The notes under the pieces were generated by a model. That model was not told the origin of the DNA. It saw nothing but the letters and a program-made list of their open reading frames with translations, and did no database searches. A program made the position numbers and the translations under genes. Below, piece after piece: positions 1 to 64,000 of a DNA stretch of 64,000 nucleotides. Location: positions 1 to 64,000 of the forward strand of contig JAEENL010000141.1 of NCBI GenBank assembly GCA_016283775.1, in the 5' to 3' direction. Origin of the DNA: Lachnospiraceae bacterium (GTDB taxonomy: Bacteria; Bacillota; Clostridia; Lachnospirales; Lachnospiraceae). The stretch's first letter is position 1; every line of letters starts with the position of its first letter.

Positions 1-1086
1 TGCAAAAAAAAGAATGAAGCACTGGATGCATTCAGGCTTCCCGGAAAGGTCACAAGCTGCGAAAGATACGGAAACGGTCATATTAATGATACGTTCCTTG
101 CAGTCACCGATGACGGTAAGCGCTTTATACTTCAACGTATGAATACCGATGTTTTTAAGGATCCTGAGATGCTCATGAACAATATCGTGCTGGTCACGGG
201 GTACCTTAAAGAAGAAATATCAAAGCGCGGAGGAGACACGGAACGAGAGACTTTAAGCCTTATAGAAACCAGGGAAGGAAAGCCCTTTTACCGGGATTCG
301 GCGGGATATTACTGGAGGATCTACAAGTTTATCGAGAATGCGGTAACCCTTGATAAAGTCAGGACTTCCGAAGATTTTTACGAAAGTGCGGTGGCATTTG
401 GAAACTTTTCGGGACTGATGGCGGGATTTGATGCTTCTAAGCTCTCGGAGACTATCCCTGATTTTCACAATACGCCCAAGCGTTTTGAAACCTTTTTAAA
501 GGCAGTTAAAGAGGATGTTTGCGGCAGGGCACCCGGAGTCAAAGAAGAAATTGAGTTTTACAAGGCTCATGAAGCCGACATGAATTACTGTGCGGATCTT
601 CTGAAGGCAGGTAAGATCCCGTTAAGAGTCACCCATAATGACACAAAACTTAACAACATAATGCTTGATGATAAGACCGGCAAAGGTATATGCGTTATCG
701 ATCTTGATACGGTCATGCCGGGGCTTTCCATCTATGACTTTGGTGATTCCATAAGGTTTGGAGCAAATACCGCGGCAGAGGATGAGCGGGATCTTTCAAA
801 GGTAAGCCTGTCGCTCGAGCTTTTTGAGACCTATGTAAAAGGGTATTTAAAGGGCTGCAACGGCGCGCTCACTGACGAAGAGATAAGGCTCCTCCCCTAT
901 GGCGCGAAGACCATGACGCTTGAGTGCGGAATGAGATTTTTGACAGATCATCTCCAGGGTGACACATATTTCATGGTTCACCGTGAAAACCACAATCTCG
1001 ACAGAGCGCGCACCCAGATCCGCCTTGTGCAGGATATGGAAAGCAAGTGGGATGCGATGCAGAAAATTGTGGAAAAGTACAGGTAA
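1..1086 (+). CDS. Aminoglycoside-phosphotransferase-fold sugar kinase, N-acetylhexosamine 1-kinase (NahK)-like, 5' end truncated by window
   Basis: Frame 1 is open from base 1 (CKKKNEALDAFRLPGKVTSCERYGNGHINDTFLAV...), upstream of the listed ATG at 139; GNGHINDTF and VTHNDTKLNNIML / CVIDLDTVMPG motifs fit the APH/NahK family. Confidence 0.8.
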   Translation, partial: CKKKNEALDAFRLPGKVTSCERYGNGHINDTFLAVTDDGKRFILQRMNTDVFKDPEMLMNNIVLVTGYLKEEISKRGGDTERETLSLIETREGKPFYRDSAGYYWRIYKFIENAVTLDKVRTSEDFYESAVAFGNFSGLMAGFDASKLSETIPDFHNTPKRFETFLKAVKEDVCGRAPGVKEEIEFYKAHEADMNYCADLLKAGKIPLRVTHNDTKLNNIMLDDKTGKGICVIDLDTVMPGLSIYDFGDSIRFGANTAAEDERDLSKVSLSLELFETYVKGYLKGCNGALTDEEIRLLPYGAKTMTLECGMRFLTDHLQGDTYFMVHRENHNLDRARTQIRLVQDMESKWDAMQKIVEKYR

Positions 1087-1120
1087 AAAAATACAGAAAA
1101 CAGCATAGATTTACCAACAC

Positions 1121-1148
1121 AAACGAGCAGACTCAGGCCTGCTCGTTT
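1121..1148. terminator. Bidirectional hairpin between convergent genes
   Basis: AAACGAGCAG-ACTCAGGC-CTGCTCGTTT, 10-bp perfect stem between the stop codons of convergent genes. Confidence 0.75.
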
Positions 1149-1152
1149 GAGT

Positions 1153-1965
1153 TTATTTGCACTCACTTTCCAGATCGCTGCGAAGAAACAAGCTGTTGTT
1201 TGACTCAACGTGAACGGGGGTGAGTTTACCCTGCTTTGCAAGCTGACCTACGTACTGGCGGGAACAATCAAGAATGGTCGCGGCCTCTGTTGTGTCGATA
1301 GTACGGGTTTTAAGAAAAGCAAGCATCTGCTGATAGGTGACGGTGGCTTTTTTACTTAGTGAGTACAGGTCTTCTGCAGGAACACATCGTTCCTTGCCCC
1401 ATTCGATGCCGTTTCCGCCGGGGGTGACATGTACGTTGTTAAAGATATCGGGATCCGATAATACTTTAAGAAAACGGCGGTCTGTTTTTAAGTGTTTACC
1501 GCAGTCAAAGATCGCTTGCCTGCCGTCTTTGAAAAAGATCAGGAGTTTATTGCCGGCGAGCGGTAAAAGGTCCTGCACCTTTTTATTAAGACGTTCCGTT
1601 ATTTCAGGTACAAGAGCATTCTCGTTTATCTTTAGTACGGACAGTTCGTCCTGGGCGCAACGGCCTTCGCTCAGCACCAAAAGGCGGTATTCGTCATATT
1701 CTTTCAGGTTGTTGTCCCTTAGGATCATTCCCAGATTTTGCCTGTCGGGCGGGACAATCCTTTGCTCGACGAACTTCCGGCTCCATTCTGAGCCTATGTT
1801 ATATATGCCTTTTTTTACAAAACCGCTGAAGATAAACGGACAGGTCCATTCATCATATTCCGCCAACAGTTCAGTGAAAAAGCGCTTGCTTCGCTCGAAA
1901 TAAAAAAGATATCCGAGCAGATGCTTTTGTTTATCGGAGTTGTCGATTATCTCAAAGACTACCAA
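1153..1965 (-). CDS. HTH protein with DUF2442-like segment and unknown N-terminal domain, partner of the HipA-like kinase
   Basis: C-terminal excisionase/MerR-like HTH (DTTEAATILDCSRQYVGQLAKQGKLTPV); DUF2442-like NGIEWGKERCVPAEDLYSLS; overlaps the upstream HipA-like gene by 14 bp. Confidence 0.65.
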   Translation of the reverse strand: MVVFEIIDNSDKQKHLLGYLFYFERSKRFFTELLAEYDEWTCPFIFSGFVKKGIYNIGSEWSRKFVEQRIVPPDRQNLGMILRDNNLKEYDEYRLLVLSEGRCAQDELSVLKINENALVPEITERLNKKVQDLLPLAGNKLLIFFKDGRQAIFDCGKHLKTDRRFLKVLSDPDIFNNVHVTPGGNGIEWGKERCVPAEDLYSLSKKATVTYQQMLAFLKTRTIDTTEAATILDCSRQYVGQLAKQGKLTPVHVESNNSLFLRSDLESECK

Positions 1966-2761
1966 GGTTTGTCCACCTCCGCCATATCATTTCCCATATT
2001 TTGTCCATATAAGCATCGCCAAGTATTTCCTCGATGCCGTCAAAGAGTGTGCTGCGGTCTTTTTGGCGTAATTTTGGAAGCCCGGATAAAAAAGAAGACG
2101 GAACTAACTTAAGATTTTCGAAGGAACTTCTGCTTCCGATAAATGACTGAACAGGAAGGTCTTTCATAACGTCAAATTCACTAAGTTCTTTTATATTATG
2201 ATATCTGCAGACAAGTGACAGACCGTGATCAAATAGGGGAGCAGGACGCAGGCTTTTATCCTTGTTAGAGCGGAGGATCTCAATATTAGCGCCATGTCTG
2301 TCCCTATTGAGCACAAGGTAATCCACGGTTAGCATTCCATAGATCTTGTCGGACCATCCAAATCGTTCACACATATGTAGAGGGGTTTCATCCGGCTTTT
2401 TGTTGATCAGATAGAAATCTTCAAATGCTATTTTTGATTCGCCGTTTTTTTTGTAATCGTCCGATTCGCAAAGCCATGTTGTCAGTTCTTTACCATCGAC
2501 CATAATGCGAGCGTGTATAAGCCGGTAGTCGAGATGCTCAATGCAGAGGAGCCTTAGGAGCCGCTGAACGATGATCTCATTGATACACTCATGGCCTATG
2601 ATTCCTTTTGCGGGATCATAATCAGATAGTTTATAGTATTTCTTTATGTAGCCGGAATCGTCATATGATTTCAGAAAAGAGCCGGCTGTCCCTGATGATT
2701 TTCTTGTTTTTGACCAGGAAAGGTAGGTCAGATCCTGTATTTCTTTGAGTATTTCGTCCAT
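1952..2761 (-). CDS. HipA-like serine/threonine kinase domain protein
   Basis: HipA C-terminal-type motifs: MLTVDYLVLNRDRHGANIEIL and PAPLFDHGLSL; good SD (AAGGAGG) before ATG. Confidence 0.75.
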   Translation of the reverse strand: MDEILKEIQDLTYLSWSKTRKSSGTAGSFLKSYDDSGYIKKYYKLSDYDPAKGIIGHECINEIIVQRLLRLLCIEHLDYRLIHARIMVDGKELTTWLCESDDYKKNGESKIAFEDFYLINKKPDETPLHMCERFGWSDKIYGMLTVDYLVLNRDRHGANIEILRSNKDKSLRPAPLFDHGLSLVCRYHNIKELSEFDVMKDLPVQSFIGSRSSFENLKLVPSSFLSGLPKLRQKDRSTLFDGIEEILGDAYMDKIWEMIWRRWTNLGSL

Positions 2762-2789
2762 ATGCCTCCTTTCTGCAATATAAAAAATA

Positions 2790-2844
2790 CTTGACGTGCG
2801 TAAAGTGTGATATTAATGTATCATATCGCTTTACGTGCGTCAAG
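2790..2844 (-). promoter_or_regulatory. Twin imperfect palindromic operators over the hipA-like promoter
   Basis: CTTGACGTGCGTAAAG (2790-2805) and CTTTACGTGCGTCAAG (2829-2844) are inverted copies. On the minus strand TTGACG-N17-TACATT has its -35 inside the distal copy, with the proximal copy downstream of the -10. Confidence 0.65.
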
Positions 2845-2873
2845 TAAAATTTTGCTTTGTGTATAACCGCTTT

Positions 2874-4031
2874 TTATTCGTATGTCAGCAGGGCCGGCCA
2901 TTTATGCGCGGTGCTGCTTCCGTTGAGCTTACTGAGAGCGTCGTCGGTTATCATGAAGTAGGTGTTGGAGTCGTCGTCGACGTTCCAGGTGACATCGAGA
3001 TGATACCAGCTTCCGTTGTATTTTACATAGTTCCAAATGTGGCCCGCATCGCCGTCTTCCTTGAGGGAGTTTGTGATGATGGTATTATCGATGCCGATGA
3101 TGCTAAGGACAAGCCTTGTCGTAACCGCATAGCCCGCGCATACGGCTTTACCTTTAAAGAATACGCCGGTTGCGTCACGTTCTGGAACCCCGAGGCCCGC
3201 AGGGATGGGATGCGGATAACTTACCATTTTGCGGAGCTTGTCGTTTACATAAAGGATCATGCCCTTTTCGTCGTCGGGAGAGGCCTTGATGGCTTCTTCT
3301 GCGATCTTGTGCGCTTCCTGGAGCACCTTCATGCTGTCTTCGTCGATCTCGGGTTCATGGTATCTGTAGTAGGTGTAGGCCTTCCAGGCGTGATTGTAAA
3401 CCGGATAGCAGCCCATGGTATTGTTTTCTTCGGGGCAGATCAGCCAGCTGTCGCAGGTGAAACCTGAGAGCTCGCTGCGGTTAACGTTGTCGTTGAACAC
3501 TTTCAGCCAGTAGTTGTAATCGTGGCCTTTGTAGCGTAGAACGATACCCGGGATGCCGCGCATCAGTCCGTCGTGAACGGCAAGTATTAGGCTTTCCTCG
3601 CTGTCTATATCGTAGTACTGCCTGCCTACAAAGGGCTGGCACTCCTGGGGATTCAGCAGCCCGTAGGTGTTGTTTTTCAGATCGTCGTCAAGCGTGGCAA
3701 CTCCCACATTGCTTCCGAACAGGTTGTCCCAAAAGCTGTTGCCATTGTCGGGCTTAGGAGTTGATGTAGCATCCGGTTTTGATGTGGGTGTCGCATTTGG
3801 CTTGGGAGTGGAAGTCGCAGATGACGCCATCTGTGTTGTCAAGGCGGCCGCCTGTGTGGTGAGACCGGTGATGGTCTGCGCCTCTTCTTCGGTGAGAAAT
3901 CCGGAGTTTCCGAGTTCTTCCGCAATGTTACTGATGCCAGAGAGAACATCGCATCCGCCGAAAAACAAAGTACCAATCGTCAGCGGCAAAAGTAAAGCCG
4001 CTTTATGGAAAAGGATGCGTTTTTTCAACAT
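2874..4031 (-). CDS. Lipoprotein with transglutaminase-like domain
   Basis: Signal peptide with lipobox LFFGGC; Pro/Thr linker; AVCAGYAVTTRLVL and GHIWNYVKYNGSWYHLDVTWNVDD Cys/His/Asp motifs. Confidence 0.75.
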   Translation of the reverse strand: MLKKRILFHKAALLLPLTIGTLFFGGCDVLSGISNIAEELGNSGFLTEEEAQTITGLTTQAAALTTQMASSATSTPKPNATPTSKPDATSTPKPDNGNSFWDNLFGSNVGVATLDDDLKNNTYGLLNPQECQPFVGRQYYDIDSEESLILAVHDGLMRGIPGIVLRYKGHDYNYWLKVFNDNVNRSELSGFTCDSWLICPEENNTMGCYPVYNHAWKAYTYYRYHEPEIDEDSMKVLQEAHKIAEEAIKASPDDEKGMILYVNDKLRKMVSYPHPIPAGLGVPERDATGVFFKGKAVCAGYAVTTRLVLSIIGIDNTIITNSLKEDGDAGHIWNYVKYNGSWYHLDVTWNVDDDSNTYFMITDDALSKLNGSSTAHKWPALLTYE

Positions 4032-4065
4032 TTGATTCTCCTTAATGAAAGTCCGCCGGTCGTTT

Positions 4066-4785
4066 TTAAAAACCGAAAACCGTGTTCTTTATCGTTCCCA
4101 CAGAAACATAGTTGTTCAGCAGTGCGTGCAGGTCGCTGCCTTCCTCGGCATCTTCGATCGCGCTGTTTTTAAGCTTTATCGCGACACCGCCGGGAACCTC
4201 ATGGTCTATCACATAGCAGTCGGGGAAATACTGCGTTTTTGCAAGTGTCATCCCCCAGCGTATGCCGCGGCAGTCTTCCGCTTCGCAGGCCGGGAAGTTC
4301 ACGTTCCAGATTTCGCCCGTTTTGGGCTTTTCTGCAAAGATCTTTTCAATGATCTCATGAATGTATCTGTCCGCGGGAGAATAGATCTCGCTGTAATCCA
4401 CGGAAAAAGCGATCGCGGGGATACCTTTGAGCAGTCCTTCCATCGCTGCCGCAACGGTTCCGGAATATGTGGTCTCTATCCCGCAGTTGTAGCCCTTGTT
4501 CATTCCCGAGAAAATGTAGTCGGGCTTTTCTTTTAAAACATACTCCACCGCGACTTTTACGCAGTCTGCGGGCGTTCCCGAAAGCGAATAGGCCGTTACT
4601 CCGGGAACCGGAAAATCAGCCTTTTTAAGGTCCATCGTTTCCGTTATCGTGATCTTTGAAGACATGGCGCTGCACTGCCCTTCGGGCGCCACCACGGTCA
4701 CCTCTCCGAAGCTTTTTGCGGCCTCTGCAAGCCTTTTTATGCCTTCCGCCTTTATCCCGTCATCATTTACGACAAGTATCCTCAT
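4066..4785 (-). CDS. surE: 5'/3'-nucleotidase SurE
   Basis: MRILVVNDDGIKAEGIKRLAEA, SGTPADCV, SGMNKGYNCGIETTYSGTVAAAMEG; start set at internal ATG with SD AGGAG. Confidence 0.93.
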   Translation of the reverse strand: MRILVVNDDGIKAEGIKRLAEAAKSFGEVTVVAPEGQCSAMSSKITITETMDLKKADFPVPGVTAYSLSGTPADCVKVAVEYVLKEKPDYIFSGMNKGYNCGIETTYSGTVAAAMEGLLKGIPAIAFSVDYSEIYSPADRYIHEIIEKIFAEKPKTGEIWNVNFPACEAEDCRGIRWGMTLAKTQYFPDCYVIDHEVPGGVAIKLKNSAIEDAEEGSDLHALLNNYVSVGTIKNTVFGF

Positions 4786-5032
4786 GCCACTTCTCCTCAT
4801 CATACGGTCTTTTTACCTGTTTTCATATCATCTTACCATGTATTTTATGGCTATTATACCATCCAAAACAACTTTTGGCATCCAAATCTTTCCACTTAGG
4901 TCCGATTTTTTACCACTTAGCCAAAAGCCCTTTAAATCCTGAGATTTTCTGCTATACTGTGTCTTGCAAGGGAAAACACAGCACTGCGGAGTAACAGAGA
5001 CCGGCTCTCCGTATCTGTGTTGCGGAGGAAAC

Positions 5033-5482
5033 ATGAAGTTTGAGATCGAGATCGATGAAAACTGCACAGAGCCTGTAGTAAAAGTCAGATGCAGAGAACT
5101 CACTCCCGAAGTGATCGCACTGCAAAAGGCTTTGACGGCGCCGGGTGTCGGAAGTCAGACACTGGTGCTCACAAAAGGCGACACAGACTACTTTGTTGAA
5201 GCGTCACATGTGCTCTTTTTTGAGACGGACGAAGGATCGGTCAGTGTACATACCGTCGACAATGTATACCGCACCTCCTTACGACTCTACGAACTGGAAA
5301 AGATGTTCCCCACGACCTTCATGAGAGTATCAAAATCATCAATAGTGAACATCAACAAGATTTATTCCATTTCAAAGGACTTGTCGGGATGCTTCATCTG
5401 CTTTAAAGATTCGGTTAAGCAGTTGTACGTTTCAAGAATGTTTTACAAGCCCTTAAGAGACAGGATGGAAGAGAGGAGATAA
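5033..5482 (+). CDS. LytTR-family DNA-binding regulator
   Basis: LytTR motifs (FFETDEGSVSVHTVDNVYRTSLRLYELEKMFP-TTFMRVSKSSIVNINKI); SD GGAGG upstream of ATG 5033. Confidence 0.88.
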   Translation: MKFEIEIDENCTEPVVKVRCRELTPEVIALQKALTAPGVGSQTLVLTKGDTDYFVEASHVLFFETDEGSVSVHTVDNVYRTSLRLYELEKMFPTTFMRVSKSSIVNINKIYSISKDLSGCFICFKDSVKQLYVSRMFYKPLRDRMEERR

Positions 5483-5484
5483 AC

Positions 5485-6240
5485 ATGAGTTATCATTTTG
5501 AGTACAATTCGTTTTCAAGAACAACAAGAAAGATCTTTGTGGGACTGATCCTGATCCTTGCCGCGGCCGCGGTGATCGCATCCGCGCTCGGTGTATGGCC
5601 TGAAGTAGGTGTCTGGCCCGCCATCTGGTCCGTGCTGCTTCTTCTGGTCTTTGCGCATGGTATCCATGCCAGAAGCTTTTTCATGATCATCATGCCTCTT
5701 GCTGTGATCGCTGTCATATACAGAGTGCCGCTCCACATTGAAAAGATAACACCCGGCCCGCTGCTCATCGCATCTGCCCTTGTAGCGCTCGCTCTTACGA
5801 TAGTGTTTCCCCGCTTCAAAAGAAGCCGCAGGATCTCGGACAATGTAAGATGCACCGATTCAAACGGCAACAGCTACACCATTGACAGCGACGGGACCGT
5901 CAACATGGACAGTGCCTCCAACACAGAAGTGAACTTTGGTTCCCAGAGCAAATATTTCAAAGATGAAGATTTCAAATGTGCAAATCTTGAAGTAAACTTC
6001 GGAGAGATCAAGGCCTACTTCGTAGATGCGAAGCTCCACGAAAACCACGGCGTCGTAAACTGCGAATGCAACTTCGGTTCCATGGAGCTCTATGTTCCGA
6101 ACACATGGAACGTGGTGATAAACGACAGCGGCGCCTTCTCAGGATGCGTGCAGAAGGGTGACAAGCATCCCGACGGCATCAACACACTTATCGTAAACTC
6201 GTCCACAAACTTCGGCGGCCTTACGATCTTTTATGTATAA
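5485..6240 (+). CDS. LiaF/YvqF-like membrane protein, co-encoded with LytTR regulator
   Basis: N-terminal hydrophobic segments; C-terminal repeats NFGSQSKYF / NFGEIKAYF / NFGSMELYVP typical of LiaF-like beta-repeat domain. Confidence 0.7.
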   Translation: MSYHFEYNSFSRTTRKIFVGLILILAAAAVIASALGVWPEVGVWPAIWSVLLLLVFAHGIHARSFFMIIMPLAVIAVIYRVPLHIEKITPGPLLIASALVALALTIVFPRFKRSRRISDNVRCTDSNGNSYTIDSDGTVNMDSASNTEVNFGSQSKYFKDEDFKCANLEVNFGEIKAYFVDAKLHENHGVVNCECNFGSMELYVPNTWNVVINDSGAFSGCVQKGDKHPDGINTLIVNSSTNFGGLTIFYV

Positions 6241-6307
6241 TGCCGGCCACAGGGCTTTGGAACAAATATTTGCGGGAATCGGCTCCATGATGTATAATTA
6301 ACCGGAA

Positions 6308-6331
6308 CCCGCATGCATTGGGGCGTGCGGG
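6308..6331 (+). other. Leader hairpin upstream of tldD
   Basis: CCCGCATGC-ATTGGG-GCGTGCGGG stem just downstream of a TATAAT at 6293-6298. Confidence 0.4.
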
Positions 6332-6392
6332 ACGGTCATCGGGGTTATTCATTACATGATCATCAACATTTTTACGAGAAAGGAAGTATTCT

Positions 6393-7775
6393 ATGTTACA
6401 GGACAACTTAAAGGACAAAAAGTCGTTGTTCGAAACAGGCGTTTCCACTGAGCTCCGTGCTCAGGAAAACAGGCAGCGCTATGTCACTTTCCTCCAGGGA
6501 AACATGGTAAACAACGGCAGATCCGAGACCTCGGGCATCAGCGCGAGGGTATGCAAAAACGGGATCTACGGCCTTTCATCCGCTGCCGAGATCACGGACG
6601 AAATGGCGGAAAAGGTCATCAAAGCTGCTACAAACAATGCTCTTTTTATGAGCGGACATATCGACAAAAAAGCGATCGTCATCCCCACCTTAAAGGGAGG
6701 CTATTCCCCTGTAAGGCGTGACATCATCGACACCGAGCAGAAGCGCATAATCGACAAGTGCAAGGAGATCGACGATTATATCGCAAAGACCTATCCGGAC
6801 CTTAAGAGCCGCGCGGTTTCCTATACCGAAGACTCCATGGACAAGGTCATCTACACCTCCGACGCGTGCGACGGACATGTCACCTATCCCAGATGCTATA
6901 TCTATGTCGATATGACAGCGGAGACCCCCGACGGAAAGCCTGTCGAGCTCTTCCATCCTTTCGGCGGCCTCGGCAAGTTTGACGACCATTTTGATCTTGA
7001 GGAAATGAAGCCCGAGATCGAAAAACTCTATCAGGCAGTGATGAAAAAGCGCGAGGGCATATATGCGGAAGCAGGCGTAAAGACCGTCGTTCTCGGCGGA
7101 ATGATGACCGGCATGCTCTCACACGAAGCCGTAGGACATACCACAGAGGCCGACCTTGTGAGAAACGGTTCCGTAGCAGGTCCCTGCCTCAACAAGCGTG
7201 TTGCTTCGGATCTTGTTACCATGGTTGACTTTGCGCACACCGCTCTCGGCGAGACCGCTCCTCTTCCCGTTTACATGGATGATGAAGGCGTCGAGGCAAA
7301 GGATGCCGTTCTCATTGAAAACGGAATACTCAAAGGCTATATGCACAATCGCGAATCCGCGGCATTTTTCGGCACAGAGCCCACCGGAAACGCAAGAGGA
7401 TGGGCTTTCTCGGACGAGCCGCTCATCAGGATGAGAAACACCGCGATCCTTCCCGGAACGAGCAAGTTTGAGGATATGATCGCATCCATAGACGACGGAT
7501 ACTATCTTGTAAACTCCACTAACGGTCAGGCGGACCTCACCGGTGAATTCATGTTCGGTGTTGCCGAGGGCTACGAGATCAAGAACGGCAAGATCGGACG
7601 CGCTCTCCTTGACACCACCGTCATGGGCGTCGCATTTGAGATGTTAAAGACCGTTGATATGGTCTCCGACGAGCTGGTATGGGTAAGCTCCGGTTTTTGC
7701 GGAAAGAAACAGCGCATGCCCGTAGGCATGGGCGGACCGGCGCTCAGATGCAAGATCACGATAGGAGGAAGATAA
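6393..7775 (+). CDS. tldD: TldD-family metallopeptidase
   Basis: HExxxH motif in MLSHEAVGHTTEADL; NARGWAFSDEPLIRMRNTAILPG; followed immediately by the TldE partner. Confidence 0.9.
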   Translation: MLQDNLKDKKSLFETGVSTELRAQENRQRYVTFLQGNMVNNGRSETSGISARVCKNGIYGLSSAAEITDEMAEKVIKAATNNALFMSGHIDKKAIVIPTLKGGYSPVRRDIIDTEQKRIIDKCKEIDDYIAKTYPDLKSRAVSYTEDSMDKVIYTSDACDGHVTYPRCYIYVDMTAETPDGKPVELFHPFGGLGKFDDHFDLEEMKPEIEKLYQAVMKKREGIYAEAGVKTVVLGGMMTGMLSHEAVGHTTEADLVRNGSVAGPCLNKRVASDLVTMVDFAHTALGETAPLPVYMDDEGVEAKDAVLIENGILKGYMHNRESAAFFGTEPTGNARGWAFSDEPLIRMRNTAILPGTSKFEDMIASIDDGYYLVNSTNGQADLTGEFMFGVAEGYEIKNGKIGRALLDTTVMGVAFEMLKTVDMVSDELVWVSSGFCGKKQRMPVGMGGPALRCKITIGGR

Positions 7776-7776
7776 G

Positions 7777-9069
7777 ATGGCTGACCTTAAAAAACTGGCC
7801 GAAAGGGCTATCGAACTTATTAAAAAGAACTCCTGCGACGGATTTGTAAGGGTTTCAAGCAACAAAAAAAGCGAATTCAACATTGAAGGCGGTGAATTCA
7901 CCCTCTACAGGACACTGTTTGACGAAAACGTGGGTGTGGGAGTATATAAAGACACCAAAAAAGGTTATTATCAGACCAACAAGCTTACGGAAGAGGATAT
8001 TGACAAGGCAGTTGACGCAGCGATAACATCCGCGGAGTCTTCCCAGCCCGATGACGGAAACGTTCTCGCTCCCTGCGCAGGCACCTTCAATGATGTACAG
8101 GGCGTGTACGAATGCGATCAGGACAAGCTTTTCTTCCGTGTGAAAGAACTCAAGGAAACCCTCGAAAAGGACTTTCCTCTCATTCAGATCGTTGCGATCA
8201 TCGCACAGCACAACGCCGCAGACTATATTTACGCAACCACCGCGGGCACATTCAGCACCGAGCGCTTCGGTTCTTATTCCGTAACACTTGAGATCGCCGG
8301 TCACGAAGGCGACAAGACCAGTTCCATGGTTTACTCCGGAGCGGGCACACTTTCTCTTGACAAGCCGTTCCTCGATCTTGCTGATTTCCGTTTCCGTGTG
8401 GATACAGCTATCAAGCAGCTTCATGCGGAGCCCATCGAGGGCAAGTTCACCGGCACTATGGTCCTCACACCCGGCATCCTCGGAATGGCATTGTACTCCA
8501 TTTCCGGCATGGCAGGCGGCGGATCCATCCTCGACAAGTCCAGTATCTATCTGGATAAGCTCGGCAAAAAGATCGCGGATGAAAGGATCAACGTTACGTT
8601 TTCCGTTGACGACGAAAGGATCATCCATCATCCCGTTCTCACAGGCGACGGCTACAAGGCCGAGACCCAGGATTTCATCAAAGACGGCGTGCTGAACCGC
8701 TTCTCGATAAACGACTATATCTCAAGAAAGACCGGCTTTGAGAGGGCAAAGAACGACAGCGACGGAATGATCGTACGTCCGGGTGACAAGAGCCTTGACG
8801 AGATCATACAGGGCATCGAAAAGGGTATACTTGTCGGTGATTTCTCCGGCGGCCAGCCCGCGCCCAACGGTGAATTTTCCGGTATTGCGAAGGCTTCCTT
8901 CCTCATTGAGAACGGCAAAGTGACAAAGGCGCTTTCCGAGACCATGATCAACGGAAACTTCGCGGATATGGTAAACAACCTGCGCGGAATCTCAAAAGAG
9001 ACCATCGAGGACGGCTGGAGTTCGCTTCCTTACATGGCCTTCGACGGTATAGTGATAAGTGGTAAGTGA
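7777..9069 (+). CDS. tldE: TldE/PmbA-family metallopeptidase partner
   Basis: PmbA/TldE-type sequence (MIVRPGDKSLDEIIQGIEKGILVGDFSGGQPAPNGEFSGIAKASFLIENGKVTKAL); adjacent to tldD. Confidence 0.88.
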   Translation: MADLKKLAERAIELIKKNSCDGFVRVSSNKKSEFNIEGGEFTLYRTLFDENVGVGVYKDTKKGYYQTNKLTEEDIDKAVDAAITSAESSQPDDGNVLAPCAGTFNDVQGVYECDQDKLFFRVKELKETLEKDFPLIQIVAIIAQHNAADYIYATTAGTFSTERFGSYSVTLEIAGHEGDKTSSMVYSGAGTLSLDKPFLDLADFRFRVDTAIKQLHAEPIEGKFTGTMVLTPGILGMALYSISGMAGGGSILDKSSIYLDKLGKKIADERINVTFSVDDERIIHHPVLTGDGYKAETQDFIKDGVLNRFSINDYISRKTGFERAKNDSDGMIVRPGDKSLDEIIQGIEKGILVGDFSGGQPAPNGEFSGIAKASFLIENGKVTKALSETMINGNFADMVNNLRGISKETIEDGWSSLPYMAFDGIVISGK

Positions 9070-9079
9070 GGTAAGATAA

Positions 9080-9955
9080 ATGTCTGTCAGATTCAGAGAT
9101 GATGATGCCTGCTGGTGCGGCAGCGGAAAAATGTATGTAAACTGTCACAAGGACTTTGACGCCCGTATCAAACGGGCCAGAATGCAGATGCACAAGGTTC
9201 CGAGCCGTGACATGATAAAAACTCCGGCTCAGGTGGAAAAGATAAAGGAAAGCGCAAAGATCAATGTTGCGGTGCTGGATTATATCAGCGAGAGGATATG
9301 CGAAGGCATGCCCACGAGCGACATAGACAAAATGGTCTATGAGCAGACCACAAAAATGGGCGGCATCCCCGCTCCCCTTAATTACGAGGGCTTCCCCTAC
9401 AGTGTCTGCACATCCGTAAACAATCAGGTCTGCCACGGTTTTCCGTCCGACAAGGTCATCCTTAAGTCCGGAGATATCATAAACGTAGACTGTTCCACCA
9501 TCCTTGACGGATATTTTTCCGATTCATCCAGAATGTTCATGATAGGTGACGTAGATCCCAAGGCAAAAAAACTGGTCGAAGTCACAAAAGAGTGCATGAT
9601 GCTCGGCTTTAAGGCCGTCAAGCCCTGGGGATACCTGGGCGACATGGGACAGGCAGTCCACGATCATGCATATTCCAACGGTTACACCATTGTCCGTGAG
9701 ATCGGCGGCCACGGCGTCGGAGTACAGTTCCACGAGGAGCCGTGGGTCGGCTATCACACAAAGCGCGGAACCGACATTCTCCTCGCTCCCGGACTTATGT
9801 TCACCATCGAACCCATGGTAAATATGGGACGCGAAGACATCTATGTCGACGACGAGAACGGCTGGGAAGTGTACACCGAAGACGGTTCGCTTTCCGCACA
9901 ATGGGAGATACAGGTACTTGTTACCGAAACAGGCGCAGAGATAATTTCATGGTGA
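9080..9955 (+). CDS. map: Type I methionine aminopeptidase with N-terminal SEC-C zinc motif
   Basis: SEC-C motif DACWCGSGKMYVNCHKDF; MAP motifs NVDCSTILDGYFSDSSRMF, GHGVGVQFHEEPWV, TIEPMVNMG. Confidence 0.93.
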   Translation: MSVRFRDDDACWCGSGKMYVNCHKDFDARIKRARMQMHKVPSRDMIKTPAQVEKIKESAKINVAVLDYISERICEGMPTSDIDKMVYEQTTKMGGIPAPLNYEGFPYSVCTSVNNQVCHGFPSDKVILKSGDIINVDCSTILDGYFSDSSRMFMIGDVDPKAKKLVEVTKECMMLGFKAVKPWGYLGDMGQAVHDHAYSNGYTIVREIGGHGVGVQFHEEPWVGYHTKRGTDILLAPGLMFTIEPMVNMGREDIYVDDENGWEVYTEDGSLSAQWEIQVLVTETGAEIISW

Positions 9956-9963
9956 TCAAAAAT

Positions 9964-9996
9964 ACAGCCCCGGGTGCGAATAGCATCCGGGGCTGT
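9964..9996. terminator. Terminator hairpin between convergent map and GH94 genes
   Basis: ACAGCCCCGGGTGC-GAATA-GCATCCGGGGCTGT. Confidence 0.8.
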
Positions 9997-10027
9997 CTTA
10001 CGGGGAATACGATCCTTCGGGATTAGC

Positions 10028-12463
10028 TTAACCCATTACCACCTTGACATCGTATTCTTTCCTTCCTTCTTCGAAAGGAACTACGTTGCCTTCTGTCTTT
10101 ACGCCGTTCACGATGAGCTCTTTTACGCCCTTTTGAACGCCGGAGGGATTTTCGACGCTGATGTGGTATTCAGCCCCGCGGAATCTGCGGACAAGCTTGA
10201 AGCCGCCGAAACCTTCGGGAACACAGGGATTGATGGAAAGGCCCTTGTGTGTCGGATAGATACCCAGAATGTACTGGGAGATGTTTACAAATGTCCATGC
10301 AGCCGTACCCGTGAGCCAGCTGTTCTTTGCTTCGCCGTGGAATTTGGCGTCGCGGCCCGCTACCATCTGGGAATATACATAAGGCTCGGTGCGATGGATC
10401 TCGCTGAATTCTTCACAGTAAGCGGGGCAGGTCTTTTTGTAGATCTCAAAAGCTCTGCTTCCGCGTCCTACAACCGTTTCCGCTATGGATACCCAAGGAT
10501 TGTTGTGGCAGAAGATTCCGGCGTTTTCCTTGTATCCCGGAGGATATGAGGAAACCTCGCCAAGCTCTAAGTGATATCTGGTATAAGCAGGCTGAAGTAT
10601 CATCACGCCGTACTTTGTGTCAAGTCGTTCTTTTACGGAATCGAGCGCCGTAACCGCATTTCCTTCTTTTACTCCGATGCCGGCCATTACGCAGAAGCCC
10701 TGAGGCTCGATGAAGATCTGGCCTTCTTCGCACTCTGCGGAACCAACCTTGTGGCTGTATGCGTCATATGCTCTTACAAACCATTTTCCGTCCCAGCCGT
10801 CCTTGAGCACGGTATCGTACATCACGCTGACTTCTTTGCGGGCGCGGTCGGCTTCCGCCTTGTTGCCTGTGAGCTCGCAAAGCTCGGCATATTCTTCACC
10901 GTATTTTACAAACATTCCGGCGATGAATACGGATTCCGCAACAGGTCCTTCGCTCGGTCCGAAGGTCTGGAAGGACTCTCCGGGATGCTCGGAGAAGCAG
11001 TTGAGGTTAAGGCAGTCGTTCCAGTCGGCGCGGCCGATGAGGGGAAGTCCGTGAGGACCTTTATGTGTTGCAGTGAAATCAAAGGATCTCTTTAAGTGAT
11101 CCATGAGAGGAGTGGCTTTTGAAGCGTCGTTGTCAAAGGGCACCATCTCGTTGAGAATGGAGGTGTCGCCGGTTTCACGCACATATGCGCTCGTTCCTGC
11201 GATGAGCCAGAGCGGATCGTCGTTGAAGCCGCTTCCGATGTCGGAATTTCCCTTCTTTGTGAGAGGCTGGTACTGATGGTATGCGCGTCCGTCCTCAAAC
11301 TGTGTGGAAGCGATGTCGATGATCCTTTCCCTTGCGCGGTCCGGGATAAGGTGAACAAATCCGAGAAGGTCCTGACATGAATCTCTGAAGCCCATGCCTC
11401 TGCCGATGCCGGATTCGTAGTAGGATGCGGAACGTGACATGTTGAAGGTTACCATGCACTGGTACTGGTTCCAGATGTTTACCATGCGGTTGACCTTTTC
11501 GTCACCGGATTCCACGTGGTATATGGACAAAAGATTGTCCCAGTATGCCTTGAGCTCGTTGAATGCTTTTTCAACATCAGCGTCGGTAGCATATTTTCCA
11601 AAAAGCTTTTCTGCGGGCTTTTTGTTGATTATGCCGTAGGATTCCCATTTTTCTTCATCCGGATTTTCGATGTATCCCAAAACGAAGATAAGGGATGTGG
11701 ATTCGCCGGGCTTTAAGGAAATGTTGATCTGGTGGGATGCGATGGGAGACCATCCGCTCGCAACAGTGTTTCCCGCCTTGCCGTTTACCACAACGTCGGG
11801 ACGGTCATTGTTGTTGTATGCTCCCAGGAAATCGTCTCTTATGGTGTCAAATCCGTCAATGGGACGGTTTACAGAGAAGAAAGCATAGTGGTTTCTTCTC
11901 TCACGGTATTCCGTCTTGTGATAGATGACAGAACCCTTGATCTCCACTTCGCCACAGGAGAGCAGACGCTGGAAGTTTTTCATGTCATCGTCGGCATTCC
12001 AGAGGCACCACTCGACATAGGAAAAAAGCTTAAATTCCTTAGTCTCCGGGGATTCGTTGGTAATGGTGACCTTGTTTATCTCGCAGGCGTCCTTGCAGGG
12101 AACAAATGCGAGCACTTCAGCCTTGAGGCCGTTCTTTTTGCCTGTGAAACGGCTGTAGCCGATGCCGTGACGGCACTCGTAAAAGTCGAGAGGCGTTTTT
12201 GAAGGCTGCCATCCGGGATTCCAGATGTCCTTGCCGTCGTTGATATAGTAGTACTTGCCGTTGTTGTCGGCAGGCACGTTGTTGTACCTGTATCTGGTGA
12301 GGCGGAGCAGTTTTGCGTCCTTAAAAAAGCTGTAGCCGCCGCTTGTGTTTGAGATAAGAGAGAAAAATTCGTCCGTACCGAGATAGTTGATCCAGGGGAG
12401 CGGCGTTTTTGGGGTAGTGATGACATACTCTTTTGCGGCATCGTCAAAATAACCGAATTTCAT
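10028..12463 (-). CDS. GH94 phosphorylase, cellobiose phosphorylase-like
   Basis: [84 protein letters not shown]. Confidence 0.9.
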
Positions 12464-12510
12464 GTTGGGGTTTCTCCTGTTCTTTTATATTTGCCAACGG
12501 CGTCCTTATC

Positions 12511-13539
12511 TCATGACTGGCGCCTTGTGTTCAGGTTCTTTACCGTTTTTCCCGCGTATACTTCGCCCTCGACCATGATCTGTTCCTCGATGGTCGTGCG
12601 GGGGCGTTCTATGAGGTCGATAAGCTGCTGGGCCGCAGCCATACCGATGCGTTCCGTGTCCTGGCGGAGCGTGGTGAGCTTCGGCTCGATGTGCCTTCCT
12701 ATGCGGATGCCGTCATAGCCTGCAACAGAAATGTCCGCTGGGATCGAGAGCCCTCGTTCTTTGATGGCGTTTATGCCGCCGTAGCAGGAAAAATCGTCGG
12801 GATAAAGGATGCAGGTCGGAGGATTTTTGAGCGAGAGCAGTTCCTCCGTCATCTGTGTCGCGATCCTTGTGTTTCTGTAAGGGGCTTCTTTTATATATTC
12901 ATCGGGGATGTGTATGTCAAACTCTTCGAGTGTTTTAAAGAAGGAAGAGAGTCTGGCATCGGTAACCGCAGATTTTGCGCCATGTATATAAGCGATCTTT
13001 CTGTGACCTTTTGCAAGGATGAACGTCACAAGATCGCGCATCCCTTTTACATTATCGGAAAGAATGGAAGAGTGTCCGTTAAAGGTATGGTCTATGGTAA
13101 CGATGGGAAGTCCGCTGTTTACAAGCTCCGCAACCTCGGGATCGTAGAAATCCACGCATGCGATCAGAGCCCCGTCAAAGCCTCTGTATCTGCAGTGGTC
13201 CTTGTAGCTCATCCGTCCGGGGCGGGTCTTGCTGCCGTTTATGAATGTTATGTCATAGCCTTTACTCTCGGCGCCGCGCTTGAAGCTGTCGAGCACGTAT
13301 GAAAAATAGTCGTGCGTCAGGCCGCTTTGCGCTTCGTCGGCATAGAGCACACCAATGTTGTAAGTCCTGTTCGTTTTCAAGGCTCTGGCTGAAGAGTTCG
13401 GAAAATATCCGAGCTTTCTCGCAACTTCGCGGACAAGGGTCTTAGTCTCGTCACTTACGTCGCTCTGATCGTTCAATGCCTTGCTGACAGTGGCCGGGCT
13501 GACGTTGCATTCTTTTGCGATATCCTTTAACGAAACCAC
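12511..13539 (-). CDS. LacI-family transcriptional regulator
   Basis: VVSLKDIAKECNVSPATVSKALNDQSDVS HTH and periplasmic-binding-like sensor; start reassigned to GTG at 13539 preceded by GGGAGG. Confidence 0.9.
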   Translation of the reverse strand: MVSLKDIAKECNVSPATVSKALNDQSDVSDETKTLVREVARKLGYFPNSSARALKTNRTYNIGVLYADEAQSGLTHDYFSYVLDSFKRGAESKGYDITFINGSKTRPGRMSYKDHCRYRGFDGALIACVDFYDPEVAELVNSGLPIVTIDHTFNGHSSILSDNVKGMRDLVTFILAKGHRKIAYIHGAKSAVTDARLSSFFKTLEEFDIHIPDEYIKEAPYRNTRIATQMTEELLSLKNPPTCILYPDDFSCYGGINAIKERGLSIPADISVAGYDGIRIGRHIEPKLTTLRQDTERIGMAAAQQLIDLIERPRTTIEEQIMVEGEVYAGKTVKNLNTRRQS

Positions 13540-13562
13540 GGTAAACCTCCCTGTGATTGTTT

Positions 13563-13576
13563 CGAAATCGTTTTCG
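13563..13576. promoter_or_regulatory. Probable LacI-family operator, autoregulatory
   Basis: CGAAATCGTTTTCG, near-perfect palindrome with central CG, about 24 bp upstream of the lacI-like start. Confidence 0.55.
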
Positions 13577-13752
13577 TAAAATAATATACAACAATTTATA
13601 CAATATTGCAATAGAAAAATTTTACGATTTTATGCATTATTTACTAGCCGCGGATGAAAAAACTATTTGTTTTTTTCCGCAAGATGCCGTATATTTTGTA
13701 TACGAACATTATGATAAAAAGGTGTATAAGCTGAAAGGATACATAGCAGCAA

Positions 13753-14394
13753 ATGAGATTAAAGAATGTAAAAGGCGCCGCGGAGAAGGTGGAAACAAGC
13801 GGGTTTGTGATACATGACGCGGCCGGACACAAAGGAAACTGGAACAAGATATTCGGAAACGGCAATCCGCTCCATGTGGAGATCGGGATGGGAAAAGGAA
13901 GGTTCATAACAACTCTGGCAAAACAGAATCCTGATGTGAACTACCTTGGAATAGAGAGATATTCAAGCGTTCTCGTGCGCGCTATCGAAAAACGGGAAGC
14001 CGAGGAGGAGCCTGTCGGTAACCTCTTTTTTCTGTGCGAGGACGCGGAAAACATAACGGACATGTTCGGAGAGGGCGAAGTGGGACGGATATACTTAAAC
14101 TTTTCCGATCCCTGGCCCAAGGCCAGACATGCCAAAAGACGGTTGACATCAAAGGAATATCTTGTAAAATATGATAGGATATTGGACAGAGACGGCAGGA
14201 TAGTCTTTAAGACCGACAACCGTGATCTGTTTGATTTTTCCGTTGAAGAAATGCAGGAAAACGGCTGGACACTTGAAACCGTGACATACGATCTTCATAA
14301 GAGCGAGCTTGCGCCGGCAAATGTGATGACCGAATACGAAGAAAAGTTTTCGGCACTGGGAAATAAGATATGCTGTCTTATCGCAAAAAGATAA
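13753..14394 (+). CDS. trmB: tRNA (guanine-N7-)-methyltransferase
   Basis: HVEIGMGKGRFITTLAKQNPDVNYLGIERYSSVLVRAIEK; LNFSDPWPKARHAKRRLTS. Confidence 0.93.
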   Translation: MRLKNVKGAAEKVETSGFVIHDAAGHKGNWNKIFGNGNPLHVEIGMGKGRFITTLAKQNPDVNYLGIERYSSVLVRAIEKREAEEEPVGNLFFLCEDAENITDMFGEGEVGRIYLNFSDPWPKARHAKRRLTSKEYLVKYDRILDRDGRIVFKTDNRDLFDFSVEEMQENGWTLETVTYDLHKSELAPANVMTEYEEKFSALGNKICCLIAKR

Positions 14395-15827
14395 AGAACA
14401 GAGTTAACAAAACAATAAAGAGATGTCTTACGCTTACCGCCGCCGGAGTGATACTTATGACGGCTGTTTTTTCGTATCTTCCGGTACCTGTTCATGCGGG
14501 AGAGATAAATACGGCAAGTCCTACAGGCGCGGCGCTTCCCGAGACAAAAAAGGACGTGTGGCCCGAGGCTCCTGAGATAAGCGCGGAAGCGGCGATACTT
14601 TTTGAAGTCAGCACCGGGACCACGGTATACAGTAAAAACGCGACAGAAAAATATTATCCCGCAAGCACCACGAAGCTCATGACAGCGCTTCTTGCGGTGG
14701 AGCGGTGCCCATTGTCCGATGTGGTGACCATGTCGTATGAGGCGATAAGCAGCGTGGGCTGGGATTCCTCAAGGATCGGCGTGATCTCGGGAGAAAAGCT
14801 CACGATGGAGCAGTGCCTCTATTCCATTCTCCTTGCTTCCGCGAACGAAGTGACATATGCGGTTGCCGAGCATATCGGAAGCACCTCTGAAAATTTTGTC
14901 AAGATGATGAATCAGAGAGCGGCGGAGCTGGGGCTTATAAACACAAATTTTACCAATCCTCACGGGCTTCATGACGAATTCCATTACACCTGCGCATACG
15001 ACCTTGCGCTCATCATGAAGAAGTGCATCGAATATACCACGTTTTGCAGGATCTCAAACAATCACTATTACGAGATCCCGCCCACGAATCTGTGCGAAGA
15101 ATCGCGAGTGATCGCGCAGACACACCAGATCCTCAGAAAAAAGATCAAGTATGACGGTGTTTTCGCCGGAAAAACAGGACATACCGACGAAGCGGGAAAC
15201 TGCCTTGTGACCGCCTGCGAGCGGGACGGGCTGCAGTTTATCTGCGTCGTGCTGAAAGAGCCCACATCTGAGAGCTGTTACACCGACACCATCGCGCTTT
15301 TTGATTACGGATATCAGAACTTTTCAAAGGTATCGATGTCCGCGTCCGACAACGGGACCAAGTCAAATGCATTTCCCGTACTCTTTTCAGATGAGGACGC
15401 GTTTGTCTATGAAGTGTCTTCGGCGCTTTCTGTATCGGAGGCCACGGTGTTGTTACCTGTGGGAGCGTCCTTTGAAGATGTAAAGAATGAGTGCACTCTC
15501 ACGCCTCTTTTAAAGACCGAAAAAGGCGAAAATGTGATCGGCACCGCATATTTCTACTATGCCGGGGTGAGAGTCGGAAACACTGAGATCATCTATACTG
15601 CGGACAAGGAAGAAGTGCTTGACGAAGCGGCTTACTATATGGCGCAGTACGGGAACACTCCGGAATTCGATCAGGCGGAATATGACAGGATCAGGGGAAT
15701 ACTTCCTGAGCCCGAACCCGAGCCGGAAAAAGACCTGAGGCCCATGATCATAGGATTTCTCACGGGCGGAGTGGTGCTGATCCTCGGCATCGTGGTCGTA
15801 TTGATGAACAACAGAAAACAGGGTTAG
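14370..15827 (+). CDS. D-alanyl-D-alanine carboxypeptidase (DacF-like PBP)
   Basis: Signal peptide; SxxK in YYPASTTKLMTALLA; ANEVTYA (SxN-type position); KTGHTDEAGNCLV; C-terminal TM anchor. Confidence 0.9.
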   Translation: MLSYRKKIKNRVNKTIKRCLTLTAAGVILMTAVFSYLPVPVHAGEINTASPTGAALPETKKDVWPEAPEISAEAAILFEVSTGTTVYSKNATEKYYPASTTKLMTALLAVERCPLSDVVTMSYEAISSVGWDSSRIGVISGEKLTMEQCLYSILLASANEVTYAVAEHIGSTSENFVKMMNQRAAELGLINTNFTNPHGLHDEFHYTCAYDLALIMKKCIEYTTFCRISNNHYYEIPPTNLCEESRVIAQTHQILRKKIKYDGVFAGKTGHTDEAGNCLVTACERDGLQFICVVLKEPTSESCYTDTIALFDYGYQNFSKVSMSASDNGTKSNAFPVLFSDEDAFVYEVSSALSVSEATVLLPVGASFEDVKNECTLTPLLKTEKGENVIGTAYFYYAGVRVGNTEIIYTADKEEVLDEAAYYMAQYGNTPEFDQAEYDRIRGILPEPEPEPEKDLRPMIIGFLTGGVVLILGIVVVLMNNRKQG

Positions 15828-15854
15828 AAAATATACGGAAAGGGAGGAATACGG

Positions 15855-17507
15855 ATGAAATGTCCAAATTGCGGCGGAGAGTTACGCTTTGATATAAAGA
15901 CACAAAAGAATGTCTGCGATTTTTGTGATTCGACGTTTGATATCGCTCCCGAGACCAATGACAAAGGCGGCAAAAAAAACGGGCAGGCCACAAAGCGCGC
16001 AAAGGTGCTTGAAGACGAGCATTCCGAAGTGCGTGAAAAAAGCGGCGGCAAGCTCAAAGTAAAGACCTTCCTCTGCCCAAACTGCGGCGGAGAGATCTAT
16101 GCGACAGATACCGAGGCCAATGAATTTTGCAGCTACTGCGGCTCCATGGTTATTTTACAGGAGCGCATCGACAATATTGACAGACCGGATTACATCATCC
16201 CGTTCAAGGTCGACAAAGACAGGTGCCGCGAGATCTACAACAAACACATCGGAAAGCTGATCTTTGCTCCGAAGGAGTTCAAGACTCCCGGAAACATCGA
16301 CAGATTCCGCCCTATATATACGCCTTACTGGGTATACGAGAGCAAATTTTCCGGCCACGGAAAACTAAAAGCAAAGCATGTCTATTCCAAAGGCAATTAC
16401 GAATACACCGAGCATCACGATTTCCTTTTTGATGTGGATGCGGAGTACGGCGGCATCTCTTTTGATGCGTCTTCTGCCTTTGATGACAATACAAGTGCGG
16501 CGATCGCGCCTTATGACTCGTCAAAGATGGAAAAGTTTGACGAACGATACCTTTCCGGCTTTTTTGCCGATATTCCCGATGTCAGGAACAAGGTCTACAC
16601 TGAAGACGCAAAGGAACTCATGAAGAGCGACGTTGCGGATAAGGCTCTTAAAAGCGAGGTGTTCAAAAAGTCCCGCGCCAAGCACAATGCGGACGGCAAA
16701 GGTGACGAACTGCCGTCGGGAGAGATCAAAGGGAAAAACGCGATGTTTCCTGTGTGGTTTTTGTCGTTCAGACACGGCGACCGCGTTTCCTATGCCGTGG
16801 TAAACGGTGAGAGCGGGAAGATCACCTGTGACACACCGATCAGCGTAACGAAATTTATGCTGTTTTCGCTGATACTTGCGATCCCGTTCTTTTTCCTATA
16901 CAATGCGGTCTTTATGATGCAGCCCATGGCAATGCAGCTTATCGCAGGACTTGTTACTTTTGCGCTGTCCCTTTATTACAGCTGGTATCTGGGGCAGGTG
17001 GAGATCTCCGAGAAGCGTTTTACCGACAAGGGTTATGTGCTGTCGCATGAAAAGGAACTCGGGAACGAACTGAAGGAAGCAAAAAAGCAGCTCGATGCCG
17101 CGGAGACGAAAAAAAAGGTAAAACCGGAATCTTTTTCGGGACAGTTGTATTTGCTGGTCTTTGCGGTGGCGTTTTTTGCCATCATAGGATTTGCCGTTGC
17201 CGAGGTGCTTTTGGAATTTGACGCGCTGGCGCTTGCGATCGCCGGTGTGCTTGCTTTTTTGATCATTTTCAGGACAAAGTGCGCAGACAAGAAGGACAAG
17301 ACCATCGCGATCGGGATCCTTGCGGTCTATGCGTACTGCGCGCTTGTTGCGCTCATCGAACCCGTGCGGGATCTGTTCTTTTATCTCGGATCGCTCCTTC
17401 AGGTGCTTTCGATGCTTGTGATCTTTTTAAGTGTCATCGCAAAGTACAACATCCTTGCGACCAGACCTCTGCCGCAGCTTAAGGGAAGGGGGCATGACGC
17501 ACAATGA
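15855..17507 (+). CDS. Membrane protein with two N-terminal zinc ribbons
   Basis: CPNCGGELRFDIKTQKNVCDFC and CPNCGGEIYATDTEANEFCSYCGS; several C-terminal TM segments. Confidence 0.75.
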   Translation: MKCPNCGGELRFDIKTQKNVCDFCDSTFDIAPETNDKGGKKNGQATKRAKVLEDEHSEVREKSGGKLKVKTFLCPNCGGEIYATDTEANEFCSYCGSMVILQERIDNIDRPDYIIPFKVDKDRCREIYNKHIGKLIFAPKEFKTPGNIDRFRPIYTPYWVYESKFSGHGKLKAKHVYSKGNYEYTEHHDFLFDVDAEYGGISFDASSAFDDNTSAAIAPYDSSKMEKFDERYLSGFFADIPDVRNKVYTEDAKELMKSDVADKALKSEVFKKSRAKHNADGKGDELPSGEIKGKNAMFPVWFLSFRHGDRVSYAVVNGESGKITCDTPISVTKFMLFSLILAIPFFFLYNAVFMMQPMAMQLIAGLVTFALSLYYSWYLGQVEISEKRFTDKGYVLSHEKELGNELKEAKKQLDAAETKKKVKPESFSGQLYLLVFAVAFFAIIGFAVAEVLLEFDALALAIAGVLAFLIIFRTKCADKKDKTIAIGILAVYAYCALVALIEPVRDLFFYLGSLLQVLSMLVIFLSVIAKYNILATRPLPQLKGRGHDAQ

Positions 17508-18328
17508 AAAAACTGATATATATTTTTGCGCTTGTCCTTGTTGTTTTTTCTGTTTCAGGTCCTGTCACCGCATATGGCGCAAAGGACTATACAGACGTTA
17601 CGCAAGTGCTGAGGAATGCGCGTGACGGCGTATACGGGGACTATTACAAAAACCCGGCAACCGGATGCGAGGGGTATCTTATCGATGCCGCAGGGATCTT
17701 TGAGAACGACTGTTATGACGAGATACTTGGTGAGATCATTGAAATGACTTCGTACGGAAATGCCATTGCGATCACCGGATTTTTCGCACCGTACGGCACC
17801 GAGAACGATATGACCCGTAACGTCTATCATGAGGCGTTCGGATATGAGGACGGGTCTGCGTTCGTTATAGATATGGATGACCGGTATATAGGAATTCACA
17901 GCGAGGGCGACAACTACAACGCGATCTCGGACTCCTACGGCAATCTGATAACGGCCAATGTGTACGAATACGCTTCAAGACAGGATTATGACATCTGCAT
18001 GCTGAAAGGCTTGCAGCAGATGAATACCGTGCTTTCGGGGCAAAAAGTCACAGGTCCGATGAAGATCGTGACAAACGCGCTGCTTGCGCTGCTTTCCGCG
18101 CTTGCGGTCAGCTTTTTTGCCATGAGGGCACTGACAAAAAGAAAAGGCACTGCCGACAAAGAACTGCTTTCGGCAGCGGTCAGAAACGTCAAGATCACGA
18201 ATGAACATGATAGGCACACAGGCACCACAAAAAAGTACATTTCCTCTTCTTCGGGAGGAGGCGGTGGCGGCGGTGGTCACGGCGGCGGCGGTGGTCACAG
18301 TGGCGGCGGTGGCGGCCATCATTTCTGA
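17504..18328 (+). CDS. Secreted/membrane TPM-like domain protein with Gly/His-rich C-terminus
   Basis: Signal peptide; TPM-like region (YLIDAAGIFENDCYDEILGEIIEMTSYGNAIAIT); one TM; tail SSSGGGGGGGGHGGGGGHSGGGGGHHF. Confidence 0.6.
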   Translation: MKKLIYIFALVLVVFSVSGPVTAYGAKDYTDVTQVLRNARDGVYGDYYKNPATGCEGYLIDAAGIFENDCYDEILGEIIEMTSYGNAIAITGFFAPYGTENDMTRNVYHEAFGYEDGSAFVIDMDDRYIGIHSEGDNYNAISDSYGNLITANVYEYASRQDYDICMLKGLQQMNTVLSGQKVTGPMKIVTNALLALLSALAVSFFAMRALTKRKGTADKELLSAAVRNVKITNEHDRHTGTTKKYISSSSGGGGGGGGHGGGGGHSGGGGGHHF

Positions 18329-18352
18329 TAGATCAATAAACCGGAGGAACAA

Positions 18353-19222
18353 ATGAGACCTTACATTATTTCAACAGATTCCATGGCGGACCTTTCCAAG
18401 GAGTACATGGAGACACACAAAGTACAGCTTCACCCTCTCCATTACATCCTTGACGGCGTTGAATACGGCGCAGAGCTTGAGACCGGCGAGATGGACATGA
18501 AAGAGTTTTACGCAGCCGTAAGAAACGGTAAGAAGCCCATCACAAATGCGACAAACGTGGGCTATGACACTGAGCTATTTGAAAAGGCCGTAAAAGAAGG
18601 GTATGACATTCTTCATTTAGCCTTTGCCTCGGCAATGAGCGCAAGCTATAACAATGCCTGTGTCGCGGCGGAAGTTGTAAAGGAAAAGCACCCCGAAGCA
18701 AACATCATAGTCATCGACACCACAGAGGGCTCCGGCGGTCAGAATCTTCTTGCGAGAAGAGCCGTTTCAAATCTTGAGAACGGAATGAGCATTGAGGAAA
18801 ACGCTGAGGACATAAAAAAAGTGATCCCCAACACACAGGTCGTATTTTCGGTACCTGATCTCATGAGCCTGTATCGCGGCGGCAGACTTAAGAAATCCGC
18901 GGCGATCATCGGAACGGTGCTCAAAGTCACACCGATACTCTGCATCGACCCCAAGGGCGCGCTCGCCGTGGTCAATAAGGTACGCGGAAGCAAGGCAGCG
19001 CAGCAGTTCCTTCGCGATGCCCTCGATCCTCTGAAGGAAAAGGGGACATTGCCCGACGAGATAGCAATAGAGCACGGCGACTGCCTTGAAGCTGCCGAAG
19101 AACTCGCGGAGCTCGTAAAAGAAAAATACGGCATTGAAAAATACCATTATGCATATCTTTGCCCCACACTCGGAGCACACACGGGCCCGGGCGTTATAAC
19201 GTTCAGTTTTATTGAAAAATAG
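18353..19222 (+). CDS. DegV-family fatty-acid-binding protein
   Basis: MRPYIISTDSMADLSKEYMETHKV; FASAMSASYNNA; GAHTGPGVITFSFI. Confidence 0.92.
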   Translation: MRPYIISTDSMADLSKEYMETHKVQLHPLHYILDGVEYGAELETGEMDMKEFYAAVRNGKKPITNATNVGYDTELFEKAVKEGYDILHLAFASAMSASYNNACVAAEVVKEKHPEANIIVIDTTEGSGGQNLLARRAVSNLENGMSIEENAEDIKKVIPNTQVVFSVPDLMSLYRGGRLKKSAAIIGTVLKVTPILCIDPKGALAVVNKVRGSKAAQQFLRDALDPLKEKGTLPDEIAIEHGDCLEAAEELAELVKEKYGIEKYHYAYLCPTLGAHTGPGVITFSFIEK

Positions 19223-19259
19223 ATCAAGATCACAGAGTCTTGAAAAAGGGAGGATCATT

Positions 19260-21620
19260 ATGGCAGACAGACCTACCGGAAGACAGAGAAATGTGACAGG
19301 ACAGGGAACAGGCGCAAGCAGAAGAGGCAGTGGACTCGGCAGCGGACCGGTCGGCGGTGCGGGCGGCCACGGAGGCTTTGGAGGAGGAGCCGGCGGCTCG
19401 GGCGGCGGAAACGGCGGAGCAGGCGGAAACGGTACCAGAGGCTTCGGAGGCGGCGGACTTTTAAAGATCATACTCATAGCTGTGATCGTGCTTCTCGGAG
19501 GAGGCGCAGGACTCAAGTCGCTTCTCGGCGGTTTCTTCGGAAACTCCGGTGTGGGCGGTGAGATCGCAAACATCGCAGGAAACGCGCTGTCTGGCTTGAG
19601 CTCTAACATGATCGGAAGTCTGCTCGGCGGAAGCACAACATTCCAGACCGCAAACACCGACACAAACTGGGTCGACACTTCCGAAAGTGCAAGACGCGGT
19701 GTGCTCGACACGACTGTTGCCGAGGGCTCCCGTGCAAAATATACATCGATAAAGGGAAACGGGAACGATGTTGTAACGATCCTCGTATACCTTTGCGGTA
19801 CAGACCTTGAGAGCAGGAACGGCATGGCATCGAACGACCTTCGTGAGATGCTCAACGCAGACCTCAGCGATAAGGTAAACATCATCGTCTGCACCGGTGG
19901 ATGCAAGGGATGGAAGACTTCGGAAAGAGTTTCTTCCTCGCTTTATGTGGACAATACGACCACTCAGATCTACAAGGTGTCAAAGGGCAGCATCCAGTGC
20001 CTTGTGAGGGACAACGGAAGAAAAGCGATGACCGCTCCTTCCACGCTTTCCGATTTCATCAAGTGGGGTGTCGGAAATTACCCCGCAGACCGTTACGATC
20101 TCATTTTCTGGGATCACGGCGGCGGTTCCGTGACCGGTTACGGACATGACGAAAACTATTCATCCGAAGGCTCCATGGACCTTTCGGAGATTGACAAGGC
20201 CCTTACCGACGGCGGTGTCAAGTTTGATTTTGTGGGATTTGACGCATGTCTCATGGCAACACTTGAGACGGCTCTCATGCTCTCGGATCATGCGGATTAC
20301 CTCATAGCATCCGAAGAGACCGAGCCCGGAATAGGCTGGTACTATACAAACTGGCTCACAAAGCTTTCCGCAAACACCTCGATGCCCACCACCGAGATAG
20401 GAAAGAACATCATTGATGATTTCATAGCAAAATGTGACGAAAAGGGCTGCGGCAAGAAGACCACATTGTCTCTTGTCGACCTTGCGGAGCTTTCGCACAC
20501 CGTTCCTTCGGATTTCAGCGATTTCGCAAAGAATCTCTCCGCGCAGGTAAACCTCTCTTACAAGACGGTTTCCGATGCCCGCGCGGTGACAAAGGAATTC
20601 AGCGCAAACTCAAAGATAGACCAGGTCGACCTTGTCCATCTGGCACTTAACATAGGGACAAAGGAAGGCGTTGCTCTTGCCGACAGCATAAAGTCAGCGG
20701 TCAAGTACAACAGGACCAGCGACCAGATATGCAACGCATACGGCCTCAGCATCTATTTCCCGCAGAATCGTCCCGGAAATGTTAAAAAAGCAAAGAACCT
20801 CTACAGTAATATCGAAGGCATGGACAAGTCCTATTCGACAGCCATCCAGGGCTATGCGGACAAGCAGAGTGGTGGACAGTCCTCATCATCTGCGTTCGGA
20901 GGCACGGGAGACGCGCTCCAGTCGCTTTTGAGCCTTGCAGGTTCGTTTATGTCTTCCTCCGGAAAGAGCAAGGACGTGCCTGAAGACCAGTTTGACGGCA
21001 CCGTGCTTACCTGGACAAAGCAGAACGGCAAACATGTGATGGCGCTTTCCGAAAAGCAGTGGCAGCTTGTCCATGATCTTGAGATGAACCTCTTTGTGGA
21101 TGACGGCGAGGGTTATATTGATCTCGGACTTGACAATGTTTTTGATTTTACGGACGAGGGAGCGCTCATCGCTGACGAGAGCAGGGCATGGCTCACCGTG
21201 AACGGACAGTTTGTCGCATATTACCACGATGAGACCTATAACGACGGAAAGAACTACAGGATACTTGGGCATATTCCGGCTTTACTCAACGATTCACGCG
21301 TAAACTTGCAAGTTGTATTTGACAATCAGCACAAATCGGGTTATATTGCAGGTGCGACCTATGATTACAAAAACGGTGAGACCGAGACCATGTCAAAAGA
21401 CTTTATCGAGATAGAGGACGGCGACACCATCGATTTCCTTTGTGATTATTACACATACGGCGGCGCTTATCAGGACAGCTACAAGCTTGGCGACCGTCTG
21501 GTCGTAAACGGTGAACTGAAGGTTTCCGACGGTACGTTCGGCAATGAAAAGCTTGTCGTTACATATCGTTTCACGGATATCTACAACCAGACCTATTGGA
21601 GCGAAGGCTTTGCGGAGTGA
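19260..21620 (+). CDS. Clostripain-family (C11) cysteine peptidase-like membrane protein with Gly-rich N-terminus
   Basis: Start reassigned to ATG 19260 (SD GGGAGG); VTILVYLCGTDLESRNGMASNDLREML; DLIFWDHGGGSVTGYG; FDFVGFDACLMATLETA. Confidence 0.85.
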   Translation: MADRPTGRQRNVTGQGTGASRRGSGLGSGPVGGAGGHGGFGGGAGGSGGGNGGAGGNGTRGFGGGGLLKIILIAVIVLLGGGAGLKSLLGGFFGNSGVGGEIANIAGNALSGLSSNMIGSLLGGSTTFQTANTDTNWVDTSESARRGVLDTTVAEGSRAKYTSIKGNGNDVVTILVYLCGTDLESRNGMASNDLREMLNADLSDKVNIIVCTGGCKGWKTSERVSSSLYVDNTTTQIYKVSKGSIQCLVRDNGRKAMTAPSTLSDFIKWGVGNYPADRYDLIFWDHGGGSVTGYGHDENYSSEGSMDLSEIDKALTDGGVKFDFVGFDACLMATLETALMLSDHADYLIASEETEPGIGWYYTNWLTKLSANTSMPTTEIGKNIIDDFIAKCDEKGCGKKTTLSLVDLAELSHTVPSDFSDFAKNLSAQVNLSYKTVSDARAVTKEFSANSKIDQVDLVHLALNIGTKEGVALADSIKSAVKYNRTSDQICNAYGLSIYFPQNRPGNVKKAKNLYSNIEGMDKSYSTAIQGYADKQSGGQSSSSAFGGTGDALQSLLSLAGSFMSSSGKSKDVPEDQFDGTVLTWTKQNGKHVMALSEKQWQLVHDLEMNLFVDDGEGYIDLGLDNVFDFTDEGALIADESRAWLTVNGQFVAYYHDETYNDGKNYRILGHIPALLNDSRVNLQVVFDNQHKSGYIAGATYDYKNGETETMSKDFIEIEDGDTIDFLCDYYTYGGAYQDSYKLGDRLVVNGELKVSDGTFGNEKLVVTYRFTDIYNQTYWSEGFAE

Positions 21621-21666
21621 TCCGGCAGGCCTTTGCGGCACTTATTTCCGAAAAAGGAGGAACAAC

Positions 21667-21978
21667 ATGGTAAAGACTATCGGAGAACAAGAGTTTAATG
21701 AAGTGCTCAGCGCAGATATTGCTGTGGTAGACTTCTTTGCAACCTGGTGCGGTCCCTGCAAGATGCTCGGACCTGTATTGGAACAGCTCTCTGCTGATTA
21801 CGAGGGCAAGATAAGCTTTTTCAAGATCGATGTCGATGAGGCAGAAGAGACCGCTGCAAAATACGGTATCCAGAGCATTCCTGCCGTATTTGCTTTCAAG
21901 AAAGGCGAGCTCAGCTCAAAATCGGTGGGCTACAACGGAAGAGACGGTGTCAAGGCATTTCTTGATTCCCTGCTTTGA
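21667..21978 (+). CDS. trxA: Thioredoxin
   Basis: VVDFFATWCGPCKMLGPVLEQLS; start at ATG 21667 with SD AAAGGAGG. Confidence 0.95.
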   Translation: MVKTIGEQEFNEVLSADIAVVDFFATWCGPCKMLGPVLEQLSADYEGKISFFKIDVDEAEETAAKYGIQSIPAVFAFKKGELSSKSVGYNGRDGVKAFLDSLL

Positions 21979-22010
21979 TCCGCTTAAGACAATTTAAAAA
22001 GCAAAAAAAG

Positions 22011-22037
22011 AAGGCTCTGTGATCGTCACAGGGCCTT
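22011..22037. terminator. Terminator downstream of thioredoxin, convergent with GGDEF gene
   Basis: AAGGCTCTGTGA-TCG-TCACAGGGCCTT followed by T-run. Confidence 0.85.
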
Positions 22038-23939
22038 TTTTTCACTTTTTATCGAGCGTTTGTTCTTGTACATCTCTTCGTCGGCGCGTTTTAAGACGTC
22101 GGCTATCGATTCGTTTCTCGTTTTGTTGTCATATTCCGCAAAGCCGGAAGCCACAGAGATCATCTGTTCTATAGGCAGGGCGTCGTTGTTTATCGATTCC
22201 TCCACCATTTTCCGGAAATCCTGCATCAGGCTCTTTCTGCGGGTATAATCCTTACCCGTGAGCACAGCCAGGAATTCATCGCCTCCGATGCGGTAGACGG
22301 AGCTGAATTTGAACGTTTCGCAGATCTTCTGGCTGTTCCGTTTGATGTATTCGTCACCGGCTTCGTGGCCGAGCGAGTCGTTTATGGTCTTAAGGTTGTT
22401 CACATCAAACATCGCAAGAGCAAATTCGGTCCCTTCCGGTGTTTCCATCGCAACTTTAAGCTCATCGGTACGTATCGTCCAGGCATTCCGGCTCTTTACC
22501 ATTGTCAGCGGATCGCGCATCGACATGATGGTAAGCTCATGGTTGAGGAACGCCATGCTCTGGTCCTGGCGGAAAAATGTGAGCGAAGTGCTGAGATATT
22601 CCGCATATTTCCTGATGGAATGGTTTTCTATGATCTCGATCTTGTCGGTGAAAACCACGTAGCCTTGGGTGTAGCGGCCTTCGTGGATCGGAACGATTAT
22701 ATACAGCCTTGGCTCGTCGTTGCGGGTGTAGCCCGGGACGAGCTGAGTTCTTCTTACGGTGCGGTCATGTATGCGCTCGTTGTTCTTTATCGAGAACAGG
22801 ACTTCAAACTCATCGCTGTAGCCTTCGGAAAACATTTTGTTCGTGTTTTCGCGGATGGACGAGGAGAACATGGGGTCTATCAGGATGTGAAATGTGTCAC
22901 CCTCAACCGCATGGTCTTTTTCAAGGGCATCCGGCAATACTTCAAACAGTTCGTCAAGGTCTTTGCATGCCCTGATCGTGTTGTTGATCTTTGCGAGTTT
23001 TCTCTCAAACAGGTTTAATGCATTTGCAACCGCAAAAGCGTCACGACCCGCTGTGCGTCTCATGTGCTCTTTGAATTCCCCGCATCCGCATCCGCAGCTT
23101 TCGCCAAGCACAAGACTGCACTGGAGCTCGTTCTTTTTGGGACAGAATTTGCCCTCAAGGATATCGAGGATGACATTTCCGCCTTCCTCTCCGAGTTCGG
23201 TAAGGTGCTGGTCGACTGTGGTGAGTGCGGGATAAAAGATCTGTCCGGAATAGATGTTGTCAAAGCCGGTCACTTTGACATCTTCGGGCACACGGTATCC
23301 GTTTGCGTTGAGAGCGAGGATGACGGACATCGCGATGTTGTCGTCTACGCAGACAACGGCATCCGGGACCATATTTTTTTTGCACATTTCGTCCGCAAGG
23401 TCGTAGGCTCTGTTGTTATCGCGTTCGGTGTAGTAGACATCATCGTCGTACAGGATGATGTTGTGCTTTTCAAGAGTTTCGCTCACTGCGTTAAGGCGGA
23501 TGTTTGAGTCGCTGTCCTTTTTTCTCCCCGCAAAGTATGCAAAGCTCTTTGCGTTGTGGGCAGTGATCAGATGTTCACAGATGCTCGAAGCGCCGGAGTG
23601 ATTGTCGATGAGGATGGAGTAGGCGCCGTCAAGTTCCCTGCCCTGACATACGATGGGGATGCAGGCATTGTGGCAGCGGATGGTGATCTCTTCGATGATG
23701 TCGAGATAGTCAAGACGGTTTGCAAGCACTATTACTCCGTCAAATGTAGAAAAATCGGGCAGATTAAAGATGTTCATATCGCCCGTCTTGGTGTCGAGTG
23801 AATGATGAGGCGTCGCATAGGTAATGAAAAGAAACGCATCGGCGTGTCTTTTTGAAAGAGCCTTGCGTAAAGAATCGAGATATTGTGAAAGGATCGCAGT
23901 GTTCCAGCCTGATGAGAACACTGCAATGCGTTTGTTCAT
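22026..23939 (-). CDS. LacI/periplasmic-binding-type sensor domain fused to GGDEF diguanylate cyclase, no HTH
   Basis: N-terminal LacI-like sensor (DGVIVLANR...DAVVCVDDNIAMSVILALNANGYRVPEDVKVTGFDNI); C-terminal YRIGGDEFLAVLTG; no evident TM segment. Confidence 0.88.
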   Translation of the reverse strand: MNKRIAVFSSGWNTAILSQYLDSLRKALSKRHADAFLFITYATPHHSLDTKTGDMNIFNLPDFSTFDGVIVLANRLDYLDIIEEITIRCHNACIPIVCQGRELDGAYSILIDNHSGASSICEHLITAHNAKSFAYFAGRKKDSDSNIRLNAVSETLEKHNIILYDDDVYYTERDNNRAYDLADEMCKKNMVPDAVVCVDDNIAMSVILALNANGYRVPEDVKVTGFDNIYSGQIFYPALTTVDQHLTELGEEGGNVILDILEGKFCPKKNELQCSLVLGESCGCGCGEFKEHMRRTAGRDAFAVANALNLFERKLAKINNTIRACKDLDELFEVLPDALEKDHAVEGDTFHILIDPMFSSSIRENTNKMFSEGYSDEFEVLFSIKNNERIHDRTVRRTQLVPGYTRNDEPRLYIIVPIHEGRYTQGYVVFTDKIEIIENHSIRKYAEYLSTSLTFFRQDQSMAFLNHELTIMSMRDPLTMVKSRNAWTIRTDELKVAMETPEGTEFALAMFDVNNLKTINDSLGHEAGDEYIKRNSQKICETFKFSSVYRIGGDEFLAVLTGKDYTRRKSLMQDFRKMVEESINNDALPIEQMISVASGFAEYDNKTRNESIADVLKRADEEMYKNKRSIKSEKKAL

Positions 23940-24125
23940 TCCGAGCCTCCTCCGGGTGGGTAAAACGAGTTAGATTAATTCTATTATGTTTCTATCAGAA
24001 ATGCAAGAAATTCGAATACGATTTTATATATAGATAATTATTTAGAGTATTTTCAAAACAATTGGTTTAAAAATACATTTTAATCGGGTATAATCTCAAT
24101 ATGACATAAATTTACGGGGGAAGGT

Positions 24126-26195
24126 ATGAAAAATTTCAGATTCGGGGCGGATTATTATCCCGACCACTGGGAGCAGAAAACACCGGAAGAGACCGAAAAA
24201 CGTGTGCGTACAGACGCGGAGCTCATGCAAAAAGCGGGACTTAAGGTTGTAAGACTGGCGGAGTTTTCGTGGTACAAAATGGAGCCTGAAGAGGGAAAAT
24301 ATGATTTTTCATGGCTTGAAAAGGCAATCGAGATACTTGCTGAATACGGGATCGTGTCTGTTCTCGGCACGCCTACCGCAGCGCCGCCCGCATGGCTTGT
24401 GAGAAAGCATCCCGAGGTGCTTCCCAAAGGGCCTGACGGGATCGTGAGAAATTTCGGCGGACGCCACCATGACTGCCAGTCAAACCCGGTGTACCGTGAA
24501 TATGCAAAAAGAATTGTCACGCAGATGGCGCTTAAGTTCAAAGATAACCCGAAGGTTGCGGGCTGGCAGATAGACAACGAATTCGGAAACAGTCATTGGG
24601 ACCTTTGCATGTGCGACAGCTGCAGGGCATCATTCCAAAAATGGCTTAAAAAGAGATATGGTAATGTGGAGCGGCTGAACCGCGCGTGGGGTACGCATTT
24701 CTGGAGCCAGGGATACAATGATTTTTCCGAGGTATTCCCACCCGTAAAGACACCTTGCGGAGCAAATCCGTCGCAGGTCCTCGACTGGAAGAGGTTTCAT
24801 TCCGACCTTATCTGCGATTTTTCGCTCGACCAGACAAGGATAATCAGGGAGATATGCCCCAAGTCGCAGTTCATCACGCACAACTGCATGGGCTTTTCAG
24901 ACATAGTGAGCTATTACGACCTTTCAGAGCAGCTGGATTTTGTGTCCCACGATCTTTATCCCGGCGGTTACTGGAGAGGGAGAGACCTGACGCCGTCGGA
25001 GATCGCATCGGAGCTTGACGGAATAAGAGGAGTAAACGGCAGTAATTTCTGGATAATGGAGCAGCAGTGCTCTGTTACGGGATGGGAAAATATGGGCAGA
25101 GCTCCGAAGCCCGGACAGATACCGCTTTGGGCAGTGGATTCCGTTGCTCATGGAGCAGATACGGTGGTGTTTTTCAGATGGAGAAGCTGCACGGCGGGCA
25201 CCGAGCAGTACTGGCACGGCATTTTGCCGCATTCCGGGATCCCCGGCCGCGCTTATGACGAGATACAAAAGCTCACAGCAGATATGACGCCTGTCATGGA
25301 ACGCATGGAAAGCGCGCTTCCCGAGGCAAAAGTCGCAATAGTCCGCTCCTACGAACAGGGCTGGGCGTTTCAGGCACAGCCGAATGTGCCGGGGCTTGAC
25401 TATTACGGGCAGCTGATAAAGTATCACAAGGCCTTTTATGACAGAGACATTCCTGTCGACTTTATCGGAGAGGATGCCGATCTTTCGGCCTATGACCTTG
25501 TGATCGCGCCGCTTCAGTACCTTTCCGACGAAGGACTTGCGGAAAAGTATGATGCTTATGTGAAGGCAGGTGGAAATCTTGTCCTCACGATGCGCTCAGG
25601 AGTAAAAGACCGTGACAACATCTGCGACGACTCGCGTTCCCTTCCGGGAGTGTTTGCAAACCTGCTCGGAATCAGCATCACAGAGTACGATCCGCTAGGA
25701 AGAGCACGTGTTCCCATCAGTTTTTCGACGGATTGTGGAAAAGTTTCAGATTTCCACTCCGCCCCTGTGGAAATCTTAGCGGAAAAATGGGCGGATGTTG
25801 TTACATGTGACACAGCGGAAGCCGTCGCAGGATACTCGGGCGAGTGGTATGCGGGACAGCCAGCGATCACAGTAAATATGCGGGGTTTGGGCACGGCATG
25901 GTATGTCGGTACCGAGCCTGATGAGAATGCGCTTAATGAACTCATATCAGTGATTGTGGAAAAAACCCACATTTTGGGGAAAAACTCTGTCAAGATAACA
26001 CATTCTGTGGGAGTTGAAGTGACATCGCGCGTGAAAAACGGCGTAAAATGGTGGTTTGTGCTGAACCACACAGGAGACGTGCAGCAGATATCCGTTCCCG
26101 AAAGTCTGAAAAAAGAAGCCGGAAGTATTGAGGACGGAAAGCTCAAACCGTACGGATATGCTGTTTTCAGCGGTCCTTCGGACATTGAGAAATAA
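24126..26195 (+). CDS. GH42 beta-galactosidase
   Basis: FRFGADYYPDHWEQKT; GWQIDNEFGNS; NFWIMEQQCSVTGWENMG; VVFFRWRSCTAGTEQYWHGILPH. Confidence 0.92.
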   Translation: MKNFRFGADYYPDHWEQKTPEETEKRVRTDAELMQKAGLKVVRLAEFSWYKMEPEEGKYDFSWLEKAIEILAEYGIVSVLGTPTAAPPAWLVRKHPEVLPKGPDGIVRNFGGRHHDCQSNPVYREYAKRIVTQMALKFKDNPKVAGWQIDNEFGNSHWDLCMCDSCRASFQKWLKKRYGNVERLNRAWGTHFWSQGYNDFSEVFPPVKTPCGANPSQVLDWKRFHSDLICDFSLDQTRIIREICPKSQFITHNCMGFSDIVSYYDLSEQLDFVSHDLYPGGYWRGRDLTPSEIASELDGIRGVNGSNFWIMEQQCSVTGWENMGRAPKPGQIPLWAVDSVAHGADTVVFFRWRSCTAGTEQYWHGILPHSGIPGRAYDEIQKLTADMTPVMERMESALPEAKVAIVRSYEQGWAFQAQPNVPGLDYYGQLIKYHKAFYDRDIPVDFIGEDADLSAYDLVIAPLQYLSDEGLAEKYDAYVKAGGNLVLTMRSGVKDRDNICDDSRSLPGVFANLLGISITEYDPLGRARVPISFSTDCGKVSDFHSAPVEILAEKWADVVTCDTAEAVAGYSGEWYAGQPAITVNMRGLGTAWYVGTEPDENALNELISVIVEKTHILGKNSVKITHSVGVEVTSRVKNGVKWWFVLNHTGDVQQISVPESLKKEAGSIEDGKLKPYGYAVFSGPSDIEK

Positions 26196-26237
26196 GGGTT
26201 TACAATATAAACAAAATGATGAGGAGGCTCTTTTGTT

Positions 26238-27659
26238 ATGAAACTTAAACTGAATTACAAGAGAACGGCACTGATAGGATTTGCGTTTTTCGGGATCCTG
26301 CTGCTCTGGCAGGTATACGATTCGTGGTGTCCCACATTCCTTACGGACATTTTTGCAAGAAGGATGTACGGGATATCTTCCGCTGAGCTGAAAGCCGGAG
26401 GAGATGAGGCAAAGATCCTTAACGTGCAGTGGCTTGTAGGTATCATCATGGCGTGTGACAATCTTGCGGCGCTCATACTGCTCCCGATATTTGGAAATCT
26501 TTCGGACAGGACAAAGACACCGATAGGAAAACGTATGCCGTTCATCCTTACAGGAACCTTTGTTGCGGCTGTGGCGTTCCCGTTCATCCCGCTTTTCTTC
26601 CACTACAACAACATTGCCGGAATGGTAGCGATGATGGCGATCGTCCTCATCTTCATGATGATGTACAGAAACCCCGCAGTGTCGCTGATGCCTGACATTA
26701 CGCCGAAGCCTCTTCGCGCAAAGGCAAACGGCATCATCAACATCATGGGCTATTTCGGAGGAGCATTTGCCACGGTACTCGGCATTTTCATGGTGCTCTC
26801 GGACTATATCAATGCGGCGGATGAAGCAAGAAATGTATGGACCATAGAGCTTCCTTTCATCATCGCTTCCGTCCTCATGGTGATCTCGGCTCTGGTGCTT
26901 TTCTTCACCATCAAGGAAAACAAGCTCGAAGAAGAGATGAAGGCAGAGCTTGAAGAGGGCGAGCGTCAGGCGGCGGTCGAGACTCCCGTGGATGACGACA
27001 AGCCTATGAGCGATGCGAACAAGCGTATGCTTTTTGCGATCCTCGGCGCGGAATTCCTTTGGTTCATGGCTGACAACGCCATCGGTACCTATATCGGAAA
27101 CTATGTCATCTATTACCTTAAATCCGTTTCTTCGTCCACGATGTATCTCACGATAATCGGTGGTGTCGCATCTGTTGCGGGCTTTGCCGTTGCGGGTTCG
27201 ATCGCTGACAAGATCGGCAGGAAATGGACCATCAGCACAGGCCTCGGTGTAACATTCATCGCGCTCGTCATCATGTGCTTTGTGGCGCCCACAGAAGTTG
27301 TGACCGGAAAGAACGGAGAGTATTCATTCCCTGTCGTGCTCTTTGTGGTATGGGCCATCAAGGGCTTCGGAATGGCGCTTGTACACAACTGCTCGTTCCC
27401 GATGGTCGTAGAGCTCTGCTCGTCAAAGAAGATCGGAAAGTTCACAGGATTTTACTATACTGCCAGCATGTCGGCGCAGACAGTCACTCCCATCCTTCTT
27501 GGTCTTTTGTTCAACATGACGGGAGTATGGCGCGCGCTTCCTATCTATTCCTCGATACTTATCGTGCTCAGCTGCATCGTGTTTACCACGCTCGTAAAAA
27601 ATATCAAGGCGAAAAAGGTGCAGAATGCAAAGGGGCTTGAAGCCATAGACGGAGACTGA
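26238..27659 (+). CDS. GPH-family sugar:cation symporter (MFS)
   Basis: About 12 TM; FGNLSDRTKTPIGKRMPFIL motif; position downstream of GH42. Confidence 0.85.
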   Translation: MKLKLNYKRTALIGFAFFGILLLWQVYDSWCPTFLTDIFARRMYGISSAELKAGGDEAKILNVQWLVGIIMACDNLAALILLPIFGNLSDRTKTPIGKRMPFILTGTFVAAVAFPFIPLFFHYNNIAGMVAMMAIVLIFMMMYRNPAVSLMPDITPKPLRAKANGIINIMGYFGGAFATVLGIFMVLSDYINAADEARNVWTIELPFIIASVLMVISALVLFFTIKENKLEEEMKAELEEGERQAAVETPVDDDKPMSDANKRMLFAILGAEFLWFMADNAIGTYIGNYVIYYLKSVSSSTMYLTIIGGVASVAGFAVAGSIADKIGRKWTISTGLGVTFIALVIMCFVAPTEVVTGKNGEYSFPVVLFVVWAIKGFGMALVHNCSFPMVVELCSSKKIGKFTGFYYTASMSAQTVTPILLGLLFNMTGVWRALPIYSSILIVLSCIVFTTLVKNIKAKKVQNAKGLEAIDGD

Positions 27660-27698
27660 TGCCGGCGGGAACTGCGAAGCGGAAAGGCGTGAACGGAT

Positions 27699-28529
27699 AT
27701 GTCAATTCTTTCGTTTATAATCAAAAAGGCCGCTCCGGTGCCGAAAATAGAGAATTTTGATTCTTATCTTTTTGTGGGACCGCATCCCGATGATATAGAA
27801 ATAGGCGCGGGCGCAACTGCCGCAAAGCTTGCCACCGCAGGCAAAAAAGTGACGTTCCTTGTCTGTCTTGACGGTAGATTCGGACTTGAAAACGCAGGAC
27901 CGTCAATGACTTGGGAAAAACTGATCGATGTGAGAAAAGAGGAAGCGGTGAGATCTGCAGCTGCCCTCGGGGTCACCGATGTGAGATTCCTCGGGCTTTG
28001 TGACGGAGGGTTTTATAAGACCGGACTCGGATGGGAAGATTGGGGAGATATTTCGAAAACCTCGGACGGAGAGAGCAGCGATACGCTGTTTTCCATGATC
28101 GCCCGTGTTGTCGGTGAAGTAAAGCCGGATGTTGTTTTTGCTCCCGATCCCGATGTCATAAGCGAATGCCACACCGACCACAAAAATGTCGGAGAATGCG
28201 TGAAGCGTCTGGCCTTTTTTGCTCCGTTCAAGGAGATCATGCGGCGATACGGTGCAGGATCTGCCGATGTCAAAGCTGTCGCCTTTTATATGACATCGCG
28301 GGTTAACCGTACCGTAAAGACAAAGGGGCTTTTGACAAAGCAGCTGGACGCGCTGTTTTCCTGCCACAAGAGCCAATATCCGGACGGCTGCGCCGATAAG
28401 GATTCGATAGCGCTTTATCTGAAACTCAGGTCGGCATATTACGGGTTGAAAAGTTTTTCTTCCGCCGCGGAGGGCTTTCGCGTGCTCGGACGCACGCAGA
28501 TGCATTGCCTTCCCGAAGCCGGAGAATAA
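27699..28529 (+). CDS. PIG-L-family (LmbE-like) deacetylase
   Basis: FVGPHPDDIEIGAGATAAKLA metal-binding motif; DVRKEEAVRSAAALGV; ECHTDHKNVG. Confidence 0.88.
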   Translation: MSILSFIIKKAAPVPKIENFDSYLFVGPHPDDIEIGAGATAAKLATAGKKVTFLVCLDGRFGLENAGPSMTWEKLIDVRKEEAVRSAAALGVTDVRFLGLCDGGFYKTGLGWEDWGDISKTSDGESSDTLFSMIARVVGEVKPDVVFAPDPDVISECHTDHKNVGECVKRLAFFAPFKEIMRRYGAGSADVKAVAFYMTSRVNRTVKTKGLLTKQLDALFSCHKSQYPDGCADKDSIALYLKLRSAYYGLKSFSSAAEGFRVLGRTQMHCLPEAGE

Positions 28530-28556
28530 GGCGGCAACGGTTTATTTTTCCTTAAC

Positions 28557-28585
28557 TTGACTTTTCATGACAGTGATGTTATCAT
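28557..28585 (+). promoter_or_regulatory. Sigma-A promoter of nitrogenase-like operon
   Basis: TTGACT-N17-TATCAT. Confidence 0.65.
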
Positions 28586-28591
28586 ACGGCT

Positions 28592-28725
28592 GTTTCTGAC
28601 ACTGAAATCACAGCACGAGCGGATTAAAGTGAAAGATCGGTCTAAACGCAAGTTCATCGGGAGAGATCCCGGTATATTGTAATGCATTTTCGGCTGTATC
28701 TTTCAGGATACAGCCTTTTTGTTTT
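28592..28725 (+). ncRNA. Structured 5' leader ending in an intrinsic terminator, candidate attenuator or riboswitch of unassigned class
   Basis: CGGGA-GAGA-TCCCG hairpin (28658-28671) and terminator GGCTGTATC-TTTCAG-GATACAGCC-TTTTT (28692-28720); alternative ACAGC (28610-28614) can pair with the terminator 5' arm. Confidence 0.6.
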
Positions 28726-28795
28726 ACATGAGTTCACATTGCGCGAGATATGGTCGTTTCATGTACCTGCGCTTACGGGCGGAAAGGAGATGCAG

Positions 28796-29053
28796 ATGAA
28801 AAAAAGAGTGGCAGTGATATCGGTCATCGTGGAAAACGCCGAGTCGGTCGAAGAACTGAACAGGCTTCTTTCCACATGCCGCGAAGAGATCATCGGAAGG
28901 ATGGGTATACCTTATCGTGAAAAGAAGGTCAGCCTCATCAGTGTTGCGATCGATGCTCCCGAGGACACCATCAACGCACTCACGGGAAAGATCGGACGCC
29001 TTCCGGGTGTCAGTGCCAAGACCAACTATTCAAATATCATCACGGAGTGCTGA
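28796..29053 (+). CDS. TM1266-family (iron-only hydrogenase system putative regulator) ACT/CopG-like small protein
   Basis: MKKRVAVISVIVENAESVEELNRLLSTCREEIIGRMGIPYREKKVSLISVAIDAPEDTINALTGKIGRLPGVSAKTNYSNI; SD GGAAAGGAG. Confidence 0.8.
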   Translation: MKKRVAVISVIVENAESVEELNRLLSTCREEIIGRMGIPYREKKVSLISVAIDAPEDTINALTGKIGRLPGVSAKTNYSNIITEC

Positions 29054-29080
29054 AGCCTCCTGTAAAGGAAAGGAAAAATC

Positions 29081-30055
29081 ATGAAAACATTAAAGAAGAT
29101 CTTATCATCCGCACTTATTGCGGTGCTTACCGTCGCATGCCTTGCCGGCTGCGGAAAGAAGGAAGAATCCGAGGTCAGAGTCGGCGTTCTTAAAGGACCC
29201 ACAGGAATGGGCGCCATTGAGATCATGTCTCTTTCGGATGAGGGAGAGTATGAGAAATATAAGTTCACACTCACTTCCGATACGACCGATATTGTTGCAA
29301 GACTCACAAACGGCGACCTTGACATAGGCGCGCTTCCCACGAATGTAGCTGCAAACCTCTACAACAAGACAAGCGGCGGCGTGCAGATGATAGCCATCAA
29401 CTGCACAGGCGTGCTCTATATCCTTGAAAACGGAAACAGCGTAAATTCCGTTAAGGACCTCAAGGGTAAGACCATTTACACCATCGGACAGGGTTCAAAT
29501 CCCGAATATGTGCTTAATTACATCTTAAGACAGAACGGTCTTGAGCCCGGAACTGACGTGACCATTGAGTACAAGGATGCGAGCGAGGTTTCCGCTCTTA
29601 TGATCACAGGCGGTGCCGAGATCTGCATGCTCCCCGTGCCCGCAGTCACCACGATCCTTGCAAAAAATTCAAGTGTCCGCAAGGCTCTTGATGTGACCAC
29701 AGAGTTCAGAAATGCCGCAAACGACGGAAGCGAGCTTACCATGGGCTGCCTCGTTGCAACAAAGGAATTCATCGAAAAGCATCCCGATGATGTAAAGCTT
29801 TTCCTTGAAAGATACGAGAAGTCCATAAAGAACGTGCTGGGCGACATCGATGCTTCTTCTGAGCTTATCGCAAAATATGAGATCACAGGCTCTGCCGCTA
29901 TCGCAAAAGCAGCTATCCCCGATGCAGGTATCGTATGCGTTACCGGTAAGGACATGAAGCCCATGATCAATGGTTATTTTAAGGTGCTCTATGACGCAAA
30001 TGCTTCTTCTGTAGGCGGTAACATGCCCGGAGACGATTTCTATTATTCAAAGTAA
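29081..30055 (+). CDS. NitT/TauT-type ABC transporter substrate-binding lipoprotein
   Basis: Lipobox CLAGCG; SBP fold motifs (GPTGMGAIEIMSL, NGDLDIGALPTNVAANLYNKT, VKDLKGKTIYTIGQGSNPEYVLNYIL). Confidence 0.85.
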   Translation: MKTLKKILSSALIAVLTVACLAGCGKKEESEVRVGVLKGPTGMGAIEIMSLSDEGEYEKYKFTLTSDTTDIVARLTNGDLDIGALPTNVAANLYNKTSGGVQMIAINCTGVLYILENGNSVNSVKDLKGKTIYTIGQGSNPEYVLNYILRQNGLEPGTDVTIEYKDASEVSALMITGGAEICMLPVPAVTTILAKNSSVRKALDVTTEFRNAANDGSELTMGCLVATKEFIEKHPDDVKLFLERYEKSIKNVLGDIDASSELIAKYEITGSAAIAKAAIPDAGIVCVTGKDMKPMINGYFKVLYDANASSVGGNMPGDDFYYSK

Positions 30056-30059
30056 GACC

Positions 30060-30851
30060 ATGAAGGATGCCGTAAAAAATATAAAAATGATACGGTTTTT
30101 AAAAGCCCTGTTTGCCACCTGTTTCTGGGTGGGAGTGTGGGCGCTTGCCTCACGCGCGGTGGGAAAGGAACTCCTTATCCCATCGCCGCTTGTGGTGCTT
30201 TCGAGGATAGGCGGTCTTGTGGTCACTAAGCCCTTCTGGATAAAAACGGGAGTCTCACTCCTCCGCGTGCTCGGAGGATTTGCCGCAGGACTCATTGGCG
30301 GCACGGTACTTTCCGTTCTTGCATCAGTCTCAGAGATTGCAGAGGCTCTGATCACCCCGTTCATCCGCATCATCCGGTCCACGCCTGTGACATCGTTTAT
30401 CATTCTTGTGATGCTCTGGATAAGCTACACCTTTGTTCCCGTCTTTATTGCAGGGCTTTTGGTCACGCCCATCATGTACATGAACCTGCGAGAGGGCATC
30501 ATCGAGACCGACAAAAATCTGCTGGAGGTGGCCGGGATATTCAGGTTTGGAAAGTGGAAGACCGTAAAAGTGGTGTACATTCCTTCGGTCAAGCCTTACT
30601 TTGTTTCCGCTGCGGTCACGTCCCTCGGACTTGCCTGGAAAGCGGGCATCGCGTCAGAAGTGCTCAGCCTCCCTTCAAATTCCGTGGGCAGAGAGATCTA
30701 CTATTCAAAGCTTTATCTTGAAACTCCTGATCTTTTTGCGTGGACGGTCGTTGTTGTGATCTTCAGCTTTTTCTTTGAAAAGCTTTTTGAGATATTTGTA
30801 AAGAACAGAAAAAAAGAAAAGGAGGCCGTGAAGGAAAATGAAGATAACTGA
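30060..30851 (+). CDS. NitT/TauT/SsuC-type ABC transporter permease
   Basis: Binding-protein-dependent permease EAA-type loop (TDKNLLEVAGIFRFGKWKTVKVVYIPSVKPYFVSAAVTSLGLAWKAGIASEVLSLP). Confidence 0.88.
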   Translation: MKDAVKNIKMIRFLKALFATCFWVGVWALASRAVGKELLIPSPLVVLSRIGGLVVTKPFWIKTGVSLLRVLGGFAAGLIGGTVLSVLASVSEIAEALITPFIRIIRSTPVTSFIILVMLWISYTFVPVFIAGLLVTPIMYMNLREGIIETDKNLLEVAGIFRFGKWKTVKVVYIPSVKPYFVSAAVTSLGLAWKAGIASEVLSLPSNSVGREIYYSKLYLETPDLFAWTVVVVIFSFFFEKLFEIFVKNRKKEKEAVKENEDN

Positions 30852-31404
30852 TCTTACGGTTTCCTATTCGGGACATGTGGTGCTCGACAGGCTTTCTCTG
30901 GAGACCGGGAACGGGATAACTTGCATAATGGGAGAGAGCGGATACGGAAAGACCACGCTGCTTCATACCATTGCGGGGCTTGTGAAAAAGGATTCGGGAA
31001 GCATCGAGGGCGGACCTGAACGGCCTGCCGTGATGTTTCAGGAGGACCGCCTTTTTCCGTGGCTCACGGCGCTTGAAAATATCAAGGTCGTCTGCAATGA
31101 TGAAGAAAAAGCGTTGAGGCTCCTTAAAGAGGTCGAGCTGGAAGGCCATGCGGAAAAATATCCGTCTGAGCTTTCGGGCGGAATGAAACGCAGAGTGGCG
31201 CTTGCAAGAACGCTTTCTTTTGACTCCGACATGATCATCCTCGATGAGCCGTTCAAAGGGCTTGACGAGGCCCTCACAAAAAGGATGGCGGCACTCATAA
31301 AAAGGTGCGAGGTGCCTGTGATACTTGCGACACATGCTGAGTCGGACATAGAACTTCTCGGCGCAAAAAAGATAGATATTCAAAGGTTGGGCAAAGCAGT
31401 ATGA
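30838..31404 (+). CDS. Short ABC transporter ATPase
   Basis: Walker [10 protein letters not shown], signature [15 protein letters not shown], Walker [14 protein letters not shown]; overlaps permease and NifH-like genes. Confidence 0.9.
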
Positions 31405-32162
31405 GAAAGATCGCGATATACGGAAAAGGCGGAATAGGAAAATCAACGACCACGTCAAATGTCTCCATGGCGCTCTCAAAGCTCGGGTACAAGGTCATGC
31501 AGGTGGGATGCGACCCCAAGGCGGATTCCACAGGCGCGCTTGCGGGCGGAAAAAAGATCACCACGGTGCTTGATTCGATACGTGAAAAAGGCGATGACGT
31601 CACGCTTGATGATATAGTGACGGTGGGCGACGGAGGAGTCCTCCTCGTGGAAGCGGGAGGCCCCACACCCGGCCTCGGATGCGCGGGAAGGGGCATTATC
31701 ACGGCGTTTGAAAAGCTGGAAAAGCTCGGCGCGTTTGAAAGATACGCCCCGGACATTGTGATCTATGATGTCCTCGGAGATGTGGTGTGCGGCGGATTTG
31801 CCATGCCGATAAGGGACGGATATGCCAAAAATGTGTTTATCGTGACCAGTGGCGAAAAAATGGCGATGTATGCCGCGGGAAATATCGCGATAGCTGTCGA
31901 CAACTTCAAGAGCCGCGGATATGCAAGGCTTTCAGGTATCATCCTCAACAAGCGGAATGTAGAAGATGAGGAAGAAAAGGTGAGAAAGCTCGCGGACGAC
32001 ATCGATTCGAAAGTGGTCGCGGTCATGGAGAGAAGCCCTCTGGTCCAGGACGCCGAAGCCCTTGGATCCACTGTGGTGTCGGCATTTCCCGATTCCGAAA
32101 TGGCAAAGCACTATACAGAGCTTGCCGAGATCATGCTGAAGGAGTCTGACGATGATCAGTGA
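31401..32162 (+). CDS. NifH/BchL/CfbC-superfamily nitrogenase-like reductase iron protein
   Basis: P-loop [23 protein letters not shown]; both 4Fe-4S ligand motifs (GLGCAGRG and [12 protein letters not shown]). Confidence 0.93.
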
Positions 32163-33429
32163 CAATAACGGAGGCCTCCCGAGATACTGCCATCCCTTTC
32201 ACGGTGGATGGGATGTCGCAAGGATGGCTTTGAACATACCTGAAAGCAAGATATTGTTTGTGTGCCCCGCGAGCTGCGCGAGGATAATCAGCCTGAACGC
32301 CCTGAACTACGGTTACAAGGACCGGATCTACGTGCTCTCGATCACCGAAGAGGATATTGTTGCGGGAGATTATGAGGAAAAAACGGTGCAGGCTGCGCTT
32401 GAAGTGCTTGCGACAGAAGAAGTGAGGCCGCGTGCGCTGATCATCTATGTGAGCTGTATTGACGCAATGCTCGGGAATGATCATGCTTTCCAGACAAAGC
32501 GCATAATGGAGCGCTACCCCGATGTCAACTGTTTTGTCCTCAGAATGTGCCCCATCACGCGTTACAGTTCGGATCTTCCGCTTGTCGCGCTGCAGTATGA
32601 CATGTATTCGGCGCTTCCCGAGGCCACCGTGCCCAAGGAGAAGATAGTTGCGTTCATCGGGAGCAATCTGCCCCTTTCGGACGATAACGAGCTTGTCAGG
32701 ATAATAAAAGAAAACGGATATACGCCGCTTCATATCGGGCAGAGTTCTTCATATGATGATTTTCTTAAGGTAAGAGCGTCTGCGTTGAACATCTGCTATA
32801 TGCCGTTTGCAAAGAAAGCGTGCGACATGCTTAAAGCACGCTACGGAACGGATTATGTCCCCATAGCGCTGAAGCATGACACAGATTATATCGATTCGGC
32901 AATAACGATGCTCTGCGAAAAGCTTTCCGTGCCTTTGCCTGACTTAAAAAAACTTCGTGAAGAGGCATTAAAAGAGCTGTCCGAGGCAGCGGCGATATGC
33001 GATAAAGAAGTGGTCATAGACACCACGGCAACGCTGTTTCCTGACGAACTGAGACGATTGCTTGACACGGCAGGCTTCAGGACGGGAAGGATCTACAAGG
33101 ATTCCGCCGGCGCCATGGAGCCGGATGTGGATTCGGGTCATATCACGATGCCCGGAAAACGTGAGTATGACACGGTCGACCATGACAAGATATCGATAGG
33201 TCTTGTTTCCGGGTGCTTTGAAAAAGCGGAAAAGCAGGTGCCGTTGTTTTATGATAACGGACACTGGGGATACGATGAACTGAGATTTATCGCGCGCACG
33301 ATAAAGGAAAGGCTTTTGGATGTAAGCGGAGCAACGGAGGGAATAGGACCGGAATGCCTACGGCATTCCAATGATAGTCGCTCAAAGCCGCGACGGGCTC
33401 CCCGTTGCGGAGCAACGGAGGAGATATGA
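32152..33429 (+). CDS. Nitrogenase component 1-like subunit (NifD/NifE superfamily, divergent)
   Basis: Cys pattern RYCHPFHG / CPASCAR / [12 protein letters not shown] corresponds in order and context to the three component-1 cluster ligands; [10 protein letters not shown] resembles the component-1 D-V-x-G motif. Confidence 0.85.
33326..33421 (+). repeat. 81-bp in-frame palindromic insertion with 15-bp flanking direct repeat
   Basis: GCGGAGCAACGGAGG at 33326-33340 and 33407-33421 (offset 81 bp); encloses hairpins GGAATGCC-TAC-GGCATTCC, GTCGC-TCAAAGCC-GCGAC and CCGTTGC-GGA-GCAACGG. Confidence 0.8.
33374..33402 (+). repeat. Dispersed hairpin motif copy A
   Basis: ATAGTCGCTCAAAGCCGCGACGGGCTCCC, 27/29 identical to copy B at 38341-38369. 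Confidence 0.85.
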
Positions 33430-34457
33430 AGGGATTATACAGGGTGATGCCCCCGATAGCGCCGGATTACGGCGGTGCCTGTGAGGTGCTTTACGAACTT
33501 GGAGGTCTTGTGCTGATCCATGATGCATCAGGATGTACGGTTAATTATGTTCATTTTGATGAGCCGCGTTTCGGGGAAATGCCCTCAAACGTCTTCTGCT
33601 CGGGGCTTACCGAGATAGAGGCGGTGATGGGGGATGACGAGATAGTGATCGGTAAGGCCGTAAAAGCCGCAGAGATGCTTAAGCCTGCGTTTATCGCGTT
33701 TATCGGAAGTTCTGTTCCTATGGTCGTAGGAACGGATTTTAAGGGAATAGCAAGGCTTTGTGAGGACAGGACCGGTGTGCCCTGTTTCGGTTTTGATACG
33801 AACGGACTCCGCTATTACACTGACGGCGCGTCCAAGGCTATGCTCGCTGTCATAAAGAGATTTTGTGAGAAAAGAGAAGCCGAGACCGAAGAGAAAAACG
33901 ACGCAATTAATCTGCTGGGGCTTATTCCGATGAATTACGGAACCCTTGCGGAAACAGCAAAAGTCAAAGCACTCTTTAAAAACGTCCGTTCTTCTCTCGG
34001 ATTTGACACGGTGCTCTCCGATGTCCGTAAAATGGCCGGCGCATCAAAGAATGTCGTGGTGTCCGCAGCAGGACTCGCATCGGCAGAGTATATGAAAAAG
34101 GAATACGGCATCCCGTATGAGGTCGGAGTGCCCTATACAAGGGAATTTTTTGAAGGTTCTGAGGTTTGTGACGCTTTTGCTCTTGACAAAAAAGACAGGA
34201 TACTTGTGATAGGAGAAGGTGTGGACGCCTCTTCGCTTGCCGGGGCAATCGGAGGAGCCGCTTCGCTGGACATGTTTTCAAAATATCCCGGCGCGACCTA
34301 CAGGACGAGTGACGAGGCTGAGATAGCCGAGATCGGGCAAGGGTTTGATGTGATCATAGCAGATCCCGGCCTTAAGGAGCTGTTCAAGCAAAAGACGTTT
34401 CTTTCCCGCCCAACGGTGTCGGTTTCCGGCGGTATAGATCCCAACAAAAAATTTTAA
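33426..34457 (+). CDS. Nitrogenase component 1-like subunit (second, divergent)
   Basis: GGACEVLYELGGLVLIHDASGCTVNY, SGLTEIEAVMGDDE, AFIGSSVPMVVGTDFKGIA, VPCFGFDTNG; start at ATG 33426 overlapping upstream stop (ATGA). Confidence 0.82.
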   Translation: MKGLYRVMPPIAPDYGGACEVLYELGGLVLIHDASGCTVNYVHFDEPRFGEMPSNVFCSGLTEIEAVMGDDEIVIGKAVKAAEMLKPAFIAFIGSSVPMVVGTDFKGIARLCEDRTGVPCFGFDTNGLRYYTDGASKAMLAVIKRFCEKREAETEEKNDAINLLGLIPMNYGTLAETAKVKALFKNVRSSLGFDTVLSDVRKMAGASKNVVVSAAGLASAEYMKKEYGIPYEVGVPYTREFFEGSEVCDAFALDKKDRILVIGEGVDASSLAGAIGGAASLDMFSKYPGATYRTSDEAEIAEIGQGFDVIIADPGLKELFKQKTFLSRPTVSVSGGIDPNKKF

Positions 34458-34465
34458 AAAAGTTG

Positions 34466-34494
34466 TTGACAAACGTATTATGGCGTGGTAATAT
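34466..34494 (+). promoter_or_regulatory. tRNA promoter
   Basis: TTGACA-N17-TAATAT about 25 bp before the tRNA. Confidence 0.8.
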
Positions 34495-34518
34495 ACCACT
34501 TGCGTTTAAAAATGCAAT

Positions 34519-34591
34519 GCGTCATTAGCTCAGCTGGTAGAGCACCTGACTCTTAATCAGGGTGTCCAGGGTTCGAGCCCCTGATGACGCA
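34519..34591 (+). tRNA. tRNA-Lys(CTT)
   Basis: Acceptor GCGTCAT/ATGACGC, D-arm, anticodon loop CTCTTAA, T-loop GTTCGAGCC; CCA not encoded. Confidence 0.95.
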
Positions 34592-34653
34592 CTCGAGTAC
34601 CGATTTTGGCGACTGGATTCGCTGGGGTTGGTGCTTTGTTTTTTTTTCTCTTA

Positions 34654-36183
34654 TCAGTGGTTCGGATTTACTATCTCGAGCACGTAGTATCCGTCATCGA
34701 GCGGTTCGGGCGGGGAATAGGAAAAACCGGATCCGTTGAGCCCTTCCTGCACCGCGTTTATCACCTCTTCTGCGGAAAGCTCGGAGGAGCGGTAGGTTAT
34801 GGTGATGTATTCTGCCTGTGACTGGGCCGCAGTCTTTGAGACAACATCATTTCGGGTGTGGCAGACATAGTCCTCGTAAAAATACAGCAGGTGCTTCGCC
34901 GATGTGCACGAATGCGCATAGGGCGAAGTATTTTTGTGCGTTTTTGAAAAATAGTCGTCGCTCTTTAAAAAATAGTTATAGCGGAGGCGGGCACCGGCCC
35001 CAACGGGATCGTCCCAGGTGAGGTCGATGTTGTACCATTTTCCGTCAAGCTTCACCTGGTTCCAGGCGTGGCTCGTGCTGTCGGTATAACCCTCGACTGT
35101 GATGCATTCTATGCCGTTGAGGAGCATGAAGATCCGAAACGTGTCGGAATATCCGTCGCAGACAGCGAGACCGGTCGAAAGAAGGCCGTATGGTGTGTGT
35201 GACGCGGCCGAGGCGTAGTTGTCATAGGAGATGGATGAGATGATGCTGTCGTGCACCACACGGATCTTTTGGATGTCGGATTTGGAAGAAAGCTTCCATT
35301 CATCCGAAAGCCTTGCGATCTCTGTTACCGCGGCAAGCTCCGAGCTTGAGAGCACAGACATGTCACCTGTCCTTACAGCGTAGGAATATTGCGGGTTGTA
35401 GACGACCTTTACCGAATAATAGACATAGATGCAGTTTTTGTAGACCGCGCTGTTTTCCGTGTCCACCGTGATGCTGTAGACCTCAGGGATCGCAGCGGAG
35501 AACTCGGAAGGGGCCACTACGCATGAAGCATCGGAGTAGACCATTCCGAAGGATGAGTAATCAAGGGCATTTTTGAAAAAGCCTTTAAAAGCGTCATTCC
35601 GTGATGAATAAAGGTATACGGAGTCGTAATTGAGAACGGTGTTTGTGTGGACTTCGAGGGACTTTATGAATTTTGAAGCCGCATCGCTTGCCGCTTTTCC
35701 GGTGGTCTTTGTCGGTGTGGGAGTCGGTGTTTTAGTCGGCTTTGGTGTGGGGGTGTTTGTTGCCGTGGGTTTTGGAGTGGGAGTGTTTGTTGCCGTGGGC
35801 TTTGGAGTGGGAGTGTTTGTTGCCGTGGGCTTTGGAGTGGGGGTGTTTGTTGCCGTGGGCTTGGGCGTAGGGGTATTTGTGGCAGTGGGCTCCGGAGTGG
35901 GGGTATTTGTGGCAGTGGGCTCAGGAGTTGGCGTGCTCGTGGCGGTGGGCAGCGGTGTCGGAGTGTCCGTAGCTGCAGGCGGCACTGTAGGAGCAGGTGT
36001 GTCTGTAGCTGCAGGCACCGGAGTAGGCGTATCCGCTGTATCAGGCGAGGACGTATGATCATCCACGGAAACGATATCCGGGATGACACGGCTGATATTG
36101 ACACAGCCTCCCAGCGCTGCCGATGAAAGCCCCAGCGCTGCGATAAGGATATATATGTGTTTTTTTGCGTCTTTGATCTTCAT
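34654..36183 (-). CDS. Lipoprotein with long Thr/Pro repeat linker and transglutaminase-like domain, paralog of 2874-4031
   Basis: Lipobox ALGGC; tandem [10 protein letters not shown] repeats; [20 protein letters not shown] and [22 protein letters not shown]. Confidence 0.8.
35745..35965 (-). repeat. Coding tandem repeat, about 30-bp unit (10 aa [10 protein letters not shown])
   Basis: Repeated TTTGGAGTGGGAGTGTTTGTTGCCGTGGGC units on the plus strand, degenerating at the ends. Confidence 0.85.
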
Positions 36184-36351
36184 GGTGAAGTATTATAGCA
36201 AATTTACTCTGACAAAACACTACTTTTTTGACTTACACGGCATGAACATCCTACCCCTTGTTTCGCTCTCCTTTTTATGATAAAATATCAAGGATGTGAA
36301 GTTGTGCCTTTTGACATGGCTTTACGCCTATAATTCCGGGGAGAAGAAGCA

Positions 36352-36933
36352 ATGGGCAGGATTTACACCGTTATGGGGAAAAGCGCGACAGGGAAGGATA
36401 CCGTATACAGGCGCCTGTTGGAGCGGTTTCACGACAGATTCAGAAAGGTAGTCCTTTATACCACCAGACCCATCAGAGCGGGCGAGCAGAACGGTGTCGA
36501 ATATTATTTCGTTACCATCCCACAGATGGAAGAGATGAAAGCTGCGGGAAAGATCCTCGAGATCCGCATGTACAATACGGTCTACGGCCCATGGTACTAT
36601 TTCACCGCAAACGACGGACAGATAAACCTTGACGAGTCGGATTACATGATGATCACCACTCTTGCCGGATATGAGAGCATCCGCGATCATTTCGGCACCG
36701 AAAACGTGATCCCCATCTATACCGAGATCGACAACTATACAAGGCTTCACAGGGCCGTTGAACGTGAGGGCAGACAAAAGGTTCCCAATTTCTCCGAGGT
36801 CTGCAGAAGATATCTTGCGGATGAGGAGGATTTTTCGGAAAGCGAGCTTCAAAGGCTCGGTGTGAACAAGCGCTTTATCAACGATGATCTTGACAGATGT
36901 CTTGAGGAGATCGGCGAATGGATATCAAAATAA
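36352..36933 (+). CDS. Guanylate kinase-like protein
   Basis: GKSATGKDTVYRRLLERF P-loop; LYTTRPIRAGEQNGVEYYFV. Confidence 0.82.
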   Translation: MGRIYTVMGKSATGKDTVYRRLLERFHDRFRKVVLYTTRPIRAGEQNGVEYYFVTIPQMEEMKAAGKILEIRMYNTVYGPWYYFTANDGQINLDESDYMMITTLAGYESIRDHFGTENVIPIYTEIDNYTRLHRAVEREGRQKVPNFSEVCRRYLADEEDFSESELQRLGVNKRFINDDLDRCLEEIGEWISK

Positions 36934-37361
36934 ACCAGACGCAACAGGTAAAAACGGTCGAAAGCAATGCTCCTGCTCCGGAAGCACCGAAGGAGGATTT
37001 CAGCTTTACGCTCATCAGCAAGATAGCGGAAGCGGATCTGCAGGAAAAGCTTGCGGTCTTGATCGAGGACATCACCAAGGAAGGAAAAAAGATCCAAAAG
37101 CACATGGACGTGCGCGACATGAAGCAGTATCGTGCGCTCATCAAGGAGTTCATGAACGAGATAGTCACGCATTCCCACAAATTCGAGCGTGAGAACTTCC
37201 TTGACAAACGCGGACGTCACAGGGTTTACGGCATGATCAAGCTGATCGACGAAAACCTTGACGCGCTGACCGAGGAACTTCTGAAGGAAGAAAAAGACGC
37301 GATGGCCATTTTGACCAGAGTTGACGAGATCAGAGGCCTGCTTCTCGATATCATGACATGA
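36918..37361 (+). CDS. YaaR-family (DUF327) protein
   Basis: Alpha-helical DUF327-like sequence; synteny with delta' subunit, PSP1 and YabB-type genes as in Firmicutes. Confidence 0.8.
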   Translation: MDIKINQTQQVKTVESNAPAPEAPKEDFSFTLISKIAEADLQEKLAVLIEDITKEGKKIQKHMDVRDMKQYRALIKEFMNEIVTHSHKFERENFLDKRGRHRVYGMIKLIDENLDALTEELLKEEKDAMAILTRVDEIRGLLLDIMT

Positions 37362-38344
37362 CATACAAAGAAGTATACGGACAGGAAAAAACATCAGAAT
37401 TTCTGAAAAGGACCGTGGCTGAACGAAAGATCAGCCACGCATACATTTTCTGCGGGGAAAAAGGCAGCGGGAAAAAGCTGCTTTCCGGACTTTTTGCTAC
37501 GGCCATCCTCTGCGAAAAGGGAGGTCCCGAGCCTTGCGGGGAATGTATTTCGTGTAAACAGGCGGCATCAGGCAACAATCCCGACCTGAAATACATCACG
37601 CACGAAAAGCCGAACGTCATAAGTGTTGACGAGATCAGAGTCCAGCTGAATGCGGATATAGCGGTAAAACCGTATTGCCACGAAAAAAAGGTCTACATCA
37701 TCGATGAGGCCGAAAAGATGAATGAGCAGGCGCAGAACGCGATGCTGAAGACCATCGAGGAACCGCCCGGATATGCTGTGATGATCCTTCTCGTAACGAA
37801 TGAAAAAATACTGCTCCCCACCATACGTTCAAGATGCATTTTGATAAATCTGCGTCCTGTCGAAAAGAAGCATATCAAAAAGCTGCTCGTGGAGAAGCAC
37901 GGCATTTCGGACTATCTGGCCGATATCGCGGCTTCCTATGCGGACGGGATACCCGGGAGAGCGGTGGATTTTGCTTCATCGGAGGAATTTTCCGCACTGA
38001 GGTCGGATGTCATCGGTACCATGAAAAAAATGAGCAGGCTTGAGGCGTCCGAGCTGCCCGCCCTGATAAAGTCGTGGAATGACAAGCAGGAGCTGCCGGA
38101 CAGGCTGAGCCTTGTGTATATGTGGTACAGAGACGTTTTGGTGACAAAGGTGCTCGACAGTACGGACGGTGTGCTTTTCAAGGACGAGGAAGCGGCGCTG
38201 TATGAATATGCCGATCTTCTCACGTGCGAGGAGATCGTAAAAAAGCTGGATGCGGTAAATCTGCTCCGCGAAAGAATGAGATATAACGTAAATCCCGAGG
38301 CGGCGCTGATGCTGTTTTTCCTGAGCTTGAGAGACAGGAAATAG
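37358..38344 (+). CDS. holB: DNA polymerase III delta' subunit
   Basis: ISHAYIFCGEKGSGKKLLSGLFA; CGECISCKQ zinc site; VYIIDEAEKMNEQAQNAMLKTIEEPPGYAVMILL. Confidence 0.9.
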   Translation: MTYKEVYGQEKTSEFLKRTVAERKISHAYIFCGEKGSGKKLLSGLFATAILCEKGGPEPCGECISCKQAASGNNPDLKYITHEKPNVISVDEIRVQLNADIAVKPYCHEKKVYIIDEAEKMNEQAQNAMLKTIEEPPGYAVMILLVTNEKILLPTIRSRCILINLRPVEKKHIKKLLVEKHGISDYLADIAASYADGIPGRAVDFASSEEFSALRSDVIGTMKKMSRLEASELPALIKSWNDKQELPDRLSLVYMWYRDVLVTKVLDSTDGVLFKDEEAALYEYADLLTCEEIVKKLDAVNLLRERMRYNVNPEAALMLFFLSLRDRK

Positions 38345-38387
38345 TCCCTCAAAGCCGGGACGGGCTCCCGGCAATTTCATTGCCGGG
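38341..38387 (+). repeat. Dispersed hairpin motif copy B in the 5' region of the PSP1 gene
   Basis: ATAGTCCCTCAAAGCCGGGACGGGCTCCC plus second hairpin CCCGGCAA-TTTCA-TTGCCGGG, located between holB stop and SD. Confidence 0.85.
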
Positions 38388-38406
38388 CGAGAATGGAGGT
38401 TCATAA

Positions 38407-39327
38407 ATGACAAAAGTAGTTGGTGTAAGATTCAGACAGGCGGGAAAAGTATATTATTTCGACCCGCTTGAGTACAATATCGAACAGGGAAGCAATGTTA
38501 TCGTCGAGACCGCACGGGGCATTGAATTCGGACATGTTGTGATGGGAGTCAGGGAAGTGGAAGACGAAAAAGTGGTTCAGCCGCTGAAACCCATCATCCG
38601 CCCTGCGACCGAAGACGACGAGAAACAGGAAAAGGCAAACCGGGAAAAAGAAAAGAATGCGTTCAAGATCTGCCTTGAAAAGATAGCAAACCGCGGGCTT
38701 GAGATGAAGCTCATCGGCTGCGAATACACTTTTGACTCAAACAAAGTCCTGTTTTATTTTACGGCGGACGGAAGAGTCGATTTCAGAGAACTGGTAAAGG
38801 ATCTGGCGGCGGTGTTCAGGACCAGGATAGAGCTCCGTCAGGTCGGAGTGCGTGATGAGGCAAAGATCCTCGGAGGCATTGGCGTTTGCGGACGCCCGCT
38901 TTGCTGCCATTCCTATCTTTCCGATTTTGTGCCTGTTTCCATAAAGATGGCAAAGGAACAGAACCTTTCGCTCAATCCCACAAAGATCTCCGGCGTGTGC
39001 GGAAGGCTCATGTGCTGCCTGAAGAACGAAGAGGCGGCTTATGAAGAACTCAATTCCAAATTGCCTAACATCGGGGATTATGTCACCACAAACGATGGCC
39101 TTAAGGGCCAGGTACAGAGCCTTTCCGTGCTTAAGCAGAAAGTGCGCGTGCTTGTGGAGACAGGTGACGATGAGCGTGAACTTAAGGAATACGATGCCGA
39201 CCAGCTGAAGTTCAAGGCCAGAAAGCGTAAGGACTCCGGCACTTCCAAGGAGGAAGAGGCAGCGGCCAAGGAGCTGGAGCGCCTTGAAAAGCGAGAAGGC
39301 GGCAAATCCAAGCTCGGAGAGGAATAA
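38407..39327 (+). CDS. PSP1 domain protein (YaaT/RicT family)
   Basis: VRFRQAGKVYYFDPLEYNIEQGSNVIVETARGIEFGHV; GGIGVCGRPLCCHSYLSDF; KISGVCGRLMCCLKNE. Confidence 0.93.
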   Translation: MTKVVGVRFRQAGKVYYFDPLEYNIEQGSNVIVETARGIEFGHVVMGVREVEDEKVVQPLKPIIRPATEDDEKQEKANREKEKNAFKICLEKIANRGLEMKLIGCEYTFDSNKVLFYFTADGRVDFRELVKDLAAVFRTRIELRQVGVRDEAKILGGIGVCGRPLCCHSYLSDFVPVSIKMAKEQNLSLNPTKISGVCGRLMCCLKNEEAAYEELNSKLPNIGDYVTTNDGLKGQVQSLSVLKQKVRVLVETGDDERELKEYDADQLKFKARKRKDSGTSKEEEAAAKELERLEKREGGKSKLGEE

Positions 39328-39329
39328 AA

Positions 39330-40073
39330 GTGGAATCTGAGATTACCCTTAAAAGCACTGAGAGGATCGACGATCTTCAGAGAAACGGACTGCAGATCAT
39401 CCAGGACAAAGAGCGCTTCTGCTTTGGCATGGATGCGGTGCTGCTTTCGGGCTTTGCAAGGGCAAACCGCGGTGAAGCTGTGCTTGATCTCGGCACCGGA
39501 ACCGGGATAATCCCGATACTCATGACCGCAAAGACCAAAGCGGACAGGTTTTGTGCGCTTGAGATCCAGGAAGAGAGCGCCGACATGGCGCGAAGGAGCG
39601 TTCGGCTCAATCACCTTGAAGACAAGGTAAATATAGTAACAGGAGATATAAAAGAGGCTTCCCGTATTTTCGGAAAGGCCTCTTTTGATGTTGTTACGAG
39701 TAATCCGCCATATATGGTCGCAGGGCACGGAGAAGCCTGCCCCGATGAGGCAAAGGCCATCGCACGACATGAGATATTGTGCTCTCTTGATGATGTGGTA
39801 AGGGAAGCATCCGCGTGCCTCAAGCCGAACGGCAGATTTTACATGGTCCACAGACCTTTCAGGCTTGGCGAGATCTTTTCGTGTTTTGAAAAATATGGAT
39901 TAAAGCCTAAAGAAATGCGGATGGTGCATCCTTTTATCGACAAAGAACCGAACATGGTGCTGCTTGGCGCCTCAAAGGGCGGAAACGACGGCATAAAAAC
40001 AGCGCCGCCGCTCATTGTCTACAAGGAGCGGGGCGTATATACGGACGAGATATATGACGTTTACGGATACTGA
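39330..40073 (+). CDS. tRNA1(Val) (adenine(37)-N6)-methyltransferase (YabB/TrmN6-like)
   Basis: LDLGTGTGIIPILM SAM motif; VTSNPPYM catalytic motif. Confidence 0.87.
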   Translation: MESEITLKSTERIDDLQRNGLQIIQDKERFCFGMDAVLLSGFARANRGEAVLDLGTGTGIIPILMTAKTKADRFCALEIQEESADMARRSVRLNHLEDKVNIVTGDIKEASRIFGKASFDVVTSNPPYMVAGHGEACPDEAKAIARHEILCSLDDVVREASACLKPNGRFYMVHRPFRLGEIFSCFEKYGLKPKEMRMVHPFIDKEPNMVLLGASKGGNDGIKTAPPLIVYKERGVYTDEIYDVYGY

Positions 40074-40086
40074 ACTCTGAAGGACC

Positions 40087-40160
40087 TGCCCGTAAATGCG
40101 GCTTTCAGGGCAAAAAAATGCCTTGAACCGGAAGGGGAATCCGATCCAAGGACTTTGGGG
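40087..40160 (+). other. Structured intergenic segment, possible small RNA or leader
   Basis: TGCCC...GGGCA and CCTTG...CAAGG with internal CGGA-AGGGGAA-TCCG, in a noncoding gap between trmN6-like and rsmI. Confidence 0.35.
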
Positions 40161-40274
40161 TTGAGGGGTTTAATTTCTAACAACACTATTATATAACAAA
40201 AAGTCCAACAAATGTCCACACTTTTATTCTCAAAAACTGATCATTTTTTTTGAAAGGTGAAAAAAGGTACAAAA

Positions 40275-41111
40275 ATGCTCTATTTATGTGCAACACCTAT
40301 AGGAAATCTTGAAGATATCTCGATGCGTGCCGTGAGGATCCTCAAAGAGTGCGACCTTATCGCAGCGGAGGACACGAGGAACAGCATCAAACTGCTTTCA
40401 CATTTTGATATACATACACCGATGACCAGCTATCACGAGTTCAACAAAGTCGACAAAGCAAGAGAGCTTGTGTCAATGATGCTTGAAGGGAAGGATATCG
40501 TCTGCATCACGGATGCAGGAACGCCGGGGATCTCAGATCCGGGTGAGGAACTGGTAAGGCAGGCGAGAGAAGCGGGCATCACAGTCACTTCCGTACCCGG
40601 CGCGTGCGCCTGCATCACAGCGCTCACGATGTCCGGACTTCCGACAAGACGCTTTGCTTTTGAGGCTTTTCTTCCGACCGACAAAAAGGAACTCCGCCGG
40701 GTCCTTGACGAGATGAAGACCGAGACCCGCACGGTGGTCATGTATGAGGCTCCCCACAGGCTCTTAAAGACTCTGCAGCTGCTGCTTTCCGAACTCGGGG
40801 ACAGAAAGATGGTGATATGTAAAGAACTCACCAAAAAGCACGAAAATTCTTATGAGGGAACGATATCCTCAATGATCTCACGCTTTACCGCAGAGGAGCC
40901 CAAGGGCGAATATGTGCTTGTGATCGAGGGCAGAAGTCACGACGACATTGAACAGGAAGAACAGGCAAAATGGGATACGATGTCGATGGAGGAGCATGTG
41001 CAGCTTTACCTTGACCGCGGCATGGACAAAAAAGAGGCTATGAAAGCCGTTGCAACTGACCGGGGCATTTCAAAAAGGGATGTCTATCAGGCGCTTCTTG
41101 CTACCGAATGA
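40275..41111 (+). CDS. rsmI: 16S rRNA (cytidine-2'-O)-methyltransferase RsmI
   Basis: MLYLCATPIGNLEDISMRAVRILKECDLIAAEDTR; VTSVPGACA; FEAFLPTDKKE. Confidence 0.93.
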   Translation: MLYLCATPIGNLEDISMRAVRILKECDLIAAEDTRNSIKLLSHFDIHTPMTSYHEFNKVDKARELVSMMLEGKDIVCITDAGTPGISDPGEELVRQAREAGITVTSVPGACACITALTMSGLPTRRFAFEAFLPTDKKELRRVLDEMKTETRTVVMYEAPHRLLKTLQLLLSELGDRKMVICKELTKKHENSYEGTISSMISRFTAEEPKGEYVLVIEGRSHDDIEQEEQAKWDTMSMEEHVQLYLDRGMDKKEAMKAVATDRGISKRDVYQALLATE

Positions 41112-41136
41112 CAAACTTCACAAAAAACAATGATAA

Positions 41137-41161
41137 AAACCCGTCCGAAAAGGACGGGTTT
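41137..41161 (+). terminator. Intrinsic terminator after rsmI
   Basis: AAACCCGTCC-GAAAA-GGACGGGTTTTTG. Confidence 0.85.
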
Positions 41162-41303
41162 TTGTGTATATTGCACAAAAGAGATGGAAAAAATTGTGCA
41201 AGTTGTACATTGACCGTGTCCGCCGCCGCTGATAAACTATCTATTAGAGCAACCGATTGCGCAACTTGCGCAACACAGTCCAAAGATACATAGGAGAACA
41301 CAC

Positions 41304-43145
41304 ATGGACAAATTTATCGTAAACATCATACACCGTCCCGAAATGGTGCCGGAGTATGCGGAAAAGATCACAGGACAGGGCAAGGGAGAGGACATCTCAA
41401 GAAAATCCCTGCTCACGGAATCCCTGGATATCTTTAAAACACAGCAGGAATGCGCTCACAAAAACGGGCTCAAGACGACCATCCAGATGACCTACGCAAG
41501 CCTTTTCAACGACGAAGCCGTAAGCCTTGCAAAGGAGCATCACGAAAAATACGGAGATGAGATCGCGCTCACTCTTCTCGGCCTTCCCTGCAAAGAATTC
41601 CGCGAGAAATACAAGACAAAGGATTTCTGCATCTGGATGTTCTCCATGGAGGACAAAAAATCCATAGTGGATGATGTGTTTGGGAAATTCCGCGATATCT
41701 TCGGTTTTTATCCCGAATCCACCGGCTCCTATTATATGGATGCGGACCTTATAAACTATATCAAAGAAAAATATCCCTCCGTAAAATGCGCGGTAGCCAC
41801 ATGCTGGGAGGAAGGCCCCAAGGCGTACCACACCTGCAACAATTCCTGGTATACCCTGATGGACGGCGGCCCGTGGGCACCCTGGATCCCGTCCAAGGCA
41901 AACACGCATGCGCCTGCGGCAAACGAAGCCGAGGATTCCGGCATTGTTGCCATTCCGCATCTTTCACGAGATCTCCTTGCCTGCTATGACGGAAACGGCA
42001 GCAACTTCGGAACACATCCCCAGAATGTTCTCCGCGGCATGATCTATGATTCAAAGACCTGGGACTATCCTTATCTCTACAACCTCATCGACCAGTACAG
42101 AGCGCTTGCAAAGTATAACAACGGCTATGCCTACAACATGATGTTCGTGGGACCCGGCTGGATGAACAAGATGGGACGCTGGGAGGCTCCGTATGAGCTG
42201 CTGCTCAAATCCTACGAGGACGGCTGCGCATACTACGGAAAACTGAAAAAGGAAGGCGTTCTGGTCGATATGACCATGTCCGAGTTTGCGGACCATTATC
42301 GCAAAAAGAAAACCTACACCGAGCCTGAATGCGCTTTGTGGCGTGATATCCTTTACGGCTCCGACAAGCAGCTTTTCTGGTACTGCGACCCCTTCATGCG
42401 CGCCTGCGTAAACATGGATCAGGGCGGTGCTATCGTGGATCTCCGTCCCTATGTGGCAAAGCTCGAGTGGCCTGTGGGCATCGGAACAAAGCACGTTCAG
42501 GATGCCTCCTATCCTTTCCTTATCCAGGAAAAATACAGAGCGGGCTATTTTACCCACTATGCAGGCGAAGGAACAGTGCGCTCCGCAAAATTTTCACATA
42601 ACGGCGAAGAAGTGGACCTGTGTCTCTGCCGAACCAAAGCGCATTTTTCGGAAGAAAACGGCGTAAGAACTCTCACACTCGATCCCGTTGACATAGAATT
42701 TGCGGATGTCACCATAACCGTGCAGACCCTTGTTTCCTTTAAAGAAGGCGATTCCTCGATAAAGATCACGAGAAAGATAGTAAATTCCACAGATCCCGAC
42801 GTGAGGATCGATGTGAACGAATATATGGTCGCATGCTACGGCACCACGGAATATCCTGAGGACATGACTCCCATCACGCTCTCCGTGACCGGCAGCGCAG
42901 GAAACAAGAGCGAGATACCTTATGAATACAAATGCAGAGAGGCTGCGGAGAACGGCGCAAAGGAAGTAAGAGCCGTGATCCCGCCCATCAATACCGAGGT
43001 CTCCCTCACCTGCGACAACAAAGACGCAGAGGGATACATAAGGGAAGGCTACGCATTTTCACCCATGTTCACACTTGGGTATACCACATCCTTAAAGTGC
43101 GGAGAGGAGGTAACCACATGGCTCAGGCTCGAAAAGGAAAACTGA
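41304..43145 (+). CDS. Putative glycoside hydrolase-like protein, possibly DUF3863-type
   Basis: 612-aa soluble protein with an N-terminal deacetylase/hydrolase-like region (PESTGSYYMDADLINYIKEKYPSVKCAVATCWEEG) and a C-terminal beta-rich region; family assignment from memory only. Confidence 0.45.
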   Translation: MDKFIVNIIHRPEMVPEYAEKITGQGKGEDISRKSLLTESLDIFKTQQECAHKNGLKTTIQMTYASLFNDEAVSLAKEHHEKYGDEIALTLLGLPCKEFREKYKTKDFCIWMFSMEDKKSIVDDVFGKFRDIFGFYPESTGSYYMDADLINYIKEKYPSVKCAVATCWEEGPKAYHTCNNSWYTLMDGGPWAPWIPSKANTHAPAANEAEDSGIVAIPHLSRDLLACYDGNGSNFGTHPQNVLRGMIYDSKTWDYPYLYNLIDQYRALAKYNNGYAYNMMFVGPGWMNKMGRWEAPYELLLKSYEDGCAYYGKLKKEGVLVDMTMSEFADHYRKKKTYTEPECALWRDILYGSDKQLFWYCDPFMRACVNMDQGGAIVDLRPYVAKLEWPVGIGTKHVQDASYPFLIQEKYRAGYFTHYAGEGTVRSAKFSHNGEEVDLCLCRTKAHFSEENGVRTLTLDPVDIEFADVTITVQTLVSFKEGDSSIKITRKIVNSTDPDVRIDVNEYMVACYGTTEYPEDMTPITLSVTGSAGNKSEIPYEYKCREAAENGAKEVRAVIPPINTEVSLTCDNKDAEGYIREGYAFSPMFTLGYTTSLKCGEEVTTWLRLEKEN

Positions 43146-43342
43146 ATTACCGCTGTCCTTCGTGCTTTATGCGCGACCTTGACATAGACATGTTTTACGA
43201 CAAGGACAAGGACGAGTACTATTGCCTTCGTTGCCAGTACAGAGGGAACGAAGAGGACGTATTAAAGAAAAATGAGATGGCCCGTTTCAGGTACGGTGCA
43301 ATGCACAAACGATTCACGGATTTTGAGGATTTCAGCAAGTGA
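43118..43342 (+). CDS. Small zinc-ribbon protein
   Basis: YRCPSCFMRDLDIDMFYDKDKDEYYCLRCQYRG; SD GGAGAGGAGG; overlaps previous gene by 28 bp. Confidence 0.7.
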   Translation: MAQARKGKLNYRCPSCFMRDLDIDMFYDKDKDEYYCLRCQYRGNEEDVLKKNEMARFRYGAMHKRFTDFEDFSK

Positions 43343-43374
43343 TCCGGCACCTAAACGAAAAATAACGAAAAAAA

Positions 43375-43390
43375 TTGGAAACGTTTCCAA
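43375..43390. promoter_or_regulatory. cre-like / LacI-family operator upstream of GH53 operon
   Basis: Perfect palindrome TTGGAAACGTTTCCAA, just upstream of promoter TGGACA-N17-TAGAAT (43398-43426). Confidence 0.75.
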
Positions 43391-43439
43391 AAAATTGTGG
43401 ACAAAGTTAACATATTGTGTTAGAATCGTGGAGGAAAAA

Positions 43440-45410
43440 TTGGTGAAAGTTAATAAAATCTTGGCCACACTGGTCGCTTTTTCCCTTGTCCTGTCATTAT
43501 CCGCAGGGTGCGGCAAGGCAAAGTCGGAAGTAGGAAAGATGCCTTCCGACACGCTGTATGTCGAAAAGGTGGAAAATCTGCCCGACGATTTCATCATGGG
43601 AATGGACGCGTCGAGCGTTATCTCCCTTGAAAACGGCGGAGTGAAATATTACGACTTCGACGGGAACGAGCAGGATGTGTTCAAAACGCTTGCTCAGTCC
43701 GGTATCAACTATATCCGTGTAAGAGTGTGGAACGATCCGCACGATGCTGACGGAAACGGTTACGGCGGCGGAAACTGTGACATAGACACTGCGGTCGAGA
43801 TAGGAAAACGCGCCACAAAGTACGGACTTAAGCTTCTTGTAAATTTCCACTATTCCGATTTTTGGGCGGATCCCTCAAAGCAGATGTGCCCCAAGGCCTG
43901 GAAGGGCATGGAGATAGAAGAAAAGACCAAAGCCTGCTATGAGTACACTCTTGAGTGCCTCACCAAGCTCAAAAAAGCCGGTGTGGACGTCGGGATGGTA
44001 CAGGTGGGAAATGAGACAAACGGCGCAATGGCCGGCGAAAAGATCTGGATGAACATCTATTATCTGATGGACGCCGGAAGCCGAGCCACCCGCGAAGTTT
44101 TCCCGAAAGCACTGGTAGCGGTGCATTTCACCAATCCGGAAAAAGTAACGAACATCGCAGACTATGCAAAAAAGCTGAACTATTACAATCTTGACTATGA
44201 TGTTTTTGCATCGTCCTACTATCCTTACTGGCACGGCACTCTCGAAAACCTTTCCAAGGTCCTTACGAATGTTGCCGAGACCTACGGCAAAAAGGTGATG
44301 GTCGCGGAGACCTCCTACGCGTTTACCGTTGTGGACAGCGATCACTACGGAAACACGATCTCAGGTGACGCATCCGTTACAAAGAACTATCCCTACACAG
44401 TTCAGGGACAGGCAAACTGCGTAAGAGACGTCGTTGACACCATTGTAAACAAGACAACAAACGGCATCGGCGTGTTTTACTGGGAAGGCACCTGGATATC
44501 CTCAGGCGGCTCCTCATATGATGAAAACAAGGCACTTTGGGAAAAATACGGCTCAGGCTGGGCTTCGAGCTACGCAAAAGAGTACGACCCGAACGATGCC
44601 GGAAAATATTTCGGCGGCTGCGCTGTAGACAATCAGGCATTCTTTGACCCGACAGGTCATCCCATAGAGTCACTCAAAGTGTTCGGCCTCATGAAAGACG
44701 GAAACAAAGTCGATCTCAAGGCTGATGCCGTGGAAGACACAAATCTCATCATCGACCTCAACGGTGAGATCACGCTTCCCACAGAAGTGAATGCCGTTAT
44801 GCTTGACAATTCCAAGAGCGTTATTCCGGTTGAATGGAAAAACGTTGATATAGACAAAATGAAGTCCGGCGGTGTTGCGAAATATGACATTGTCGGCACG
44901 GCCGGCGGAATGGACGCCCACTGCTATGTTTCCATGGTGGAGTTCAATTTCCTCAAGAATTACAGTTTTGAAGACGCCGACGAAGCACCGTGGAAGGCAA
45001 AAGCCAACAAAGCCATGGATGAGCTTAAGGTCGAAGACAAAGCGACCGATTCCCTCACAGGCACAAAGCACTATCATTTCTGGAGCGGAAATCCGAACAC
45101 CGTCGACTTTGACCTCTGGCAGGAAATCAGCGACCTGCCGTCCGGAACCTACAGATTTGCGATATCCACCATGGGCGGAGACTGCGGAACGCAGAACAAT
45201 TACGCCTATGTAAAGATAAACGGCGAGATTGTCGCCAAAAGCGAAGCCATTTTCACAAGTTACAACGAGTGGCATGACAGCATCATAGACAGCTTCAGTT
45301 ACAACGCGGGCGACACCCTGGAAGTCGGCATTCACGTGGAATGCGCGGGCGAAGGAAACGGCGCGTGGGGCAAGATCGACGATGCGCTTTTGAATTCCGT
45401 ATCTAAGTAG
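43440..45410 (+). CDS. GH53 endo-beta-1,4-galactanase lipoprotein with C-terminal CBM-like domain
   Basis: Lipobox LSAGCG; MGMDASSVISLENGGVKYYDFDGNEQDVFKTLAQSGINYIRVRVWNDP; VGNETNGAMAGE; start at TTG/GTG after GGAGG. Confidence 0.88.
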   Translation: MVKVNKILATLVAFSLVLSLSAGCGKAKSEVGKMPSDTLYVEKVENLPDDFIMGMDASSVISLENGGVKYYDFDGNEQDVFKTLAQSGINYIRVRVWNDPHDADGNGYGGGNCDIDTAVEIGKRATKYGLKLLVNFHYSDFWADPSKQMCPKAWKGMEIEEKTKACYEYTLECLTKLKKAGVDVGMVQVGNETNGAMAGEKIWMNIYYLMDAGSRATREVFPKALVAVHFTNPEKVTNIADYAKKLNYYNLDYDVFASSYYPYWHGTLENLSKVLTNVAETYGKKVMVAETSYAFTVVDSDHYGNTISGDASVTKNYPYTVQGQANCVRDVVDTIVNKTTNGIGVFYWEGTWISSGGSSYDENKALWEKYGSGWASSYAKEYDPNDAGKYFGGCAVDNQAFFDPTGHPIESLKVFGLMKDGNKVDLKADAVEDTNLIIDLNGEITLPTEVNAVMLDNSKSVIPVEWKNVDIDKMKSGGVAKYDIVGTAGGMDAHCYVSMVEFNFLKNYSFEDADEAPWKAKANKAMDELKVEDKATDSLTGTKHYHFWSGNPNTVDFDLWQEISDLPSGTYRFAISTMGGDCGTQNNYAYVKINGEIVAKSEAIFTSYNEWHDSIIDSFSYNAGDTLEVGIHVECAGEGNGAWGKIDDALLNSVSK

Positions 45411-45431
45411 AGTTTAAGGAGGGGACGACTG

Positions 45432-47045
45432 ATGTACCGGGTATCGATAAAAAAGACCGCTTCATTGCTGATAACGTCCTTTATCCTTTTATCATCTTCC
45501 GTCCTCGGAGGATGCGGAAAAAAAACAGTCGACCCGGTCGACGACAATTACAGGGTTTTTTATGAGATCTTTGTCGGATCGTTCTCGGATTCAAACGGGG
45601 ACGGCGTGGGAGATATCCGCGGCATCATAAACCGCATGGATTATCTGAACGACGGCGACATAAACTCGGGAAAAAGCCTTGGGATCCAGGGCATCTGGCT
45701 TTCCCCGATCCTTGCTTCCCATTCCTATCACAAGTACGATGTCACGAACTACTACAAAATAGACCAGAAATTCGGAACAGACGATGACCTTAAGGAACTT
45801 TTAAAGATCTGCGACGAAAGAAATGTCAAGGTCATAATGGATCTGGTGCTCAATCACACCGCATCCGACAACCTCTGGTTTTCAAAGTTCACGAGCGCTC
45901 ATAAGAGCGGTGACACATCAAATGAATATTACGATTTTTACAGCTGGGCAAAAAAAGACGAGATCCCCGGAGGGCGCACCTTCAGGCAGATACCGGGTTG
46001 CACCGATCAGTATTATGAATGCAATTTCTCAACGGACATGCCCGAGCTCAACTTTGACAATACCGCAGTACGTCAGGCGGTACTCGATCTTGCGAAATAC
46101 TGGATCGATATGGGAATAGACGGATTCAGGTTTGATGCCGTGAAGTACGTTTATTACGGCGACACGGTAAATTCCGTGAAATTCTGGGACTGGTTCATGA
46201 AAGAACTCCGCGCCTACGACCCTGATATCTACTGCGTCGGAGAGTGCTGGTCGGGAGATGCCGAGACACTGGAATATGTAAAAGCGGTCAATTGCTTCAA
46301 CTTCCAGATCGCGCAGGCTGAAGGCTTTACCGCAAATGCGGTAAAAAAGAGCAGCGCTGTATCGGTTTTCACAAACTATGTCGAGACCTATCAGGACAAG
46401 GTGCAGGCAGCATCTCCCGAATACGGGATGCCGGTCGCGTTCCTTTCAAACCATGACATGGACCGCTCTGCGGGATACATGATGCTCGCAAACCAGTGGC
46501 CACAGATGGCTGCAAACCTCTACATACTGAGTCCGGGATCGCCTTTCATCTATTATGGTGAAGAGATCGCGGCAAAGGGCACCAGAGGCGGCGCGATGAC
46601 CGACGCCAACAGACGCCTTGCAATGAACTGGGGCGACGGAGACACAGTAAAAGACCCTGTCGGCGCGGATTATCCATATTCCAAGCAGACAAACGGCACG
46701 GTAAAGGAACAGCTTGAAAACGAGGGCAGCCTTTTACACTACTACGAAAAGCTCATCTCATTAAGGGTAAAATATCCTGAGATAGCACGGGGTGACTACA
46801 AGTCGCTCACATACAGCAAAAACACCTTCGGCGGATTTGAGATATTTTACGAAGGAGATATCACCTGGCTTTTCCACAACACAAACGACACAGAGACCAC
46901 GGTGGACCTTAGCGAATGCAGCGCATTTACGGCAAAGGACGTGAAGGTCATGGATTTTATAGGCCAGGGAACGGCATCGATCTCGGGAACGGAGCTCACG
47001 ATAGGCCCGAGGACAAGCGTCATCGTAAAGAAGACGGACAAATGA
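45432..47045 (+). CDS. GH13 alpha-amylase-family lipoprotein
   Basis: Lipobox VLGGCG; VYYEIFVGSF-like FYEIFVGSFSDSNGDGVGDIRGI; VIMDLVLNHTA; GFRFDAVKYV; FLSNHDMDR. Confidence 0.92.
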   Translation: MYRVSIKKTASLLITSFILLSSSVLGGCGKKTVDPVDDNYRVFYEIFVGSFSDSNGDGVGDIRGIINRMDYLNDGDINSGKSLGIQGIWLSPILASHSYHKYDVTNYYKIDQKFGTDDDLKELLKICDERNVKVIMDLVLNHTASDNLWFSKFTSAHKSGDTSNEYYDFYSWAKKDEIPGGRTFRQIPGCTDQYYECNFSTDMPELNFDNTAVRQAVLDLAKYWIDMGIDGFRFDAVKYVYYGDTVNSVKFWDWFMKELRAYDPDIYCVGECWSGDAETLEYVKAVNCFNFQIAQAEGFTANAVKKSSAVSVFTNYVETYQDKVQAASPEYGMPVAFLSNHDMDRSAGYMMLANQWPQMAANLYILSPGSPFIYYGEEIAAKGTRGGAMTDANRRLAMNWGDGDTVKDPVGADYPYSKQTNGTVKEQLENEGSLLHYYEKLISLRVKYPEIARGDYKSLTYSKNTFGGFEIFYEGDITWLFHNTNDTETTVDLSECSAFTAKDVKVMDFIGQGTASISGTELTIGPRTSVIVKKTDK

Positions 47046-47095
47046 GTTATTAAAGCGGATAGCCCGCTTTAAAATAAAAAAGAGGAGAGAAAAAT

Positions 47096-48928
47096 ATGAA
47101 GAAAAGAATCACAAGACTTTTCGCATTTGCCATGGCTCTTGTTATGGTAGTCGCTCTTGCGGCATGCGGAAAGAAAAAAGACGAAACCGACAACGGCGGA
47201 AAGACCGATCTTAATGCTCTTGCAGGCGATTACAACATCGTCGTATGGGTATCGGAGTCCGCAGGCGTTACCGATCTTACCGACACTCAGATCAAGAGAT
47301 TCTGCGAAGAGAATCCCGGGATCAAGATCAATGCCCGTATCGAGGGTATCACAGAGGCTGAGTCCGCATCCCAGATGATCACATCTGTTGAGGACGGCGC
47401 AGATCTCTATTGCTTCGCACAGGACCAGCTTGTTCGTCTTGTTCAGGCAGGCGCACTTGCAAAGCTTGGTGAGGCTACACAGAAGACAGTTACCGAGCTC
47501 AATGACAAGACATCCGTACAGGCAGCCACAGTTGGCGATGTTATGTACTGCTATCCTCTTACTTCGGATAACGGTTACTATATGTACTATGACAAGAGCG
47601 TCATCCCTGCAGAGCACCTTGATTCCCTTGAGGACATCATTGCAGACTGCGAGAAGGCAGGAAAGATGTTCTCCATGGAGCTTACAACCTCCGCTTGGTA
47701 CAACGCAGCATTCTTCTTCGCTACCGGTTGCGTATCTGAATGGCAGATCGGCAGCGACGGCCAGTTCACAGGCGTTAACGACACATTCAACTCCGACAAC
47801 GGTGTTATCGCATTAAAGGGAATGCAGAAGCTTCTCAAGTCCCCCAGCTTCAACTCTTCTTCCGCAGGTGCTGACTTTGCTGCAGCTGTTCCTTCGGCAG
47901 TAGTTGTTTCCGGTACATGGGCAAGCTCCGCAGTTAAGGAAGCTCTTGGCGAGAACTATGCAGCTACCGATCTTCCTTCCTTCACAGTAGACGGAAAGAG
48001 CTATCACCTTGGTTCATTCTCAGGCTGCAAGCTCATCGGTGTTAAGCCCCAGACAGACGCAAAGAAGGCAGCAGTCCTTCAGCAGCTTGCTCTTTACCTC
48101 TCCAACGAGAAGTGCCAGCTTGAGAGATTCGACCTTGTAGGTTGGGGTCCTTCAAACCTCGGCGCACAGAAGAACGATGCCGTTCAGTCCGATATCGCTC
48201 TTGCAGCTCTTGCAAAGCAGGCTGAGTATGCTATCCCTCAGGGCCAGATCCACGGTTCATGGTGGGATATCGCAAAGGTTTATGCAGTATCCGCTCAGAC
48301 AGCAAACACAGACGCAGAACTTAAGGATGCTCTTCAGACATATCAGGATACCATCAACGGTCTCTTCGCTATGAGCGTTGACGAGAAGGAAGCTTGGTCT
48401 GTTATCGGTTCCATGAACGGTGACGGCTGGGCAAATGATATCCCCATGGTTTGCGATTCACAGGGCGTATGGCATTCAGATGTCATCAACTTCAAGGCAG
48501 GCGATGAGTTCAAGGCACGTCAGGGCAAGAGCTGGGATGTAAACATCGGTTCCGACGGCGCTCTCAACGGACCTAACTTCACCATCACAGAGGATGGCCC
48601 CGGATTCGTTAAGTTCACATTTGACAAGGCAAGCACAACAGGTACCCTTACCATCGAGAAGACCTCCGATATCTATGGTTTCACCATCATCGGTTCCATC
48701 AACGGTGACGGCTGGTCCATCGACCTTCCCATGGAGATCCAGGCTGACGGTTCATGGCTTACCACAGAAGCATACAACCTCAATGCAGGTGATGAGTTCA
48801 AGGCTCGTCAGGGCAAGAACTGGGATGTTAACTATGGTGTAAACGGTGAAAACTACAAGGTTGAGACTGCAGGCACATACTTCATCAAGCTTACAGCAGA
48901 CAAGACCATCGAGCTTATCGCAAAGTGA
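47096..48928 (+). CDS. Maltose-type ABC substrate-binding lipoprotein with two tandem C-terminal carbohydrate-binding-like modules
   Basis: Lipobox ALAACG; MalE-like SBP; two C-terminal repeats SxNGDGW...GDEFKARQGKxWDVNxG. Confidence 0.88.
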   Translation: MKKRITRLFAFAMALVMVVALAACGKKKDETDNGGKTDLNALAGDYNIVVWVSESAGVTDLTDTQIKRFCEENPGIKINARIEGITEAESASQMITSVEDGADLYCFAQDQLVRLVQAGALAKLGEATQKTVTELNDKTSVQAATVGDVMYCYPLTSDNGYYMYYDKSVIPAEHLDSLEDIIADCEKAGKMFSMELTTSAWYNAAFFFATGCVSEWQIGSDGQFTGVNDTFNSDNGVIALKGMQKLLKSPSFNSSSAGADFAAAVPSAVVVSGTWASSAVKEALGENYAATDLPSFTVDGKSYHLGSFSGCKLIGVKPQTDAKKAAVLQQLALYLSNEKCQLERFDLVGWGPSNLGAQKNDAVQSDIALAALAKQAEYAIPQGQIHGSWWDIAKVYAVSAQTANTDAELKDALQTYQDTINGLFAMSVDEKEAWSVIGSMNGDGWANDIPMVCDSQGVWHSDVINFKAGDEFKARQGKSWDVNIGSDGALNGPNFTITEDGPGFVKFTFDKASTTGTLTIEKTSDIYGFTIIGSINGDGWSIDLPMEIQADGSWLTTEAYNLNAGDEFKARQGKNWDVNYGVNGENYKVETAGTYFIKLTADKTIELIAK

Positions 48929-48973
48929 TCATCTTTACAGCAGAATAGCAACACCTTAAACAGGCTTACTGAG

Positions 48974-49007
48974 CCGCGCGGGAGGTCAGCCTCCTGCGCG
49001 GTTTTTT
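48974..49007 (+). terminator. Intra-operon terminator/attenuator between SBP and permease genes
   Basis: CCGCGCGGGAGG-TCAG-CCTCCTGCGCGG-TTTTTT. Confidence 0.8.
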
Positions 49008-49030
49008 AAAAAGAGAAGGGCTTTGGGCTT

Positions 49031-50551
49031 ATGAAAAGATTAACCACATCGGAATATATAAGACTTAATTTCTTTCAAAAGATCCTGTACAAGCTTGCCT
49101 GCTTCTTTGCCGCGGTATTCAAGCTTTTTGCGGATATAGGAAAAGGCATTGGAAAAGGCGTAAAAGGCCTTTTTAAAGGTATCGGAAAAGATCTTAAGGA
49201 TTTTGCCACCATCTTTGCAAAAGGATCCTGGCGCACAAAAGTGTCCTATTTCATTTTCGGCTTTGGAAATCTTGCATGCGGGCAGATAGTGAGGGGCCTG
49301 CTTTTCCTGCTTTTCCAGGTCGCATTCATCGGCTATACCTTTACCATAGGTGCCGGATGGATGGCTAAGCTTGACAATCTCGGAGACATAGGAGCACATG
49401 AGGAATACAGCCCGATCTATGACGCATATGTGCGTGTGGACGGCGACGATTCGTTCAAGATCATGCTTTACGGCGTGCTCTCGCTTATCCTGTGTCTTGT
49501 TTTCATATTCGTTTGGCGCATGAGCTTCCATCAGAGCTACGAAAACGATCAGCTCCTTGCAAAAGGCAAAAAGGTGCCCAAGTTCAAGGATGACTTAAGA
49601 GAGATCGTTGACGCCAAGTTCCACAAGACTCTGCTTACGGTCCCGATCATCGGAATCTCCATGTTCACGGTGTTCCCGACGCTGTTCATGGTTCTTGTGG
49701 CATTTACAAACTATGACGGCGCGCATGACGGCTATTCCAACCTTTACACCTGGAGAGGCTGGCAGAATTTTGCGGAGTTGTTCAATACGACCTCGTCAAA
49801 TCTCGGCTATGCTTTCAAGCATATCCTCGGATGGACGCTGGTATGGGCGGTTTTTGCCACATTTTCCAACTATTTCCTGGGAATGCTGCTCGCCATCCTC
49901 ATCAACAAAAAGGGCATAAAGCTCAAAAAACTGTGGAGAGGCATTTTCGTTATGACGATAGCCATCCCGCAGTTCATTTCACTTCTCTATATGTCAAAGC
50001 TTTTTGCCAAGAACGGACTTATCAACGCATTCCTCATCAAGATGGGATTTTTGTCGGTTCCTTTTGATTTCTGGGCGAATACGATGGCGTCAAGGATATT
50101 GCTGATCGTGATTAATATCTGGATCGGTGTTCCTTATCTCATGCTTATCGCGACCGGTATCCTCATGAACATCCCCGAGGACCTTTACGAATCCGCAAAG
50201 ATAGACGGCGCGAATCCCTGGCAGCAGTACACAAAGATCACGCTTCCCTACATGCTCTTCATCACGGGGCCGTATCTTCTCACAAGTTTCATAGGAAACA
50301 TCAACAACTTCAACGTTGTTTACCTGCTCGGAGGCGGCGCGGTACCCAATCCCAAGCTTCTTACATCAGGCGGAACGGCCAGCGACGTAGACCTTCTGAT
50401 AACCTGGCTGTTCAAGATAACAACGGGAACGGAGAGCAATTACAAGCTGGCTTCGGTCATCGGTATCATGATCTTCATAGTGGTTTCCATTATTTCCGTC
50501 ATCGGCTTCAATGCGATGCCATCTACCAAGAATGAGGAGGATTTCCAATGA
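49031..50551 (+). CDS. MalF-type ABC permease
   Basis: Multiple TMs; ESAKIDGANPWQQYTKITLPYM EAA loop. Confidence 0.92.
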   Translation: MKRLTTSEYIRLNFFQKILYKLACFFAAVFKLFADIGKGIGKGVKGLFKGIGKDLKDFATIFAKGSWRTKVSYFIFGFGNLACGQIVRGLLFLLFQVAFIGYTFTIGAGWMAKLDNLGDIGAHEEYSPIYDAYVRVDGDDSFKIMLYGVLSLILCLVFIFVWRMSFHQSYENDQLLAKGKKVPKFKDDLREIVDAKFHKTLLTVPIIGISMFTVFPTLFMVLVAFTNYDGAHDGYSNLYTWRGWQNFAELFNTTSSNLGYAFKHILGWTLVWAVFATFSNYFLGMLLAILINKKGIKLKKLWRGIFVMTIAIPQFISLLYMSKLFAKNGLINAFLIKMGFLSVPFDFWANTMASRILLIVINIWIGVPYLMLIATGILMNIPEDLYESAKIDGANPWQQYTKITLPYMLFITGPYLLTSFIGNINNFNVVYLLGGGAVPNPKLLTSGGTASDVDLLITWLFKITTGTESNYKLASVIGIMIFIVVSIISVIGFNAMPSTKNEEDFQ

Positions 50552-51423
50552 TGAGCACCTCCAGACAAAAAAGTTTAAAAACACATCAGAGAGTATCAAA
50601 CGTTTTTGCATATATTCTGCTTGTCGTGCTTTCGATAATATGGCTCACGCCCTTTGTGCTGATCGTATTTGAGTCGTTCCGCACGGAGACCACGATGCAG
50701 GTGGGCTATGTGATCCCCAAGGTGTGGGGCTTTGCAAACTACAAAACGCTGTTTGACAAAAACGCCATGGATTTCATCGTATGGTACAAGAACACATTCA
50801 TCATCGCTATCATCTGCGCTCCCATACAGACCTTCATGGTGCTCTGCATGAGCTACACACTTTCGAGAATGAGATTTAAGGGCAGAAAGTTCCTCATGAA
50901 CTTCATGCTGGTGCTTGGCATGTTCCCGGGCTTCCTTTCCATGATCATCTTAAAGAAGGTGCTTTCGGGCTGGAACATGATCGGCGCAAATTCCGTATAC
51001 GGACTTATCATCGTATACACCGCAAGCTCCGCGATGGGATATTATGTTTCCAAGGGCTTCTTTGACACCATCCCCAAGTCGCTTGACGAAGCGGCGCGTG
51101 TGGACGGTGCCACAAGAGCAAGGGTATTTTTAAACATCACGCTTCCCATGGCAAAGCCCATCGTTATCTATACGCTCCTCACAGCATTCATGGGCCCTTG
51201 GGGCGACTTCATGTTTGCAAAATATATCTGTAACAACACCTCGGCGGGCATGAACGTGGCTGTTGGTCTGCAGAACATGATAGCCACATCCGAAGGCCTC
51301 GCGGCCCACTATACGCAATTCTGCGCGGCGGGCGTGCTTGTAGCGATCCCTGTTACCATCCTGTTCATGTGCCTCCAGAAATACTATGTTGAAGGTGTTA
51401 CGGGCGGCGCTGTAAAGGGATGA
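50548..51423 (+). CDS. MalG-type ABC permease
   Basis: Multiple TMs; DEAARVDGATRARVFLNITLPMAKP EAA loop; 4-bp overlap with malF-type gene. Confidence 0.92.
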   Translation: MMSTSRQKSLKTHQRVSNVFAYILLVVLSIIWLTPFVLIVFESFRTETTMQVGYVIPKVWGFANYKTLFDKNAMDFIVWYKNTFIIAIICAPIQTFMVLCMSYTLSRMRFKGRKFLMNFMLVLGMFPGFLSMIILKKVLSGWNMIGANSVYGLIIVYTASSAMGYYVSKGFFDTIPKSLDEAARVDGATRARVFLNITLPMAKPIVIYTLLTAFMGPWGDFMFAKYICNNTSAGMNVAVGLQNMIATSEGLAAHYTQFCAAGVLVAIPVTILFMCLQKYYVEGVTGGAVKG

Positions 51424-51469
51424 TGGAAGAATATTGTTTATTACAGGTTGAACAATAATACTCAAATAA

Positions 51470-51496
51470 AAACACAGCACACGGTGTGCTGTGTTT
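51470..51496. terminator. Bidirectional terminator between malG-type and AAA ATPase genes
   Basis: AACACAGCACAC-G-GTGTGCTGTGTT hairpin with flanking A/T runs. Confidence 0.8.
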
Positions 51497-51499
51497 TTT

Positions 51500-52573
51500 C
51501 TATCTTTGCAAAAGTGCATATTCCGCAAATCTTGGAAGTTTCAGTTTTAGGTATCCGTATTCTTTTCCGTCGACGATACCTTTGTCTATAAGGCGTTCAC
51601 GGTAAACGCTGAATTTTCCTGATTCCATTTCAAGTATTTCACGGATTTCGGAAACCTTGCCATCTACTGTGCTTGCCAAAGCGGAGACAACTTTACGTTC
51701 GGTTGGGGCAAGTTCAGACCAGATCTTATCATAAGCAAATTCAGCCAGATATTGGTCAAATTCAGACAGGAGGTCTTTTACTTCGACTTTGTTTTGTTTA
51801 CACAGAGCGTTCCAATATATATACCCGACGACCTGAAATGCAAAAGAGTAGCCTTTGGTGAGCCGGGCCAGTTCTTCGGCGGTTTCTGCGTCTACGCCAA
51901 GAACTCTTCCATACGTGTTTATTATTGATGAAATGTTCAGCGGCTCGAGTTCATGCTCTTTGGCACGATATAAGAATGTAAGGGATTTGTCGTTTTTGAT
52001 GGCTTTAATGTTTTCCTTTAACCCTGTCATAATGACATAGAGTTCATATCCTGCGCGCGCGTAGGCTGAGAGTGCATGAGAAAAACTTCCGATCTGACTG
52101 TTGTAGGTCACTTCGTCTATTGTGACTAGGACCCTTTTTTTGAATTTACCCAGTGCTTTCAGCATCATATCTACGGCGTCATATTCGTTTGAAGCCACAA
52201 AGTCCGGTTTTTTTACCGAAAGATTAATGCCAAGAATACTTATGTCCAGCTTGGCTTCAATAAATAACGCCCTAAGTCCCGGCTGTCTGCAGAGACCTCT
52301 TGCCAAAGCCTCGAGTATGTTTGCGGTTGGGTCGGGGATATCTACGGTTATCCAGTCTTTCTTTTCACGTATTATGTTGGATATTTCCGCCATAAGCACG
52401 GATTTTCCGGCTCCACGGACACCGGTCAGAAAATGGCACCTGAAAGTCGGAATATCTCGGTCAAGATCTCCTATAATATCGTTAATAAGAGCTTTCCGGG
52501 TGATGTATTGAGGCGGAATATAACTAAACTGCAGTGTGAACGGGTTTTCTGAGGCTAAGATATTTTTATTCAT
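51500..52573 (-). CDS. AAA+ (Orc1/Cdc6-like, archaeal-type ATPase) with C-terminal winged helix
   Basis: FLTGVRGAGKSVLMAEI Walker A; RVLVTIDEVTYN Walker B; C-terminal wHTH-like VSEIREILEMESGKFSVYRERLIDKGIV. Confidence 0.78.
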   Translation of the reverse strand: MNKNILASENPFTLQFSYIPPQYITRKALINDIIGDLDRDIPTFRCHFLTGVRGAGKSVLMAEISNIIREKKDWITVDIPDPTANILEALARGLCRQPGLRALFIEAKLDISILGINLSVKKPDFVASNEYDAVDMMLKALGKFKKRVLVTIDEVTYNSQIGSFSHALSAYARAGYELYVIMTGLKENIKAIKNDKSLTFLYRAKEHELEPLNISSIINTYGRVLGVDAETAEELARLTKGYSFAFQVVGYIYWNALCKQNKVEVKDLLSEFDQYLAEFAYDKIWSELAPTERKVVSALASTVDGKVSEIREILEMESGKFSVYRERLIDKGIVDGKEYGYLKLKLPRFAEYALLQR

Positions 52574-52591
52574 TTCTTTACTCCCGATACA

Positions 52592-52672
52592 TTTTGTTAT
52601 AACTTGTTATAGGTTTACAATTTTGTTATAACTTGTTATAAGTTCAAAATTATGTTATAACTTGTTATAGGT
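52592..52672 (-). promoter_or_regulatory. Three 29-bp-spaced palindromic operator/iteron repeats
   Basis: TGTTATAACTTGTTATA at 52595-52611, 52624-52640, 52653-52669; each is TTATAAC-TT-GTTATA. Confidence 0.8.
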
Positions 52673-52791
52673 TTTGTCAAGAAGTAAAGAAGTATGTATT
52701 GTCACAAGTATGAAAAATGATATAATTTGAGCTGGAATTGAATCGCGTTAACTGCGTGATTAAATGAAAAAATAGGGACGGTAAACAGAAA

Positions 52792-53331
52792 ATGAAGGTT
52801 CTTATTGCATCGGATATTCACGGCTCCGCGCTTTATTGCGGGAAGCTGATGGAAAGAATAGAAAAAGAAGCACCTGACAAGGTAGTGCTTCTTGGAGACC
52901 TGCTTTATCACGGTCCGAGGAATGCGCTCCCCGGTGAATATGACTGCAAAAAAGTCGCGGACATGCTGAATTCCATAAAGGATAAGCTTCTCTGCGTGCG
53001 CGGAAACTGCGACGCCGAGGTCGACCAGATGATGCTGGAATTCCCGATAATGGCTGATTACGCCGAACTCTGGATGGGGAAGTACAACGTTTTTGCGACC
53101 CACGGCCATCTTTACGGCGAGACCAACCCGCCCCCGATCGGCAAGGGCGACATCCTCCTCTGCGGCCACACCCACGTGCCCGCATGCAGAGATCACGGCA
53201 CCTTCATCTACATGAACCCCGGCTCCGTGTCGATCCCGAAGGGTGGCTCAGACCACAGCTATATGGTGTTTGAGAACGACGAGTTTAAGTGGAAGACGAT
53301 AGATGGGGTGGAATACAGGCCGGAGGGGTAA
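52792..53331 (+). CDS. YfcE/MJ0936-family metallophosphodiesterase
   Basis: MKVLIASDIHGSALYCGKLMERI; VVLLGDLLYHGPRN; CVRGNCDAEVDQ; LLCGHTHVP; MNPGSVSIPK. Confidence 0.92.
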   Translation: MKVLIASDIHGSALYCGKLMERIEKEAPDKVVLLGDLLYHGPRNALPGEYDCKKVADMLNSIKDKLLCVRGNCDAEVDQMMLEFPIMADYAELWMGKYNVFATHGHLYGETNPPPIGKGDILLCGHTHVPACRDHGTFIYMNPGSVSIPKGGSDHSYMVFENDEFKWKTIDGVEYRPEG

Positions 53332-53341
53332 GCAAGCAAAT

Positions 53342-54562
53342 TTATCTACACAGCAACACAAACTCCGTAGGCGGGAAATTCTCTCCATAATGACGGAAAT
53401 AAAACTTGTATCCCGGGTACATCCTGTCGATCATTACCGGGATCTTCCAAATATCCTCATACCCATGATACGTGCAGATGGCAAGCTTGGGATGACGGGT
53501 TGATATTGTTTTTTCAAGGCCGAGCAGTGCAGACTGTTCGGCTCCTTCTATGTCCATTTTGATGAAAGTCGCTTCGTCGCCTACCTCATCGTCAAGAGGG
53601 ACGATTTCAACGGAGACGCCGGATTCCTTTGTGGAAAGAGAGTTTGCGGAAGCGACTTCCCCTTCATTCAGAAACATTGTGTCGTACGTTGCCCCGGCGC
53701 CCTTTTGATGGACAACGATGTCATGCCAGTTGGCTCTTTTTATTAAGGAATCCAGTTCTTCCACGGACTTTGGAGAGATCTCGTAAGCGTGGATTTTCTT
53801 ATAAAATGAGCCATAGGTGTGAATATAGTCGGCAATGGAATCTCCCTTAAATGCGCCGACATCGACCAATACTTCATCTTTATTATTTGGAAAGATATCC
53901 GGATCCCAATAATCGGTAAAGCAGGATTTCATCCTTGTAGGATAATCGAGATCGAAGTTGAGCCAGTTGTTGAGGATAGAGGTCAAAGTGCATTTTGACA
54001 CATAGTCATCAAGACGCTTGTACAGCCAGAGAAAATCATACGCATGGCGCTTTACAGAAGCAACACGTCCCTCCAACGCGGAGTAGTCTCCTGACTCAGG
54101 ATCCAGAGGACCCCAAAGAGGATACTTTGAAAAATACAGCTTGAAATCATCGTAGGCTTGTTGTGATCTTTGGCGTATTTCCTGTAATTTGTTTTTGAGA
54201 ACTTCAAGAAGAGCATCCTCGCTGTTGCTTAATGCCTGCTTGATGATGCAGATAAATTCCGCATCATAATAGTTTTGGATCATTAATGGTGATGACATCT
54301 CATCCAAAATGTGACGCGTGGTGATGAGCCACTCTTCGTCAGAAAGACGGGAGATGCTGATGGTGGCTTCCAGAGAACGCTTTAATTCCTTTTCCAGAAG
54401 AGACGTTACCTGAATTCTGGTTTCAGTAACGCCTTGCCGAAGTTCATCATCTTCATTTTGTGACAGATATGCCAAAGCTTCTTCCACGGTATCGAGTAAA
54501 GGGGAAATGCGGCTGACGATGTCACTTGAAACAGTTTGATTGTTCTGACTTGCAAGACTCAT
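53342..54562 (-). CDS. FkbM-family SAM methyltransferase with long helical N-terminal region
   Basis: VLVDVGAFKGDSIADYI; FIKMDIEGAEQSALLG; LAICTYHGYEDIWKIP. Confidence 0.85.
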   Translation of the reverse strand: MSLASQNNQTVSSDIVSRISPLLDTVEEALAYLSQNEDDELRQGVTETRIQVTSLLEKELKRSLEATISISRLSDEEWLITTRHILDEMSSPLMIQNYYDAEFICIIKQALSNSEDALLEVLKNKLQEIRQRSQQAYDDFKLYFSKYPLWGPLDPESGDYSALEGRVASVKRHAYDFLWLYKRLDDYVSKCTLTSILNNWLNFDLDYPTRMKSCFTDYWDPDIFPNNKDEVLVDVGAFKGDSIADYIHTYGSFYKKIHAYEISPKSVEELDSLIKRANWHDIVVHQKGAGATYDTMFLNEGEVASANSLSTKESGVSVEIVPLDDEVGDEATFIKMDIEGAEQSALLGLEKTISTRHPKLAICTYHGYEDIWKIPVMIDRMYPGYKFYFRHYGENFPPTEFVLLCR

Positions 54563-54710
54563 ACTGATTTCTCCTGTATAATAAGCATTTTTAATCTGGA
54601 TAAAATAGTATCTTTGAAAATCAGTATATCTTTTGTGATAAGCAGTGTCAATAACGTGTGTGGGCTATCGACACGGTAATGTTACAGCAGTTTCCGGAAG
54701 GATGAAAAGA

Positions 54711-54739
54711 TTGACACGATTGAAATGACAGTGTAGTAT
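54711..54739 (+). promoter_or_regulatory. Promoter for GT2 gene
   Basis: TTGACA-N17-TAGTAT, followed by short TCTAACAAA repeats in the 5' UTR (about 54746-54775). Confidence 0.6.
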
Positions 54740-54809
54740 AAAAAAGTACTAACAAAGTCTAACAAAATCTAATACAAAAACAGACTACTGACACAAGTGG
54801 GCGCATGAG

Positions 54810-57308
54810 ATGGCGCCATTTACAAAGCGAGAAAAGAATATGTTTACACCAATACTGTCAATAAGCATCCTTGTTTCAAACAGAATAGATACCGTGAAAA
54901 AGACCATGGAATCGGTAAAGCGCATCATGGACAGAGTGCCGTCGGAACTCATTGTGGTAGACACCGTCGGTGAAGAAAAGACCGACGGCTCGCTTTTCGT
55001 CGCAAAGGAATATGCCACAAAGATCGTGCACTTTGACTGGATAAATGATTTTGCGGCAGCGAGGAATGCAGGGCTCAAAGAGGCCTCCGGTGAGTGGTTC
55101 ATGTTCCTCGACGATGACGAGGAGTTTAAGGACATCGAAGATATCGTGTCCTTTTTTGAGGCCGGCGAATATAAAAAGTATAACAGTGCGACATATAAAT
55201 TGCATGACTATACCGACGATCAGGGACACTATATCGTGGCGGATATGCAACGCATGGTGAAACGCCTTCCCGAGACGGCTTTCAAAGGCAGGATTCATGA
55301 ATATATCTCTCCTATGAGACTGCCGGTCAAAGAACTCCAAAGTTTTGCTGAACATCACGGGTATGTTTTTAAAACCCATGAAGATCAGGTAAAGAAATTT
55401 GAACGGAATTTCCCGCTCATAGAAGGGGAATTGAAAGAGGATCCTTGGAACGTCAGGATACGTCTGCATTTTATCCAGGCATGCATGTCGCTTCCCGAAT
55501 ATGTCGACCGGGCAGACAGGGCTTGTGTGGAAACAATCGACGCGGATACGGACAAGATATCAATGGAGTCCGTACGTACATCCTATTACCAGTGGATCCT
55601 GTGTGCGTATGTCAGGATCGCAACTCAAGGCGAGGATGACGAAGAGATACTCCGCCGGATCGATAAAGTGCGGTCTACTATTTATTTAAGCGAGCTTTCA
55701 AAACTGGCGCTTGCCATAATGGAGATCAAGGTCGCTACGCGCGCTGAAATTCTTGGGAGGATTGAAAATGACCTTGCCGAGATAGAGAAAAACTACACAT
55801 TTTTAAAAAACGACAAAGAGGCATTGTTTTTCCAAAAGTCGCTGGATCAGGACCTGTTTATGAATGACGGTAACGTTCTGATGGCTTTGAGGTATGGTAT
55901 TTCGACCCTGAGAAAAGCCGGATTTGAAAGAGGCTCTCAAAGAGAAAACATATTTCGGAATGCTTTCGGATTTTACAGAAATGTCCAGAACAAGCCCGTT
56001 CTTTCTGTACAGGTTCTGGTTTCCAAGGATCGTGAAAGCGTGGAAAGGTGTTTTAAGTCGATAGTACCGCTCAAAGAGATGACAGACTGCGAGATAGTTG
56101 CGGTTGATACTCTTGGGGCAAAAAGACAAGGGGGGTTGCCTGAGACAGTAAAAAAATATGCCGACCGCATCGTTGATCATGATTGGACATGCGATTTTTC
56201 CGCGGCAAGGAATGCCGGACTTAAGGAGGTGAACGCAGAGTGGTTCATGTACATCGACGATGATGAGGAAATGGATGATGTTAAGGAAACCGCAGAGTTC
56301 TTTAGCAGCGCTGAATATATAGACTACAACAGTGCAGCGTATACGGTCAGAAATTATATGGACAAGGGTGGCACAGCGTTTACGGATGCGGTCCTCCCCC
56401 GCATGGTAAGGGTGTCTGAAGAAACAAGGTTTGAAAATGTGATAGATGAGGAGTTGCATCCTTTCAGTCCGCCGTGCAAATACTTTAAGACGATCATCAA
56501 GCACTATGGCTATATTTTTGAAAAAGAGGAAGAACGGCAAAATCATGCATCCCGAAAACAGGCATACCTGGAGCGCGCAGTAAAAGAACACCCGGAGTCC
56601 CTTGAGGTCAGGGCACAGTATGCGGATGATGTGGCAAGACATGATGCGGAAAAAGGGATATGTCTTGTAAGGGACATTATTTCGGAATTTGAGAGGGATA
56701 AAGAAAATCCGTGGTACCAGCTGATGATATCGGTCCTTTTCAGGCTGCACGAGTCTGTCGGAACTCCGGTTTCGTCCGTTATCGAGGAATACAGGTCGTT
56801 AAGGCAGAGCGGTGTATGCGGAGAATATGCAGGATGCGCCGCAGCCTCTGAAGTGACGAGAATATGCCTTTTGCAGGATTTTCAAGGCGGGGCAGGTGAA
56901 TTTGCCACTGACTATTTTGCCGGATATGAAAAGATCAAATCGGATCCGGAAAAGTACTCCGCCGAACTTAAAGGAGATCTTAAGACCTTTACAGAAGACG
57001 ATGTTCACAATGAAATGCTGTACTTTGGAACTGCAGCATTTCTTACCGTAAATGATGTGGAACGCGCGTGGAAGAGCTTGACAGAAATGCCGTGGGAAGA
57101 TCCCGGTTTTAAGCAGGGAGCGGATTCCCTGGGGCTTCTTTTCTATACAAACAGCAGGGATGAGCGATGTGAATATCTGTTTGGTGCTGTCAGAAACATA
57201 ATGCGTAATCCCGCGATCAAACCGGCGTTTACAGCACTGCTGCAAAGCAATCCTGCAGCAAAAGCGGCTGTTGACAGGTGCCTGGAAGCCATGGCAGGGA
57301 AACGATGA
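54810..57308 (+). CDS. Double-domain GT2 glycosyltransferase
   Basis: Two GT2-like blocks: NDFAAARNAGLKEASGEWFMFLDDDEEF and CDFSAARNAGLKEVNAEWFMYIDDDEEM, about 400 aa apart. Confidence 0.85.
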   Translation: MAPFTKREKNMFTPILSISILVSNRIDTVKKTMESVKRIMDRVPSELIVVDTVGEEKTDGSLFVAKEYATKIVHFDWINDFAAARNAGLKEASGEWFMFLDDDEEFKDIEDIVSFFEAGEYKKYNSATYKLHDYTDDQGHYIVADMQRMVKRLPETAFKGRIHEYISPMRLPVKELQSFAEHHGYVFKTHEDQVKKFERNFPLIEGELKEDPWNVRIRLHFIQACMSLPEYVDRADRACVETIDADTDKISMESVRTSYYQWILCAYVRIATQGEDDEEILRRIDKVRSTIYLSELSKLALAIMEIKVATRAEILGRIENDLAEIEKNYTFLKNDKEALFFQKSLDQDLFMNDGNVLMALRYGISTLRKAGFERGSQRENIFRNAFGFYRNVQNKPVLSVQVLVSKDRESVERCFKSIVPLKEMTDCEIVAVDTLGAKRQGGLPETVKKYADRIVDHDWTCDFSAARNAGLKEVNAEWFMYIDDDEEMDDVKETAEFFSSAEYIDYNSAAYTVRNYMDKGGTAFTDAVLPRMVRVSEETRFENVIDEELHPFSPPCKYFKTIIKHYGYIFEKEEERQNHASRKQAYLERAVKEHPESLEVRAQYADDVARHDAEKGICLVRDIISEFERDKENPWYQLMISVLFRLHESVGTPVSSVIEEYRSLRQSGVCGEYAGCAAASEVTRICLLQDFQGGAGEFATDYFAGYEKIKSDPEKYSAELKGDLKTFTEDDVHNEMLYFGTAAFLTVNDVERAWKSLTEMPWEDPGFKQGADSLGLLFYTNSRDERCEYLFGAVRNIMRNPAIKPAFTALLQSNPAAKAAVDRCLEAMAGKR

Positions 57309-57387
57309 TTCATTCGGAGTGTTGATGTTTATATAGATTGTTTATAAAATCACCTGTTAAATTTATAGATTGTTAATGGAAAAAGGC

Positions 57388-57414
57388 TAAAGTCTGGTGT
57401 ATAATTTCCGATAT
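57388..57414 (+). promoter_or_regulatory. Sigma-28 (SigD) promoter of flagellin 1
   Basis: TAAA-N15-TCCGATAT. Confidence 0.85.
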
Positions 57415-57459
57415 AAAAGGTACAAGGGCAGTGCCCCCAAAATTTTTTAGGTAATTATT

Positions 57460-57563
57460 CCGAATGAAGCCTAGGTCGTTCGGATAGTTATAAAAACAAC
57501 AACAAATTAACAAACGTGGCTCCGAAAGGATTCGGGGCGCTCAAGGATCCAGAGTGGACCTTG
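57460..57563 (+). other. Multi-hairpin 5' leader of flagellin 1
   Basis: CCGAATGA...TCGTTCGG (57460-57483), GCTCCGAA-AGGA-TTCGGGGC (57519-57538), CAAGG-A-TCCA-GAG-TGGA-CCTTG (57542-57563), then SD AAGGAGGT. Confidence 0.55.
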
Positions 57564-57588
57564 TACACATACCAAGGAGGTAAAAATT

Positions 57589-59214
57589 ATGGCAATGATC
57601 GTTCAACACAACTTAAAGGCAATGAATACCAACAGACAGCTTGGTATTTCGACAAACGCTCTTTCCAAATCAACCGAGAAGCTTTCATCCGGTTACAGAA
57701 TCAACAGGGCAGCAGATGACGCAGCAGGTTTGGCAATATCTGAAAAGATGAGAAGCCAGATCAGAGGCCTCAATCAGGCATCTTCGAACTCTCAGGATGG
57801 TATCTCCATGATCCAGACTGCTGAGGGTGCTCTTCAGGAATCCCACAGCATTTTACAGAGAATGAGAGAACTTGCTGTTCAGGCAGCAAACGGAACTGAG
57901 ACTGACGAAGACCGTCAGAACCTTCAGGATGAGATCACACAGCTTCAGTCTGAACTTGATCGTATCTCTACAGATACAGAGTTCAATACCATGAAGCTCC
58001 TTGACGGATCTCTTGATGGTAGTGGCGCTGTTAGCAGTGCTGGTCCTAAGTTTGGCGTTTACGATGCTAAGTTGCAGGGCTTTGTAACATCTGATACTGT
58101 AGGTGTTAGTATAACAACTAATACCACCGCAACAGAGGGTGGCGAGTCTGCGATTTGGAGCAATGATGGAAAAACTCTTACCATCAATCTCCATAACAAC
58201 ACAACCTATACCGAAGCTGAATTAGATAAGCTCATTAAGGAAGCTAAACAGGAAGATAGTACTGCTGCCAATAGGCCTGCACAGATTGAACTTAATCTTA
58301 ACAACGGTACCTATACAGCTACTGCAGCAAACGCTGCTAGCGGAGCTACTACTGCAACAGGTGTTAAAGCTAAGATTGAAAATGAGACACTTACTGCTGC
58401 AGCTGCAGGTAAGTTTATCGGCGCTAACAAGATTTCCATCACGGCAAATAAGTATGGTGCGGATAACAATATTACCATTAAGATCTTCTTCGATAAAGAA
58501 GAAGGAGACGAGAAGTTCGAATTAAAGACAGCTGCTACTTATGCTACAACGGGTGCGCTTTCTGATAAGGGACAGTATGAACTTCATCTTGCAACAGGTG
58601 TAGAGTACACCGCTGGTGATATTGAAAAGCTTTTCGCTACTCAGGGATTTTCGGCAAGCGTTACTCTTTCCGGACCTAATCCTGATGAGCCCAATACTCT
58701 GTTCGTTACACAGAAAGAGGCTACAGGTCAGGCAATCACATTAGCAAACGGTGCCGGTCTTGGCGATACTGATGCTTATCTTGGACAGAAGAACTATGAT
58801 GTTCAGTCCGGTGGTGAAGGTGTTACCCTTCAGGTTGGCGCTAACTATGGTCAGACGATATCTTTTGGTATCGGCGATATGGGTGCTAAGTCTCTCGGCG
58901 TTGATGGAACAAAGGTTAACGTTGCAACTCAGACCGGAGCTCAGAATGCACTTGACAAGATTGATGGAGCTATTTCGACAGTTTCGAAGCAGCGTTCACT
59001 TCTCGGTGCTATTCAGAACAGACTTGAGCATACGATAGCTAACTTGGATAACACAGCTGAGAACTTACAGTCTGCTGAGTCTGCTATCCGTGACGTTGAT
59101 ATGGCTGATGAGATGGTTCAGTATTCTAAGAATAACATCATCCAGCAGGCAGCTACATCGATGCTCGCTCAGGCTAACCAGTCGAACCAGGGCGTTCTGT
59201 CACTTTTAGGCTAA
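57589..59214 (+). CDS. Flagellin 1
   Basis: [60 protein letters not shown]-terminal [36 protein letters not shown]. Confidence 0.97.
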
Positions 59215-59287
59215 TCCATAATTTCATGAAAAATTTGGTGGTGCTTTGATGAACTAGGCTTAAGTCAGGTATGAACCAAATAACGGC

Positions 59288-59315
59288 GGGGTGCACGAAA
59301 GTGCACCCCGTTTTG
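59288..59315 (+). terminator. Terminator after flagellin 1
   Basis: GGGGTGCAC-GAAA-GTGCACCCC followed by GTTTTGTGTT. Confidence 0.88.
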
Positions 59316-59340
59316 TGTTAGTATTATCTTGAGAGATCTT

Positions 59341-61017
59341 TTATATCTGAATATTTACGTCAAGTATGTCGGCAAGTTGCATCGTAAGGGATTTTCTCTC
59401 GTAATTTGAGATGACATTTATGTCCGGTGGCGCAGGAATTTCGCGATGCTCCCATTTTTCATATTCTTTTAGAATAAAATCTTTAATCCCTGAGATGTCG
59501 CCGAAACTTAAGGTTTTGCCACTCCCGGTTTTTTGTATGATATCTGCTGCATCACCGTCTTTTGGAGCCAATGAAAGAATGGGACGACCGGATCTTAAAT
59601 AATCAAAAAGTTTTCCGGGAATCCATGATTTGTTTATTTGATCGTTGCCGGTGATCATCAAAAGAATGTCTGAATTCACATTATTTCTGAGAGTTTCCTT
59701 ATGTGCAAGATATCCTTTGAACTCGAATATATCATCAAATCCACAACTGGTAATGAGATCCTCATTCTTCTTGTCGACGGAACCTATCACCTGAAGCCGA
59801 ACATTGCTTCGGTCGACCAAACCATCACTAAATAATTGGGATAACGCTTGAGTGATTGGCTCGAGAGTTTGCGAAGCTGCATACAATATTCCACTGAAAG
59901 TGATCGTGAATTTTTCGCCTCTGTCGGATGGAAAAGGGATATCTTTATAATCATCTTCGTCGTATCCGTTTGTTATGACAGATATCTTATTTTGCGGAAC
60001 TCCAAGGCGCGCAATATAGTCATTACATGCACTTGGGGCTACACAAATGTTATGATCCGCAAGCTTCAGAAGGTTCGTTTCCAACTTTAAAAGAAGCTTA
60101 TACATGATGTTGGCTTTGGAGTTTCCGACCAGAGGGTTGCCTGTCCATTGATCACGATAGTCGGCAATCCACGAAATTCCGTATTTCCTTTTCAGATACG
60201 CTCCGATAATGTGGGCACTGTAAGGTCCTGAAGTAGTAAACACAGCATCATAATCGGTGATGTCAAGGCTGTTTTCAATATATTGCGCCGCATCGTAACT
60301 CCATGGAAGACAACTGTCGGGAAAAGTCAGCAAGTCTTTTATTCCGTTATTTGATCTTAATACTTTCTCTACTAATGAAAGGGCCTCACGATCTGTACAT
60401 AATAATTCGCGTATGAATTCAAAAACATTGTTGACACGCTTGGCATCAAATTCTACTCTGTCGCCTTGACAAAGAGTGTCCGGAAGCCGATGGACAATGG
60501 TACTATCAGGAATCTCTAGGGTTAGGCTTTGGTCGGCAAAGTTCCATCCTTTGGGCGGGTTTTTTGCCGAGATTACCTCAACGTCCCAACCGTATAAAGG
60601 CAGATATTTCGCAAATTTCAGTGACCTGTAAACGCCGGATCCTCCAAGCGGTGGGAAATAATATGCTATCATTAGAACCGTATGAGGGGTGGGAATATCA
60701 GAGCGTACACTTTCTTCGGCATAAGAAAGGTTTTGGTTTAAAGCCTTTTCTAAATCTGAGGGATTATGTTCGCTAATGTTCACAGAAGATGTGTAAAGGA
60801 GCTCGCAGTAATCCTCCAAAAGTTTAATAGTTTTATCGATATTAGATTCCGTTTCATCGATGATGTTTCCAATCTGTATAGCGGTATCCTGACAATCGCA
60901 TATAAGAGAAAAAGCGGCATCTAACGATTGATCTTCTAAAAGGGCAGATAGTCTCTTATGAGCTTCGTATAAAGTCTTGATGATCTCGATTATCTGCTTT
61001 TTGACCTGTTTTTTCAT
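59341..61017 (-). CDS. GT4-like glycosyltransferase with helical N-terminal extension, between two flagellin genes
   Basis: MIAYYFPPLGGSGVYRSLKFAKYLPLYGWDVEVIS; WIADYRDQWTGNPLVG; SVITNGYDEDDYKD; WIPGKLFDYLRSGRPIL. Confidence 0.88.
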   Translation of the reverse strand: MKKQVKKQIIEIIKTLYEAHKRLSALLEDQSLDAAFSLICDCQDTAIQIGNIIDETESNIDKTIKLLEDYCELLYTSSVNISEHNPSDLEKALNQNLSYAEESVRSDIPTPHTVLMIAYYFPPLGGSGVYRSLKFAKYLPLYGWDVEVISAKNPPKGWNFADQSLTLEIPDSTIVHRLPDTLCQGDRVEFDAKRVNNVFEFIRELLCTDREALSLVEKVLRSNNGIKDLLTFPDSCLPWSYDAAQYIENSLDITDYDAVFTTSGPYSAHIIGAYLKRKYGISWIADYRDQWTGNPLVGNSKANIMYKLLLKLETNLLKLADHNICVAPSACNDYIARLGVPQNKISVITNGYDEDDYKDIPFPSDRGEKFTITFSGILYAASQTLEPITQALSQLFSDGLVDRSNVRLQVIGSVDKKNEDLITSCGFDDIFEFKGYLAHKETLRNNVNSDILLMITGNDQINKSWIPGKLFDYLRSGRPILSLAPKDGDAADIIQKTGSGKTLSFGDISGIKDFILKEYEKWEHREIPAPPDINVISNYERKSLTMQLADILDVNIQI

Positions 61018-61255
61018 GTGACCTCCTAAAGGTGATTATCTGGGATAGATGCTCCTTTGTGACGGGAATTTACCATATGGATAATTTTACCATTATGATA
61101 GCAGTGTAGCAATAGACTCCGGCGGTTTTTGTGTAGAAATCATGAACTCCGATACAGTAATGCTCATGATCAAAAACCTCCCCATATCGGCATTTCCTTT
61201 CAAAAACTTAATAGTCTATCGAAAAAGAAATATTTTTATTTTTTGTACAATGGGC

Positions 61256-61282
61256 TAAATTCTGATTATTCTTCGCCGATAA
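61256..61282 (+). promoter_or_regulatory. Consensus sigma-28 (SigD) promoter of flagellin 2
   Basis: TAAA-N15-GCCGATAA, exact consensus. Confidence 0.9.
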
Positions 61283-61372
61283 ATAAGGTAGCAAGGATAA
61301 GCCGATGGACGTTTCGTTTTTGGAAAGAGCGTAACGACAAAGGATGGATCACCGACAGGGAGGTAAATATTT

Positions 61373-63001
61373 ATGGCAATGATAGTTCAGCACAACATCG
61401 CATCGATCAACACTAACAGACAGTTAGGAATCTCTACAACCAATCTTTCTAAGAACACAGAAAAACTTTCATCCGGTTACAGAATCAACCGCGCAGCCGA
61501 TGACGCCGCCGGCCTCGCTATTTCAGAAAAGATGAGAAGCCAGATCAGAGGTCTTGGCCGTGCCTCTGACAATGCAAGCGACGGTATTTCAATGATACAG
61601 ACAGCTGAAGGCGCGCTCAACGAGTCTCACTCCATCTTACAGAGAATGAGAGAGCTCGCAGTACAGGCAGCCAACGGTACTGAGACAGACTCTGACAGAA
61701 GCAACCTTCAGGATGAGATCGAGCAGCTCCAGGAAGAGCTCGACAGAATCTCCACCGATACAGAATTCAACACAATGCCTCTTCTTGACGGATCACTTTC
61801 AGCAGCTTCCGGTAATGTTAGTTCTGCAGGTCCCAAGTTCGGTATCTACGACACAAAATTAAAGGGATTTGTTACAGCAAGTGTTGAAAATGTTGGATTT
61901 TTAACGAATACATCTGCAGTTGCCGGATCGGAATCCGCTATATGGGATAATGCCGGAAAGATATTAACTCTTAATCTTGCAGATAACACTACATATACAC
62001 AGACACAGATAGACAATCTTATTAAGAATGCCAAGCAGGAAGATTCGTCAGCGACCAATGAGCCCGCTGATATTACCGTTCATCTTACATTTGGCTCTTA
62101 CACAGCGACCGCAAGTAATCTTACACCCGGAACAACAGTTACAGAAAAGGGCGTTAAAGCTGCAGTTGCAGCCACTACGATTACATCAAGTGGATATGTC
62201 GGAGCTAATGAGATAGCATTTACCGCGAAGAAATATGGCGCGGATATGAACTTATCAATATCCATAGCATTTGACGCCAAAGAGGGACAGGAAGAATTCG
62301 AGCAGACTGTTGCTCCGGTATATGATTCTGATGGAAAGATCACTACTGGTTCAGAAGGCAGTTGGACACTTCACCTTCGCTCAGGAAAAGAATATACCGA
62401 AGCAGATCTTGAGTCGATAATTGCTAAGGCCGGTGTTCCGCTTGAAGTAGAATTGTCCGGAGACGACCCTGATGAACCCAATACATTGTTTGTTACCACA
62501 AACTTTACAGTGGCACTCAATAGAATGACTGGCGGCGCGGGTTTAGGCGATGATGACGCATATCTCGGACAGCCCAATTACAGCGTAGCTTCCGGTGGTG
62601 GCGGAGTTATCCTTCAGGTTGGTGCTAACGAAGGCCAGACAATGAGCTTCTCCATTGACGATATGTCGGCACAGGCTCTTGGCGTAAACGCAGGAAACGT
62701 GGATCTTTCCACACAGTCCGGCGCATCAAAATCCATCGGCAACATCGACGAAGCTATCGGAAAAGTTTCCAAGCAGAGAGCCCTTCTCGGTGCCGTTCAG
62801 AACAGACTTGAGCACACCATTGCAAACCTTGACAACACCGCTGAGAACATGCAGGCAGCCGAGTCCACCATCCGTGACGTAGATATGGCCGAGGAGATGG
62901 TTCAATACTCCAAGAACAACATCCTCCAGCAGGCAGGTCAGTCCATGCTCGCTCAGGCAAACCAGTCCACACAGGGCGTTCTTTCGCTCCTTCAGGGCTG
63001 A
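61373..63001 (+). CDS. Flagellin 2
   Basis: [66 protein letters not shown]-terminal [36 protein letters not shown]. Confidence 0.97.
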   Translation: MAMIVQHNIASINTNRQLGISTTNLSKNTEKLSSGYRINRAADDAAGLAISEKMRSQIRGLGRASDNASDGISMIQTAEGALNESHSILQRMRELAVQAANGTETDSDRSNLQDEIEQLQEELDRISTDTEFNTMPLLDGSLSAASGNVSSAGPKFGIYDTKLKGFVTASVENVGFLTNTSAVAGSESAIWDNAGKILTLNLADNTTYTQTQIDNLIKNAKQEDSSATNEPADITVHLTFGSYTATASNLTPGTTVTEKGVKAAVAATTITSSGYVGANEIAFTAKKYGADMNLSISIAFDAKEGQEEFEQTVAPVYDSDGKITTGSEGSWTLHLRSGKEYTEADLESIIAKAGVPLEVELSGDDPDEPNTLFVTTNFTVALNRMTGGAGLGDDDAYLGQPNYSVASGGGGVILQVGANEGQTMSFSIDDMSAQALGVNAGNVDLSTQSGASKSIGNIDEAIGKVSKQRALLGAVQNRLEHTIANLDNTAENMQAAESTIRDVDMAEEMVQYSKNNILQQAGQSMLAQANQSTQGVLSLLQG

Positions 63002-63042
63002 TAAACAACCATTTGGTAAACCTTCTCCTTATAAAAAATATG

Positions 63043-63065
63043 GCGCCTCACATAAAGTGGGGCGC
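63043..63065. terminator. Terminator after flagellin 2
   Basis: GCGCCTCAC-ATAAA-GTGGGGCGC followed by TGTTTTAG. Confidence 0.75.
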
Positions 63066-63077
63066 TGTTTTAGTGTC

Positions 63078-63383
63078 CTAAATATAATCGAAAATTCCTT
63101 GTATTGCGTCTGTTATCTCGATTATATCTTGCATATGTATTCTTCCGGTTATCGAATAATCGCGGGTGTTTAGATCAAGTAAAGCCGATTTTTCGCATTG
63201 GACAAATCCATTGTTTTTGTTTGCTTCAACGCGTATGTGCAATGGGCTGGCATGGTTTTCTTTAAAAATAGGACATCCTACAATTTCGCCTGACATATTA
63301 AAATAGTCTTTGCTTACGACAAGAACAGGAAGGTTGAAGTTTTCCAGTTTTAAGATATCGCCCTGATGAGGGATTTCTTTCAT
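63078..63383 (-). CDS. MazF/PemK-like toxin
   Basis: MKEIPHQGDILKLENF...VVSKDYFNMSGEIVGCPIFKENH...VQCEKSALLDLNTRDYSITGRI; ATGA overlap with upstream antitoxin. Confidence 0.85.
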   Translation of the reverse strand: MKEIPHQGDILKLENFNLPVLVVSKDYFNMSGEIVGCPIFKENHASPLHIRVEANKNNGFVQCEKSALLDLNTRDYSITGRIHMQDIIEITDAIQGIFDYI

Positions 63384-63625
63384 TCCCAGACCTCTCTTCC
63401 TTTGCGTTCTCCCCAATCAAATTCGCCATCGAGATCTAATTTATTTCCATAGGCAGCGGCGCGTTCTTCCAATGTTTTATGTCTGAATGGCTTCACTAGG
63501 GTTATTATTCCCTTGTCGACGATTATATCTAGGGTATCGTTTACTGAAAAAGAAGCTGCTTTAAGCGCTTCTTTTGGTATTCGGATTCCTTGGCTATTTC
63601 CCCATGCCTTTACCTGTGCTTGCAT
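63380..63625 (-). CDS. MazE/AbrB-type antitoxin
   Basis: MQAQVKAWGNSQGIRIPKEALKAASFSVNDTLDIIVDKGIITLVK; SD GGGGGAG before ATG 63625. Confidence 0.87.
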   Translation of the reverse strand: MQAQVKAWGNSQGIRIPKEALKAASFSVNDTLDIIVDKGIITLVKPFRHKTLEERAAAYGNKLDLDGEFDWGERKGREVWE

Positions 63626-63644
63626 AGTATCTCCCCCTTCGAGT

Positions 63645-63659
63645 ATATACATTGTATAT
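63645..63659. promoter_or_regulatory. Palindromic operator upstream of mazEF-like pair
   Basis: ATATACA-T-TGTATAT perfect palindrome 20 bp upstream of the antitoxin start. Confidence 0.65.
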
Positions 63660-63691
63660 CCTACGGGACTGTCTGGCAAGGAAAATAGTAT

Positions 63692-64000
63692 TTATAATGT
63701 CCAAGCATCTGAACGATTTGCCGAATATATTACCACTTCTTCGGAAAATCTATATTCTGTACGGTTTTTAAAAAACAGTTTAAAGGAATCGTCAAGTAAG
63801 TACTGGTTGTATGAAAAGCAAATGATCTTTCCGTTCGGGGAAGTAATCCGTGCGGCTTCGTATATTGAATTAACCGGATCGTCAAATGGAACGGTACCGT
63901 TGATGATCGTCAGATCGAAATATTCATCACGGAGCAATGTTTGCGAAAAGTCAGATGCAAGCATTTTTAAGCCGTCGGGTTGCTTTGCTACGGCTATTCT
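63692..64000 (-). CDS. SAM-dependent methyltransferase-like C-terminal fragment, truncated by window end
   Basis: Frame stays open to base 64000 (RIAVAKQPDGLKMLASDFSQTLLRDEYFDLTIINGTVPFDDPVNSIYEAARITSPNGKIICFSY). Confidence 0.55.
   Translation of the reverse strand, partial: RIAVAKQPDGLKMLASDFSQTLLRDEYFDLTIINGTVPFDDPVNSIYEAARITSPNGKIICFSYNQYLLDDSFKLFFKNRTEYRFSEEVVIYSANRSDAWTL

Follow-up and report, generated by a model that had tools for sequence, protein, structure and literature searches.

A widespread, apparently undescribed RNA leader upstream of TM1266, [FeFe]-hydrogenase maturase, and nitrogenase-like operons

INTRODUCTION

In purine and S-box riboswitches and in PyrR attenuators, the 3′ strand of P1 is shared with an antiterminator, and an intrinsic terminator stands before the first gene. 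ACT-like domains occur on ABC ATPases of the MetN-NIL type. The ACT-like protein TM1266 is annotated merely as a putative regulator, and we know of no tested RNA-binding activity for it.

The NMT1/xanthine riboswitch is a single rod-like hairpin of ~45 to 50 nt, in which P1, P2a, and P2b are separated first by a conserved junction and then by a second conserved bulge, and it is an OFF switch that sometimes stands before NMT1/TauA-like ABC genes (PMC7373994, PMC8266621). Its J1/J2 nucleotides are G7-A-A-G-C-G12, A16, C33-C34-G35, and A39-U40 (PMC8266621). It occurs in Proteobacteria only and works at the level of translation; terminators are almost absent (PMC7373994, PMC8266621).

Here we analyze a leader of ~135 nt, with an intrinsic terminator at its end, that precedes a nitrogenase-like operon in a 64,000-nt stretch of Lachnospiraceae DNA (the window). 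The leader belongs to a widespread, apparently undescribed RNA class. The NMT1/xanthine riboswitch was considered because of the NMT1-like binding protein in the operon and the layout of the hairpin. The two are alike in rod-like layout, ABC gene context, and (as predicted here) OFF logic, but the candidate was rejected because core and phylogeny differ: the loops of the leader (UGA/RAA-RAA/UGA) depart from the published J1/J2, cmscan returns no match, and the leader class is found in Clostridia with terminators, whereas the NMT1 class is proteobacterial and translational. With purine/S-box riboswitches and PyrR attenuators the leader class shares the P1-3′/antiterminator logic and the intrinsic terminator, but it differs in core sequence, fold, and association with TM1266 and HydEFG, and it has no Rfam match. 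As in MetN-NIL, a TM1266 domain can be fused C-terminally to an ABC ATPase as a regulatory domain (loci L225 and L228); TM1266 is, however, a separate Pfam family and is also found as a stand-alone protein under the RNA leader.

No known riboswitch class had been recognized in the initial annotation, and Rfam 15, scanned at gathering and permissive thresholds, likewise holds no family for the window leader or its counterparts at 24 related loci. No earlier description of such a leader, of such control of maturase genes, or of TM1266 function was found in the open literature; subscription papers and supplements lay outside this search and may hold a buried description. We regard the class as a new one among transcription-terminating leaders, possibly a riboswitch or a protein-binding attenuator.

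RESULTS

Architecture of the leader and operon. The features of the locus are listed in Table 1. A tRNA gene (34519-34591) lies directly 3′ of the nitrogenase-like operon, for which few orthologues were found. The promoter and intrinsic terminator described in the initial annotation are both present at the positions it gave. Promoter and terminator pattern matches are by themselves at chance level across the 1.5-kb region, so that the comparative evidence decides; order, spacing, and conservation make both elements credible. The terminator lies ~110 nt downstream of the promoter, and in G005, a genome of the same genus, an equivalent promoter is found directly 5′ of the motif. The predicted fold of the leader, at -45.5 kcal/mol, is better than those of dinucleotide shuffles (z = -3.57), of which 2 of 200 were equally good.

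TABLE 1 Features of the leader and operon in the window, and of palindromes at related loci
Feature	Position	Strand	Evidence or remark
Promoter TTGACT-17-TATCAT, TG before -10	28557-28585	+	10/12 consensus matches
-35 element TTGACT	28557-28562	+	17-nt spacer to -10
-10 element TATCAT	28580-28585	+	Preceded by TG
Sensor (aptamer-like) hairpin	28588-28642	+	Covariance-model match and class covariation
GGCTGT repeats	28588-28593 and 28692-28697
5′ core strand UGA-CACU-GAA (J1 5′, P2 5′, J2 5′)	28597-28606	+	Conserved columns, alignment A2
ACAGC repeats	28610-28614; second copy in terminator 3′ arm
3′ core strand UAA-AGUG-AAAG (J2 3′, P2 3′, J1 3′)	28625-28635	+	Conserved columns, alignment A2
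Switching strand AAAGAUCGGUC	28632-28642	+	P1/J1 pairing or antiterminator with terminator 5′ arm; permutation tests
GNRA-capped hairpin CGGGA-GAGA-UCCCG	28658-28671	+	In both predicted states (folds)
Intrinsic terminator	28692-28720	+	10 bp, loop of 4 (28692-28715), then TTTTT
Terminator 5′ arm and loop GGCUGUAUCUUU, antiterminator partner	28692-28703	+
ACT-like protein of the TM1266 family (85 aa), encoded by the first gene of the operon	28796-29053	+	PF21699 1.1e-29; TIGR03959 105 bits (cutoff 60.8); PDB 2NZC 1.6e-12
ABC substrate-binding protein (NMT1/SsuA-like)	29081-30055	+
ABC permease	30060-30851	+
ABC ATPase	30838-31404	+
NifH-like reductase	31401-32162	+	Under NifH and CfbC equivalog cutoffs, which leaves the enzyme unassigned
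Nitrogenase component 1-like (NifD-like) subunit	32152-33429	+	Oxidored_nitro
Nitrogenase component 1-like (NifK/NifE-like) subunit	33405-34457	+	Oxidored_nitro
Palindromes at loci lacking the leader	L034 ~3520-3550; L036 ~1885-1915; L038 ~3575-3600; L039 ~375-405; L076 ~2190-2220

A conserved hairpin with near-symmetric internal loops. The class was first recognized in the upstream regions of other TM1266 genes of the family, which share one layout. Its core is a hairpin of ~45 nt, C-UGA-[P2]-RAA-[P3]-UGA-[P2′]-RAAG, followed by a terminator, and its internal loops are one element inverted, both strands reading 5′-UGA-N4-RAA-3′. The window core, C-UGA-CACU-GAA-...-UAA-AGUG-AAA-G, matches the class; P1 is GGCUG/UCU paired with AGA/CGGUC, and inside it lie J1 (UGA/AAA), P2 (CACU:AGUG), J2 (GAA/UAA), and P3 (AUC:GAU). 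Covariance models R1 and R2 match the window leader at 28589-28643 with 25.7 and 25.1 bits, respectively, the modest R1 score being due to the long P3 loop. An exact motif pattern, sought in 397 genomes of the family, was found in the window alone. In G005, the leader before the binding protein retains TTTCTGACAC[C/T]...GTGAAAGATCGGTC as well as a terminator that contains GTATCTTT, whereas the GNRA hairpin is missing. The sequence and position given for that hairpin in the initial annotation were right, but it is not conserved in the class and is missing from the related leaders, those of G005 and G003 included; as a candidate sensor it was rejected as incidental.

The evidence for class and switch is computational throughout. 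A simple parser found the core in ~24 of 71 TM1266 upstream regions, compared with ~12 of 710 shuffles. Alignment A1 (23 sequences), a plain sequence alignment, gave a covariation of 0.53, against 0.22 when shuffled and ≤0.14 with partners slid. A refined alignment of 45 sequences, which was fitted to the structure and so leans in its favor, gave 0.506 (0.195 shuffled; ≤0.128 slid) with 85 two-sided changes.

Gene contexts of the class. Model R1 was run against 299 genomes of the family and R2 against 292 genomes from across the class, with HydE, HydG, and HydF references confirmed by NCBIfam equivalogs. Among the best matches with loci, 50 of 51 lie in TM1266, HydE, HydG, HydF, or TM1266/ABC operons, some of them nitrogenase-like (30/30 family loci and 20/21 class loci), and the remaining one is a coding false positive. 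Weak model matches at L210, L235, and L236 to L238 (the last three judged by position) fall within coding sequence and were dismissed as false. At several loci (L209, L213, and L219) the RNA separates TM1266 from the next hyd gene. A phylum-wide search of 300 genomes returned only two matches with an E value of ≤0.003, and the one that lay outside the class preceded TM1266-HydE; the motif is thus largely confined to the class Clostridia. The center of the RNA class is TM1266 and the [FeFe]-hydrogenase maturases rather than nitrogenase-like operons such as the one that follows the leader in the initial annotation.

In the genus of the window, the leader is kept before the same transporter in G005 (39 bits) and G003 (L227, 35.7 bits). 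The RNA also precedes this transporter in G324 (L226), where TM1266 is present. NifHDK genes were not found in the examined stretches of L227 and L226, which makes the transporter and TM1266 the steadier partners of the RNA. Nitrogenase-like contexts occur in G268 and G576 in addition to the window and G005. The operons of G268 and G576 run RNA-TM1266-FecCD-ATPase:TM1266 fusion-NifH-NifD-NifK-like, and that of G268 also showed a FecB-like protein; the fusions, ABC ATPases with a C-terminal TM1266 domain, lie at L225:1900-2967 (G268) and L228:4266-5321, minus strand (G576), and suggest that TM1266 is a ligand-sensing domain. G268 carries a second copy of the RNA, before HydG (L240, G268:C2:137402-137448), beside the TM1266/nitrogenase-like one. 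Within the genus of the window, G001 (L195) and G003 (L197) also carry, upstream of TM1266-HydE, a divergent leader, CTGCGTGCCGAAGTCAGGTCTGAGGTCAAAGAAG, that receives weak model scores (16.6 bits for the G003 copy).

The leader is absent from the orthologous operons of Solobacterium/Erysipelotrichaceae-like genomes (L034, L036, L038, L039, and L076), where a palindrome resembling GTACGTTGCAATTGCAATGTAC, with T's after it, stands in its place. Some of these palindromes adjoin an apparent Crp/Fnr-type regulator gene, and the palindrome-bearing operons are probably under different control.

Mutually exclusive pairing within the leader. The 3′ strand of the sensor hairpin, RAAGNNNNNN, has its complement in the 5′ arm and loop of its own leader's terminator. 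In 20 leaders, own pairs averaged -12.2 kcal/mol and swapped pairs -9.1 kcal/mol (permutation P = 5e-5), with the pair of the window (-14.9 kcal/mol) ranking 1 of 20; in 52 leaders the values were -9.4 and -7.2 kcal/mol (P = 2e-5; 0 better in 50,000 permutations). A terminator lies within 180 nt in 52 of 56 leaders. Folds of growing prefixes of the window leader show the sensor hairpin as far as nt 115 and the antiterminator at nt 120 to 125, and they end with sensor hairpin plus terminator, the final fold being -45.4 versus -44.1 kcal/mol.

Exclusive pairings of the GGCTGT and ACAGC repeats had been suggested in the initial annotation. The repeats are located as described, and GGCUGU:ACAGC pairing in the antiterminator fold means that they do take part in the window member: the 5′ GGCUG pairs with CGGUC in P1 and with ACAGC at 28610-28614 in the alternative fold. 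They are not, however, the conserved switch, which is instead the pairing of AAAGAUCGGUC with the terminator 5′ arm GGCUGUAUCUUU. Metabolite- or protein-controlled attenuation, the function proposed there, is supported by the Rfam result, the conserved leader, and the statistically backed exclusive structures. Taken jointly, the RNA class, its covariation-based structure, the exclusive pairing, and the gene associations are held with high confidence.

DISCUSSION

A model of the switch. Transcription would start just 3′ of 28585. In the OFF state, AAAGAUCGGUC would close the sensor hairpin and leave the terminator free to form; in the ON state, it would pair with GGCUGUAUCUUU as an antiterminator. 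Because the RAAG strand is shared by hairpin and antiterminator, stabilization of the hairpin should terminate transcription; termination in vivo and the OFF direction are what we infer from the predicted structures. An effector bound to the near-symmetric core (5′-UGA-N4-RAA-3′ on both strands) would thus promote termination and provide negative feedback. That effector could be TM1266, as an ACT-like multimer perhaps carrying a small molecule or metal. The full chain, in which leaders of this class attenuate transcription of TM1266 and hydE/hydG/hydF operons, and here of the TM1266-ABC-nitrogenase-like operon, with TM1266 as effector, stands close to an even chance.

Nature of the effector. 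In our view, TM1266 is the most likely effector. It is present in all checked genomes with a genuine RNA copy save G453, including those with nonadjacent copies. By a hand tally it occurs in 27 of 28 family genomes with an RNA match of E ≤ 0.01 and in 82 of 172 others (P = 2.4e-7), and in the single exception, G131, the RNA match is a coding false positive. TM1266 is, however, the commonest regulated gene, so that this co-occurrence is partly built in and not decisive. The solved TM1266 structure (2NZC) has four chains in the entry, inverted identical loops suit a multimeric protein, and the ATPase fusions are as expected for a sensor domain. That TM1266 is a hitherto unrecognized RNA-binding regulator that senses a signal related to iron enzymes and clamps the hairpin, thereby ending transcription, at multiple operons, including its own gene, hydE, hydG, hydF, and the ABC/nitrogenase-like operons, is a tentative proposal to which we give somewhat less than even credence.

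Nearly as likely is a new riboswitch class, with the same attenuation switch, in which a small molecule or metal is the direct ligand of the hairpin and TM1266 is merely regulated. Possible ligands are iron, a precursor that contains iron, or a metabolite related to sulfur or cysteine that H-cluster assembly shares with the ABC/nitrogenase-like operons. The compact core with near-invariant internal-loop nucleotides is typical of aptamers, biosynthesis and transport genes are controlled together, and TM1266 was not detected in G453 (97% complete), which has a good leader before HydG. The tracking of the RNA by TM1266 among genomes, even where the copies are not adjacent, and the near two-fold symmetry that fits a multimeric protein speak instead for TM1266 as effector. 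An intermediate made by HydG is disfavored as ligand: HydG was not found in the window genome (G000), G005, or G324, all of which have RNA and TM1266, although for G000 and G005 this absence rests on incomplete metagenome-assembled genomes (93% and 80% complete). TM1266 may serve nonhydrogenase systems. Control by another trans factor (an RNA-binding protein, a small RNA, or transcription kinetics alone) or by a leader peptide is improbable; terminators alone could set expression, but no conserved leader open reading frame was noticed, what is conserved is structure, and no further factor has the same association. Far less probable still is a chance structure made of an ordinary terminator of the upstream PIG-L gene and unrelated sequence. 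Such a structure would agree with the shuffle-level counts of promoter and terminator patterns in the region, but it is contradicted by the covariation and permutation tests, by a core kept before the orthologous transporter in two genomes and in dozens of covarying leaders, and by a terminator placed at that distance from the promoter that pairs specifically with its own leader.

Implications. Maturation of [FeFe]-hydrogenase is central to how Clostridia of the gut and rumen metabolize H2. A leader common to TM1266, hydE, hydG, hydF, and nitrogenase-like operons defines a directly testable regulon for these iron enzymes, and the outcome would be either a new class of riboswitch or a new regulator that binds RNA. 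That the nitrogenase-like enzyme and its transporter are tied to the same signal is a clue to their substrate.

Follow-up and report, generated by a model that had tools for sequence, protein, structure and literature searches.

The locus examined here raises the question of what a short, structured DNA motif represents when two copies of it, A and B, are each found directly upstream of the Shine-Dalgarno (SD) sequence of a gene within the same 64-kb window (the whole 64,000-nucleotide stretch of Lachnospiraceae DNA that was analysed). A first-pass annotation had proposed an intercistronic translation-control or RNA-processing element. The two copies have a common 22-nt core with compensatory changes in its stem (GTCGC/GCGAC versus GTCCC/GGGAC), and the 20-nt core pattern was matched twice in the window, as compared with no matches in 100 shuffles. 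Searches of Rfam 15 returned no match at gathering score in the window except for one tRNA, and at a relaxed E-value five loci yielded nothing over the element. A GA-cis RNA (RF02987) scoring well above gathering level was recorded near one element copy in another genome, the MAG RGIG2871 (L021:908-991, minus strand).

Copy B is located on the forward strand between holB (PF13177, 9e-54) and a PSP1 gene (PF04468, 2.5e-37), both assigned by Pfam. Its core (38344-38366) comprises the P2 stem GTCCC/GGGAC, the 5' arm of which spans 38344-38348, the intervening loop TCAAAGCC and a terminal GGGCT; it is followed by hairpin P3, CCCGGCAA-TTTCA-TTGCCGGG (38367-38387), and then by a segment (38388-38406) made up of CGAGA, ATGGAGG with the SD at 38395-38399, and the spacer to the PSP1 ATG at 38407. 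As originally described, the copy begins in the holB stop codon, the first base of the stem being the last base of TAG (38342-38344), and 7 nt separate the end of P3 from the GGAGG of the PSP1 gene. In the closest relatives no element was present upstream of the PSP1 gene; in a congener (G005) the holB stop codon is followed by 11 nt and then by ATGGAGG, and the element of the present genome occupies exactly that place. Since ATGGAGG is already there in the empty site, copy B corresponds to an insertion or replacement where an SD already served PSP1.

Copy A (33377-33421, forward strand) is positioned 5' of the second of two nitrogenase component 1-like genes, both of which were confirmed by Pfam (Oxidored_nitro, PF00148), and abuts the GGAGG of that gene as initially reported. 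Hairpin P1, GGAATGCC-TAC-GGCATTCC (33351-33369), is followed by the core GTCGC-TCAAAGCC-GCGAC-GGGCT (33377-33399) and by P3, CCGTTGC-GGA-GCAACGG (33402-33418), the extended 3' arm of which overlaps the downstream SD GGAGG and is predicted by folding to pair with its GGAG. A 15-bp direct repeat, GCGGAGCAACGGAGG, is present on the left (33326-33340) and again 81 bp away on the right (33407-33421), where it overlaps both P3 and the SD. The copy is not strictly intercistronic as had been supposed: the upstream nitrogenase component 1-like gene (32152-33429, forward strand) reads through it, ending in LLDVSGATE plus approximately 27 residues plus EI and a stop codon, and overlaps the next start (ATGA). 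Of the copies in its own genome, it alone is in frame within an identified protein gene, where it occupies the C-terminus only. In the surrounding region (31401-34457 of the window), ABC transporter genes are immediately followed by a NifH-like gene and the nitrogenase component 1-like pair, and the second nitrogenase-like subunit has relatives in some congeners.

Extension of the search to other genomes established the element as a sporadic, multicopy, dispersed repeat. The exact core pattern occurred at four places in its own genome (G000) and in none of 60 relatives, and, among the matches listed, at least dozens of times in GTDB MAGs of rumen Lachnospiraceae and other Clostridia. A covariance model gave 21 matches in the same genome (18 with E < 1e-4 and three weak) and from 1 to 41 in each of 11 MAGs of rumen or gut origin; in a survey of the family, copies were carried by 10 of 299 sampled Lachnospiraceae genomes, its own included, a figure that is a lower bound given the strict filters applied, the remaining 289 having none. 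As these genomes are mostly MAGs, assembly artefacts are possible at single loci. The family is apparently recent in rumen and gut Clostridia. A phage origin was rejected, none of 27 pattern matches in viral contigs having a paired P2 stem, and a search of PLSDB with a 28-aa peptide gave no match. No paper on the DNA core or the peptides was found in the literature, nor any describing the repeat in Lachnospiraceae.

Alignment of the copies defined a unit of approximately 81 bp (27 codons) consisting of a short lead, hairpin P1, an invariant core with the consensus GTCSC-TCAAAGCC-GSGAC-N-GGCT, and hairpin P3. P1 is present in most copies, copy A included, but absent from copy B, which is shorter than the full unit. 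The second hairpin, previously described as a sequence-unrelated addition, is in fact P3, a regular and covarying part of the element. Across 119 copies, standard pairs accounted for 98.2% of pair cells and the covariation score was 0.566, versus 0.154 after shuffling and no more than 0.108 with slid partners; the alignment had been fitted to the model, which favours pair counts, but the slid controls were nonetheless far lower. Double-sided changes were recorded at all eight pairs of P1 and of P3, and at three of the five pairs of P2. G-U combinations made up only 1.2% of pair cells, a scarcity which suggests that DNA rather than RNA is the level at which complementarity, and hence palindromy, would be maintained.

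The invariance of the core is in part a product of the search pattern in the pattern-found set, but persists in the model-based set. Pairing between AGCC and GGCT was likewise invariant in all 119 copies. An H-type pseudoknot formed by these two segments was considered, but the inter-stem linker, at 0-1 nt, would probably be too short to let a classical pseudoknot span P2. Long variants of 119-124 nt, with an additional hairpin within the loop of P2, were encountered both in RGIG2871, hereafter G063 (L282:2091-2209 and L283:5562-5680), and in a second MAG, RUG12564 or G062 (L299:5038-5161, L306:2021-2143 and L292), the extra sequence differing between the two genomes. In G062, many copies (L289-L298) are situated within a larger repeat with the further motifs CACGCTTGCGCTAAG ... 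CGCAGCGGACGCTAAGCTCG ... CTCGCTAAGCGCCGGC, which may be a second repeat family of composite type.

The placement of all genomic copies with respect to SDs and strand, on which the regulatory proposal had been made to depend, proved to be non-random, with enrichment in the sense orientation only. Eight of 20 usable copies in the element's own genome are in sense orientation within the 30 nt that precede an SD-led ATG, as compared with none in antisense and with 1.5% of random positions (binomial P ~3e-10); over four genomes the corresponding counts were 19 of 92 in sense, against approximately 2.5% expected, and two of 92 in antisense. Because the controls were sampled across the whole sequence rather than within intergenic DNA alone, the enrichment partly reflects intergenic placement, a bias that leaves the contrast between sense and antisense (19 versus 2) unaffected. 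The remaining copies in the same genome are antisense, tandem, in convergent gaps or further from starts. The genes downstream of the other copies, named by eye, include an asparagine-synthase-like gene, a LacI-type regulator, a ROK-type kinase, a nucleotidyltransferase, a PlsC-like gene and hisG. They have no common function, and the connection with Fe-S biology suspected for the genes following copies A and B is a coincidence.

The left flanks of the copies often repeat part of the 3' arm of P3 with a period of about 81, flank repeat scores of 9 or more being recorded for six of 21 copies in the element's own genome versus three of 104 controls. Period-81 direct repeats were seen at copy A, C95, CobJ (vide infra) and others; they vary from approximately 4 to 19 nt, lie about 81 bp apart at some copies, and may themselves belong to the element. 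In CobJ the repeat GGGGACAGAT is present on both sides of the insert, and its left member represents native coding sequence, as SKGTDVEVSVIPG fits the congener without gaps. Taken with the flank repeats, this suggests that targets resemble the 3' end of the element, as SD sequences do. The more extreme proposition that each insertion copies its target into P3 is ruled out for G063, in which unrelated host genes carry almost the same P3.

Copies inside genes were examined in G063 (identical to G093), in which about ten lie deep within ORFs, all of them in frame and in sense orientation. In the consensus unit one of the three sense frames is free of stop codons, and all internal sense copies of this genome use that frame. 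Two of the three antisense frames are also open, so that stop codons alone do not explain the lack of clear antisense internal copies, a comparison based on small numbers. The host proteins comprise HydF (TIGR03918, 1e-149), CobJ (TIGR01466, 3e-88) and YlqF, together with an AMP-forming ligase with two tandem units, a transglutaminase-like lipoprotein and acyltransferases. Empty sites for two of these were located in the congener G340. The HydF of G340 is 400 aa long, versus 427 aa in G063, the difference being a single 27-residue gap between the NKxD and SA motifs, at which the DNA alignment is too diverged for an exact breakpoint; in CobJ, 27 residues are missing between a helix and the IPG strand. 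The stretch SPDGEVLKSLKAGTGSPD is predicted peptide sequence in HydF or CobJ. Judged from these translated genes, 27 extra amino acids would be built into conserved proteins of this one relative. An AlphaFold model of CobJ (low depth, mean pLDDT 70.9) placed the insert (residues 100-127) between a helix and a strand as the longest segment below pLDDT 50, and the predicted insertion site looks like a loop.

These various lines of evidence are best accommodated, with a probability of roughly 0.87, if copies A and B belong to a palindromic mobile element, dispersed and non-autonomous, of the RPE-like, protein-coding MITE kind. Mobility is deduced from the high copy number, sporadic distribution, covarying hairpins and tandem 81-bp units, from the direct repeats about 81 bp apart, and from the two empty sites and the in-frame 27-residue insertions. 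Movement might take place as folded single-stranded DNA or RNA by means of a putative enzyme, with entry at sites resembling the element's own 3' end, namely GGAGG, or GGNGCAG followed by an AAGGAG-like sequence. Such likeness would direct landings into SD sequences in a single orientation, and insertions would survive where SD and start are left intact or the frame stays open. We therefore read the start-proximal placement as a target preference for purine-rich, SD-like DNA; any effect on translation may be a secondary by-product that differs between copies. No transposase or recombinase linked to the element was found, and no terminal inverted repeat was seen.

The proposal of control at the level of translation, in which P3 masks the downstream SD and the core, or a ligand or protein bound to it, toggles the masking, draws on the sense-only enrichment upstream of SD-led starts, on the presence of an invariant core beside covarying stems, and on the predicted pairing of the extended P3 arm with the SD of copy A. 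In the predicted fold of copy B, however, the SD lies 7 nt outside P3 and is mostly unpaired; because P3 engages the SD in one copy and leaves it free in the other, a regulatory logic common to both is, on these models, unlikely. Many copies are, moreover, antisense, in convergent gaps or inside genes, the downstream genes lack a common function, and the PSP1 gene of congeners is not preceded by the element. Its absence upstream of PSP1 in the closest relatives and from 289 of 299 sampled genomes indicates that it is not a conserved regulator. Of the first-pass proposal, the non-random placement and the pairing of P3 with the SD in copy A stand, whereas the notion of a dedicated element is not supported, and translation control as such is an improbable explanation. 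A somewhat better, though still doubtful, case can be made for domestication, whereby the element spread as a MITE and a start-proximal sublineage, with GGAGG in P3, is now kept as translation initiation modules: the proportion of start-proximal copies far exceeds the 1.5% expected, and in several copies of the element's own genome P3 itself ends in GGAGG with ATG directly after. The same pattern would nevertheless result from insertion into SDs with target duplication; P3 sequences differ, and there is no cross-species conservation to indicate selection.

Mobilisation as a REP element by a RAYT/Y1 transposase would account for the hairpins and high copy number that the repeat shares with REP/BIME systems, for the shortness of those hairpins and for the single-strand-like folds, and full-length Y1 transposases are encoded in two carriers (G000 and G334). 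This explanation is nonetheless very improbable: Y1 (PF01797) is missing from five of nine carriers (G221, G061, G069, G066 and G302), the near-complete G221 having 27 copies without any Y1 transposase match, and REPs are described as extragenic repeats of 20-40 bp that bear GTAG or CGTC tags (PMC3733652), whereas the present element is 81 bp long and often intragenic. Equally improbable is the removal of the inserts from the product by a splicing RNA or a ribosome-bypass (byp-like) element. Strong folds, the precise 27-codon size and the location in conserved genes would be in keeping with it, but removal would not require an open frame, and the internal copies nevertheless use the one sense frame that has no stops; moreover, the CobJ site looks in the model like a loop.

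The mobile-element reading relates the repeat most closely to the RPEs of Rickettsia described by Ogata, Claverie and colleagues, short palindromes with an open frame that are found between and inside genes, one insert-bearing enzyme having been shown to be active (PMC2229807, PMC10969869, PMC3767692). As with RPEs, a short palindrome with compensatory changes is present in many dispersed copies, both intergenic and in frame in unrelated conserved protein genes, with an open frame and an insert in a likely exposed loop. Unlike RPEs proper, which are 105-146 bp long with one long stem-loop and terminal inverted repeats and inhabit Rickettsia and Wolbachia, it is 81 bp long with three hairpins and an invariant core, and occurs sporadically in gut Clostridia, with empty sites within a genus and orientation-specific SD enrichment. 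It is a new family of the RPE-like kind, set apart from RPEs by comparison of descriptions. The non-autonomous MITEs ERIC/RU-1, YPAL/RU-2, RU-3 and NEMIS-107, which have open frames, are intergenic and are sometimes fused in frame (PMC2229807, Table 1), share its non-autonomy and mixed placement; again by description, it differs from them in its shorter length and its different phylum, and in that no terminal inverted repeat was seen. PARCELs, coding palindromes of about 25 residues with a punctate distribution in tandem arrays in ORFs of unknown function (PMC2996958), are similar in coding length and distribution, but the element occurs mostly as single dispersed copies, several of them in housekeeping genes.

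The best-documented cases of selfish palindromes invading working genes in frame are those of the obligate intracellular Rickettsia and Wolbachia, and a 2024 review regarded a similar mechanism in other prokaryotes as merely 'conceivable' (PMC10969869). With empty sites available inside one genus, target choice, mechanism and protein cost become testable. A motif with the appearance of a riboregulator is at the same time explained, which counsels caution when a dispersed structured repeat next to an SD is taken for a riboswitch. It may be speculated, with some reserve, that gut Clostridia harbour minimal mobile elements of a new class, typified by the present repeat. These would move through a folded single-stranded intermediate, select targets by likeness to their own 3' end (SDs and, on the coding strand, Lys/Glu codons in frame), rebuild their hairpin arms with every jump so as to fit the target, and thereby add translation-leader hairpins, as well as 27-residue segments in host proteins.

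Other repeats were noted in the window. A 30-bp tandem repeat (10 codons; 35684-35983) lies inside a minus-strand transglutaminase-like ORF (34654-36183), and three 29-bp direct repeats, ATTTTGTTATAACTTGTTATA (52591-52677), adjoin a minus-strand ORF (51500-52573) and look like operator or iteron-like sites. A pair of paralogous ORFs of approximately 541 aa (57589-59214 and 61373-63001) exhibited 68-78% DNA identity over long stretches.
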